Notes under the pieces: model-generated | What the model saw: only the letters and a program-made list of their open reading frames with translations | Databases searched by the model: none | What the model was told of the DNA's origin: nothing | Program-made: the position numbers and the translations under genes | Shown: positions 1 through 36,703 of the stretch, piece after piece | How positions within the stretch are numbered: the stretch's first letter is position 1 | Layout: each line of letters begins with the position of its first letter | NCBI GenBank assembly: GCA_015486965.1 | Contig: WFQQ01000157.1 | Location: 1-36,703, forward strand | Length of the DNA: 36,703 bases | Source: Desulfurellaceae bacterium | GTDB taxonomy: Bacteria > Campylobacterota_A > Desulfurellia > Desulfurellales > Hippeaceae | Direction: 5' to 3'

Positions 1-912
1 GTGTTCTCAGGCTATGAGCTTTTAAAGGAGTTGAACACAGACCCAAGTTCTCTGGACAGGTTTAGAGGTGAAAAGATAGGGATTATTGGAGCTGGTAATG
101 TTGCCTTTGATGTGGCAAGAACGCTTCTCAGATTGGGGAACAGCGTTGAAATTATATACAGAAGGACGCTTGGTGAGGCACCTTCGTTTGAAGATGAGAA
201 AACGGAAGCCCTGGAAGAGGGCGTAAAGGTTAAGGAAAAGAGAGTTGTGGAAAACATAGAAAAAGGGAAAAATAATAAACTCCTCTTAAAACTCAGGGGT
301 GTTGACAGGATTGAGAACTCAAAGGCAGTCTTGAACGATATTAGAGAGGATGAAGAGGTAGATAAGCTTGTACTTGCCACGGGACAGGTGAAGGGCTTTG
401 AACTTGAGCCAGATGATAAGGTTTTTGTTGGTGGAGATTTTGCCCATGGAGCAAGGACAGTTATTGAGGCAATAGCTTCCGGGAAGGAAGCTGCGTTTAG
501 AATAATTGCTAAATTTGAGGGTAAAGCTTTTGAGTGGATGGATGAGGCTGACAGGTTTTTAAGGAGTGAAAAGGATTTTGATTATTACAAAATTATCCCA
601 TTTGACAGGATTAACCTTACATATTTTGAGAAGCAGGAGCCTTTGAAGGTTGCCAAGCTGAAACCGGAAGAGAGGGCTAACAACTTCAAAGAGGTTCTTC
701 TTAAACCCGAGCTTGATAAGATTCTTAGTGAAGCCAAGAGATGCTTTAGCTGTGGCGTTTGCAATGAGTGCAAGACATGCTGGTTTTTCTGCCCCGATAT
801 GTGCATAGGTGTCAAAGAGGGTGTGGAGTTTGACTACAACTTCTGTAAAGGGTGTGGTGTTTGCTCAGAGGAGTGCCCAAGGGGAGTGATTGAGATGGTG
901 GAGGATAAGTGA
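1..912 (+). CDS. 2-oxoacid:acceptor oxidoreductase, FAD/NAD(P)-binding plus 2[4Fe-4S] ferredoxin subunit (5' partial)
   Basis: The reading frame is open from base 1. The GTG there is almost certainly an internal codon, because the product begins inside a glutamate-synthase-small-subunit-like flavoprotein. A Rossmann motif GAGNVA sits near residue 31 and a second dinucleotide-fold strand ends in ATGQVKG near residue 126. The C-terminal 60 residues are a ferredoxin-type domain with two cysteine clusters (CFSCGVCNECKTCWFFC and CKGCGVCSEECP). Such fusions act as the delta/electron-transfer subunit of four-subunit 2-oxoacid:ferredoxin oxidoreductases and may link them to NAD(P)H. The stop overlaps the start of the alpha-subunit gene (TGATG), which supports co-transcription. 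The N-terminal FAD half, and presumably a gamma subunit, lie upstream of the window. Function is clear at family level; the electron partner is inferred. Confidence 0.85.
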   Translation: MFSGYELLKELNTDPSSLDRFRGEKIGIIGAGNVAFDVARTLLRLGNSVEIIYRRTLGEAPSFEDEKTEALEEGVKVKEKRVVENIEKGKNNKLLLKLRGVDRIENSKAVLNDIREDEEVDKLVLATGQVKGFELEPDDKVFVGGDFAHGARTVIEAIASGKEAAFRIIAKFEGKAFEWMDEADRFLRSEKDFDYYKIIPFDRINLTYFEKQEPLKVAKLKPEERANNFKEVLLKPELDKILSEAKRCFSCGVCNECKTCWFFCPDMCIGVKEGVEFDYNFCKGCGVCSEECPRGVIEMVEDK

Positions 913-2054
913 TGAATAAAGATATGATGCTTGGAAGTGAGGCTGTGGCTTTAGGGGTTAAACTTGCCCGCCCTAAAGTAATATCAGCGTACCCCATAAC
1001 GCCTCAGACCCATATAATAGAGACAATTTCTGAGATGGTGGATAATGGGGAGTTGGACGCAAGTTTTATAAGGGTTGAGTCTGAGCTATCGGCTATTTCG
1101 GCTGCGATGGGGGCGTCTCAGGCTGGTGTAAGGGCTTTTACCGCTACAAGTTCCCACGGTTTGGCACTGATGCATGAGGTATTACACTGGATAGTGGGAG
1201 CAAGGCTGCCGGTGGTTCTTGTGAATGCCAACAGGGCTATAGGCTCTCCCTGGAATATATGGACTGACCAGACAGATAGCATGAGCCAGAGAGATTTGGG
1301 CTGGTTGCAGGTCTACTGCGAAACAGCTCAAGAGGCTTTGGATACTGTTTTGCAGGCTTTCTATGTGGCTGAGAAGGTGCTTTTGCCAATTATGGTAATG
1401 ATAGACGGTTTTATCCTTTCCCACACATTAGAAGAAGTGGTGATTCCAGAGCAGGAGCAGGCAGATGAGTTTTTGCCTCCCTACAAGCCTGAATACTACT
1501 TAGATGTTGAAAACCCCATGAGCTTTGGTAATCCAGCAAAGGGCGATGTGTTCTATCTTTTCAGGAAGGATATACAGCGTTCCATGGAAGCCTCCTTTGG
1601 AGTGATAGGGGAAGCCCACGAAAAGTTTAAAAAGGTTTTTGGAAGGGATTATGGTCTCTATGAGTATTACAGACTATCCGATGCTGATATTGTTTTTGTT
1701 ATTGCAGGTGCGTTGACAGGCACTGTGAGAGTGGCTGTGGATAGGCTGAGGGATAGCGGAGTGAAGGCAGGATTGCTTAAAATCAGGTATTTTAGACCAT
1801 TTCCCAAGGATGAAATCAGAGAGCTTCTCAAGGGTAAAAGCTCTGTTATAGTTCTGAACAGGTCTTTGAGCTTTGGCAGCTCAGGACAGATTACACAAGA
1901 AGTTATGGGTGCTCTCTATTATGAGAAGGAAAAGCCAAAGATTTATGACTACATCTTGAGTCTTGGTGGGAAAGAGGTTTTTGTGGATGATATAGTAAAT
2001 ATTGCTGAGAATTTGGGAACTTTGAGCAGCTCAAATATACTCTGGAGAGAGTGA
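912..2054 (+). CDS. porA: 2-oxoacid:ferredoxin oxidoreductase alpha subunit (PorA/VorA-like)
   Basis: This 380-aa protein has the pyrimidine-domain signature YPITPQT near residue 27 and the RVESELSAISAAMGA segment that lines the thiamine diphosphate cofactor, followed by the transketolase C-terminal domain. It oxidatively decarboxylates a 2-oxoacid to an acyl-CoA with reduction of ferredoxin, together with the beta subunit and the iron-sulfur subunit encoded on either side. ATG 912 is chosen over GTG 909 because GGAGG at 900-904 is ideally spaced for it. The substrate cannot be fixed from sequence. Pyruvate is possible, but the butyrate kinase and phosphotransbutyrylase genes directly downstream favour a branched-chain or C4 oxoacid such as 2-oxoisovalerate. 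Confidence 0.9.
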   Translation: MNKDMMLGSEAVALGVKLARPKVISAYPITPQTHIIETISEMVDNGELDASFIRVESELSAISAAMGASQAGVRAFTATSSHGLALMHEVLHWIVGARLPVVLVNANRAIGSPWNIWTDQTDSMSQRDLGWLQVYCETAQEALDTVLQAFYVAEKVLLPIMVMIDGFILSHTLEEVVIPEQEQADEFLPPYKPEYYLDVENPMSFGNPAKGDVFYLFRKDIQRSMEASFGVIGEAHEKFKKVFGRDYGLYEYYRLSDADIVFVIAGALTGTVRVAVDRLRDSGVKAGLLKIRYFRPFPKDEIRELLKGKSSVIVLNRSLSFGSSGQITQEVMGALYYEKEKPKIYDYILSLGGKEVFVDDIVNIAENLGTLSSSNILWRE

Positions 2055-2064
2055 GGAGCAGAAA

Positions 2065-2937
2065 ATGGATTTTAGAGATATAACAAATGTTGAGTATGTA
2101 AATCAGGGTGATTACGCATGCCCCGGTTGTGGAGCAGGACTTTCAATGAGACATGCTTTAAAGGTGCTGGGTGAGAAGACGGCTATTGTTATGCCTGCCT
2201 CCTGCTGGTCTATTATTGCAGGGGTATTTCCCACAACAGCCCTTCAGGTTCCCCTAATGCATGTGCCATTTGCAACGGCAGCGGCTGTAGCGAGCGGTGT
2301 TAAGAACGCTTTTAATGAGAAGGGGGAAGAGGATGTAAATGTTGTTTGCTGGGCTGGTGATGGTGGCACATTTGACATAGGTCTGCAGGCTTTGAGTGGA
2401 GCAGCAGAGAGGAAAGAGGATATAATATATGTCTGTTATGATAATGAAGCGTATATGAATACCGGCATTCAGAGGAGCTCTGCAACACCACCAGGTGCGT
2501 GGACAACAACAACGCCCACAGGTAATCCACTCGTTTATGATAAGAAGGATATGTTTAACATAGTTGCATCTCACAATCCAGCCTATGTTGCAACAGCCAC
2601 CATTGCATATCCTGACGATTTTTATAAAAAGTTTGAAAAGGCAAAAAATGCCAAGGGTTTCAGGTTTATACACCTGTTGAGCACCTGTCCTCCTGGATGG
2701 AGGATAGATTCCAAGGATTCCATAAAGGTTATGAGGTTGGCTGTTGAGAGTGGTATGTTTGTGTTGATGGAAAAGGAGCAGGGAAAGCCGATAAATGTTA
2801 CCTACAGGCCAGAGAGATTTATTCCTGTGAAGGAGTATCTATCTGCTCAGGGTAGGTACAGGCATTTAAGCGAGGAAACTGTTAATGAGATACAGGATAG
2901 GGTTAACAGAAGACTGAAAGAGCTGGGTTTGATTTAG
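2065..2937 (+). CDS. porB: 2-oxoacid:ferredoxin oxidoreductase beta subunit (PorB/VorB-like)
   Basis: This is the thiamine diphosphate-binding subunit (290 aa, normal for the short beta family). CPGCG at residues 19-23 supplies iron-sulfur ligands. GDGG at about 98 opens the TPP/magnesium motif, continuing to the ligand-bearing stretch YDNEAYMNTG, and IQRSSATPPGAWTT is the usual beta-subunit signature. A GGAG Shine-Dalgarno lies just before the ATG, 10 bases after the alpha stop, and the butyrate kinase ATG follows its stop codon immediately. With the alpha subunit and the FAD-ferredoxin protein it forms the cytoplasmic acyl-CoA-producing complex. The choice between pyruvate and branched-chain substrate remains open. 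Confidence 0.92.
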   Translation: MDFRDITNVEYVNQGDYACPGCGAGLSMRHALKVLGEKTAIVMPASCWSIIAGVFPTTALQVPLMHVPFATAAAVASGVKNAFNEKGEEDVNVVCWAGDGGTFDIGLQALSGAAERKEDIIYVCYDNEAYMNTGIQRSSATPPGAWTTTTPTGNPLVYDKKDMFNIVASHNPAYVATATIAYPDDFYKKFEKAKNAKGFRFIHLLSTCPPGWRIDSKDSIKVMRLAVESGMFVLMEKEQGKPINVTYRPERFIPVKEYLSAQGRYRHLSEETVNEIQDRVNRRLKELGLI

Positions 2938-4017
2938 ATGAGAGATTACAGGATTCTCGCCATAGACCCTGGCTCCACCTCGACCAAGGTTGGAATTTTT
3001 ACAGGTGGGGAATTGAAAAAGGAGAGTGTGGAGCACAAAAAAGAGGTTCTTGAGCAGTTCAGCACTGTTATTGAGCAGAAAGGTATGAGGGTTGAGGCAA
3101 TCAGGACTTTCCTTTTGAAGAACGGTTTGGATGGTGTAAAGTTTGATGCTACCGTTGGCAGAGGAGGCCTCTTAAAGCCCATCGATGGCGGTGTTTATAT
3201 GGTTGATGGAGCAATGCTAAAGGATCTTAAAGAGGGCAGGTATGGGGTGCACCCCGCAAATTTGGGTGGTATATTAGCCTACGAATTTGCATCACTGTTT
3301 AACTGCCCTGCCTTTGTTGTTGATCCCCCAACTATTGATGAGATGGACAGTGTAGCAAAATTATCGGGTTTAAAGGAGATTGAAAGAAAAAGCAAGTTTC
3401 ATGCCCTGAACCAGAGGGCAACAGCTAAGAAGGCGGCGGAGCTTTTGGGAAAAGATTACAGAGATGTTAACCTTATAGTTGCCCACATGGGGGGTGGAGT
3501 TTCTGTCGGTGCTCACAGGAGGGGCAGGGTTGTTGATGTGAACAATGCGCTCGATGGCGATGGTCCTTACTCTGTGGAGCGCTCTGGTGGATTGCCTTTT
3601 GGAGACCTACTAAGACTTGTGCGTGATGGTGAGTACAGTGTAGATGAACTTATGTATAAGTGCTTAAAGAGGGGCGGAGTTTACTCCTATCTCGGTCTTA
3701 CTGATATGAAAAAAGTGGAAGTAATGGTTGAGAATGGAGATGAGTTTGCAAAACTCGTTGTGGATGGATTTATCTATCAGGTGGCAAAGGAGATAGGAGC
3801 TTTATCTTCTGCTCTTTCTGGTTCTTTAGACGGTATCGTTTTAACAGGAGGGCTTGCAAAGAGCAGATATATCGTTGATAACCTTAAGAAAAGGGTTTCT
3901 TTTCTGGCTCCTGTTTTTGTTTTTGAGGGTGAGTTTGAGATAGAGGCTTTGGTGGATGGAGCTTTAGGGGCTCTGAAGGGAGAAGTTAAAATAAAGCGTT
4001 ATGAGCGGGTGGAGTGA
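2938..4017 (+). CDS. buk: Butyrate kinase (butyrate/isobutyrate/branched-chain acid kinase)
   Basis: This 359-aa ASKHA-fold acetokinase-family protein opens with the phosphate-1 motif ILAIDPGSTSTK. AHMGGGVSVGAHRRGRVVDV near residue 182 is the butyrate-kinase substrate/nucleotide motif, and VLTGGLAKS near 301 is the adenosine motif. It interconverts butyryl-phosphate (or a branched-chain acyl phosphate) plus ADP with the free acid plus ATP, giving substrate-level phosphorylation. The ATG directly abuts the beta-subunit stop, and the phosphotransbutyrylase fusion starts one base after its TGA, so the operon encodes oxidoreductase, acyl transferase and kinase in metabolic sequence. Length matches the family. 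Confidence 0.93.
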   Translation: MRDYRILAIDPGSTSTKVGIFTGGELKKESVEHKKEVLEQFSTVIEQKGMRVEAIRTFLLKNGLDGVKFDATVGRGGLLKPIDGGVYMVDGAMLKDLKEGRYGVHPANLGGILAYEFASLFNCPAFVVDPPTIDEMDSVAKLSGLKEIERKSKFHALNQRATAKKAAELLGKDYRDVNLIVAHMGGGVSVGAHRRGRVVDVNNALDGDGPYSVERSGGLPFGDLLRLVRDGEYSVDELMYKCLKRGGVYSYLGLTDMKKVEVMVENGDEFAKLVVDGFIYQVAKEIGALSSALSGSLDGIVLTGGLAKSRYIVDNLKKRVSFLAPVFVFEGEFEIEALVDGALGALKGEVKIKRYERVE

Positions 4018-4018
4018 T

Positions 4019-5515
4019 ATGAATAATATAGGTGAAAATATTAAGGCAGTAATGGAGAAGAAGGAGGTAGATGCTCATCTACTTTCGAGGCTGACCGGTA
4101 TAGATGTTGAAGTTATACAGGGACTTATAGACGGGAAAGTGGAGCCTATGGTTTCAGATATATTGAAGATAGCCAATGTGCTTGGTGTTGACACATCCAC
4201 CCTGTTTTTTGGCAGAGCTTTTGAGGACAGGAGAGCGACAAAGGTCTCTCCCGATGAGCGTGTTAAAGTAAAACGAAGGGATGGTCTGAAGTATGAAAGC
4301 CTCGCCCCCTATTACATTGGAAAACATATGGAGCCTTTCGCCATAGAGGTTTACTCAAATGAAAACCCAAAGATAAGTAAGCACAGTGGAGAGGAATTTT
4401 GTTATGTTTTGGAAGGCAAGTTAAAAATTACAGTGGGTGATGAGGAGTTTGTGTTGAACCCTGAGGACTCCCTCTATTTTGACTCTTCTTTCCCGCACAG
4501 CATAACCTCACTGGGTGGAGTTTCAAAGGCAATTGCAGTTATATACAATCCTGGCTCAATGGTTCATGTTGCAAGAAGTGGAAAGATGCGGGATATCATA
4601 CAGGCTGCTAAGATGCTTGAAAAAAGGAGCATCTCTCTTGTATGTCCAGATGACCTCTCTTTGTCCGCAGTGAATAAGGCAATAGAGGAAGGTATAATAG
4701 ATAATGTTTATTTGGTTGGAGCCAAAGACAAGATAGGGACAATGTGTTCTAACTCTCTTATCTTTAAAAACAACTACATTTACGAATATATTGAAAAGAA
4801 GGATGAAGAGTATGAACCGTCTTGTGCAAAAAGAGGAGTTGCCTTGATCAGGGAAGGTAAGGCACAGATGGTCATGAAGGGCAAGATAAACAGTGTTTTC
4901 TTCATGAAGGCTGTGCTTGATAAAAAAGAAGGCATAGGCACAGAGAGAAGGCTCTCGCTTGTTAGTATATTTGAACTTCCAAACCTGAACAGGCTGATAT
5001 TTTTGACAGACCCCGCCATAAACCCTGAACCATTCAAGGATAAAACACTGAAAACAGCGATTGATATTATCAAAAATGCGATAGATGTGGCAAAAAGCCT
5101 GGGTGTTGTAAGACCCAAGGTTGCCTTGCTGGATGCAAACGAAATGCCCTCAGAGAGCATACCCACTACTATTTATGAGAAGAAGCTCTCTGAGATGGAG
5201 TGGGAAGATGCCGATGTCTATGGACCTTTGTCTTACGACCTTGCACTGTATGAGGATGCGGTGAAGATAAAGGGTTTAAAGGATAACCCGGTTGCTGGAA
5301 AGGCTGACATTTTGGTTGTTCCCCATATCGATAGCGGAAACTTTTTATACAAGGCTTGGGTTTACACGATGGGAGCTGAGGTTGCCAACATAGTGCTTGG
5401 GGCAAAGGTGCCCATAATATTTACCTCACGAAGCGATAGTGAAATCATCAAGTTTCTAACCATCTGTGCAAGTGCCATCTATAGCGACTATCTTGAAAAG
5501 ACTAAGAAAACTTAA
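4019..5515 (+). CDS. ptb: HTH-cupin-phosphate butyryltransferase fusion protein
   Basis: Three parts are visible in this 498-aa protein. Residues ~1-65 are a Cro/XRE-type helix-turn-helix (LLSRLTGIDVEVIQGLIDGK, then ILKIANVLGVDTSTLF). Residues ~85-185 are a small cupin barrel (KHSGEEFCYVLEGKL, PEDSLYFDSSFPHS). Residues ~200-498 are a phosphate acetyl/butyryltransferase domain (PTA_PTB; KGKINSVFFMKAVL, PKVALLDANE, ADILVVPHIDSGNFLYKA). The catalytic domain moves the acyl group between CoA and phosphate and feeds butyrate kinase upstream. The N-terminal half is the architecture of one-component sensors, so the enzyme may also bind DNA or sense a ligand; that is inference. ATG 4019 is preferred to ATG 4001 because GGTGGAG (4008-4014) precedes it. 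The 3' end overlaps convergent prmC by 14 bp. Confidence 0.88.
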   Translation: MNNIGENIKAVMEKKEVDAHLLSRLTGIDVEVIQGLIDGKVEPMVSDILKIANVLGVDTSTLFFGRAFEDRRATKVSPDERVKVKRRDGLKYESLAPYYIGKHMEPFAIEVYSNENPKISKHSGEEFCYVLEGKLKITVGDEEFVLNPEDSLYFDSSFPHSITSLGGVSKAIAVIYNPGSMVHVARSGKMRDIIQAAKMLEKRSISLVCPDDLSLSAVNKAIEEGIIDNVYLVGAKDKIGTMCSNSLIFKNNYIYEYIEKKDEEYEPSCAKRGVALIREGKAQMVMKGKINSVFFMKAVLDKKEGIGTERRLSLVSIFELPNLNRLIFLTDPAINPEPFKDKTLKTAIDIIKNAIDVAKSLGVVRPKVALLDANEMPSESIPTTIYEKKLSEMEWEDADVYGPLSYDLALYEDAVKIKGLKDNPVAGKADILVVPHIDSGNFLYKAWVYTMGAEVANIVLGAKVPIIFTSRSDSEIIKFLTICASAIYSDYLEKTKKT

Positions 5516-6308
5516 AAACAGCCACCCTGTCTATACCTGAAAAATCCTTGATAACCTTTTCAAGATTTGCCTGTTTTTTTATAAATTCACCCTGTGAGTA
5601 TCCAAACTCAATCAGTAAGTAGTTACACCTTCCTCTTGCCTCTTTAATCAGATACTGTATGAACTTCGTTCCATCCTCTCCAGCAATTAAAGCTCCCTTT
5701 GGTTCGAACTTTACATCCTCTGATAAGCTCTCATACTCAGATGGCGATACATAAGGTGGATTTGAAACTATAATATCCACCTTTTTACCAAGCCAATCTA
5801 TGCCATTTGACAGTATAAACTCCACATCTGCTGTTAGCCTATCTCTGTTTAGCTTTGCTAAAGCTAACGCATCATGAGATATATCCGATGCGAAAACTTT
5901 GATGTTCGCAAGCTTGGATAGTGTTATTGCAATGTTGCCACTTCCTGTTCCCACATCTACAACCCTTTTAGCACTTGCACTATCTATTATTTTTAAAGCC
6001 TCCTCAACCAAGAACTCTGTCTCAGGCCGTGGTATCAAAACCCTTTCATCTACATAGAAATTAAACCCGAAGAACTCTTTGCTTTTTGTTATATACGCTA
6101 TTGGATACCTCTCTTTTCTTTTTTCAAGCAGCTCAAGGAATTGCTCAACCTCAGCTTGCTCCATTTCATAGTCTTGATGGGTTAGAATAAAAACCTCATC
6201 TTTGGATAGAGCAGTTTTTAAGAGTATAACTGCATCATTTCCATAACTACCTATATTTGCCGCTTTCAGCTCTGATAGGGCTTTTTTTAGTGCATCCCTA
6301 ATCTTCAT
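5502..6308 (-). CDS. prmC: Peptide chain release factor N5-glutamine methyltransferase
   Basis: This 268-aa SAM-dependent methyltransferase modifies the GGQ glutamine of release factors RF1/RF2. It has the diagnostic NPPYVSPSEY catalytic motif near residue 184, the SAM-binding motif VVDVGTGSGNIAITLS near 115, and IPRPETE upstream of it, which is typical of PrmC/HemK. The N-terminal helical release-factor-binding domain is present and the length is normal. The start overlaps the tilS 3' end by 11 bp, so it is translationally linked in the minus-strand run epmA-like, flippase-like, tilS, prmC. In most bacteria prmC sits beside prfA; that partner is not in this window. Confidence 0.95.
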   Translation of the reverse strand: MKIRDALKKALSELKAANIGSYGNDAVILLKTALSKDEVFILTHQDYEMEQAEVEQFLELLEKRKERYPIAYITKSKEFFGFNFYVDERVLIPRPETEFLVEEALKIIDSASAKRVVDVGTGSGNIAITLSKLANIKVFASDISHDALALAKLNRDRLTADVEFILSNGIDWLGKKVDIIVSNPPYVSPSEYESLSEDVKFEPKGALIAGEDGTKFIQYLIKEARGRCNYLLIEFGYSQGEFIKKQANLEKVIKDFSGIDRVAVFKFS

Positions 6309-7272
6309 ATCTCTCTATAACCAAAAAATCTCCCTCTTTGTAGGCTTTAATCAGCTTTCTTAGGTGTGTGGTTTTGCCGCTCTCTGCCGTTTCAAAAATC
6401 CTTTTTATGTTCGTGCTGCTCAAAGAGTAATTCGAACCCAGAAGCTCCTTTACACTTTTTGAAATAACCCTTTTTAATATTGCTGGGTTTTTATCTATCT
6501 TTGTAAGGTCGAGTATGGCTCTGCCTTTTGAGCCCCTTTTTGATTTTGCAAGCTCCAATTCGGCCTTTTTGTTTAAATATGCGGAGTCTTCTAAAAGCAG
6601 CATGCCCTCTCTGAACACGGTTTCCAGAATATTGGGGTTTAAAAGCTCAAGCTCTTTTATAAGCTTCATCCTTATTCTATTCCTTGTGAATGTATCATCT
6701 AAATTTGAGCTATCCATAACGAACTCTATCTTTTCCCTCTCAAGAAAGTTTACGATTTCCTCTTTTGTAAAGGCAAGTATTGGTCTTGTAAAATAGCCCC
6801 TTTTTGGTTTTAAAGATACAAGCCCATCCAAAGATGAACCCCTGATCAGGTTCATAAGAAGGGTCTCTACAAAGTCGTTTTTTGTGTGTCCAGTTGCTAT
6901 AAAGTCAAGGCCAAGGCTTTTTCTTGCTCTCTCAAAGAACTGGTATCTCTTTATTCTCGCTGCCTCTTCAAGGGACATCTGTTTTTCCTGTTTGAATCTT
7001 AACACATCCCCCTTTTCAGCTGTCAGCGGAAGGTTTAGCTCCTCTGCTATTTTTTTAACAAACATCTCCTCTGAGTCAGACTCTTTTCTTATTGAGTGGT
7101 TATAGTGTAGTATGTGGAGCTTAAACCCAAAATCATTTTGGGCTTCTATCATCATCCTTAGAAGAAATACAGAGTCGGGACCCCCAGAGACTGCGACACC
7201 TATGTATGTATTTTTCTCAAACAAGCTATGTTCCTGTGCGAAAGCTTTTAGCTTCTCTAATAACCCTTTCAT
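6298..7272 (-). CDS. tilS: tRNA(Ile)-lysidine synthase
   Basis: This PP-loop ATPase converts C34 of the CAU-anticodon tRNA-Ile to lysidine so that AUA is read as isoleucine. The P-loop-like motif SGGPDS is at about residues 29-34, followed by LHYNHSIR and the HTKNDFVETLLMNLIRGS segment characteristic of TilS. At 324 aa it has the short form of the family, lacking the long C-terminal domains of the E. coli enzyme. Its 5' end overlaps the upstream membrane-protein gene by 47 bp and its 3' end overlaps prmC, so this is one operon. ATG start; no oddities. Confidence 0.94.
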   Translation of the reverse strand: MKGLLEKLKAFAQEHSLFEKNTYIGVAVSGGPDSVFLLRMMIEAQNDFGFKLHILHYNHSIRKESDSEEMFVKKIAEELNLPLTAEKGDVLRFKQEKQMSLEEAARIKRYQFFERARKSLGLDFIATGHTKNDFVETLLMNLIRGSSLDGLVSLKPKRGYFTRPILAFTKEEIVNFLEREKIEFVMDSSNLDDTFTRNRIRMKLIKELELLNPNILETVFREGMLLLEDSAYLNKKAELELAKSKRGSKGRAILDLTKIDKNPAILKRVISKSVKELLGSNYSLSSTNIKRIFETAESGKTTHLRKLIKAYKEGDFLVIERYED

Positions 7273-8128
7273 TGTTTATATAGAATACACCACCAAACAG
7301 GCTTGTAAAGACCACGACAAAAAATACTGTTAAGCTCAAACTGATAGACTCAGTCGGTGTAAGGTTAGCCATTTTAAAAAAGTAGACAAAGGAGAACTCC
7401 CTGACACCAATACCGTTAAACGAGATGGGCAGGAAGCTGATTAGAGTTATTATCGGTATAAATGCAAAGTAATATGCGGGCTGTATATGTATTCCCAATC
7501 TTTCTCCAGCAAGTATATATATCACGATGTTTATAATCTGAACAACAAAGGATAGGGCGGTTACGGGGATGAACATTTTGCTTTTGTGGAATGTTTTTAT
7601 ATCTTCATAGAAGTTTTTAACCTTTTCATGTTTTACAAATCTTAGCAAATAAAGAGAAAGCAAAGCTGAAATGTTTACGGCTACTATGATTAGTACGACT
7701 TTAAAGCCAAAGAGCTTTATAAAGAGTAGGGATGAAACCAAAGAGAGCAGAAGCAGTGTAAGAAGGCCGTTATACCTTTCTAAAAATATTGAACTTACAG
7801 CCCTTCTTATGCCTATACTTTTTGAGACTATATAGCCTTTTATTGTGTCGCCACCTATAGTGCTTGGCAGAAACAGGTTTGCGAACATGCCCATTAGATA
7901 TAGTTTGAAAAGTAGTAGTGGTGAGACCTTCTTACCAAGGGATTCAATAACCCACGACCACCTCACGCTGCTTATGGCTTGTGCTGTTAAATATAAAAGT
8001 GATAGGGCTAAAAACTCGCATACCCCTATTTTTAACATCATCTGTTTTAAGTGGTTTAAGTTTACCTTGTATAGTATTAATAGCAGTAAAACGCCACTGA
8101 TCAGTATTTTGACGGCAAACTTTACCAT
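7226..8128 (-). CDS. Lysylphosphatidylglycerol synthase TM-region-like (flippase-like, UPF0104) membrane protein
   Basis: This 300-aa integral membrane protein has about eight hydrophobic segments, starting with one at residues 8-25. FANLFLPSTIGGDTIKGYIVSK near residue 90 and the later FLPISFNGIGVREFSFVYFF are the recurrent motifs of the LPG_synthase_TM/UPF0104 family. Members range from flippase domains of MprF to stand-alone proteins linked to glycolipid or cell-envelope export. There is no soluble lysyl-transferase domain here, so lysyl-PG synthesis is not supported. It overlaps tilS downstream and the lysyl-tRNA-synthetase-like gene upstream. The juxtaposition with a lysyl-ligase paralogue is suggestive but not proof of shared function. 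Confidence 0.8.
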   Translation of the reverse strand: MVKFAVKILISGVLLLLILYKVNLNHLKQMMLKIGVCEFLALSLLYLTAQAISSVRWSWVIESLGKKVSPLLLFKLYLMGMFANLFLPSTIGGDTIKGYIVSKSIGIRRAVSSIFLERYNGLLTLLLLSLVSSLLFIKLFGFKVVLIIVAVNISALLSLYLLRFVKHEKVKNFYEDIKTFHKSKMFIPVTALSFVVQIINIVIYILAGERLGIHIQPAYYFAFIPIITLISFLPISFNGIGVREFSFVYFFKMANLTPTESISLSLTVFFVVVFTSLFGGVFYINNERVIREAKSFRTGT

Positions 8129-9153
8129 TGTGGCTCCTCAATGGTGTTCAGGTTATTAAGAAGCATAAACAATCTATCCACGCCCACTGCTATTCCGCTT
8201 GTGGGTGGCATACCGAACTCAAGAGCTCTCAAAAAAGGCTTATCCAAAGTTTTAAACCTGTTTTTAATAATTTTTGCATCTGTCTCTTCGAGATAACAGT
8301 TTGAAAGTTCTAAGGTTGCGATATAGAGTTCATATCTCAAAGCCCACCCTCCAGAAACTTTGGCAAGGGCAGCTCTCTCTTTTGGGAAATTGTAAACGAC
8401 TGTGGGATGTTTAACTCCAAGGTGTTTCTGGATGTGGAGTGAGAAAATGGCGTCCAGAATCTCCAACCTGTCTTCAGTTCCCTCCACACCAAACTCAACT
8501 TTGAGTCTGCTTGTGTCTACACTCTCTATATTGATTGATAGGTATTTTGAGAAAAGCTCTCTGTAGGTTATATACTCTATTTTATCAAGGTTTACTAAAA
8601 GCCCATTGTAGCTTATTGTGTTGCCTCCGTTTAAATGTTTTATCAGCTCTATTAACTCTTTGTTTATATCCTCTGGAGAGGCGAGTGCTCTATACCATTC
8701 AAGGATTAAAAACTCTTTTCTGTGTAGGTTATCCTCCAAGTCATCCCTGTATGCAAAATTTAGCTCGAACAGTTTATCAAAACCGAGACACAGGAGTTTC
8801 TTGAGTTCAAGTTCAGGAGAGCTTGCGAGGTAACCGTACGGTGTTTTTATGTAGTTTATGTTTGGCTCTTTTATGATTTCTCTTTTTAGTTTCTTTGTTA
8901 AAACCTCTCTGTAGCCTCTATTTTTTAAAAACTCTTTGATTTCTTCAATGAACGAGAGTTTTTTGTTATAGTAGTCATAGGTTTGTGTTAGTTTTTTTAA
9001 CGGCTCTGGATTTTTACACTGTGTAAGCAGGGTGTCTTGAGAGTCAATGATGTCTCCTGTATTGTATTTGCTTTTAAATAGCAGAGTGTGTCTCTTGCCA
9101 TCTTTAAAAATCGTTGTTGACTTTTGATTTTTGTTAATTATTCTACCAAACAC
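8122..9153 (-). CDS. epmA: EF-P-lysine lysyltransferase-like class II aaRS paralogue (EpmA/GenX/PoxA family)
   Basis: The core is a stand-alone class II lysyl-tRNA-synthetase-like catalytic domain: ASSPELELKKLL, then HRKEFLILEWYRA (motif 2 region) and GIAVGVDRLFMLL (motif 3). EpmA lacks the anticodon-binding domain and beta-lysylates elongation factor P. The usual motif-2 arginine-asparagine-glutamate is changed to YRDDLEDNLHRKEF, so it is a divergent member. About 65 residues precede the domain; the segment beginning FGRIINKNQKS could be a small beta-barrel, not seen in E. coli EpmA. No in-frame ATG exists near the 5' end. GTG 9153 is chosen because it stays clear of gmhA; a TTG at 9189 would overlap the gmhA coding region. 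Start uncertain, family fairly sure. Confidence 0.75.
   Translation of the reverse strand: MFGRIINKNQKSTTIFKDGKRHTLLFKSKYNTGDIIDSQDTLLTQCKNPEPLKKLTQTYDYYNKKLSFIEEIKEFLKNRGYREVLTKKLKREIIKEPNINYIKTPYGYLASSPELELKKLLCLGFDKLFELNFAYRDDLEDNLHRKEFLILEWYRALASPEDINKELIELIKHLNGGNTISYNGLLVNLDKIEYITYRELFSKYLSINIESVDTSRLKVEFGVEGTEDRLEILDAIFSLHIQKHLGVKHPTVVYNFPKERAALAKVSGGWALRYELYIATLELSNCYLEETDAKIIKNRFKTLDKPFLRALEFGMPPTSGIAVGVDRLFMLLNNLNTIEEPQW
9117..9144 (+). promoter_or_regulatory. Predicted sigma70-type promoter for the gmhA operon
   Basis: TTGACT at 9117-9122 and TATTCT at 9139-9144 are separated by 16 bp. The predicted start near 9151 gives a short leader that contains the GGAGGG Shine-Dalgarno at 9154-9159. 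It lies inside the 5' part of the divergent epmA-like gene, consistent with the tight packing. Confidence 0.45.
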
Positions 9154-9165
9154 GGAGGGTATGTT

Positions 9166-9729
9166 ATGACAAAAGATGAGTTTTTTCAAGGTATAGATGA
9201 TTTAAAAAGGCTTCTAGATAATCTCAGCTTCGGAGAAATTGAGCAGGCGGCTTTTGAGATTGCTCAAGCCATCAAAGGAGGCGGTAAGCTCATGGTTTGC
9301 GGAAATGGTGGCTCTGCAGCAGATGCCCAGCACATGGCAGCCGAATTTGTGAACAGGTTTTTAAAGGAGAGAGAGCCACTCCCCGCTATTTCATTGGCGA
9401 CGGATACATCAAACCTAACAAGCATAGCAAACGATTACTCCTTTGACCGTGTGTTTTCAAAGCAGGTCGAAGCGCTGGGCAGAAGGGGCGATGTGTTAGT
9501 TGGAATAAGCACCTCTGGAAACTCTAAAAATGTTTTAAATGCTGTTAAAGTTGCAAAAGGGCTCGGTATAAAAACTGTTGGACTGCTTGGCAGGGATGGT
9601 GGAGCGATTAAATCTGTCTGTGATATGGCTTTGGTTGTGCCATCCGACTCAACACCGAGAATACAGGAGGTTCATGGCTTCATAATACATGTAATTTGTC
9701 AGATGGTGGAAGATGAGTTTGCAGGATAA
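9166..9729 (+). CDS. gmhA: Phosphoheptose isomerase (sedoheptulose-7-phosphate isomerase)
   Basis: This 187-aa SIS-domain protein catalyses the first step of ADP-heptose synthesis for the LPS inner core, sedoheptulose 7-phosphate to D-glycero-D-manno-heptose 7-phosphate. CGNGGSAADAQHMAAEFVNRF near residue 46 is diagnostic of GmhA, and the downstream ISTSGNSKNV is the SIS phosphosugar loop. ATG 9166 follows GGAGGG by 6 bases; a longer frame reaching 9124 lacks a ribosome site and runs through the promoter, so it is rejected. The 3' end overlaps the rfaE2 start by 17 bp, so the two heptose genes are co-translated. GmhB and the heptose kinase are not in this window. Confidence 0.94.
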   Translation: MTKDEFFQGIDDLKRLLDNLSFGEIEQAAFEIAQAIKGGGKLMVCGNGGSAADAQHMAAEFVNRFLKEREPLPAISLATDTSNLTSIANDYSFDRVFSKQVEALGRRGDVLVGISTSGNSKNVLNAVKVAKGLGIKTVGLLGRDGGAIKSVCDMALVVPSDSTPRIQEVHGFIIHVICQMVEDEFAG

Positions 9730-10201
9730 GATAGTTGGTTTTAATGAGATAGAGGGTATAGTCAGGAAGCTAAAAGAGGATAACAAGAGGATAGGTTTTA
9801 CAAATGGGTGTTTTGATATAGTGCATGCGGGTCATGTTTTATATCTTGAGAAAGCCAAAAGCCTTGTGGATGTGCTAATTTTGGGCTTGAATTCAGATAG
9901 CTCCATAAGAAGAATTAAAGGAACTCAAAGACCTATAAATGGAGAACTTGACAGGGCTATAGTTGTTGCAGGGTTGGAAAGCGTAGATTGGGTCGTTATA
10001 TTCAGTGAAGATACACCTCTCAAGCTCATCGAGACTGTAAAACCGGATGTGTTGATTAAAGGAGCAGACTGGAGGGATAAGGGTGTTGTTGGTGGGGATT
10101 TTGTAAAAAGCTACGGTGGAAGGGTTGAGTTTGTAGAGCTCTATGAGGGCAGATCCACCACATCTATAATCAAAAAGATAAAAAGGGTTTACTGTGAATG
10201 A
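9713..10201 (+). CDS. rfaE2: D-glycero-beta-D-manno-heptose-1-phosphate adenylyltransferase
   Basis: This 162-aa cytidylyltransferase-fold nucleotidyltransferase has the HxGH-type motif in TNGCFDIVHAGHVLYLE near residue 27 and the RPINGELDRA and KGADWRDKGVVGG segments of the C-terminal half of E. coli HldE. It adenylylates heptose 1-phosphate to ADP-heptose. The kinase half (RfaE1) is absent, so here the two activities are on separate genes. It overlaps gmhA upstream and the recombinase gene downstream by 8 bp, within one operon. Confidence 0.93.
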   Translation: MSLQDKIVGFNEIEGIVRKLKEDNKRIGFTNGCFDIVHAGHVLYLEKAKSLVDVLILGLNSDSSIRRIKGTQRPINGELDRAIVVAGLESVDWVVIFSEDTPLKLIETVKPDVLIKGADWRDKGVVGGDFVKSYGGRVEFVELYEGRSTTSIIKKIKRVYCE

Positions 10202-11021
10202 GCTTTTAGATAGGTTTGAGGCTTTTTTAGAATCAAAGTATTCATCTATAAACACAAAGAGAGCATATGTAAAAGATGTCGATGATTTTTTGAGGCAAGG
10301 CTTTCCTTTCTCACTTGACGGTTTGAATATGTATATGAAGCTCCTCTTCGATAGGGGTGTAAAACCGTCTTCCATATCGAGAAAGCTGGCGTCTCTAAGC
10401 GTTTTTTTCGATTTTCTCAAAGAGAGGGGTGTTATTCAAAAAAACTATGTTAAGCTTCTTGATAAACCCAGGGTAAAACGGAGCCTTCCCAAGTTTTTGG
10501 ACTTGGATGAGACTATAGCTTTGCTTGAGTCGGTAAAGCACCCAAGAGACAGGGCTATTTTGGAGCTTCTATACTCAAGCTCTTTGAGGGCGAGTGAGCT
10601 TGTGGGTCTGGATGTAAAGGATATAGATTTTGAACACAACAGAGCCAGGGTTAAGCGAAAGGGCGGAAGGTCTGTCTATGTGCCATTTTCAGAGAGAGCC
10701 AAGCGTTTTCTAAAGGAGTATGTGAAAGATAGGAAGGAAGGGGCTCTGTTTTTAAATAGATATGGAGAAAGGCTATCTACCCGTTCTCTGCAGAAGATTG
10801 TAAAAAAGCACTCCATGAGGAGTATATTTAAGGATATATCCCCCCATACACTTCGGCATACCAAGGCAACCCACCTTTTAAACAGTGGCATGGATATAAG
10901 GATGCTCCAGAGATTTCTTGGACACTCAACAATTAAAGCCACCCAGATATACACCCATGTAAATTTAAAGCAACTTTCTGAGATTTATGATAAAGCTCAT
11001 CCATTAGCAAAAGATGAATAA
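10194..11021 (+). CDS. Tyrosine recombinase, XerC/XerD type
   Basis: This 275-aa phage-integrase-family protein has an N-terminal SAM-like core-binding domain (about residues 1-85) and a C-terminal catalytic domain. The catalytic set is complete: Arg in SSLRASELVG, Lys in KRKGGR, HTLRHTKATHLL giving His and Arg, LGHSTIKATQIY with the second His, and the nucleophile Tyr in IYTHV. The size and full-length core fit a chromosome-dimer resolvase rather than an integron or phage integrase, and no prophage genes surround it. It starts with GTG and is embedded by overlaps in the heptose operon, an arrangement that suggests a housekeeping role. XerC, XerD, XerH or XerA assignment is not possible from sequence alone. 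Confidence 0.87.
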   Translation: MNELLDRFEAFLESKYSSINTKRAYVKDVDDFLRQGFPFSLDGLNMYMKLLFDRGVKPSSISRKLASLSVFFDFLKERGVIQKNYVKLLDKPRVKRSLPKFLDLDETIALLESVKHPRDRAILELLYSSSLRASELVGLDVKDIDFEHNRARVKRKGGRSVYVPFSERAKRFLKEYVKDRKEGALFLNRYGERLSTRSLQKIVKKHSMRSIFKDISPHTLRHTKATHLLNSGMDIRMLQRFLGHSTIKATQIYTHVNLKQLSEIYDKAHPLAKDE

Positions 11022-12213
11022 GAAAAAGAAAAACTACATATTGGGTGTAGCCCACGGTGTTTTTTACTTTATGTCAAACGGTTTTGCTGATTATACCACC
11101 GTTCTGCCTACCTTCCTAAGATACCTTGTCAATAGCGATTCTATTATTGGGCTTGTTGCGGCAATTTCAAGAGGCGGCTCCATGTTTTTTCAGCTTTTCT
11201 CAGCTTTCTACCTGCAGGGTAAGAGAAAAAAGCCATATCTTGTGGCTGCCCTTTGGGTGAGGTTTTTAAGCTGGGCTATGATTGCCCTGACATCTTTTCT
11301 TTTCCTGCCCAACCATCCTTTGGTGGAACTGTTCTGTTTTATTCTGTTTTTAAGCCTATTTTCGTTTGCGGGAGGTGTTGCGACAATCCCATTTTACGAC
11401 ATTATTTCGTATAACATCCCCTCCGAACTCCTTGGGAGGTTCTGGGCTATAAGGCAGTTTTTAGGTGGTGTTATGGCTGTGGGTAGTGGCTATGTTGTTA
11501 AACTCGTATTGAGCAGGTACTCATATCCCCTTGGTTATTCAGTTCTTTTCCTGTTTACCGCTTTGGGTTTTGGTTTGACATCTCTGAGCTTGGGATTGAT
11601 GGATGAGGGTACTGAAAAGCAGGAGAAAAACAGGTCTTTTTCTGAATTTTTAACAAAAGCTGGGCTTTTACTTAAAAAGAATCCGTTTTTGAAAAGGCTT
11701 GTTCTGTCAGAGTTTTTAAGCCACTCAGTTTTTATGTGTCTGCCTTTCTTTTCGATATACGCCGTTAAATCCCTTGGAATGCCTGCCTCTGAAATTGGAT
11801 ACTTTATATCGGCACAGATGGTGGGCAGCATTGTTTCAAACCTTTTCTGGGGCTACCTTGCAGATAGAAAGGGTGCAAAGTTTATTATTATAATAACCAA
11901 CATCTTATCGTTCTTTGTTCCGTTTATAAGTATTTTTATAAAAGAGCCAATTCTATTTGTTTTCGTATTCTTTCTCATGGGTGCCTACCTGCATGGAACC
12001 TTCATTGGATACACAAACTACCTTTTGAAGATAGCAGATAACAGCTACAGACCCACCTATGTTAGTATAAGGGGAACATTTAACGCCCTGTCTTACTTTT
12101 TGCCCACTCTGGGGGGTTTTATTGTGGATAGGTTTTCTTTTATCACGCTTTTTGTAATTAGCAGTTTTCTATCTGTTGTTGCGCTGCTAAACTCGATGTA
12201 CCTTAAGGATTAG
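11014..12213 (+). CDS. Major facilitator superfamily transporter
   Basis: This 399-aa polytopic membrane protein has about twelve hydrophobic segments and an MFS-like layout: N-terminal bundle, central cytoplasmic stretch rich in charged residues near 195-215 (DEGTEKQEKNRS), C-terminal bundle. The loop GYLADRKGAKFII near residue 283 matches the MFS loop 2-3/8-9 consensus. The substrate is unknown. Its ATG overlaps the recombinase 3' end by 8 bp, making it the last gene of the heptose-recombinase operon, and its stop overlaps the convergent transporter gene by 4 bp. No terminator is visible at that convergent junction. Confidence 0.83.
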   Translation: MNKKKKNYILGVAHGVFYFMSNGFADYTTVLPTFLRYLVNSDSIIGLVAAISRGGSMFFQLFSAFYLQGKRKKPYLVAALWVRFLSWAMIALTSFLFLPNHPLVELFCFILFLSLFSFAGGVATIPFYDIISYNIPSELLGRFWAIRQFLGGVMAVGSGYVVKLVLSRYSYPLGYSVLFLFTALGFGLTSLSLGLMDEGTEKQEKNRSFSEFLTKAGLLLKKNPFLKRLVLSEFLSHSVFMCLPFFSIYAVKSLGMPASEIGYFISAQMVGSIVSNLFWGYLADRKGAKFIIIITNILSFFVPFISIFIKEPILFVFVFFLMGAYLHGTFIGYTNYLLKIADNSYRPTYVSIRGTFNALSYFLPTLGGFIVDRFSFITLFVISSFLSVVALLNSMYLKD

Positions 12214-13793
12214 AAAAACTTGACGCCTATTTCTGCGAGGATTATGGAGAAAACCATGGCAAAGGGGTAAACCGCTGCATAACCTATTGATGGATAATCA
12301 GATTTTGTTGATTCATTTATGGCTGTTAGGGCGGGTGTAGATGTCATGGCTCCCGCAAGAATTCCCATTATGTCAAGAAGGTTTAGTTTCATGACTTTCC
12401 TTGCAACCCACGATACAGCGTAGAGGGGAATTAGAATCGCAAAAAGGGATATGAGGATACTGACCCATCCTTGATTTTTTAAGGCGCTGAAAAGGAACTT
12501 GCCAGAATTTGTGCCTATAGTTGCCATAAAAATCAACTGACCCATGACCTTCATCAGGGTGTTTGAGTGTGGAGAGAGCTGCCACACAATGGGGCCCGTT
12601 CTTCCCAACCTTCCCAATATCAGTGCTGTTATCAATATGCCACCCACAAAACTGAACTTCACAGTTCCAACCCACGGAACGCTAAACGGTATGCTTCCAA
12701 TAAATATGCCAATCACAATGCCGAGTGCTATGGGCAAGAAATCGGCAGCTGGGTATTTTAACAGGTCATTTCCTATCAATTTTATAAGCTTCTGCTCATA
12801 CTTTTTTGGAGCTACCACATAGAGCTTATCTCCTAACATTAGAGTTAGGGTGGGGTAGGGTGGTATGTCTATGCCTGAGCGCCTAACCTTCGTTATTGTG
12901 GCATGTAGAGATTTTAACTCCTTAATCTCTCCTATCTTTTTACCAACTATATCTTTTGATGTAACAAGAAGCCTGAACGATTTCATATCGTCGTGAAAGG
13001 TGTATGAGTCAGGGAGTTCCTCTCCAAGAATGATTTTTAGGTTCTCAAGCTGCTCCTTTGTGCCTGAGACTCTTACAATATCTCCGTAGTGTAAAACCGC
13101 ATCTTCAGAGGATGGGTCTATTGGGTGGTCGGACTCAACACGCTCTATAACTGTTGTTGTCATTTTCTCAATCTGAGATTTATAGATTTTCTGGTGTTTG
13201 AAGTTTTCGTTTGTGATTTTGAAGTTTTTTGTGATTATGTCTGGGTGCAGGAGTTTTAGCTTTTCTTCATAGTCTTTTATCTCTTTTTCTAAGTCTATTC
13301 TCATTATGTTGGGAAGATATCTTATAAAGTATATGGTGGCTATTATTGCGAATGGATAAACAACGCCAAACGCTATGGATATGTTAGGAGAGTTTTTAAG
13401 CTCAAGGGCTGCTGCAAGTGCTGGAGCAGATGATATAGCGCCAGTAAATGTCCCCTCAATAATGCCCTTTGGAAGGCTAAGGTAAAGTCCCACACCAAAA
13501 ACAATGACAAAGATTAATACGAGCAAGACCGTCGCTATGAGATTAAATCTTAATCCGTTTTCTTTTATCGACTCGAAAAAACCAGGTCCTGACTGTAAGC
13601 CCACAGCGTAGATGAATATAGCAAGACCAAAAAACTTAAATGTTGACGGTAAAGTTATGCCAAAATAGCCTGCTATCAGTGCCACAACAAGGATAGCCGA
13701 TATATCCAACGAGAACCCTTTTATCTTTATATGACCCACAATATAGCCAATTGCTACGATGAGAAAAAGATAGAAAATATCAGAGTGTAGCAT
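12210..13793 (-). CDS. AspT/YidE/YbjL-type putative transporter with central RCK_C domains
   Basis: The 527-aa protein has the duplicated architecture of the aspartate:alanine exchanger (AAE) family. Each membrane half ends with a matching motif, GAISSAPALAAALE near residue 138 and GAMTSTPALTAINES near 487. Between the halves lie two cytoplasmic TrkA-C (RCK_C) ligand-binding domains, about residues 200-355, recognisable as DIVRVSGTKEQLENLK and KLYVVAPKKYEQKLIKLIG. Members exchange dicarboxylates or amino acids or are uncharacterised; a specific substrate cannot be assigned. The start overlaps the 3' end of the diguanylate cyclase gene by 14 bp, so the two are co-expressed. Confidence 0.85.
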   Translation of the reverse strand: MLHSDIFYLFLIVAIGYIVGHIKIKGFSLDISAILVVALIAGYFGITLPSTFKFFGLAIFIYAVGLQSGPGFFESIKENGLRFNLIATVLLVLIFVIVFGVGLYLSLPKGIIEGTFTGAISSAPALAAALELKNSPNISIAFGVVYPFAIIATIYFIRYLPNIMRIDLEKEIKDYEEKLKLLHPDIITKNFKITNENFKHQKIYKSQIEKMTTTVIERVESDHPIDPSSEDAVLHYGDIVRVSGTKEQLENLKIILGEELPDSYTFHDDMKSFRLLVTSKDIVGKKIGEIKELKSLHATITKVRRSGIDIPPYPTLTLMLGDKLYVVAPKKYEQKLIKLIGNDLLKYPAADFLPIALGIVIGIFIGSIPFSVPWVGTVKFSFVGGILITALILGRLGRTGPIVWQLSPHSNTLMKVMGQLIFMATIGTNSGKFLFSALKNQGWVSILISLFAILIPLYAVSWVARKVMKLNLLDIMGILAGAMTSTPALTAINESTKSDYPSIGYAAVYPFAMVFSIILAEIGVKFF

Positions 13794-15150
13794 AAGTCAC
13801 TATCTTGTTTCTTCCCGTTCTTTTTGCAATATAGAGTGCTTCATCCGCTTCTCTAATCAAATCTTCTGGAGTTTTTTGTTTATCTTTTTCTACATCAAAA
13901 ATAGATATACCACCTGATATGGTTATAGGAATTTTGTAGTCTCTATAAACAAAGTTGAAATTCTCAATTTTTTCTCTAATCTCTTCTGCTCTTTTTTTAG
14001 CTCCTTCTGCCTTAGAGTTGCACAACACACCTAGGAACTCTTCTCCCCCGTACCTCATCACTATATCTCCCGACCTAAGATTCTCAGAAAAAATTTTGCC
14101 AATAGTTGAGAGTATGTAATCACCCGCTTGATGTCCGTATGTATCATTTATCTTTTTGAAATGATCGATATCAAACATTATAAGAGATAGAGGTTTTTCC
14201 ATTCTTAAGGCACGCTTATATTCTTCTTGAAGTCTTTTCATCCCAAATCTTCTATTGTAAAGTCCCGTAAGTTCATCTATGGCTGCCATATCCTGCATCT
14301 TTTCATATATTTCTGCACTCTCATAAGCTTTCTTATACTCGCTCAATACCCGAGTGATAAGGCTTTTCCTCTCTTTTGTCAGGTGATAGTTAGAGTAAAT
14401 AACAAACAACCACTCTTTGCTGAAATACTTTACAGGGAAAAATATTGTGTATTTAGGTTTAATCTTTGCTGTTCCATAGTCAACTATAAGTTCTTTTTTA
14501 ATTTCCTTCTCTTTACCTTCATCCAATATGTCCAGCAAAGATTTTCTCATATCATTTGTTAGATTAGTATGAATGCCTTTTGCTTTTATTAATGACAGTT
14601 TGCCATTAGTGGTTGTTTTGTATATTTGCAAACCCAGAAGATCTAAATGTTTGCAGAAAAAATTTACAGTATTGTTGTTTAATTCTTCTATTTGCACAGC
14701 TTTTCCTATTAAATTTGAATAATCTTTAAGTGTTTCATGTTGAAAAAACTCAGATCTAATAATTCTTATAAGAAAATTATATTTTGTAGCTAAATGTCCA
14801 ATTATATCACTTGAGTGAATTTTTACGTAGCAGTTTTTACACTCTCTAATAGTAGAAATTTGTCCCATTTGGTAATCAAATATATTTTTACTTATTAACT
14901 CTATACCTTTTAAGAACTCTTTCAAGCGGGCTAAAATGGTAATTCTCAAGATTAAATAAGAAATGCCCCCCACTATCAGTCCTGATATTATGGTTATCGT
15001 GAAAAACTCTACTGTATAAGTCTTTTCCTTAGGCAATCCAAGGAATTTTTGAGCAAGAGGAACGAACAAGATGCCTATTGCCAAGCCCATTAGCAACATG
15101 TATATTAGGCTCTGTTTTACCACACTGCCAAAAAGAAACCTCTTTTTCAC
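13780..15150 (-). CDS. Membrane-anchored diguanylate cyclase (GGDEF)
   Basis: Two N-terminal transmembrane helices (about residues 10-33 and 48-72) are followed by a linker with a CxxC motif (ECKNCYVKI, about 103-110), a GAF-like region (about 145-275) and a C-terminal GGDEF domain. The active site is YGGEEFLG, and RSGD five residues before it is an intact inhibitory I-site, so an active, product-inhibited c-di-GMP synthase is predicted. The start is set at GTG 15150 because GAGG (15156-15159) sits five bases before it; an in-frame GTG at 15156 would overlap that ribosome site. The gene overlaps the AspT-type transporter gene downstream. The CxxC linker is uncommon and could bind metal or sense redox (inference). 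Confidence 0.88.
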   Translation of the reverse strand: MKKRFLFGSVVKQSLIYMLLMGLAIGILFVPLAQKFLGLPKEKTYTVEFFTITIISGLIVGGISYLILRITILARLKEFLKGIELISKNIFDYQMGQISTIRECKNCYVKIHSSDIIGHLATKYNFLIRIIRSEFFQHETLKDYSNLIGKAVQIEELNNNTVNFFCKHLDLLGLQIYKTTTNGKLSLIKAKGIHTNLTNDMRKSLLDILDEGKEKEIKKELIVDYGTAKIKPKYTIFFPVKYFSKEWLFVIYSNYHLTKERKSLITRVLSEYKKAYESAEIYEKMQDMAAIDELTGLYNRRFGMKRLQEEYKRALRMEKPLSLIMFDIDHFKKINDTYGHQAGDYILSTIGKIFSENLRSGDIVMRYGGEEFLGVLCNSKAEGAKKRAEEIREKIENFNFVYRDYKIPITISGGISIFDVEKDKQKTPEDLIREADEALYIAKRTGRNKIVTYATL

Positions 15151-15271
15151 AATCACCTCGACCCTTCAGTGATTAACTTATTGCTAAGAATATAAAAGTT
15201 TTTTTTGACCGTCAAACCCAATTTGTCAAAGCTAAACTGCGCCAATAGTAAATAAGGCTGTTTGTATTTTT

Positions 15272-15688
15272 TTAGGAGTGGTTCAAGATTTTCGCCAGTT
15301 CATCAGGTAGAAATACTGGTATGTCTGTAGATACAAAATCTCTGACATTTCTTGTAACAACACAGCTGCATACAGAATGCAGAGCAGAAGAGTAGATTAC
15401 GGCATCCTCAAAGTCTTTGAATTTAAGATTTTTAGCTGTTTCTAAAGCAGCTCTATTTGCAGATGCTATTTCAAATAGATTTAAAAGTAGATTTATGCTT
15501 TCTAAAGTAGTTTCTTTACCTCTGCTTTTGTTTACGAGATGGTGAATCGTTGTTATTGTTGTGGCACACAGAAATCCTTTGATATTACCTTTTTCAACTT
15601 TGGAAAACAGCAGAGAAGACGCACGAGAAAAAGGAAATCTATCCATTAGAACATCTAAAACAACATTTGTATCAAATAAAACCTTCAT
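15272..15688 (-). CDS. PIN-domain ribonuclease, VapC-like toxin
   Basis: A 138-aa PIN_3-type protein. The first acidic motif is LFDTNVVLDVLM, the third is FKDFEDAVIYSSAL near residue 92, and VVTRNVRDF carries the last conserved aspartate. PIN toxins of this type cleave RNA and are held inactive by an antitoxin encoded just upstream. The ATG overlaps the stop of such an antitoxin frame (ATGA), but that antitoxin is frameshifted, so the toxin may be inert, weakly expressed or controlled by the surviving C-terminal peptide. It stands in an AT-rich accessory stretch next to a second toxin-antitoxin pair and an insertion sequence. Confidence 0.8.
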   Translation of the reverse strand: MKVLFDTNVVLDVLMDRFPFSRASSLLFSKVEKGNIKGFLCATTITTIHHLVNKSRGKETTLESINLLLNLFEIASANRAALETAKNLKFKDFEDAVIYSSALHSVCSCVVTRNVRDFVSTDIPVFLPDELAKILNHS

Positions 15689-15920
15689 AAATACTTTTCC
15701 TCGAGAAATTTTTTATAGTCTTCTTCAGACACCTTTGCGCCTTTTAACAGTCCTTTAAGTTTTTTGGTTATAGGTGGTAGGGATTCTTCTTCTATGTTCT
15801 CATTTAAGCTGTTGAAGAACTTTTCAACCAACAATTAAACTGATTCTCCTCCATTTTTAGAGTATAACTTGGCTTTTTTATTATATCTTTATCAAGTCTT
15901 AAAGTCAGCTTTGTTTTCAT
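15685..15920 (-). pseudogene. Broken antitoxin gene of the PIN toxin module (frameshift plus in-frame stop)
   Basis: A GGGAGG ribosome site (15926-15931) precedes ATG 15920, which opens MKTKLTLRLDKDIIKK, the typical start of small DNA-binding antitoxins. In an A6 run at 15877-15882 the frame shifts; one extra A would restore KAKLYSKNGGESV, but a TAA follows in that frame. After it the frame runs on cleanly from LLVEKFF through LPPITKKLKGLLKG and VSEEDYKKFLEEKYL, ending at a TGA overlapping the toxin ATG. This tail is the toxin-neutralising segment seen in antitoxins of PIN partners. Two lesions together make simple sequencing error less likely. A TTG near 15834 could still express a 49-aa C-terminal peptide. 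Confidence 0.72.
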
Positions 15921-16095
15921 GTTGACCTCCCAGCGTATATATTTTATTAAAATTACACACCTGATAAAAGTAGTTTTCAAGCTAATAATCCCGTATAAGT
16001 TTTTAAATTATCCTACAGAAATTCTCTGCCAATAGCCCTAAATTTAGATGTAAATAAACTGAGCTTTCTTTTTTACAGTAAGTTAACTTTGTACC
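15921..16095. other. AT-rich gap between two toxin-antitoxin modules
   Basis: Apart from the ribosome site of the broken antitoxin, this 175-base stretch shows no convincing reading frame, RNA or hairpin. It probably holds the promoter of the PIN/antitoxin pair; a TAAAAT-like -10 is visible on the minus strand near 15940-15950 but has no good -35 partner. Confidence 0.3.
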
Positions 16096-16509
16096 TCATG
16101 AGTTGGAAATAGTTGTTCTCGGGTCTACTCTCTTCACGCCAAGTCTATCTATCTTTTTATCAAGGTTGTAAATCTCACTTTCCCCTTCCTTTTCCATACA
16201 AGCCGCTATGTAGCAGTCTATAATGTCATCTGTGTGCTTCTCCCAGAAATCAAGAGCTCTATCAACAGTTTGTTTGTCCTTGATTTTTAAACCCTTAAAG
16301 CCAAGTAGCTTTCTCATTGCTTTTATTATTTCCTTTTTTTCTATTTTATAGAAACTATTTAGCACAAAGATGGTTTGGAAAAACACCATATCGATGCACT
16401 TAACCTCAGTTTCTCCGCTTTTTAATCTCTTAAAGAAATTGATAAGTTTTTCATCTGGGTTTTCATTGGTTAGAAACCTCAGTATGACATTTGTGTCAAT
16501 ATATCTCAT
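16096..16509 (-). CDS. vapC: PIN-domain toxin VapC (one catalytic acid replaced)
   Basis: A 137-aa PIN ribonuclease-fold protein paired with the AbrB-type antitoxin upstream, overlapping it by 14 bp. The first acid is present in MRYIDTNVILRFL, the third site in DDIIDCYIAACM, and a later Asp in YNLDKKIDRLGVKRVDP. The second acidic position, normally Glu in a motif like ViaEVvwVL, reads VFFQTIFVL with Gln (codon CAA). PIN nucleases coordinate metal with these acids, so activity may be reduced or lost. The family assignment is secure; loss of activity is inference. Confidence 0.85.
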   Translation of the reverse strand: MRYIDTNVILRFLTNENPDEKLINFFKRLKSGETEVKCIDMVFFQTIFVLNSFYKIEKKEIIKAMRKLLGFKGLKIKDKQTVDRALDFWEKHTDDIIDCYIAACMEKEGESEIYNLDKKIDRLGVKRVDPRTTISNS

Positions 16510-16762
16510 CTTTAACAGACTCCACGAAGTATTTCTCTGTAGCTTCGCCTATACTTTTTTCATCAATTCTTTCTCCCACTGCGTATTTACTAAAAATGCC
16601 CGCAAGACTCTCTACGCTGTCATCGTCCGAGTTTAAAGGAACTATTTTTATGCCATCATCTTCCTCAATTATGTTCACACTGTCACCTATGTTTATTTTG
16701 TATTTCTTTCTCATTCTTACTGGTATTACCACCTGCCCTTTGTTGAACACCTTTGCAAGCAT
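16496..16762 (-). CDS. vapB: AbrB/MazE-type antitoxin VapB
   Basis: An 88-aa protein with an N-terminal swapped-hairpin AbrB DNA-binding domain (KVFNKGQVVIPVRMRKKY, then GDSVNIIEEDDGIKIVP) and an acidic C-terminal tail (ERIDEKSIGEATEKYF) expected to wrap the VapC toxin. ATG 16762 is chosen because GGAGG precedes it; a 20-residue upstream extension to 16822 would run through the promoter and is rejected. A perfect 7-bp inverted repeat overlaps the promoter just upstream, as expected for autorepression by the VapBC complex. Confidence 0.85.
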   Translation of the reverse strand: MLAKVFNKGQVVIPVRMRKKYKINIGDSVNIIEEDDGIKIVPLNSDDDSVESLAGIFSKYAVGERIDEKSIGEATEKYFVESVKDEIY

Positions 16763-16783
16763 GGAAACCTCCTTTAATATATT

Positions 16784-16803
16784 GTTATACCTAATAGTAT
16801 AAC
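16784..16803 (-). promoter_or_regulatory. Inverted-repeat operator upstream of vapBC
   Basis: GTTATAC (16784-16790) and GTATAAC (16797-16803) form a perfect 7-bp inverted repeat around a 6-bp centre. It overlaps the predicted -10 and start point of vapBC, the place an autorepressing antitoxin would bind. Confidence 0.55.
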
Positions 16804-16822
16804 TTTCATGCCAAAAAGTCAA
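16794..16822 (-). promoter_or_regulatory. Predicted promoter of vapBC
   Basis: On the minus strand TTGACT (16817-16822) and TACTAT (16794-16799) are spaced by 17 bp, with transcription predicted to begin near 16787, about 25 bases before the vapB ATG. The operator palindrome covers the -10. Confidence 0.5.
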
Positions 16823-17012
16823 GGAATGCTCTTTTAAGAGGTTTGAAGAGCCTTAAAGAGCAGGAGAGAGTGCTAGATTTTGGTTTTTTAAGAGAACAAA
16901 ATTGAGTGATAATAAGGAAAAACATATTGACAGAATAGTGAAATAGTCTTGACCCTTTAAAACCAAACCTATTTTTGATTTTCATAAGCCAATCTGTTAA
17001 AATCTAAAAAGT

Positions 17013-17023
17013 AAAGGGAGTCA
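17013..17023 (+). repeat. Left inverted repeat of the IS110 element
   Basis: AAAGGGAGTCA is the exact reverse complement of 18409-18419, the only such pair seen flanking the transposase gene. Confidence 0.5.
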
Positions 17024-17066
17024 ACTATAAAAAATGACCCTACTCCTTTTTAAAAGACCATACCCC

Positions 17067-18302
17067 TCAAGGGTAAGAGACACCAGAGCAAGAACAAGCA
17101 GAAGGGTTAGCACAAGAAGAGGAAAAGGATTTAGCCTTCTTGAGGCTAAACTTCTCCCTCTTCTTCAAAAGGGCATATATAACCCTCACAAGCTTGTTCA
17201 TAAGAGCGACGATGGCTTTTCTATGCTGCATGCCTTCTTGTCTTTTCTTCAGGTAGTAGCTTTTAAAGTACTCATTAGACCTAATAGTTCCCATAGCCAT
17301 GATATAGAGAGTTCTCCTCAAAGACTTAGAGCCCTTCTTGCTGATTCTGCCTCTTCTGTTTATGCTACTCCCAGATTGGGCAATGGATGGATCAGTACCA
17401 ATGTAGGCAATGAGCTTCTTTTTGTTTTTAAACCTGTCAATATTTCCAATCTCGGCAATAAAGTAAGAGGCGGTTACATCGCCTATGCCTTTTATAGAGG
17501 TGAGAATATCAACATCATCTTTCTTACTCTTGTTTATCTTATCAATAAACTGCTTCTCTATTTTTTCAATCTTCTTGCTAAGAAACAGCAGGTGCTCAAC
17601 ATCATACTCAACAAGAGCCTCATATTCAGAAGAGGCATGTCCTATGGAATTTTTGGCAAGCTCCTTGATCTGTTTTGGAGTAATATTGACATCCCTTCCT
17701 GCACTCTTGTGCTTTATAGCCCTGTATATCTTCATATTGCTTGCCTCTTGAATGGCTTTAGCAGAGGGAAAACTCTTCAGGAGATTGAGGATGGAATAGG
17801 TGAATATATTGTAGTTCTTCTCAAGCTCGGGGAAGGTAATGTTGAGATGCTGCCTGAGTTGGGTCTTGGTCTTTGCAATATCCTTGGCTATGGATTCCCT
17901 GAGTCTTGCTATAGGAACAATGCTGTCAATGTCATCAAGCATGAGGTAGTTTACATTCTCCTTGTTTTTGCATACAAAGGTGGCTATCATATAGGCATCT
18001 ATCTCATCGGTCTTGGTCTTTCTCAGGGATACAGACCAGGAGAATCTCTTTATGAGGGAGGGGTTGATGATGGCAACCTCTCTCTTGAAGGTAAGAAGAA
18101 AACTAATGAGATTGATGTGGAAGCTTCCTGTGGACTCACAGGCTACTACGCTACCCTTATACTTCTCAGTTACCTTTTTGAACTCATCGAAGCCATTTCT
18201 GTCCATAGAGAGTTTATTACTCTCTATCTGTTTACATCCCTCATCAACAACAGAGTAGTTGAAGGAACCCTTGGAAATATCAATACCGATAAAGTAACCC
18301 AT
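17067..18302 (-). CDS. IS110-family transposase (DEDD recombinase)
   Basis: This 411-aa protein has both IS110 domains. The N-terminal RuvC-like DEDD domain shows GIDISKGSFNYSVVDEG (first Asp), VACESTGSFH (Glu) and RKTKTDEIDAYMIA (Asp pair). The C-terminal Transposase_20 domain shows LTSIKGIGDVTASYFIAEIG and YIGTDPSIAQSGSS, the latter containing the conserved serine region used in recombination. It looks full length and intact. AGGAGG lies 11-12 bases before the ATG. A very long open frame on the opposite strand (17034-18506) is a shadow. Related elements (IS621) use a structured guide (bridge) RNA from the non-coding end. Confidence 0.92.
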   Translation of the reverse strand: MGYFIGIDISKGSFNYSVVDEGCKQIESNKLSMDRNGFDEFKKVTEKYKGSVVACESTGSFHINLISFLLTFKREVAIINPSLIKRFSWSVSLRKTKTDEIDAYMIATFVCKNKENVNYLMLDDIDSIVPIARLRESIAKDIAKTKTQLRQHLNITFPELEKNYNIFTYSILNLLKSFPSAKAIQEASNMKIYRAIKHKSAGRDVNITPKQIKELAKNSIGHASSEYEALVEYDVEHLLFLSKKIEKIEKQFIDKINKSKKDDVDILTSIKGIGDVTASYFIAEIGNIDRFKNKKKLIAYIGTDPSIAQSGSSINRRGRISKKGSKSLRRTLYIMAMGTIRSNEYFKSYYLKKRQEGMQHRKAIVALMNKLVRVIYALLKKREKFSLKKAKSFSSSCANPSACSCSGVSYP

Positions 18303-18419
18303 CTTAGGATCTACCTCCTTTTGTTAGTTTGTGTCCCTTTGTCCTGCCTCCTGTTTGACAGTGGCTTTAAAGCCAAATCAACCAATAGGGACTTAAAGGG
18401 ACTTAGACTGACTCCCTTT
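18303..18419 (-). ncRNA. Candidate IS110 guide (bridge) RNA region upstream of the transposase
   Basis: The 117-bp non-coding end 5' of the transposase has several structured elements on the minus strand: a stem AAAGGGA/TCCCTTT with an 11-base loop, a direct repeat of AAGTCCC, the 12-bp palindrome GGCTTTAAAGCC, and a later GGACAAAGGGAC. In IS110-group elements this position encodes the bridge RNA. The call rests on position and local structure only, and the region may extend beyond 18419. Confidence 0.3.
18409..18419 (-). repeat. Right inverted repeat of the IS110 element
   Basis: TGACTCCCTTT pairs with 17013-17023. Read on the minus strand, the same bases also form a stem with TCCCTTT eleven bases further in (AAAGGGA...TCCCTTT). 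Confidence 0.5.
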
Positions 18420-18516
18420 GAAGCTTTAAAGCTTAGGAAAAATGAGGTCTTTCAGTCCCTTGGTGTATACCATGATGTTAAAGTATTTTACAAGGAATGT
18501 TGGTAGGAGGTGTTTA

Positions 18517-19563
18517 ATGAAAAAAACAATAGTAGCACTCATAATAGTATCAACCCTTATTATTGCAGGTTTTATAGGTTATATCGCAGCCAATAAATAT
18601 GCCCAGAAGAGAGCCGAGGATGAAATTGAAGCTGTATTAAAGAAAGCCAATCTATACAAAGAGGTTTCATACGGCAGAATAAAGGCAAACCTCTTTTCTA
18701 ACACAGTTGTTGTTAGTGAAGTAGAGTGGGATATAAAAAAACATGGTAATCTAATTGGAAAATTTGAAGTAAAAAAGGTATATCTAACTGGAAAGCCCGA
18801 AAAAACCATAAAAGCAAAATTCAAGGATGCCACACTCATTAACCTTAATGTGGAATCTCCCGAAGAGTTGATTAACAAACCTATACTAACCATACAGACA
18901 GGCTATCTTGAGGTCTCCAAGGGAAAAGATAGAGTCCACACACTCTTTGAAGCCAGAAAGGTTTTGTTAAACGACAGAATCTTTGAAATAGACAAAGAAT
19001 CAAAAAAGCTCAAAGAGTTGCTTGAAAATGTATTAAAGATAAAAGACCCCTTCGAAATCTACATAGAAACGACAACCGATGCAAAGAACAATCTATTCGC
19101 TATAAACAGATATAGAATAAACTGGCTTGGCAATCTACTTGTGAATTACTCTTTAAAGTTGAATAATGTGGACATCAATGGTTTTAAGAAAGCTTCCCAA
19201 GACCTGAATGGGAAAAATCCAAATCCTCTTATTGTGCTCAACTACCTATCAAAGCTCTATCAGATAAAACCAGATTTCTTAAGGCTTGAGGTCAAAAACG
19301 AAGGACTCATAAACAGGCTTTTAGAGTACATAGCAAAAAATGAAAAAACTAATAAGGAAACCCTCATTAAACAGGTTAACATCTACCTTTCCAAAACGCC
19401 TTTTAAAAACTACTCAAAACCCATTACAGATTTCCTGGAAGGAAACAGCAAAATATTAAAAATTAAAATCGTCAACTCAAAACACTTAGCTATAGGTGAT
19501 ATATTACAAAGTATGCAGAAAACACCTCTGTACTCACTTTTAGATATAACTATAACAAATTAG
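18517..19563 (+). CDS. Membrane-anchored protein of unknown function
   Basis: This 348-aa protein begins with one hydrophobic helix (residues ~4-26, KKTIVALIIVSTLIIAGFIG) and is otherwise a soluble domain, predicted outside the inner membrane. I do not recognise a catalytic motif. The layout (N-terminal anchor, then YKEVSYGRIKANLFSNTVVV and beta-rich repeats) recalls AsmA-like or YdgA/DUF945 envelope proteins, but this is only a resemblance. ATG 18517 follows TAGGAGG by six bases; an upstream extension to 18442 lacks a ribosome site. It starts about 100 bp outside the insertion sequence and is followed after 10 bp by ridA, probably in one operon. Confidence 0.7.
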   Translation: MKKTIVALIIVSTLIIAGFIGYIAANKYAQKRAEDEIEAVLKKANLYKEVSYGRIKANLFSNTVVVSEVEWDIKKHGNLIGKFEVKKVYLTGKPEKTIKAKFKDATLINLNVESPEELINKPILTIQTGYLEVSKGKDRVHTLFEARKVLLNDRIFEIDKESKKLKELLENVLKIKDPFEIYIETTTDAKNNLFAINRYRINWLGNLLVNYSLKLNNVDINGFKKASQDLNGKNPNPLIVLNYLSKLYQIKPDFLRLEVKNEGLINRLLEYIAKNEKTNKETLIKQVNIYLSKTPFKNYSKPITDFLEGNSKILKIKIVNSKHLAIGDILQSMQKTPLYSLLDITITN

Positions 19564-19573
19564 GAGGGAGAAG

Positions 19574-19984
19574 GTGAAAACTATAAGCTCTAAAAAGGCA
19601 CCAAAGGCTTTGGGGCCCTACAGTCAGGCAGTGGTATCGGGCGATCTGTGCTTTGTCTCGATGCAATTAGGCATCGACCCAAAAACAGGACAAATTGTGT
19701 CTCAAGATGTTCAAAAGCAAACGGAAAGGGTTATAAAAAATGTTGAGGCTATCCTGATTGAGGCTGGTTTGAGCCTCTCCGATGTTGTTAAAGCCACTTT
19801 GTATATAACAGATATCAAAGATTTCAAAGATATAAACGAAATTTATGGTCAGTTTTTCATCCACAAACCGGCACGCTCACTTGTAGTTCAATCAGATATG
19901 CCAGCCCAGGCAAAAGTGGCTTTGGATGTAATAGCCTACATTACAAGCGAGGAGCAGGAAAACTTGGAATACGCACCCAGGTAA
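19574..19984 (+). CDS. ridA: RidA-family reactive intermediate/imine deaminase
   Basis: This 136-aa YjgF/YER057c/UK114 protein hydrolyses reactive enamine/imine intermediates released by PLP enzymes. It has the family signatures APKALGPYSQAVVSG at the N-terminus and, near residue 98, PARSLVVQSDMP with the substrate-carboxylate-binding arginine, then AKVALDVIAYI. It begins with GTG, five bases after GGAGGG. A 10-bp gap to the preceding membrane-protein gene suggests co-transcription. Confidence 0.93.
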   Translation: MKTISSKKAPKALGPYSQAVVSGDLCFVSMQLGIDPKTGQIVSQDVQKQTERVIKNVEAILIEAGLSLSDVVKATLYITDIKDFKDINEIYGQFFIHKPARSLVVQSDMPAQAKVALDVIAYITSEEQENLEYAPR

Positions 19985-20016
19985 ATTAACTAAATTTTTT
20001 TCTCTAATATAAATAT

Positions 20017-20044
20017 TTGACACCCACCAAATAAAGTCTAAAAT
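20017..20044 (+). promoter_or_regulatory. Strong predicted promoter of the cstA operon
   Basis: A consensus TTGACA (20017-20022) and TAAAAT (20039-20044) are spaced by 16 bp. The predicted start near 20051 gives a 25-base leader holding the GGGGGAGGTG ribosome site of cstA. Confidence 0.6.
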
Positions 20045-20075
20045 ATCACTAATACTAATTTGGGGGAGGTGTCGC

Positions 20076-21800
20076 ATGAGCTCGACCATTCTCATAATTA
20101 TTGGCCTCGGTGTTTACCTAATATTCTATCATCTATACGGTAAATACCTTCAAAAATCTGTTGTAGGGGTATCCAACAGAGAGACTCCCGCAAAGAGACT
20201 CTACGACGGTGTTGATTATGTGCCAGCCAACAAGTATGTTCTGTTTGGACACCACTTTGCATCAATAGCAGGTGCTGCACCAATTGTAGGACCTGTTATA
20301 GCTCTTGCCTGGGGCTGGCTACCAGCACTACTCTGGATCTGGTTTGGTAATGTATTTATTGGTGCCGTTCACGACTATCTATCTCTGATGAGCTCGGTCA
20401 GGTACGACGGACACTCAATCCAATGGGTAGCTGGAAGGGTTATCAAGAAACGCACATCCTACATCTTCGCATGGTTCATATTCTTTGTTCTTATCTTAGT
20501 TGTTGCCGCATTTGGTGCAGTTTTGGGAATCATCTTTGTTAAAAAGGCTGCTGTGCCAACAGCGTACTTCTTGCAGATATTCTTTGCGGTTATCTTAGGC
20601 TACATCATGTACAAACTGAAATGGAATTTCTCCATCTCAAGTCTGATCGCCGTCATAATGCTTGTTGTCTCAATCTGGGCTGCAGTAAACTATCCGTTCC
20701 ACGCTTCATATCAAACCTGGATGATCGTATTTTTAATCTACATCATCATAGCTGCGGCACTGCCTGTTAACATCCTTCTGCAGCCAAGGGATTACATGAA
20801 TGCGTGGCTTTTGGTATTTGGTCTTGTTATAGGTGGTATTTCTGTGCTGTTAGCTTTCAAACCTATGTCAATTCCTGCAACAACAATGTTTTCTGCACCG
20901 ATAATCGGCGGAAAGCCATCTCCATTCTGGCCAACAATTCCTTTAATCATAGCTTGTGGTTCCCTGAGTGGATTCCACGCCCTTGTTGGAAGTGGAACAA
21001 CATCAAAGCAGCTTTCTGAGGAAATTGAGGGTCTGTTCATTGGATACGGAGGCATGTTAACCGAAGGGTTCCTGTCAACCCTTGTTGTACTGTCCATCGG
21101 CATAGCTGGCGCAGGTGTTATAGGTACAGCAAAAAGCTCAATTCTTGCAAACCCTGTAGCTTTCGGTAAAAACTACATTCACATAATGAAAGCCTCTGGT
21201 GGTCCTGTGGGCCTGTTTGCAAAATCCTATGCAACAGTCGTTTATATGGTTCTTGGAATACCCAAAAAGTTCATGGCTCTTCTGGCTGCACTCTGGGTTG
21301 CATCGTTTGCTATGACTACACTTGACACAACAAACAGGCTTGCAAGGTACACATTTGCTGAAATCATGGAGCCAATTAAAGATAAAGCAAGGGGAGCCTA
21401 TGACTTCTTCACAAACAAATGGGTGGCATCGTTCATCCCTGCAGCAATAGGAATCGCTTTGGCTTGGAGCGGCGAGTGGAAACTAATATGGCCAGCATTT
21501 GGTGCTGCAAACCAGATGCTTGCATCCATTGCACTATTCACAGTTAGTGCCTGGGTTATGAGGGTTCAAAAGAAACCTTCCTGGCCTATCTTCTCGGCTG
21601 CCATGTTCCTGTGGATTACAGTTACAGCAGCTATGATATGGTACTTGGTGGTTGTAGCTCCATCTGCAATTGCAAAAAATCCTGTTCAGGGCTGGCTTCT
21701 GAGTATAATAATGGCTGTCATGATTCTTTTGAACTTCATGCTGATGTTTGACTTTTCAAAACCAGACAAGGATATTAATGTTGCTGAAGAAAGCGCTTAA
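20076..21800 (+). CDS. cstA: CstA-family transporter (carbon starvation protein)
   Basis: This 574-aa polytopic membrane protein opens with CstA hallmarks: the GVDYVPANKYVLFGHHFASIAGAAPIVGP stretch (residues ~48-76), followed by FIGAVHDYLSLMSSVRYDG. Later SGFHALVGSGTTSKQL and ASFAMTTLDTTNRLARY are also conserved. CstA proteins carry peptides or pyruvate (CstA, BtsT) across the inner membrane. The usual small DUF466 partner is absent. Instead a 93-aa gene, an ArsA/Get3-type ATPase and a membrane-anchored protein follow with overlapping ends, so this transporter probably works within a four-gene module. Confidence 0.93.
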   Translation: MSSTILIIIGLGVYLIFYHLYGKYLQKSVVGVSNRETPAKRLYDGVDYVPANKYVLFGHHFASIAGAAPIVGPVIALAWGWLPALLWIWFGNVFIGAVHDYLSLMSSVRYDGHSIQWVAGRVIKKRTSYIFAWFIFFVLILVVAAFGAVLGIIFVKKAAVPTAYFLQIFFAVILGYIMYKLKWNFSISSLIAVIMLVVSIWAAVNYPFHASYQTWMIVFLIYIIIAAALPVNILLQPRDYMNAWLLVFGLVIGGISVLLAFKPMSIPATTMFSAPIIGGKPSPFWPTIPLIIACGSLSGFHALVGSGTTSKQLSEEIEGLFIGYGGMLTEGFLSTLVVLSIGIAGAGVIGTAKSSILANPVAFGKNYIHIMKASGGPVGLFAKSYATVVYMVLGIPKKFMALLAALWVASFAMTTLDTTNRLARYTFAEIMEPIKDKARGAYDFFTNKWVASFIPAAIGIALAWSGEWKLIWPAFGAANQMLASIALFTVSAWVMRVQKKPSWPIFSAAMFLWITVTAAMIWYLVVVAPSAIAKNPVQGWLLSIIMAVMILLNFMLMFDFSKPDKDINVAEESA

Positions 21801-22059
21801 AGGTGTCCTTAAAAACTTCGGATACTTCTGGGAGGGTTTCAAAGACGAGAGCACATCTGCCTTGGAGATGGAGCTCTCGGAAATGGAGAATGCATTTGGA
21901 CTAATAGTGTTTAGCTCGCTTATCGGTATGCCATCCCCGCCATCTTTTTTGGGGATGGCTCTTCTTCCCTACATGGAACATGAGATAAAAGTAATGATAT
22001 ACAAATCTGAGGATTTGGACGATAAACTTGCAAACTTTTTTGACTTGAGTGATATATGA
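21778..22059 (+). CDS. Small conserved-looking protein of unknown function in the cstA-arsA operon
   Basis: I do not recognise this 93-aa protein. It starts at ATG 21778, with AAGGA before it, inside the last 23 bases of cstA, and its stop overlaps the ATPase ATG (ATGA). The N-terminus is basic and amphipathic (LLKKALKGVLKNFGYFWEGF), then comes an acidic stretch, a hydrophobic segment rich in Pro and Gly (LIVFSSLIGMPSPPSFLGMA, residues ~45-65), and an acidic C-terminus (SEDLDDKLANFFDLSDI). Perfect placement between transporter and ATPase suggests a coupling or targeting partner for one of them; this is inference. Confidence 0.7.
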   Translation: MLLKKALKGVLKNFGYFWEGFKDESTSALEMELSEMENAFGLIVFSSLIGMPSPPSFLGMALLPYMEHEIKVMIYKSEDLDDKLANFFDLSDI

Positions 22060-22958
22060 AAAGGGTTATTTTCTTTTTAGGTAAAGGCGGTGTGGGAAAA
22101 ACCACATCTTCAGCAGCACTATCATTTTACCTATCAAGCCAGAAAAAAGACACATACTGGGTTTCTATAGACCCAGCTCACAACATATCAGATATTGTAA
22201 AAGAAGACTTAAGAGAAAAAAGACAGATAGAAAAGCACCTGTTCGCAGAAGAGGTGGATGTAGAGGCATACCTGCAAAATTTCCTCAAAGAAACAACAAA
22301 AAAGATGAAAGAAACATATAAATATTTACAAATCGTCAACCTTGAAAGCATGTTTGATATATTAAAACACTCTCCGGGAATGGAAGAGTATTCGATGATG
22401 TATGCCCTTAAAGAAAAGATAGAGAGCAATATGAATAACTTTGAATATATAGTCGTCGATACACCACCCACTGGGTTGATGCTAAAGATTATATCATTGC
22501 CCTTCAGCTCAAAGATGTGGATAGAAAAACTTATAACCTGGAGAAAGAAAATTATAGACAGAAGGGCTGCTATAGCCAACATTAATCCAAAAAAAATAGA
22601 CAGTGATATCGCAATCACAGAGGAAGAGGACAAGGTTTTGAAAGAGCTTGGTTATCAATCAAAGCATGTTACCTTTATGGTAGAACTTTTAAGAAATAAA
22701 AATCAGTCTAAAATGGTTGTTGTCTTAAATGAGGATGAAATGTCGCTAAGTGAAAGCTTGAAGATAAAGGAAGGACTTGAAGATTTGGGACTGAGCTTGG
22801 ACTTTGTTGTGCTGAATAAAGAGGGTCTTGGAAAGATAAAGTACAGTCTCGAAGATAAGTTCTCTCTCCCCATAATAAGGATGCCCTACACGAAAAACGC
22901 CATGGACAAAACTACACTATCCAACCTTGGCCAGAGGTTAAGCGTAATTGTCAACTAA
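22056..22958 (+). CDS. ArsA/Get3-type ATPase
   Basis: This 300-aa deviant Walker A ATPase of the SIMIBI class has P-loop GKGGVGKTT (residues ~9-17), switch I-like SIDPAHNISD and switch II-like VVDTPPTGLMLKII. These are the hallmarks of ArsA and eukaryotic Get3/TRC40. A single domain means it would act as a dimer. The His that follows PTG in Get3/ArsA (APTGHT) is Leu here, and there is no arsB, arsR or arsenite-binding cysteine set nearby, so arsenite export is unlikely. Sitting behind cstA and a small hydrophobic protein, it is more likely a membrane-protein handling or gating ATPase (inference). Confidence 0.85.
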   Translation: MKRVIFFLGKGGVGKTTSSAALSFYLSSQKKDTYWVSIDPAHNISDIVKEDLREKRQIEKHLFAEEVDVEAYLQNFLKETTKKMKETYKYLQIVNLESMFDILKHSPGMEEYSMMYALKEKIESNMNNFEYIVVDTPPTGLMLKIISLPFSSKMWIEKLITWRKKIIDRRAAIANINPKKIDSDIAITEEEDKVLKELGYQSKHVTFMVELLRNKNQSKMVVVLNEDEMSLSESLKIKEGLEDLGLSLDFVVLNKEGLGKIKYSLEDKFSLPIIRMPYTKNAMDKTTLSNLGQRLSVIVN

Positions 22959-23583
22959 ATACATAGCATTACTACTCGCTGTAAGCCTGATTATAAGCAT
23001 TATTTACTACTTTGGCTACAGAAAGAATGTAAAAATAATAAAAAGCATAGCCGTTGCGCTTGAGGACGCCTTAAAGCCAAAAGATAAACTCTATACTTAC
23101 CTCGGCGGCGTTTTGGGATTTAGTGTGGAGTACAAGGTGGATGGAGTAAAAAAGGTTTTAGCCAACCTAAGGCTCATACCCAGACAGAGCGTTCTATACC
23201 TTCCCTTCATGTTTATTACAAGCGGAAAGGACAACCTACAGCTACTCTTCTACACTAAAAAACCATTGAGGTGTGAGTTTCATCTGGTTAGAAAAAGCCC
23301 TTTAAATCTGACTAAACCCAAGATTTATAACAGGGACAAATTAAAAAAGGAGCCATTCGTACTCAAAGACACGAAATTCGATATGCTATACGAAAGCGAA
23401 AATTACGATAGAAAATTTATTCAGATAGCTAAATTACTTCCCATCAAATACTTTAACCACCTTGCCATTACGACTGACAACAACATAATCTATGTTCAGC
23501 TTTTGTTTTACAATATCGACATGGAAACATTAAAAGAATCCATAAAGCAAATTAAAGAGTTCATCACAAAAAATTATAGCTAA
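22948..23583 (+). CDS. Membrane-anchored protein of unknown function (last gene of the cstA operon)
   Basis: A 211-aa protein with one N-terminal transmembrane helix (IALLLAVSLIISIIYYFGY, residues ~5-23) and a basic soluble domain with no motif I can name. It starts at a TTG that overlaps the end of the ATPase gene by 11 bp, with AGAGG some ten bases upstream. No ATG or GTG is better placed. Its overlap with the ATPase gene indicates co-translation, so it is probably a functional component of the transporter-ATPase module. Confidence 0.68.
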   Translation: MSTKYIALLLAVSLIISIIYYFGYRKNVKIIKSIAVALEDALKPKDKLYTYLGGVLGFSVEYKVDGVKKVLANLRLIPRQSVLYLPFMFITSGKDNLQLLFYTKKPLRCEFHLVRKSPLNLTKPKIYNRDKLKKEPFVLKDTKFDMLYESENYDRKFIQIAKLLPIKYFNHLAITTDNNIIYVQLLFYNIDMETLKESIKQIKEFITKNYS

Positions 23584-23617
23584 TCTACAACAATCAATAA
23601 TACCGTTTTATTTGATT

Positions 23618-23631
23618 TAAGCTTAAGCTTA
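23618..23631. promoter_or_regulatory. 14-bp perfect palindrome upstream of the WSC-domain gene
   Basis: TAAGCTTAAGCTTA is its own reverse complement. It lies 44 bp before the ATG of the secreted WSC protein, next to a TTGATT (23612-23617) that could be a -35, so it may be an operator. No strong -10 is visible. Confidence 0.35.
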
Positions 23632-23675
23632 TGTTAAAAGTAAATAAAACCTAATCCACTAAGGGGAGGGTTGTC

Positions 23676-24803
23676 ATGATGAGAAGAATAATTACCTGTA
23701 TTGCTATTTTGTTTGCAATAGTGTTTGCTCTGACACAGTTATCTGAAGCCTACCCACACTACATCGGCTGCTACATAGACAGTACACCTCACGACCTCAC
23801 AGGCTATTCATTTACAAGCGATAGGATGACTCCAGAGCTGTGCGTGTCAACATGCAGAAGGCACGGATTCAAATATGCAAGTTTGGAATTTTCGATAAGC
23901 TGCAGGTGTGGAAACTCATACGGAGTTTACGGTAAAGCTCCTTCAGACATCGAGTGCGATTACAGATGTAGCGGAAACTCAAACAAGATATGCGGAGGAT
24001 ACTGGAGAGAGAGTGTTTATTCAACGAGAAGATATCAAAGCATAAGTTCAACCGTTGAGTGGAATACAGACAGACCAGGCTACGATTTTAAGAGCATAGA
24101 ACTACCAAAAGCAGACCCCATGCTGTGTAAGAGGCTATGCATGAACAATCCAAAGTGCAAAGCCTGGACATATGTCAAACCTTATACCATACAGGGAGCT
24201 TACCCGAAATGCTGGCTTAAGTATGCCGTTCCACGGGCTATTTACAGTAGATATTGTGTTTCAGGGGTCGTAAAAAGGACTTCCTCACCGTCAAATAAAA
24301 ACTCAATTATAGTTACAACCATCAGAAACCCAAAGGTCAATGGTGTGGCTTTAGACTTTTGCAAAAAGTGGGGTAAAGAGTGTGGTAAACCCGCTGCCGA
24401 TGCATACTGCAGGGCTCATGGGTATATAGGTGCTTTAAGCTATAAAGTTCAGTATGACACACCACCAACAAGAGTAATATCAACAGGACAGATATGCAAC
24501 ACAAGTTTTTGTGATAGAATTGTAGAGGTCAAGTGCTTCAAAAAGAGAAACTCATTTATAAATAGGGTAGTAACCATAAAAAATCCCACAGTTGGAGGGT
24601 TGGCTTTAGACCTATGCAGGGATTGGGGGAAAAACTGTGGAATGCCAGCTGCCGATGCATACTGTAAAGACCACGGTTATAAGGGAGCGTTGAGTTATAA
24701 AGTGGAGAAAAACTCCCCACCTACAAGGGTGATATCAACCGGGAGAATCTGCAATCTCAGTTATTGTGATAGAATTGTTGAAGTAAAGTGCCTAAGATAT
24801 TGA
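23676..24803 (+). CDS. Secreted Cys-rich protein with WSC and PAN/Apple domains and a duplicated C-terminal unit
   Basis: A Sec signal peptide (residues 1-25, hydrophobic core IITCIAILFAIVFAL, cleavage after SEA) leads to a WSC domain (about 29-117) with all eight canonical cysteines at 32, 56, 60, 76, 78, 94, 98 and 106. A PAN/Apple-like domain follows (about 126-201; DRPGYDFKSI, CKAWTYVKP, CWLKYAVP). Two copies of a roughly 75-residue unit end the protein (about 213-289 and 299-375), each with ALDxCxxWGKxCG, PAADAYC, GALSYKV, PPTRVISTG and DRIVEVKC. WSC and PAN domains bind carbohydrate or protein in eukaryotes and some bacteria. An extracellular adhesive role is likely but unproven. GGAGGG precedes ATG 23676; ATG 23679 is an alternative. 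Confidence 0.85.
   Translation: MMRRIITCIAILFAIVFALTQLSEAYPHYIGCYIDSTPHDLTGYSFTSDRMTPELCVSTCRRHGFKYASLEFSISCRCGNSYGVYGKAPSDIECDYRCSGNSNKICGGYWRESVYSTRRYQSISSTVEWNTDRPGYDFKSIELPKADPMLCKRLCMNNPKCKAWTYVKPYTIQGAYPKCWLKYAVPRAIYSRYCVSGVVKRTSSPSNKNSIIVTTIRNPKVNGVALDFCKKWGKECGKPAADAYCRAHGYIGALSYKVQYDTPPTRVISTGQICNTSFCDRIVEVKCFKKRNSFINRVVTIKNPTVGGLALDLCRDWGKNCGMPAADAYCKDHGYKGALSYKVEKNSPPTRVISTGRICNLSYCDRIVEVKCLRY
24312..24803 (+). repeat. Tandem intragenic duplication encoding the C-terminal units of the WSC protein
   Basis: The segments at about 24312-24540 and 24570-24800 encode nearly the same 75-residue unit in tandem, with spaced identical motifs (PAADAYC, GALSYKV, PPTRVISTG, DRIVEVKC). DNA identity is clearly lower than protein identity, so the duplication is old or selected at protein level. 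Confidence 0.7.
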
Positions 24804-24849
24804 TTATCAACACAATCAATAGTTTACCTTTGTATGTTTAAAGCAGTGC

Positions 24850-24878
24850 TTGACAGGTTGTCTTCAACCTGATATATT
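24850..24878 (+). promoter_or_regulatory. Near-consensus promoter of the glycyl radical operon, predicting a leaderless mRNA
   Basis: TTGACA (24850-24855), a 17-bp spacer and TATATT (24873-24878) predict transcription starting at about 24884-24886. The activase ATG is at 24887 and no Shine-Dalgarno precedes it, so translation would be leaderless. Confidence 0.65.
24854..24871. promoter_or_regulatory. Operator-like inverted repeat inside the promoter spacer
   Basis: CAGGTTG (24854-24860) and CAACCTG (24865-24871) form a perfect 7-bp inverted repeat around TCTT, filling the -35/-10 spacer. A repressor or a MerR-type activator bound here would control hydroxyproline-dehydratase expression directly. 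Confidence 0.6.
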
Positions 24879-24886
24879 AGATATTA

Positions 24887-25786
24887 ATGAAAGGGTTGGT
24901 TTTCGATATAAAACGATACTCCATACACGATGGTCCTGGGTTAAGGACAACAGTTTTCTTTAAAGGCTGTCCTTTGAAATGCCTATGGTGTCATAACCCG
25001 GAGAGCCAAAAAAGTACAAAAGAGATTATGTATCATGCAGAAGAGTGTATTTTTTGTTTAACCTGCAAGAGTGTATGCACAAAATCAGCAATAGGGGTTG
25101 AGAAAGATCGTATTAAAATAGATTTAAAAACATGCGACCTCTGCGGAGAGTGCACAACAAACTGCCCTACAAACGCCTTAGAGATGGTAGGAAAATTTTA
25201 CGAGCCAGAAGAGCTGAAAGATGAGGTTTTAAAGGATAGAGATTTTTTTGGAAATGACGGAGGAATTACCATATCCGGTGGTGAACCACTAATGCAGTTT
25301 GATTTTTTGATGAAGTTGTTGGCTCTGCTTAAGGAAGAGCAGGTGAACATAGCCTTAGACACAACAGGTTTTACAGATACAGATAAACTTTTATCAACAC
25401 TTCCGTATGTCGATATATACTTATACGACATAAAACACATGGACAGCAAAATTCACAAAAAATACACAGGAGTCGAGAATGACAAAATCTTAAGCAACCT
25501 AATAGAACTTGACAGAAATGGCTCAAGAATATCAATAAGATTCCCACTCATTCCCTCAATAAACGATGATGAAGAAAACATAAAGAAAACGGCAGAATTT
25601 GTAAGCAAGCTGAATAACATAGAGAGCGTGGACATCCTGCCATACCACTCAATGATGGAAGACAAATATAGAAAACTTGAAAAACCTTTCCTTCTAAAGC
25701 ACATAGGAAAACCAACTAAAAAAAGGATTGAATATGTCAAAAAACAGTTCGAGCAGTTTGGCTTAAAAGTGAATATAGGAGGTTAA
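24887..25786 (+). CDS. Glycyl radical enzyme activating enzyme (radical SAM)
   Basis: This 299-aa radical SAM enzyme installs the glycyl radical on the dehydratase encoded next. The SAM-cluster motif is FKGCPLKCLWCHNPES near residue 26 (CxxxCxxC). Two further ferredoxin-like clusters are inserted (CIFCLTCKSVC and CDLCGECTTNCP), as in activases of glycerol-dehydratase/HypD-type enzymes rather than of pyruvate formate-lyase itself. ISGGEPLMQ is the SAM-binding GGE motif. No ribosome site precedes the ATG, in line with the leaderless promoter. One base separates its stop from the ATG of the radical enzyme gene, which has a strong GGAGG. Confidence 0.93.
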   Translation: MKGLVFDIKRYSIHDGPGLRTTVFFKGCPLKCLWCHNPESQKSTKEIMYHAEECIFCLTCKSVCTKSAIGVEKDRIKIDLKTCDLCGECTTNCPTNALEMVGKFYEPEELKDEVLKDRDFFGNDGGITISGGEPLMQFDFLMKLLALLKEEQVNIALDTTGFTDTDKLLSTLPYVDIYLYDIKHMDSKIHKKYTGVENDKILSNLIELDRNGSRISIRFPLIPSINDDEENIKKTAEFVSKLNNIESVDILPYHSMMEDKYRKLEKPFLLKHIGKPTKKRIEYVKKQFEQFGLKVNIGG

Positions 25787-25787
25787 G

Positions 25788-28205
25788 ATGGAAAGAACAG
25801 CATGTAGAGTAATTGATTACACAAAGATTGTAAAAGAAGAAAGAGGTATGAACGACAGGATAAAAAAGTTAAGAAGGCAATCCATAGAAGCTTTAGAAAG
25901 AATTTCACCAGAAAGGGCAAAGCTCCTGACAGATTTTTACAAAAACTCAAAGGAAAGCTTAATCCCAATTAAAAGAGCTAAAGCTTTTGAATACATATTG
26001 ATGAACAAAAGGATATCAATTTACGATGGCGAGTTGATAGTTGGAGAGAGAGGAGAAGAGCAAAAGGCAACTCCAACATATCCAGAAATTACACTCCACA
26101 GAAGAAAAGACCTTGAAGCCCTTAATAACAGGCAAAAGGTTAGGTATTCTGTCTCTCAAGATGTGTTTGATGTTTATGAAAAAGAGATAATCCCCTTCTG
26201 GGAAGGAAAAACAGTTAGAGAGATGATTTTTAAAGAGGTACCTCAAAGATGGAAAGATGCCTTTGAAGCAGGCGTTTTTACCGAATTTATGGAACAGAGA
26301 GCTCCAGGACACACCGTTTTGGACGGGAAAATCTACAAAAAAGGCATGTTAGATTTTATAAAGGAGATAAACTCAGAGATTGAAAAGCTTGATTTTGAAC
26401 ATGATAGTGAAGCGTTTGACAAAAAGGAAGAGTTAGAGGCTATGAAAATTACTGCAAATGCTCTAATAAAGTTTGCCAATAGATACGCAAAACTTGCAAA
26501 AGAGATGGCATCAAAAGAAAGAGACAGCAAAAGAAAAAAGGAGCTACTTAAAATATCAGAAATCTGCAGCTGGGTGCCCGCCCATGCCCCAAGAACATTT
26601 CATGAGGCTCTACAATACTACTGGTTTGTGCATATCGGTGTAATAACAGAGCTAAACGGCTGGGACGCCTTTAGCCCAGGAAAATTGGATAAACACCTTT
26701 TCCCCTTTTATAAAAAGGATATAGAGGAAGGTAGGCTAACAAAGGATGGAGCAAAGGAATTACTTGAGTGCCTCTGGATTAAGTTTCACAACCACCCTGC
26801 CCCACCCAAAGTAGGTGTAACAGCTGAGGAAAGCTCAACCTATACCGACTTTGCACAGATAAACATAGGCGGTATAAAAGAAGATGGAACTGACAATGTA
26901 AATGAGCTGAGCTATCTTTTATTGGATGTTGTGGAGGAGATGAGGTTAGTTCAACCCAATGCCTCAATCCATGTAAGCAAGAAAAACCCTGACAAATTCA
27001 TAAAAAGGGCTTTAGAGATAATAAAAACTGGGTTCGGTCAACCATCGGTGTTCAACTCGGATGCCGTGGTAATGGAACTTTTAAGGCAGGGGAAAACCTT
27101 AGAGGATGCAAGATGCGGTGGAACAAGTGGGTGTGTGGAAAGTGGAGCATTTGGAAAGGAAAACTACACACTTACAGGATACTTCAACATACCAAAAATC
27201 TTGGAGATTACACTCTTTAACGGTAAAGACCCATTGACAGGCAAACAGATTGGCCTGAAAACCGGAATTTTCGAAGATTTTGAAACTTTTGATGAATTCA
27301 TGGAAGCATTTAAAAAACAGCTTAAATATTTCATTGACATTAAAATAGAAGGCAATCTGATAATTGAAAGGATCTATGCAAAACATATGCCAGCTCCATT
27401 TCTCTCCATCCTGATAGATGATTGCATAAAAAAGGGAAAAGACTACTACAGTGGCGGCGCAAGATATAACTCATCATACATTCAGGGTGTTGGAACAGGC
27501 ACTATAACAGACTCACTTTCAGCCATAAAACAAACTGTGTTTGAGGAAAAACGGATTGGAAAGAAAGAACTATTAGATATGTTAAGCAAAAATTTTGAAG
27601 GATACGAACTAAAGAGACAGTTTTTGATTAATAAAACCCACAAGTACGGTAACGATGATGATTATGCTGACAGTTTAATGAAAGAGGTTTTCGAGGAATT
27701 CTTTAAAAACATAGATGGAAGGCCTACATACAAAGGTGGGCAGTTCAGAATAAACATGCTCCCCACCACTGTTCATGTATATTTTGGCTCTAAAATTGGA
27801 GCAACGCCAGACGGAAGAAAGGCTTTTGAGCCTATATCGGAAGGCATATCTCCTGTTCAGGGTATGGACAGAAAGGGGCCAACAGCTGTGTTAAAATCGG
27901 CAGCAAAAATGGATCACATAAAAACGGGCGGAACCCTTCTAAACCTGAAATTTACACCAGACCTTCTTAAAGATGAAAAGGGCCTCAATGCGGTGGTAAA
28001 ACTGATAAGAACATACTTTAAATTGGACGGACACCATATACAGTTCAATGTTGTGAGTGCTGACACACTGAGAGATGCCAAAAAACACCCAGAAAAGTAT
28101 GGAGACCTGATTGTAAGGGTGGCTGGATACAGCGACTATTTCTGTCATCTAAATGAAAAGCTACAGGATGAGATTATAAAAAGAACAGAGCACGAAAGCT
28201 TCTAA
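25788..28205 (+). CDS. hypD: Glycyl radical enzyme, trans-4-hydroxy-L-proline dehydratase-like
   Basis: The 805-aa enzyme has the radical-transfer cysteine in GGTSGCVESGAFGKE (Cys449, with Glu451) and the radical-bearing glycine in VRVAGYSDYF (Gly780). The CVE motif puts it with dehydratases rather than pyruvate formate-lyase (CC). Active-site segments match HypD of Clostridioides difficile as I recall it: FTEFMEQRAPGHTV, ELNGWDAFSPG, SSTYTDFAQIN, LTGYFNIPKILE and MLPTTVHVYFG. HypD dehydrates trans-4-hydroxyproline to pyrroline-5-carboxylate, normally reduced by ProC, which is not adjacent here. ATG 25788 with GGAGG five bases before it is used; an internal ATG near 25848 aligns better with the clostridial N-terminus. 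Substrate assignment is probable, not certain. Confidence 0.82.
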   Translation: MERTACRVIDYTKIVKEERGMNDRIKKLRRQSIEALERISPERAKLLTDFYKNSKESLIPIKRAKAFEYILMNKRISIYDGELIVGERGEEQKATPTYPEITLHRRKDLEALNNRQKVRYSVSQDVFDVYEKEIIPFWEGKTVREMIFKEVPQRWKDAFEAGVFTEFMEQRAPGHTVLDGKIYKKGMLDFIKEINSEIEKLDFEHDSEAFDKKEELEAMKITANALIKFANRYAKLAKEMASKERDSKRKKELLKISEICSWVPAHAPRTFHEALQYYWFVHIGVITELNGWDAFSPGKLDKHLFPFYKKDIEEGRLTKDGAKELLECLWIKFHNHPAPPKVGVTAEESSTYTDFAQINIGGIKEDGTDNVNELSYLLLDVVEEMRLVQPNASIHVSKKNPDKFIKRALEIIKTGFGQPSVFNSDAVVMELLRQGKTLEDARCGGTSGCVESGAFGKENYTLTGYFNIPKILEITLFNGKDPLTGKQIGLKTGIFEDFETFDEFMEAFKKQLKYFIDIKIEGNLIIERIYAKHMPAPFLSILIDDCIKKGKDYYSGGARYNSSYIQGVGTGTITDSLSAIKQTVFEEKRIGKKELLDMLSKNFEGYELKRQFLINKTHKYGNDDDYADSLMKEVFEEFFKNIDGRPTYKGGQFRINMLPTTVHVYFGSKIGATPDGRKAFEPISEGISPVQGMDRKGPTAVLKSAAKMDHIKTGGTLLNLKFTPDLLKDEKGLNAVVKLIRTYFKLDGHHIQFNVVSADTLRDAKKHPEKYGDLIVRVAGYSDYFCHLNEKLQDEIIKRTEHESF

Positions 28206-28263
28206 AGATTAGCTCTCTCAAGTTTTTGGCTTATACAGATGTTAAAAACACGATACCATATCT

Positions 28264-28291
28264 TTGACAATCAAAAAGGGTAAGCTATAAT
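28264..28291 (+). promoter_or_regulatory. Consensus promoter of the V4R-domain gene
   Basis: Perfect -35 TTGACA (28264-28269) and perfect -10 TATAAT (28286-28291) are spaced by 16 bp. The start point falls near 28298, which rules out the ATG at 28297 and supports ATG 28321 with GGAGG at 28311-28315. Confidence 0.7.
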
Positions 28292-28320
28292 TTACTATGA
28301 GCAAAAAGAAGGAGGCATTT

Positions 28321-28806
28321 ATGGATAAAAAGATCGTTCGGGAAAAAACAAAACAGTACATCAACAGCGAAGGATTCGTGCTACCAAAGGATGTTTTTAG
28401 AGACTTCTTCTCCCATCTGATAAAACTTGCAGGCTTTGGACTCGGCGGTATGTTTATTCTCCCCGGTAAAAAAGCAGGAAGAAAAGCCGCAGAAAACTTT
28501 AAGAAGATTCTTGGTGAAAACCTCGATATAGAAACGATTAAAGAGTGTATAATTGCATACTTTGAGGAATCGAGACAGTGCATTTTCGAGCAGTTTGAAC
28601 TAACCGAGAACAAAGCAATTATAAGAGTGAAACACTCTGTGTTTGCAGAAGGCATAAAAAGCAGAAAACCAACCTGTCTTCCGTTGGGCGGGACGATAGC
28701 TGGAATGCTTGAGGAATTTTTGGGCTCAACATGGCAACCTAAAGAGAAAGAGTGCATTGCACAGGGAAAAGAAGCATGTCTTTTTGAGATAGTTAGAACA
28801 AAATAG
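28321..28806 (+). CDS. V4R (4-vinyl reductase) domain protein
   Basis: This 161-aa protein ends in a V4R domain: IAGMLEEFLGSTWQPKEKECIAQGKEACLFEI is the family's C-terminal signature, with two conserved cysteines. V4R domains bind small hydrophobic or porphyrin-like ligands in bacteriochlorophyll synthesis, in regulators and in stand-alone proteins; the ligand here is unknown. The first 40 residues contain a Gly-rich, possibly membrane-touching segment (IKLAGFGLGGMFILPGKK). It has its own consensus promoter, so it is probably an abundant, monocistronic transcript although it follows the glycyl radical operon. Confidence 0.72.
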   Translation: MDKKIVREKTKQYINSEGFVLPKDVFRDFFSHLIKLAGFGLGGMFILPGKKAGRKAAENFKKILGENLDIETIKECIIAYFEESRQCIFEQFELTENKAIIRVKHSVFAEGIKSRKPTCLPLGGTIAGMLEEFLGSTWQPKEKECIAQGKEACLFEIVRTK

Positions 28807-28809
28807 ACT

Positions 28810-28837
28810 AAGACTGGTGTTGAGTCTTTTAATTTTT
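28810..28837 (+). terminator. Weak rho-independent terminator after the V4R gene
   Basis: AAGACT (28810-28815) pairs with AGTCTT (28823-28828) around a 7-base loop and runs into TTAATTTTT. The six-pair stem is short, so efficiency is doubtful. Confidence 0.4.
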
Positions 28838-28838
28838 C

Positions 28839-28867
28839 TTGATATACAGTGATTTTTAAACTATATT
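28839..28867 (+). promoter_or_regulatory. Predicted promoter of the 206-aa unknown gene
   Basis: TTGATA (28839-28844) and TATATT (28862-28867) with a 17-bp spacer predict a start near 28874, leaving a leader of about 72 bases that contains a 16-bp palindrome. Confidence 0.5.
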
Positions 28868-28880
28868 ATAAAAAATGTCG

Positions 28881-28896
28881 TGCTTTTTAAAAAGCA
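28881..28896. promoter_or_regulatory. 16-bp perfect palindrome in the leader of the unknown gene
   Basis: TGCTTTTTAAAAAGCA is fully self-complementary. It sits just downstream of the predicted start point, a position suited to a repressor site or an RNA stem in the leader. Confidence 0.4.
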
Positions 28897-28945
28897 AGTG
28901 GGTTTCCATGTATAACAACCAAAACATAGAAAGGAGAACATACCG

Positions 28946-29566
28946 ATGGAAACATTGACTATCTGTGTGCCGTTTTTCGCTCTTCCTGGGATGGATGAAA
29001 AGTGTGATTCAATTGTTGGCAACCAGAACCTGATCGTCCGTGATATCTTGGGGCTTAATCCTCTCAGAAAGGGCGAATATGAAAATGGCCCTTATTTAGA
29101 AGGTTTCAACGCTGATGGAAAGCTGGATTATGTTTTTTATTTTGAAGAAGTGGGAAAAATCTTAGAAAAAAAGTTTTTTGATGAAATTTACATCCTGTTC
29201 AGGGCAATTTACAAGCCCTACAAAAAATCCACACAACATATCGTTATAGGATATTACAAGGTTGACAATACACAAGGGGTAGAAATAGCCCCAGGCGTCT
29301 ATGCAATTACAGGAACAGAAGCTTATTTTGTAGAGTACAAAGACTCTCTGGACATTACAGACATCATAGTTGGCTACAACTTGCAAGACTCTATTATGAA
29401 AAGCAACAGCCAGAACCATCCCGAATATAAAGATTGGGTGAATTCGTGGCTTGAACATATAAAATCAAAGGAGAACAAGTTAGAAGAGTACAAAGAGAGA
29501 AGCGTACTGTTGAGAAAGCTTAAATCAGAAGAAAATTACAAAGAGAAAATAAAAGAGTGTCTATGA
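28946..29566 (+). CDS. Protein of unknown function
   Basis: I do not recognise this 206-aa protein. It has no signal peptide or membrane helix. The central part (DEIYILFRAIYKPYKK followed by HIVIGYYKVDN) reads as an alpha/beta domain and faintly recalls small PUA/EVE-like or nucleotide-modification-associated proteins. The last 60 residues are charged and helical (HIKSKENKLEEYKERS), likely a coiled coil. An AAAGGAG ribosome site precedes the ATG. It has its own promoter and ends 17 bases before the EF-G-2 gene, so the two are likely co-transcribed. Confidence 0.72.
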   Translation: METLTICVPFFALPGMDEKCDSIVGNQNLIVRDILGLNPLRKGEYENGPYLEGFNADGKLDYVFYFEEVGKILEKKFFDEIYILFRAIYKPYKKSTQHIVIGYYKVDNTQGVEIAPGVYAITGTEAYFVEYKDSLDITDIIVGYNLQDSIMKSNSQNHPEYKDWVNSWLEHIKSKENKLEEYKERSVLLRKLKSEENYKEKIKECL

Positions 29567-29583
29567 AGGGGAGGTAAAGTTTA

Positions 29584-31596
29584 ATGTCTGATGTCAGTAA
29601 AAAACGGGTTTTAGCTATATGCGGCTCAGGTGGCACAGGAAAAACCACCCTGTGTGAAGATATTTTATTCATAACAAAAAAGATAAGCAGAAAGGGTTCT
29701 ACAGACAAAGGAAATACAACCATGGACTTTGATTCCGAAGAAATTGAAAGAAAAATATCCATGCAGTTGGCTGTAGGGTACACAGAGTTCAAAAAGCACC
29801 TTATCTATATGATAGATACGCCGGGTTATCACAACTTTATTGCAGATGCTCTGTGTGGCATAAGAGCAGCAGACAGCTCTATACTATTAATAGATGCAAA
29901 GGATGGTCCCGATGCTCAGTCAGAAAGGCTTTTGGATGAAATACTGAAAGAGAAAAAACCTGCACTGTTTTTTCTAAATGCCATAGACAAAGAGGATATA
30001 CATTTAGAAAAGACACTACAATCAATAAAAGAAAATTTAACGTCTAAAGCTTACCTGCTTCAGCTTCCCATATTCAAAGACGGCGTTGCAGTTGGTTTTG
30101 TTGATATACTCAAAAAACAGGCTTACTCGTTCGACGGCAAAGAGATAGACACACCAAAGGAGCTCGAGGACGAAGTAGAAGAGAAGTATATGGAGTTGGT
30201 GGAAGAGGTCTCCACATACAACGATGAGCTGATGGAAAAATACTTAGAGGGAGAAGAGCTTGATAAGAAAACAATAAGTGAAACTTTGAGTGAAGCTGTG
30301 AAAACTGGAGGGCTGTTCCCCATCCTAGTTGGCAGTGCCCTCAAAGGCTATGGGACAAAAGAGCTCCTCGAAGAGGTTATAACGCTCTTGCCACCGCCAG
30401 AAGACATGTTTGATGAACCAGCTGCGCTGGTGTTTAAAACTTACAACGACCCACAGATGGGCAAGATCAGCCTTCTAAGGGTGTGTTCTGGAACATTTAA
30501 GTCAGATACAACCTACTACAATGTTAATAAAGACGCTGAAGAGAGGCTTGGCACAATAAACCTCATGCTTGGCAAAAGCTTTAACAAAGTGGAAGAGGTG
30601 TCAACAGGCGACATATTCGCTGTGGCAAAATTAAAAATAACCCAGACTGGAGACACAATTGCCACAAAGGGCTCTAAAGTCCAGTGCGAGTTTGTAGAAA
30701 TGCCTCTACCTTACATATCCGCAGCCATATATGGTGCAAGCAAAGGGGATGAGGAAAAAATCGGTGCTGCAATAAGCAAAATCATAGAATCCGACCCATC
30801 TCTATCATTTACAAGAAACAATGAAACTGGTGAATTCATCTTAACTGGAATGGGCAAGCTCCACCTTGAAACAGTTATATCGAGACTTAAAAAGAAGTAC
30901 GGCGTAGAGGCTCACCTAAAGACACCAAAGGTTGCTTACAAGGAAACGATTAAAGGGAAAACCACATCCCACGGTAGGTATAAAAAGCAGACTGGTGGGC
31001 ACGGCCAGTTTGGAGACTGCACAATTGAAATAGAGCCACTGCCAAGGGGCAAAGGGTTTGAGTTTGAGGATTTGATTGTGGGGGGTGCAATTCCCAAGCA
31101 GTTTATCCCATCTGTGGAAAAGGGTATTAAGAATGCAATGGAACAGGGCTACCTTGCGGGTTATCCTATGATAGATATAAAGATAAAACTTATTGACGGT
31201 AAATACCATCCTGTTGATTCAAGCGACCTTGCATTCCAGATGGCTGGCTCCATAGCTTTTAAAGAGGGCGTAGGCAAATGTAAACCAGTTCTTCTGGAGC
31301 CTATTGTCGAGATGGAGGTTTATGTACCCGACGAAACGATGGGTGATGTAATTGGAGACTTAAACTCAAGAAGGGGAAGAGTGCTCGGTATGGAACCGTA
31401 TGAGGGCAAAAAAGGCTATCAAAGAATCAGAGCGTTGGTTCCAGAGGCTGAAATACTTGAATATGCTCCATCTCTTAGGTCTATAACAGGCGGAAGGGGA
31501 TTCTTTAAATACAAATTCTCAACCTATGAAGAGGTACCTTCACAAATAGCAGAAAAGATAATAGAAGAATCCAAAAAAGAAGAGGAGAAAAAGTAA
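29584..31596 (+). CDS. Elongation factor G paralogue (EF-G-2 type translational GTPase)
   Basis: The 670-aa protein has the EF-G domain order: GTPase domain, beta-barrel domain II (about 280-370), then domains III-V, with TGMGKLHLETVISRLKKKYG and the domain IV ribosome-facing segment. The GTPase motifs are atypical: P-loop GSGGTGKTT, switch II DTPGYHNF in which Tyr82 replaces the catalytic His of DTPGH, and NAID instead of NKMD. The same Tyr replacement occurs in Thermus EF-G-2, so this is that paralogue and not the main fusA. It may act under stress or in recycling; that role is inferred. It ends directly at the bidirectional terminator. Confidence 0.88.
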   Translation: MSDVSKKRVLAICGSGGTGKTTLCEDILFITKKISRKGSTDKGNTTMDFDSEEIERKISMQLAVGYTEFKKHLIYMIDTPGYHNFIADALCGIRAADSSILLIDAKDGPDAQSERLLDEILKEKKPALFFLNAIDKEDIHLEKTLQSIKENLTSKAYLLQLPIFKDGVAVGFVDILKKQAYSFDGKEIDTPKELEDEVEEKYMELVEEVSTYNDELMEKYLEGEELDKKTISETLSEAVKTGGLFPILVGSALKGYGTKELLEEVITLLPPPEDMFDEPAALVFKTYNDPQMGKISLLRVCSGTFKSDTTYYNVNKDAEERLGTINLMLGKSFNKVEEVSTGDIFAVAKLKITQTGDTIATKGSKVQCEFVEMPLPYISAAIYGASKGDEEKIGAAISKIIESDPSLSFTRNNETGEFILTGMGKLHLETVISRLKKKYGVEAHLKTPKVAYKETIKGKTTSHGRYKKQTGGHGQFGDCTIEIEPLPRGKGFEFEDLIVGGAIPKQFIPSVEKGIKNAMEQGYLAGYPMIDIKIKLIDGKYHPVDSSDLAFQMAGSIAFKEGVGKCKPVLLEPIVEMEVYVPDETMGDVIGDLNSRRGRVLGMEPYEGKKGYQRIRALVPEAEILEYAPSLRSITGGRGFFKYKFSTYEEVPSQIAEKIIEESKKEEEKK

Positions 31597-31620
31597 AAGG
31601 AGGGCTCAAGCCCTCCTTTT
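31595..31620. terminator. Bidirectional rho-independent terminator
   Basis: AAAAGGAGGGC (31595-31605) and GCCCTCCTTTT (31610-31620) form a perfect 11-bp stem with a TCAA loop. U-rich runs occur at both sides, and the stop codons of both convergent genes touch the hairpin, so it ends the EF-G-2 transcript on the plus strand and the long minus-strand operon. Confidence 0.85.
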
Positions 31621-32063
31621 TAATGAGGCATTTTTACTTCTAAGACAGGGATGGAGCAGATTCTCATCACTCTCTCCGTGGTGCTTCCAAACATAAATCT
31701 CTCAAGCCCTCTCTTTCCATGCGCACCCATAACTATTAAATCTATCTGATTCCTTTTGGCGAACTCAACAATTGCATCTGCAGGCACACCCATCTCAATT
31801 ACGGTCTCAACATTTTTCAGAGAATACTTATTAATTATGTGTTCCATCTCCCTCATTGACTCTTCCCTCAAATTTTTAATGGCATCCTCCGTTGGGAAAG
31901 AGGGAATATAACTGATGTAAGCATTTATGTCTGTCATACAGTGGTACAAATAGAGTTTCGCATCAAATTTTTCAGAGATTGCCTTAGCATAGGTCAGTGC
32001 ATACAAAGAGGCATCCGAAAAATCAACAGGCATCAACACCTTTTTAATCACTACACCATCCAT
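31620..32063 (-). CDS. Universal stress protein (UspA family)
   Basis: This 147-aa single-domain Usp protein has KKVLMPVDFSDASLYALTYA at the start and the ATP-binding signature GAHGKRGLERFMFGSTTERVM near residue 112 (GxxGx9GS), so it should bind ATP. ATG 32063 is chosen over GTG 32075 because a GGGGG ribosome-like run precedes it. It is the last gene before the terminator, 18 bp after asd, and thus would be co-expressed with housekeeping genes rather than separately induced. Confidence 0.9.
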   Translation of the reverse strand: MDGVVIKKVLMPVDFSDASLYALTYAKAISEKFDAKLYLYHCMTDINAYISYIPSFPTEDAIKNLREESMREMEHIINKYSLKNVETVIEMGVPADAIVEFAKRNQIDLIVMGAHGKRGLERFMFGSTTERVMRICSIPVLEVKMPH

Positions 32064-32081
32064 AAAAACCCCCACAACTTT

Positions 32082-33104
32082 TTAAAGGTACTCTTTAATC
32101 AAGATTTCCGCTATTTGCACGGCATTAAGAGCCGCTCCCTTCCTCAGGTTATCAGAAACAACCCACAAATTAAGACCGTTCTCTATAGACTCATCCCTTC
32201 TTATTCTGCCTATAAATGTTTCGTCCTTGCCAGAAGCCTCTAAAGGCGTAGGATACTCCAAGTTTTCAGGGTTATCCACAACTTTGCAACCAGGGGCACC
32301 GTCAAGGAGCTTCTTAACCTCATCAAGCTTAAAAGGTCTCTCAGTTTCAACATTTACAGATTCAGAATGTCCTCTAAATACAGGCACTCTCACACATGTA
32401 GCAGTAACTGGAAGCTCAGGCATGTGGAATATCTTTCTTGTCTCGTTAATCATCTTCATCTCTTCTTTTGTATAGCCGTTATCAAAAAATACATCTATAT
32501 GCGGTACACAGTTAAACGCTATAATCTTAGGGATTTTGTTGGGTTTACACTCATCAAACTTAAACTCAAACCAGGCTTTCGTCTGTTCAACAAGCTCATC
32601 CATGGCTTTTCTTCCTGCTCCAGAGGTTGCCTGATATGTGGAAACAACTATTCTTTTTATCCCGTAGTTATCAAGGATGGGTTTCAAGGCAACGACCATC
32701 TGAATCGTTGAACAGTTCGGGTTCGCTATAATGCCCCTATTTTTATAGAAAGCTATATCGTCAGGATTAACTTCAGGAACGACCAAAGGCACATCCTTCT
32801 CCATCCTAAAATAGCTTGTGTTGTCAATAACTATAGCTCCGCTCTCAGCCGCAATGGGTGCAAACTTGCCACTAACACTGCCACCTGCAGAAAACAGAGC
32901 TATGTCAACACCTTTAAAAGAGTCTTTATCGAGAACCTCAACAGGTATCTCCTCTCCTTTAAATTTCACAGTTTTACCTATAGAGCGCTCACTGGCAAGA
33001 GGTTTTAAGTTTTTTACAGGGAAACCCCTCTGTTCAAGTGTTAACACCATCTCCTCACCAACAGCTCCCGTTGCACCCACAACGGCTACATTATACTCCT
33101 TCAC
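32082..33104 (-). CDS. asd: Aspartate-semialdehyde dehydrogenase
   Basis: The 340-aa enzyme reduces aspartyl phosphate with NADPH for lysine, threonine, methionine and diaminopimelate synthesis. The Rossmann motif VVGATGAVGEEMV is at the N-terminus and the active-site cysteine lies in NPNCSTIQMV near residue 131; the later GHSESVNVET carries the conserved His. It begins with GTG inside the last 14 bp of pth, with no separate promoter. No aspartokinase or dapA is adjacent. Confidence 0.95.
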   Translation of the reverse strand: MKEYNVAVVGATGAVGEEMVLTLEQRGFPVKNLKPLASERSIGKTVKFKGEEIPVEVLDKDSFKGVDIALFSAGGSVSGKFAPIAAESGAIVIDNTSYFRMEKDVPLVVPEVNPDDIAFYKNRGIIANPNCSTIQMVVALKPILDNYGIKRIVVSTYQATSGAGRKAMDELVEQTKAWFEFKFDECKPNKIPKIIAFNCVPHIDVFFDNGYTKEEMKMINETRKIFHMPELPVTATCVRVPVFRGHSESVNVETERPFKLDEVKKLLDGAPGCKVVDNPENLEYPTPLEASGKDETFIGRIRRDESIENGLNLWVVSDNLRKGAALNAVQIAEILIKEYL

Positions 33105-33681
33105 TTTCCATCACCCCCAAATTCCTTTTATTATACAAACTCATCGCCCTTTCCAAACCATGCTCAATAATGGTAATCACAGCATCTTTAGCTTTTATTA
33201 AAACATTTTCAACAATTTTTAGCTCTTCTTCTCTAAATTTAGACAGCACATACTTTGCGGGGTCGTTGCCCCTGCCAACTCCGAGTTTCACCCTTATAAA
33301 TCCCTTACTGTTAAGAGCCTGAATTATAGACTCAACACCCTTATGACCTCCACTCGAAGAGTTCTTTTTAATCTTGATTCTACCCAGAGGAAGGTCTATA
33401 TCATCATGAACAACGATCAGCCTATCCAAAGGCACCTTGTAGTAATTTAAAGCCAAAGCTACACTATAGCCGCTTAGGTTCATATATGTTTGAGGCTTCA
33501 GAACTCCAACTTTACTGTTTTTGTATGAAAAAAAACCCAGAAAACCTTTAATTTTATCCCGATAAGCAAAATCAAAATTAAAAATAAAAGACAAGGAATC
33601 GCAAACCATGAACCCCATATTGTGAGGGGTCAGGTCGTATTCCCTGCCAGGATTACCCAAACCGACAACAAGCCAATCCAT
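33091..33681 (-). CDS. pth: Peptidyl-tRNA hydrolase
   Basis: The 196-aa enzyme releases peptide from stalled peptidyl-tRNA. VGLGNPGREYDLTPHNMGFM at residues 6-25 carries the catalytic Asn and His; the common T-R-H-N is T-P-H-N here. VHDDIDLPLG near residue 92 provides the conserved Asp, and SSGGHKGVESII matches the family. The rplY-pth order, with a gap of only 3 bp, is a classical bacterial cluster, and its 3' end overlaps asd. Confidence 0.95.
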   Translation of the reverse strand: MDWLVVGLGNPGREYDLTPHNMGFMVCDSLSFIFNFDFAYRDKIKGFLGFFSYKNSKVGVLKPQTYMNLSGYSVALALNYYKVPLDRLIVVHDDIDLPLGRIKIKKNSSSGGHKGVESIIQALNSKGFIRVKLGVGRGNDPAKYVLSKFREEELKIVENVLIKAKDAVITIIEHGLERAMSLYNKRNLGVMESEGV

Positions 33682-33684
33682 CTA

Positions 33685-34290
33685 CTATTCGGTTTCTTCC
33701 TCAGAAACCTCCTCTAATCCCTCTTCCTCCTCTTCGCCTTTCTCTTCAAGCACTTTACCCAGGATAGCCACCACTGTGTAGTTCTTTGAGGATTTAACCC
33801 TAACACCTTCAGGCATCTTCAGATCGAACACATGGATAACATCGCCTATCATCAAATCGCTAACATCAACCTCAATCTCGTTGGGGATAGCTTCAGGGAG
33901 AGCTTCAATGGTTACCTTCTTTCTCGGCTGATAGAGGTCTCCGCCCATCTTCACGCCCTTTGCCTCTCCCACAACCTTTACAGGCACATCAACAACAACA
34001 GGTCTTCCCTCTGTCAACTTATAAAAATCTATATGCACAATTTCATCTTTGTAGGGATGCCACTGAAGTTCCCTGATTATGACCCTATAGGTTTCTCCAT
34101 CATCAACTTTAAGTTCAAACTTATCATTTCGTCTGCTTTTCTTTAAAGCTGACATCAATTCAGACCTGTTTACGGCGATATGTTTATTTTCAAAATCGTA
34201 TCCATAAACAACAGCTGGAATCTTACCTTCCCTCCTCAACCTTCTTGCATTCCTGCTTCCACTCTCTCTCTTTTGAGCCATGATAATCAT
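33685..34290 (-). CDS. rplY: 50S ribosomal protein L25 (Ctc/TL5 form)
   Basis: This 201-aa L25 has the 5S-rRNA-binding N-terminal domain (RNARRLRREGKIPAVVYG) and the extra C-terminal Ctc/TL5 beta domain ending in a long acidic tail (LEEKGEEEEEGLEEVSEEETE region). ATG 34290 and ATG 34281 are both possible; AAGG is closer to the former. Placed between prs and pth, as in many bacteria. Confidence 0.94.
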   Translation of the reverse strand: MIIMAQKRESGSRNARRLRREGKIPAVVYGYDFENKHIAVNRSELMSALKKSRRNDKFELKVDDGETYRVIIRELQWHPYKDEIVHIDFYKLTEGRPVVVDVPVKVVGEAKGVKMGGDLYQPRKKVTIEALPEAIPNEIEVDVSDLMIGDVIHVFDLKMPEGVRVKSSKNYTVVAILGKVLEEKGEEEEEGLEEVSEEETE

Positions 34291-34311
34291 TTTACCTTCT
34301 CACCTCGTTTT

Positions 34312-35256
34312 TTATTCAAAAATTGCACTTAAAGACTCTTTATGGTGAACGCGCCTAATTGCCTCACCTATCAAGTTTCCAACAGATAGAACCTTTATCT
34401 TATCTGTTGGAACAGGCTGTTTAAAGGTTATAGTGTTCGTTACAACAAGCTCTTTCAACGGTGAACTGTTTATCTTTTCAATTGCATTTCCACTCAAAAC
34501 AGGATGCGTGCAGCATGCGTAAATCTCCTTGGCGCCTTCCTCTTTTAAAGCCTTAGCTGCATTGGTCAGCGTCCCTGCAGTATCAACAATGTCATCAACT
34601 ATAATAGCAGTTTTGCCCTCAACCTCCCCCACAATGTGCATTATCTCACTTACATTGGGAGCAGGCCTTCTTTTGTCTATTATCGCTATGGTGCAACCAA
34701 GCTTCCTCGCATAATACCTTGCCCTTTCAACACCACCTGCATCTGGAGAGACAATAACATAATCCTCGCTCTTTAAGTTCTCTCTGATATATTTGAGCAT
34801 TATAGGGGCTGCATAAAGATGGTCAACAGGTATATCAAAGAAACCTTGAATTTGACCTGCGTGGAGATCCATGGACATAATCCTTGTAGCTCCAGCTACA
34901 GTTATCAGGTCAGCCAACAGTTTAGCAGATATTGGCACCCTTGGTAAAACCTTTCTATCCTGTCTTGCGTAAGCATAGTATGGAACAACAACTGTTATGG
35001 AGCTCGCAGAAGACCTCTTTAAAGCATCAAGGCAGACCAGAAGCTCCATAATATTATCGTTCACTGGAGAAGAGAGAGACTGGATCAAAAAGACATCGGC
35101 TCCTCTTACACTTTCATCAATCTGTACATATATCTCACCATCGCTAAAACGGGAAATTTGAGCTTTTGTTAAGGAAATCCCAAGATAATCAACTATCTCT
35201 TGAGCTAAAGCTTTATTTGCCGTTCCACTTATAATCTTTAAATGTGACATATCCAC
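34312..35256 (-). CDS. prs: Ribose-phosphate pyrophosphokinase (PRPP synthetase)
   Basis: The 314-aa enzyme makes PRPP for nucleotide, His and Trp synthesis. FSDGEIYVQIDESVRG near residue 37, YYAYARQDRK near 98 and the PRPP-binding loop VDDIVDTAGTL near 220 are all intact. A GTG at 35256 has GGGG six bases upstream, while ATG 35250 (MSHLKIISG) aligns better with homologues; they differ by two residues. It follows tRNA-Gln by 24 bases and precedes rplY by 21 bp. Confidence 0.95.
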   Translation of the reverse strand: MDMSHLKIISGTANKALAQEIVDYLGISLTKAQISRFSDGEIYVQIDESVRGADVFLIQSLSSPVNDNIMELLVCLDALKRSSASSITVVVPYYAYARQDRKVLPRVPISAKLLADLITVAGATRIMSMDLHAGQIQGFFDIPVDHLYAAPIMLKYIRENLKSEDYVIVSPDAGGVERARYYARKLGCTIAIIDKRRPAPNVSEIMHIVGEVEGKTAIIVDDIVDTAGTLTNAAKALKEEGAKEIYACCTHPVLSGNAIEKINSSPLKELVVTNTITFKQPVPTDKIKVLSVGNLIGEAIRRVHHKESLSAIFE

Positions 35257-35280
35257 ACACTGCCCCTTTTTTTAAAAATT

Positions 35281-35354
35281 TGGCTGGGGCGGCTGGATTC
35301 GAACCAGCGATCGAGGATCCAAAGTCCTCTGCCTTACCGCTTGGCTACGCCCCA
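35281..35354 (-). tRNA. tRNA-Gln (anticodon UUG)
   Basis: The 74-base minus-strand sequence folds as a cloverleaf: acceptor stem TGGGGCG/CGCCCCA, D-arm with AGCGGTAAG, anticodon arm around CTTTGGA with anticodon TTG at 35320-35322, and TTCGAAT in the T-loop. The 3' CCA is encoded. The U1 start and overall form match bacterial tRNA-Gln. It sits six bases downstream of the spoVG terminator-like hairpin and 24 bases upstream of prs. Confidence 0.95.
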
Positions 35355-35360
35355 ACAACT

Positions 35361-35386
35361 AAAAAACCACAGGCTAAAGCCTGTGG
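35361..35386 (-). terminator. Rho-independent terminator-like hairpin after spoVG
   Basis: On the minus strand CCACAGGC and GCCTGTGG form a perfect 8-bp stem with a TTTA loop, followed by TTTTTT. It begins 4 bases after the spoVG stop and ends six bases before tRNA-Gln, so either the tRNA depends on read-through or it uses a promoter inside spoVG. Confidence 0.8.
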
Positions 35387-35390
35387 CAGA

Positions 35391-35669
35391 TTATTCATTC
35401 TCCTGCTCTTTTTCCTGCTTGGCCTTTTCGTACTCGCTTAAGACCGCCTCCTCTAACTTTCTCCTCATCTCATTGTTCAATGGATGAGCAACATCTTTAA
35501 AGCTCCCGTCTTTCATCTTCCTTGACGGCATGGCGACGAAAAGACCCTTCTGTCCATTAATAATTTTCAGGTCTCTTACAACAAACTCATTGTCAAAGAT
35601 TACCGTGGCAAATCCCTTTAACTTCTCATCTCCCTCAATCGGACTAACCCTTACCTCTGTGATTTCCAT
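35391..35669 (-). CDS. spoVG: SpoVG-family RNA/DNA-binding regulator
   Basis: The 92-aa protein matches the SpoVG fold: MEITEVRVSPI at the start, FATVIFDNEFVVRDLKII, and FVAMPSRKMKDGSFKDVAHPLN, the most conserved stretch. SpoVG proteins bind nucleic acid and act as broad regulators also in non-sporulating bacteria. Its tail is charged (KAKQEKEQENE). Located 24 bp after ispE, an arrangement also common in Firmicutes. Confidence 0.95.
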   Translation of the reverse strand: MEITEVRVSPIEGDEKLKGFATVIFDNEFVVRDLKIINGQKGLFVAMPSRKMKDGSFKDVAHPLNNEMRRKLEEAVLSEYEKAKQEKEQENE

Positions 35670-35693
35670 AACTGCTCTACCTTCCTTACCAAA

Positions 35694-36533
35694 TTATTCT
35701 GAAAATTTCACAGTTTTACAGAAAAACCCTTCCGACAGACAAAAGTCTTTCAATCTACCCTCTCTCGCCACCTCCGAACCAATTATTGAAAAAACTGTTG
35801 AACCACTACCAGATACAAGCCCGCAACCAAAAGTTTCAACAAGCCGCTCCTTAACCTTTTTTAAAAGAGCAAACTCATTTAGAACGACCTGTTCAAGGTC
35901 GTTGTGAAGGCGTGTGGCAATATCTCTAATATTGCACTCACCCCCCACAGTAAGAGCCATTTTATTTACACGCTTTTGGTTTGTCAACACCAATTTTCCG
36001 TAAACATGCGCAGTTGAAATAGAAAAATCAGGAATAACAATAAAAACCTGGAAATTTTCAGTACAACACTTTATCTTTTCAACTATCTCACCCCGCCCCC
36101 TAACAATTGCACTGCCATCAACAAGAAAAAACGGAACATCACTTCCAATCTGTTCAGCAATAGAAAAAAGCTCTCTGTCACCAAGGGGATAATCAAACAT
36201 ACTATTTAAACTCCTGAGCACATATCCTGCATTGGAGCTTCCGCCACCCAGGCCACCACCCATCGGAATTTGCTTTTCTATCTCTATGGCAACCTGAGGC
36301 TTAATGCCACTCCTTTCAAAAAAAAGCTTTGCAGCTCGAAAGGCAAGGTTTCTCTCATTGTTAAGACTTTCAATGTTTGTTTTCACACTAAGTCCATTAG
36401 AGGTCTTTTTAATACTTATCCAGTCATAAAGGTCTATCTTGTGCATCAGGGAGAAGAGTTCATGGTATCCATCATCCCTTTTCCCAAGCACATATAAAAT
36501 AGAGTTGATTTTTGCATAGGATTTAACAATCAC
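35694..36533 (-). CDS. ispE: 4-diphosphocytidyl-2-C-methyl-D-erythritol kinase
   Basis: This GHMP kinase (279 aa) of the MEP isoprenoid pathway phosphorylates CDP-ME. AKINSILYVLGKRDDGYHEL at the N-terminus is the substrate motif, IPMGGGLGGGSSNAG near residue 89 the ATP loop, and GLVSGSGSTVFSI near 248 the third GHMP motif. It starts with GTG, whose GTGA overlaps the stop of the upstream amidohydrolase gene, implying coupling. Confidence 0.94.
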   Translation of the reverse strand: MIVKSYAKINSILYVLGKRDDGYHELFSLMHKIDLYDWISIKKTSNGLSVKTNIESLNNERNLAFRAAKLFFERSGIKPQVAIEIEKQIPMGGGLGGGSSNAGYVLRSLNSMFDYPLGDRELFSIAEQIGSDVPFFLVDGSAIVRGRGEIVEKIKCCTENFQVFIVIPDFSISTAHVYGKLVLTNQKRVNKMALTVGGECNIRDIATRLHNDLEQVVLNEFALLKKVKERLVETFGCGLVSGSGSTVFSIIGSEVAREGRLKDFCLSEGFFCKTVKFSE

Positions 36534-36703
36534 AGGACACCAATATTTCTTGCAAGTTCCCTGACCTCAAACTTCACCTTTTCCTCATCAACATGTACAA
36601 ACTCTCCGTTTCTCAATATGGGCTTGCCGTCTATTATAACATCCCTGACATCACGGGAGTTAGCGGCATACACCAAAAAAGAGTATGGGTTATAAATGGG
36701 AAC
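36530..36703 (-). CDS. Amidohydrolase C-terminus, MtaD/SsnA/AtzA-like (5' part outside window)
   Basis: Only the last 57 residues are present. The frame starting at the window edge reads PIYNPYSFLVYAANSRDV, then VIIDGKPILRNGEF and VDEEKV, the usual ending of the 5'-methylthioadenosine/S-adenosylhomocysteine deaminase and chlorohydrolase family, where the C-terminal strand rejoins the small beta-sandwich. The catalytic metal ligands lie outside the window. TGA at 36530-36532 overlaps the ispE GTG. Confidence 0.7.
   Translation of the reverse strand, partial: VPIYNPYSFLVYAANSRDVRDVIIDGKPILRNGEFVHVDEEKVKFEVRELARNIGVL

Follow-up and report, generated by a model that had tools for sequence, protein, structure and literature searches.

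In Pseudomonas, standalone proteins that combine an XRE-type helix-turn-helix (HTH) with a cupin are local repressors of neighboring metabolic genes (PMC7901475). ErfA, PsdR, and PauR (PMC7901475) are built in this way, as is the family described by the NCBIfam model PuuR. The phosphotransbutyrylase (Ptb) of C. acetobutylicum (PDB 7vg9; PMC9706017) is paired with a butyrate kinase (Buk), and its residues listed as conserved or active are D217, K228, N250, K254, S279, R280, D282, S283, K186, E285, and T286 (PMC9706017). Relatives of both families occur in fusions. In the MaeB hybrid malic enzymes, a PTA-family domain that lacks the critical catalytic residues acts as an acyl-CoA sensor, and in such a fusion allosteric control can reach across long distances (PMC7902834). 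In BzdR, an XRE domain is fused to an enzyme-derived domain: DNA binding was kept and catalysis lost, so that the shikimate-kinase part is now a non-enzymatic effector domain (PMC3602430).

The window analyzed here (the whole 36,703-nucleotide stretch of Desulfurellaceae contig WFQQ01000157.1, assembly GCA_015486965.1) encodes an HTH–cupin–Ptb fusion. Its Ptb part resembles the C. acetobutylicum enzyme in fold (TM 0.94), sequence (34% identity), catalytic and CoA-site residues, and the presence of a Buk partner, but the chain has 188 extra N-terminal residues, which form the HTH–cupin, and the octamer-interface positions A194, M195, K198, and D211 are changed. The N-terminal part shares the domain order and the cupin metal-site residues of the XRE-cupin factors; in contrast to them, it is joined to a complete enzyme, it has lost invariant HTH residues and a conserved recognition helix, and the por operon here already starts with a canonical standalone member. 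MaeB likewise fuses a PTA/PTB-family domain to an unrelated one and sets a precedent for control between fused parts, but the Ptb domain of our fusion retains the catalytic residues that the MaeB sensor lacks, and sensing would fall to the added domain instead. Relative to BzdR the outcome is apparently the opposite, a regulator turned enzyme accessory. In the mainly non-subscription literature that we searched, we found no report pairing a cupin with phosphotransbutyrylase and a helix-turn-helix, or with phosphate butyryltransferase. Both halves come from well-known families, and their fusion is more than chance.

Domain architecture of the fusion

The reading frame at 4019-5515 (+) starts 1 bp past the buk stop codon and runs uninterrupted from its ATG (4019) to its stop codon (5515), giving a single chain of 498 residues that is kept in seven genomes. 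Its N-terminus is an XRE-type five-helix domain with a degenerate DNA-contact surface (residues 3-63; 4025-4207), for which the Pfam models HTH_26 (E 2e-4) and HTH_3 (E 4e-4) both score slightly under their curated cut-offs. The predicted helices span residues 4-14, 19-26, 30-37, 45-55, and 59-64, the third of them (4106-4129) lying at the position of the recognition helix. The cupin domain follows (about residues 91-176; 4289-4546; Cupin_2 E 5e-12), and it retains an H122/E126/H160 triad. The PuuR model aligns to residues 4-166, covering HTH and then cupin within one chain. A short, flexible linker (residues 177-190; 4547-4588; pLDDT <50 at 178-182) leads to the Ptb catalytic domain (residues about 190-494; 4589-5500). 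There, Pfam PTA_PTB matches residues 251-475 (E 1e-28; 100.8 bits against a cut-off of 24), and the NCBIfam Ptb models span residues 190-490 with E 1e-68, under their curated cut-offs; TIGR02706 gives 218 bits against a cut-off of 410.5, so the curated Ptb equivalog score is not reached. The best-scoring NCBIfam model is a Ptb model, yet the protein is, by these scores, divergent.

AlphaFold2, supplied with an alignment of the 7 fusions, 13 standalone HTH-cupins, and 22 standalone Ptbs, predicted five helices at the N-terminus, then a cupin barrel and a Ptb fold (mean pLDDT 89, pTM 0.70). When this model was compared with the PDB by Foldseek, the top matches were 7vg9, 3tng, and 1yco, and the best, C. 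acetobutylicum Ptb (7vg9), had the TM score given above, normalized by target length. The original prediction of an HTH, a cupin, and a complete Ptb domain in one chain of 498 residues is therefore borne out by the open frame, Pfam and NCBIfam, AlphaFold2, and the occurrence in seven genomes. An assembly chimera is ruled out by the same full-length fusion in those seven genomes and in two gene contexts. PADLOC returned weak HTH matches and nothing else.

That prediction had itself raised an internal translation start that would split the chain into regulator and enzyme, a possibility that was checked by Shine-Dalgarno energies. The linker contains two candidates, Met181 and Met190; the latter, which is invariant, coincides with the point at which standalone Ptbs begin, as would be expected if free Ptb were made alongside or in place of the fused chain. 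Pairing at the true start is -7.7 kcal/mol, but over the orthologs Met190 reaches only -2.5 to -4.3 kcal/mol, against a background for in-frame ATGs of -2.2 +/- 2.3; neither methionine has a Shine-Dalgarno sequence above background, and for Met190 this holds in every ortholog. Also against a split gene are the open frame and purifying selection through both the HTH and the cupin (dN/dS for the closest ortholog pair: HTH 0.06, cupin 0.04, Ptb 0.08). We consider a free Ptb hardly credible, and one fused product appears by far the likelier reading of these sequences.

Distribution and gene context

Among the 25 genomes of its phylum that we searched, the full-length fusion is present in 7, from three genera of one family (a sample of seven sequences, mostly draft MAGs); the other six proteins are 66-79% identical to that of the window. 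The hosts are heat-loving, sulfur-reducing relatives of Hippea, and related records bear the names Hippea sp., Desulfurellaceae, or Desulfurellales. We found no full-length match in 361 genomes outside the phylum and smaller phylum samples (roughly 400 together, an incomplete sampling), and no plasmid match covering 80% of the query. A scan of 84,980 genomes with single-protein patterns, which detects close relatives only, yielded four matches, all in Hippea, Desulfurellaceae, or Desulfurellales. Where the flanks of standalone ptb genes in other genomes were examined, none adjoined an HTH-cupin gene.

Across the same 25 genomes, buk and the fusion occur together without exception: all seven genomes with the fusion have buk, and all 18 without it lack buk. 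In the window, buk (2938-4017, +; NCBIfam butyr_kinase E 7e-137, above cut-off) is preceded by genes for the beta (porB/vorB-like; 2065-2937, +) and alpha (porA-like; 909-2054, +) subunits of a 2-oxoacid:ferredoxin oxidoreductase, both identified by Pfam and NCBIfam, and by the 3′ portion of a gene encoding a GltD-like oxidoreductase/PorD-ferredoxin fusion (1-912, +), which is cut by the contig start and is about 545 residues long in relatives. This joining of PorD to a GltD-like NAD(P)/FAD oxidoreductase is also seen at L019 3784-5418 and, by gene order, in L124 and L129. Four genomes of the window’s genus, counting the window’s own, have the fusion after buk in a por operon with the order standalone HTH-cupin, porG, GltD-like/porD, porA, porB, buk, fusion. 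In the three genomes of the other genera, buk and the fusion instead follow a gpmA-like gene (histidine phosphatase superfamily), a LUD-domain gene, and a DUF815 AAA ATPase gene, an arrangement that occupies L020 7947-12340 and L022 7517-11930. The buk-fusion cassette stays together in both contexts. Counting the fusion near por and buk, as the original prediction had proposed, thus found it in 7 of 25 genomes, always with buk, and in the por operon in four of the seven.

Catalytic residues of the Ptb domain

All seven fusions keep D407, K418, N441, K445, S470, R471, D473, and S474, which correspond to D217, K228, N250, K254, S279, R280, D282, and S283 of C. acetobutylicum Ptb. The active-site motif S470-R471-S472-D473-S474 (5426-5440) matches S279-R280-A281-D282-S283 of that enzyme, as mapped via PMC9706017. 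The positions of K186, E285, and T286 are not kept, but these are variable in standalone Ptbs too. No other domain of the chain is as well conserved as the Ptb core, whose mean identity over all seven proteins is 81%. The retained residues indicate that the fusion probably has phosphotransacylase activity, in line with the complete catalytic domain that had been proposed. Its substrate or kinetics may differ, because three normally conserved Ptb positions are altered in every fusion (H314L, A387E, and D401Y).

The only other PTA_PTB protein that we found in the seven genomes is a malic enzyme–PTA hybrid (in the window genome, G000 contig C35:9-800), and Buk is the only protein of the acetate kinase family found there. 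With its catalytic and CoA residues preserved, and with no second Ptb and no acetate kinase found in these genomes, the fusion very probably works as the partner of Buk.

Divergence of the HTH and the standalone regulator of the por operon

In the fusions, the HTH can still be recognized by its fold, but it makes a poor DNA-binding motif. Against HTH_3 the fusions score 16-23 bits (20.9 for the window protein, where the cut-off is 23) and standalone HTH-cupins 43-66. R12, T18, S34, Q35, and E37 (fusion numbering) are 100% conserved in 13 standalone HTH-cupins of the phylum and lost in all seven fusions, and, in five genomes that carry both kinds of protein, pairwise identity over residues 30-41 is 39% for the fusions, whereas it is 100% for the standalone por-operon regulators. 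The por-type and liv-type standalone paralogs are more alike in their HTH (0.45) than in their cupin (0.27), a trend that is reversed when the fusion is compared with the por-type regulator (HTH 0.28, cupin 0.39). The net charge of the HTH did not discriminate clearly. Purifying selection still acts on the HTH in the closest pair, so the domain is maintained as a fold. DNA binding may persist in some species, since the orthologs L020 and L022 pass the HTH_26 cut-off and helix 3 of L020 is polar (NKNTINDILDGK), and a drifting recognition helix could also mean changing operators. On balance, the fused HTH is probably not a DNA reader.

In the Hippea group, the por operon is headed by a canonical standalone HTH-cupin (in the window genome L023 169-768 (-), on G000 contig C159; also L082, L083, and L085-L088). 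The window-genome copy lies at the end of its contig and adjoins ymdB and rny; because this arrangement matches that of the relatives, C159 is probably the upstream continuation of the window contig. The promoter of the standalone gene is conserved, with TTTGACA and A-rich ACTAAAAAT repeats in several genomes. The standalone protein is a likely autoregulator of por; the ACTAAAAAT repeat itself we treat as a lead only. No operator common to both types of buk-fusion operon was found.

Read by eye, two other HTH-cupin genes of the window genome adjoin an acetate-transporter-like gene (L024 4941-6134) and branched-chain amino-acid ABC transporter-like genes (L025 5694-10883), respectively. In two genomes of other phyla, an HTH-cupin (L124 3792-4403 (-) and L126 3590-4189 (+)) is likewise followed by porG, and the L124 locus continues with GltD-like/porD and porA. 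These por-heading proteins fit the local-repressor pattern of XRE-cupins (PMC7901475).

In a tree of HTH-cupins, the fusions form one clade with support of 100/99 on a long stem. The clade lies beside, not inside, the por regulators and joins a long-branched sequence from genome G103, a join that the program flagged as possibly false. The separate clade rules out the fusion’s HTH-cupin as a recent duplicate of the por-operon protein.

The cupin and the octamer face of Ptb

Among the fusions, conservation is higher in the cupin than in the HTH, and all seven retain H122, G124, E125, E126, G133, D150, and H160. Hydroxypropylphosphonate epoxidase (HppE; PDB 1zz6, 4j1x) is also an HTH-cupin chain and matches our protein in sequence (E 1e-6). 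Its cupin is itself the catalytic iron site, whereas the fusion has a separate Ptb domain. On the Ptb side, the positions that correspond to A194, M195, K198, and D211 on the octamer face of the C. acetobutylicum enzyme are mainly occupied by K, K, E, and Y in the fused proteins, whereas standalone Ptbs retain A194 in 19 of 22 cases and D211 in 21 of 22. Because the cupin triad is kept and the octamer face of Ptb is changed, the data fit an added module that took over some of the assembly role and may relay a signal from a ligand.

Discussion

We lean toward reading this protein as an active Ptb with Buk as its partner, in which a repurposed HTH-cupin serves as a sensor domain, an assembly domain, or both. 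The single chain, the intact Ptb residues, the pairing with buk, the cupin triad, the degraded HTH surface, and the altered octamer face all support it at the sequence level. In the scheme that we infer, where enzyme activity, substrate, ligand, loss of DNA binding, and allostery are all conditional, the 2-oxoacid:ferredoxin oxidoreductase would make acyl-CoA, and Ptb and Buk would convert it via acyl phosphate to carboxylate and ATP, or run in the reverse direction. The N-terminus of the fusion would be a former XRE-cupin transcription factor. Its cupin, with a 2-His/1-Glu pocket, has probably retained the ability to bind a metal, a small acyl or oxo-acid ligand, or both, and its HTH, without a DNA-reading surface, may survive as a folded helical module that aids subunit pairing. 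The ligand state of the cupin could then set the activity or assembly of Ptb. A more specific version is tentative: the retired XRE-cupin may sense a metabolite of the Por-Ptb-Buk pathway and gate acyl-phosphate synthesis, and the canonical XRE-cupin at the head of the operon would handle transcription.

The mechanism that the original prediction had favored is a trigger enzyme that shuts down its own operon through a DNA-binding HTH. In such a mechanism, acyl-CoA or acyl phosphate on Ptb and/or a cupin ligand would be the signal. The intact XRE fold of the predicted model, the two orthologs that pass HTH_26, the local repression exerted by the Pseudomonas HTH-cupins (PMC7901475), and HTH–enzyme fusions such as BzdR (PMC3602430) are all in its favor. 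We nevertheless find it doubtful: the invariant HTH residues are gone from every fusion, the recognition helix has drifted, and the por operon already has its own dedicated HTH-cupin with a conserved promoter, whose repeat motif is absent upstream of the L020 and L022 buk-fusion operons except for one match with 1 mismatch. Thus the three-domain architecture and the intact enzyme stand, and the DNA-binding autorepressor does not fare well. Of the alternatives in that prediction, control of catalysis by the cupin is the best remaining one and is compatible with the sequences.

The HTH-cupin could, however, be a mere oligomerization device, a structural add-on whose own dimer contacts replace lost Ptb octamer contacts and which senses nothing. 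This would suit the rewriting of the octamer face in all fusions and the loss of a DNA-contact surface from a fold that was kept; a pure scaffold, though, has no need of the cupin triad and surrounding residues retained throughout, nor would it lead us to expect a cupin more conserved than the HTH, and we regard it as unlikely. A further reading is a chain that is chiefly a regulator, its Ptb part a dead sensor domain. MaeB (PMC7902834) and BzdR (PMC3602430) show that domains of enzymatic origin can end in this way, but here the catalytic residues are intact in all seven proteins, the Ptb core is the most conserved part of the chain, and the fusion co-occurs strictly with buk in genomes where no other Ptb was found, which makes a dead Ptb very improbable.

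If an active Ptb with a repurposed HTH-cupin is the right reading, the fusion would be a natural case of a regulator becoming the control or assembly domain of an enzyme, the reverse of the enzyme-to-regulator evolution exemplified by BzdR. The window’s group would offer a clean comparison, with fused and standalone HTH-cupins in one operon, and could allow the ligand of the por-associated HTH-cupins to be identified. It would also open a route to understanding how substrate-level phosphorylation or acid activation is controlled in the relatives of Hippea.
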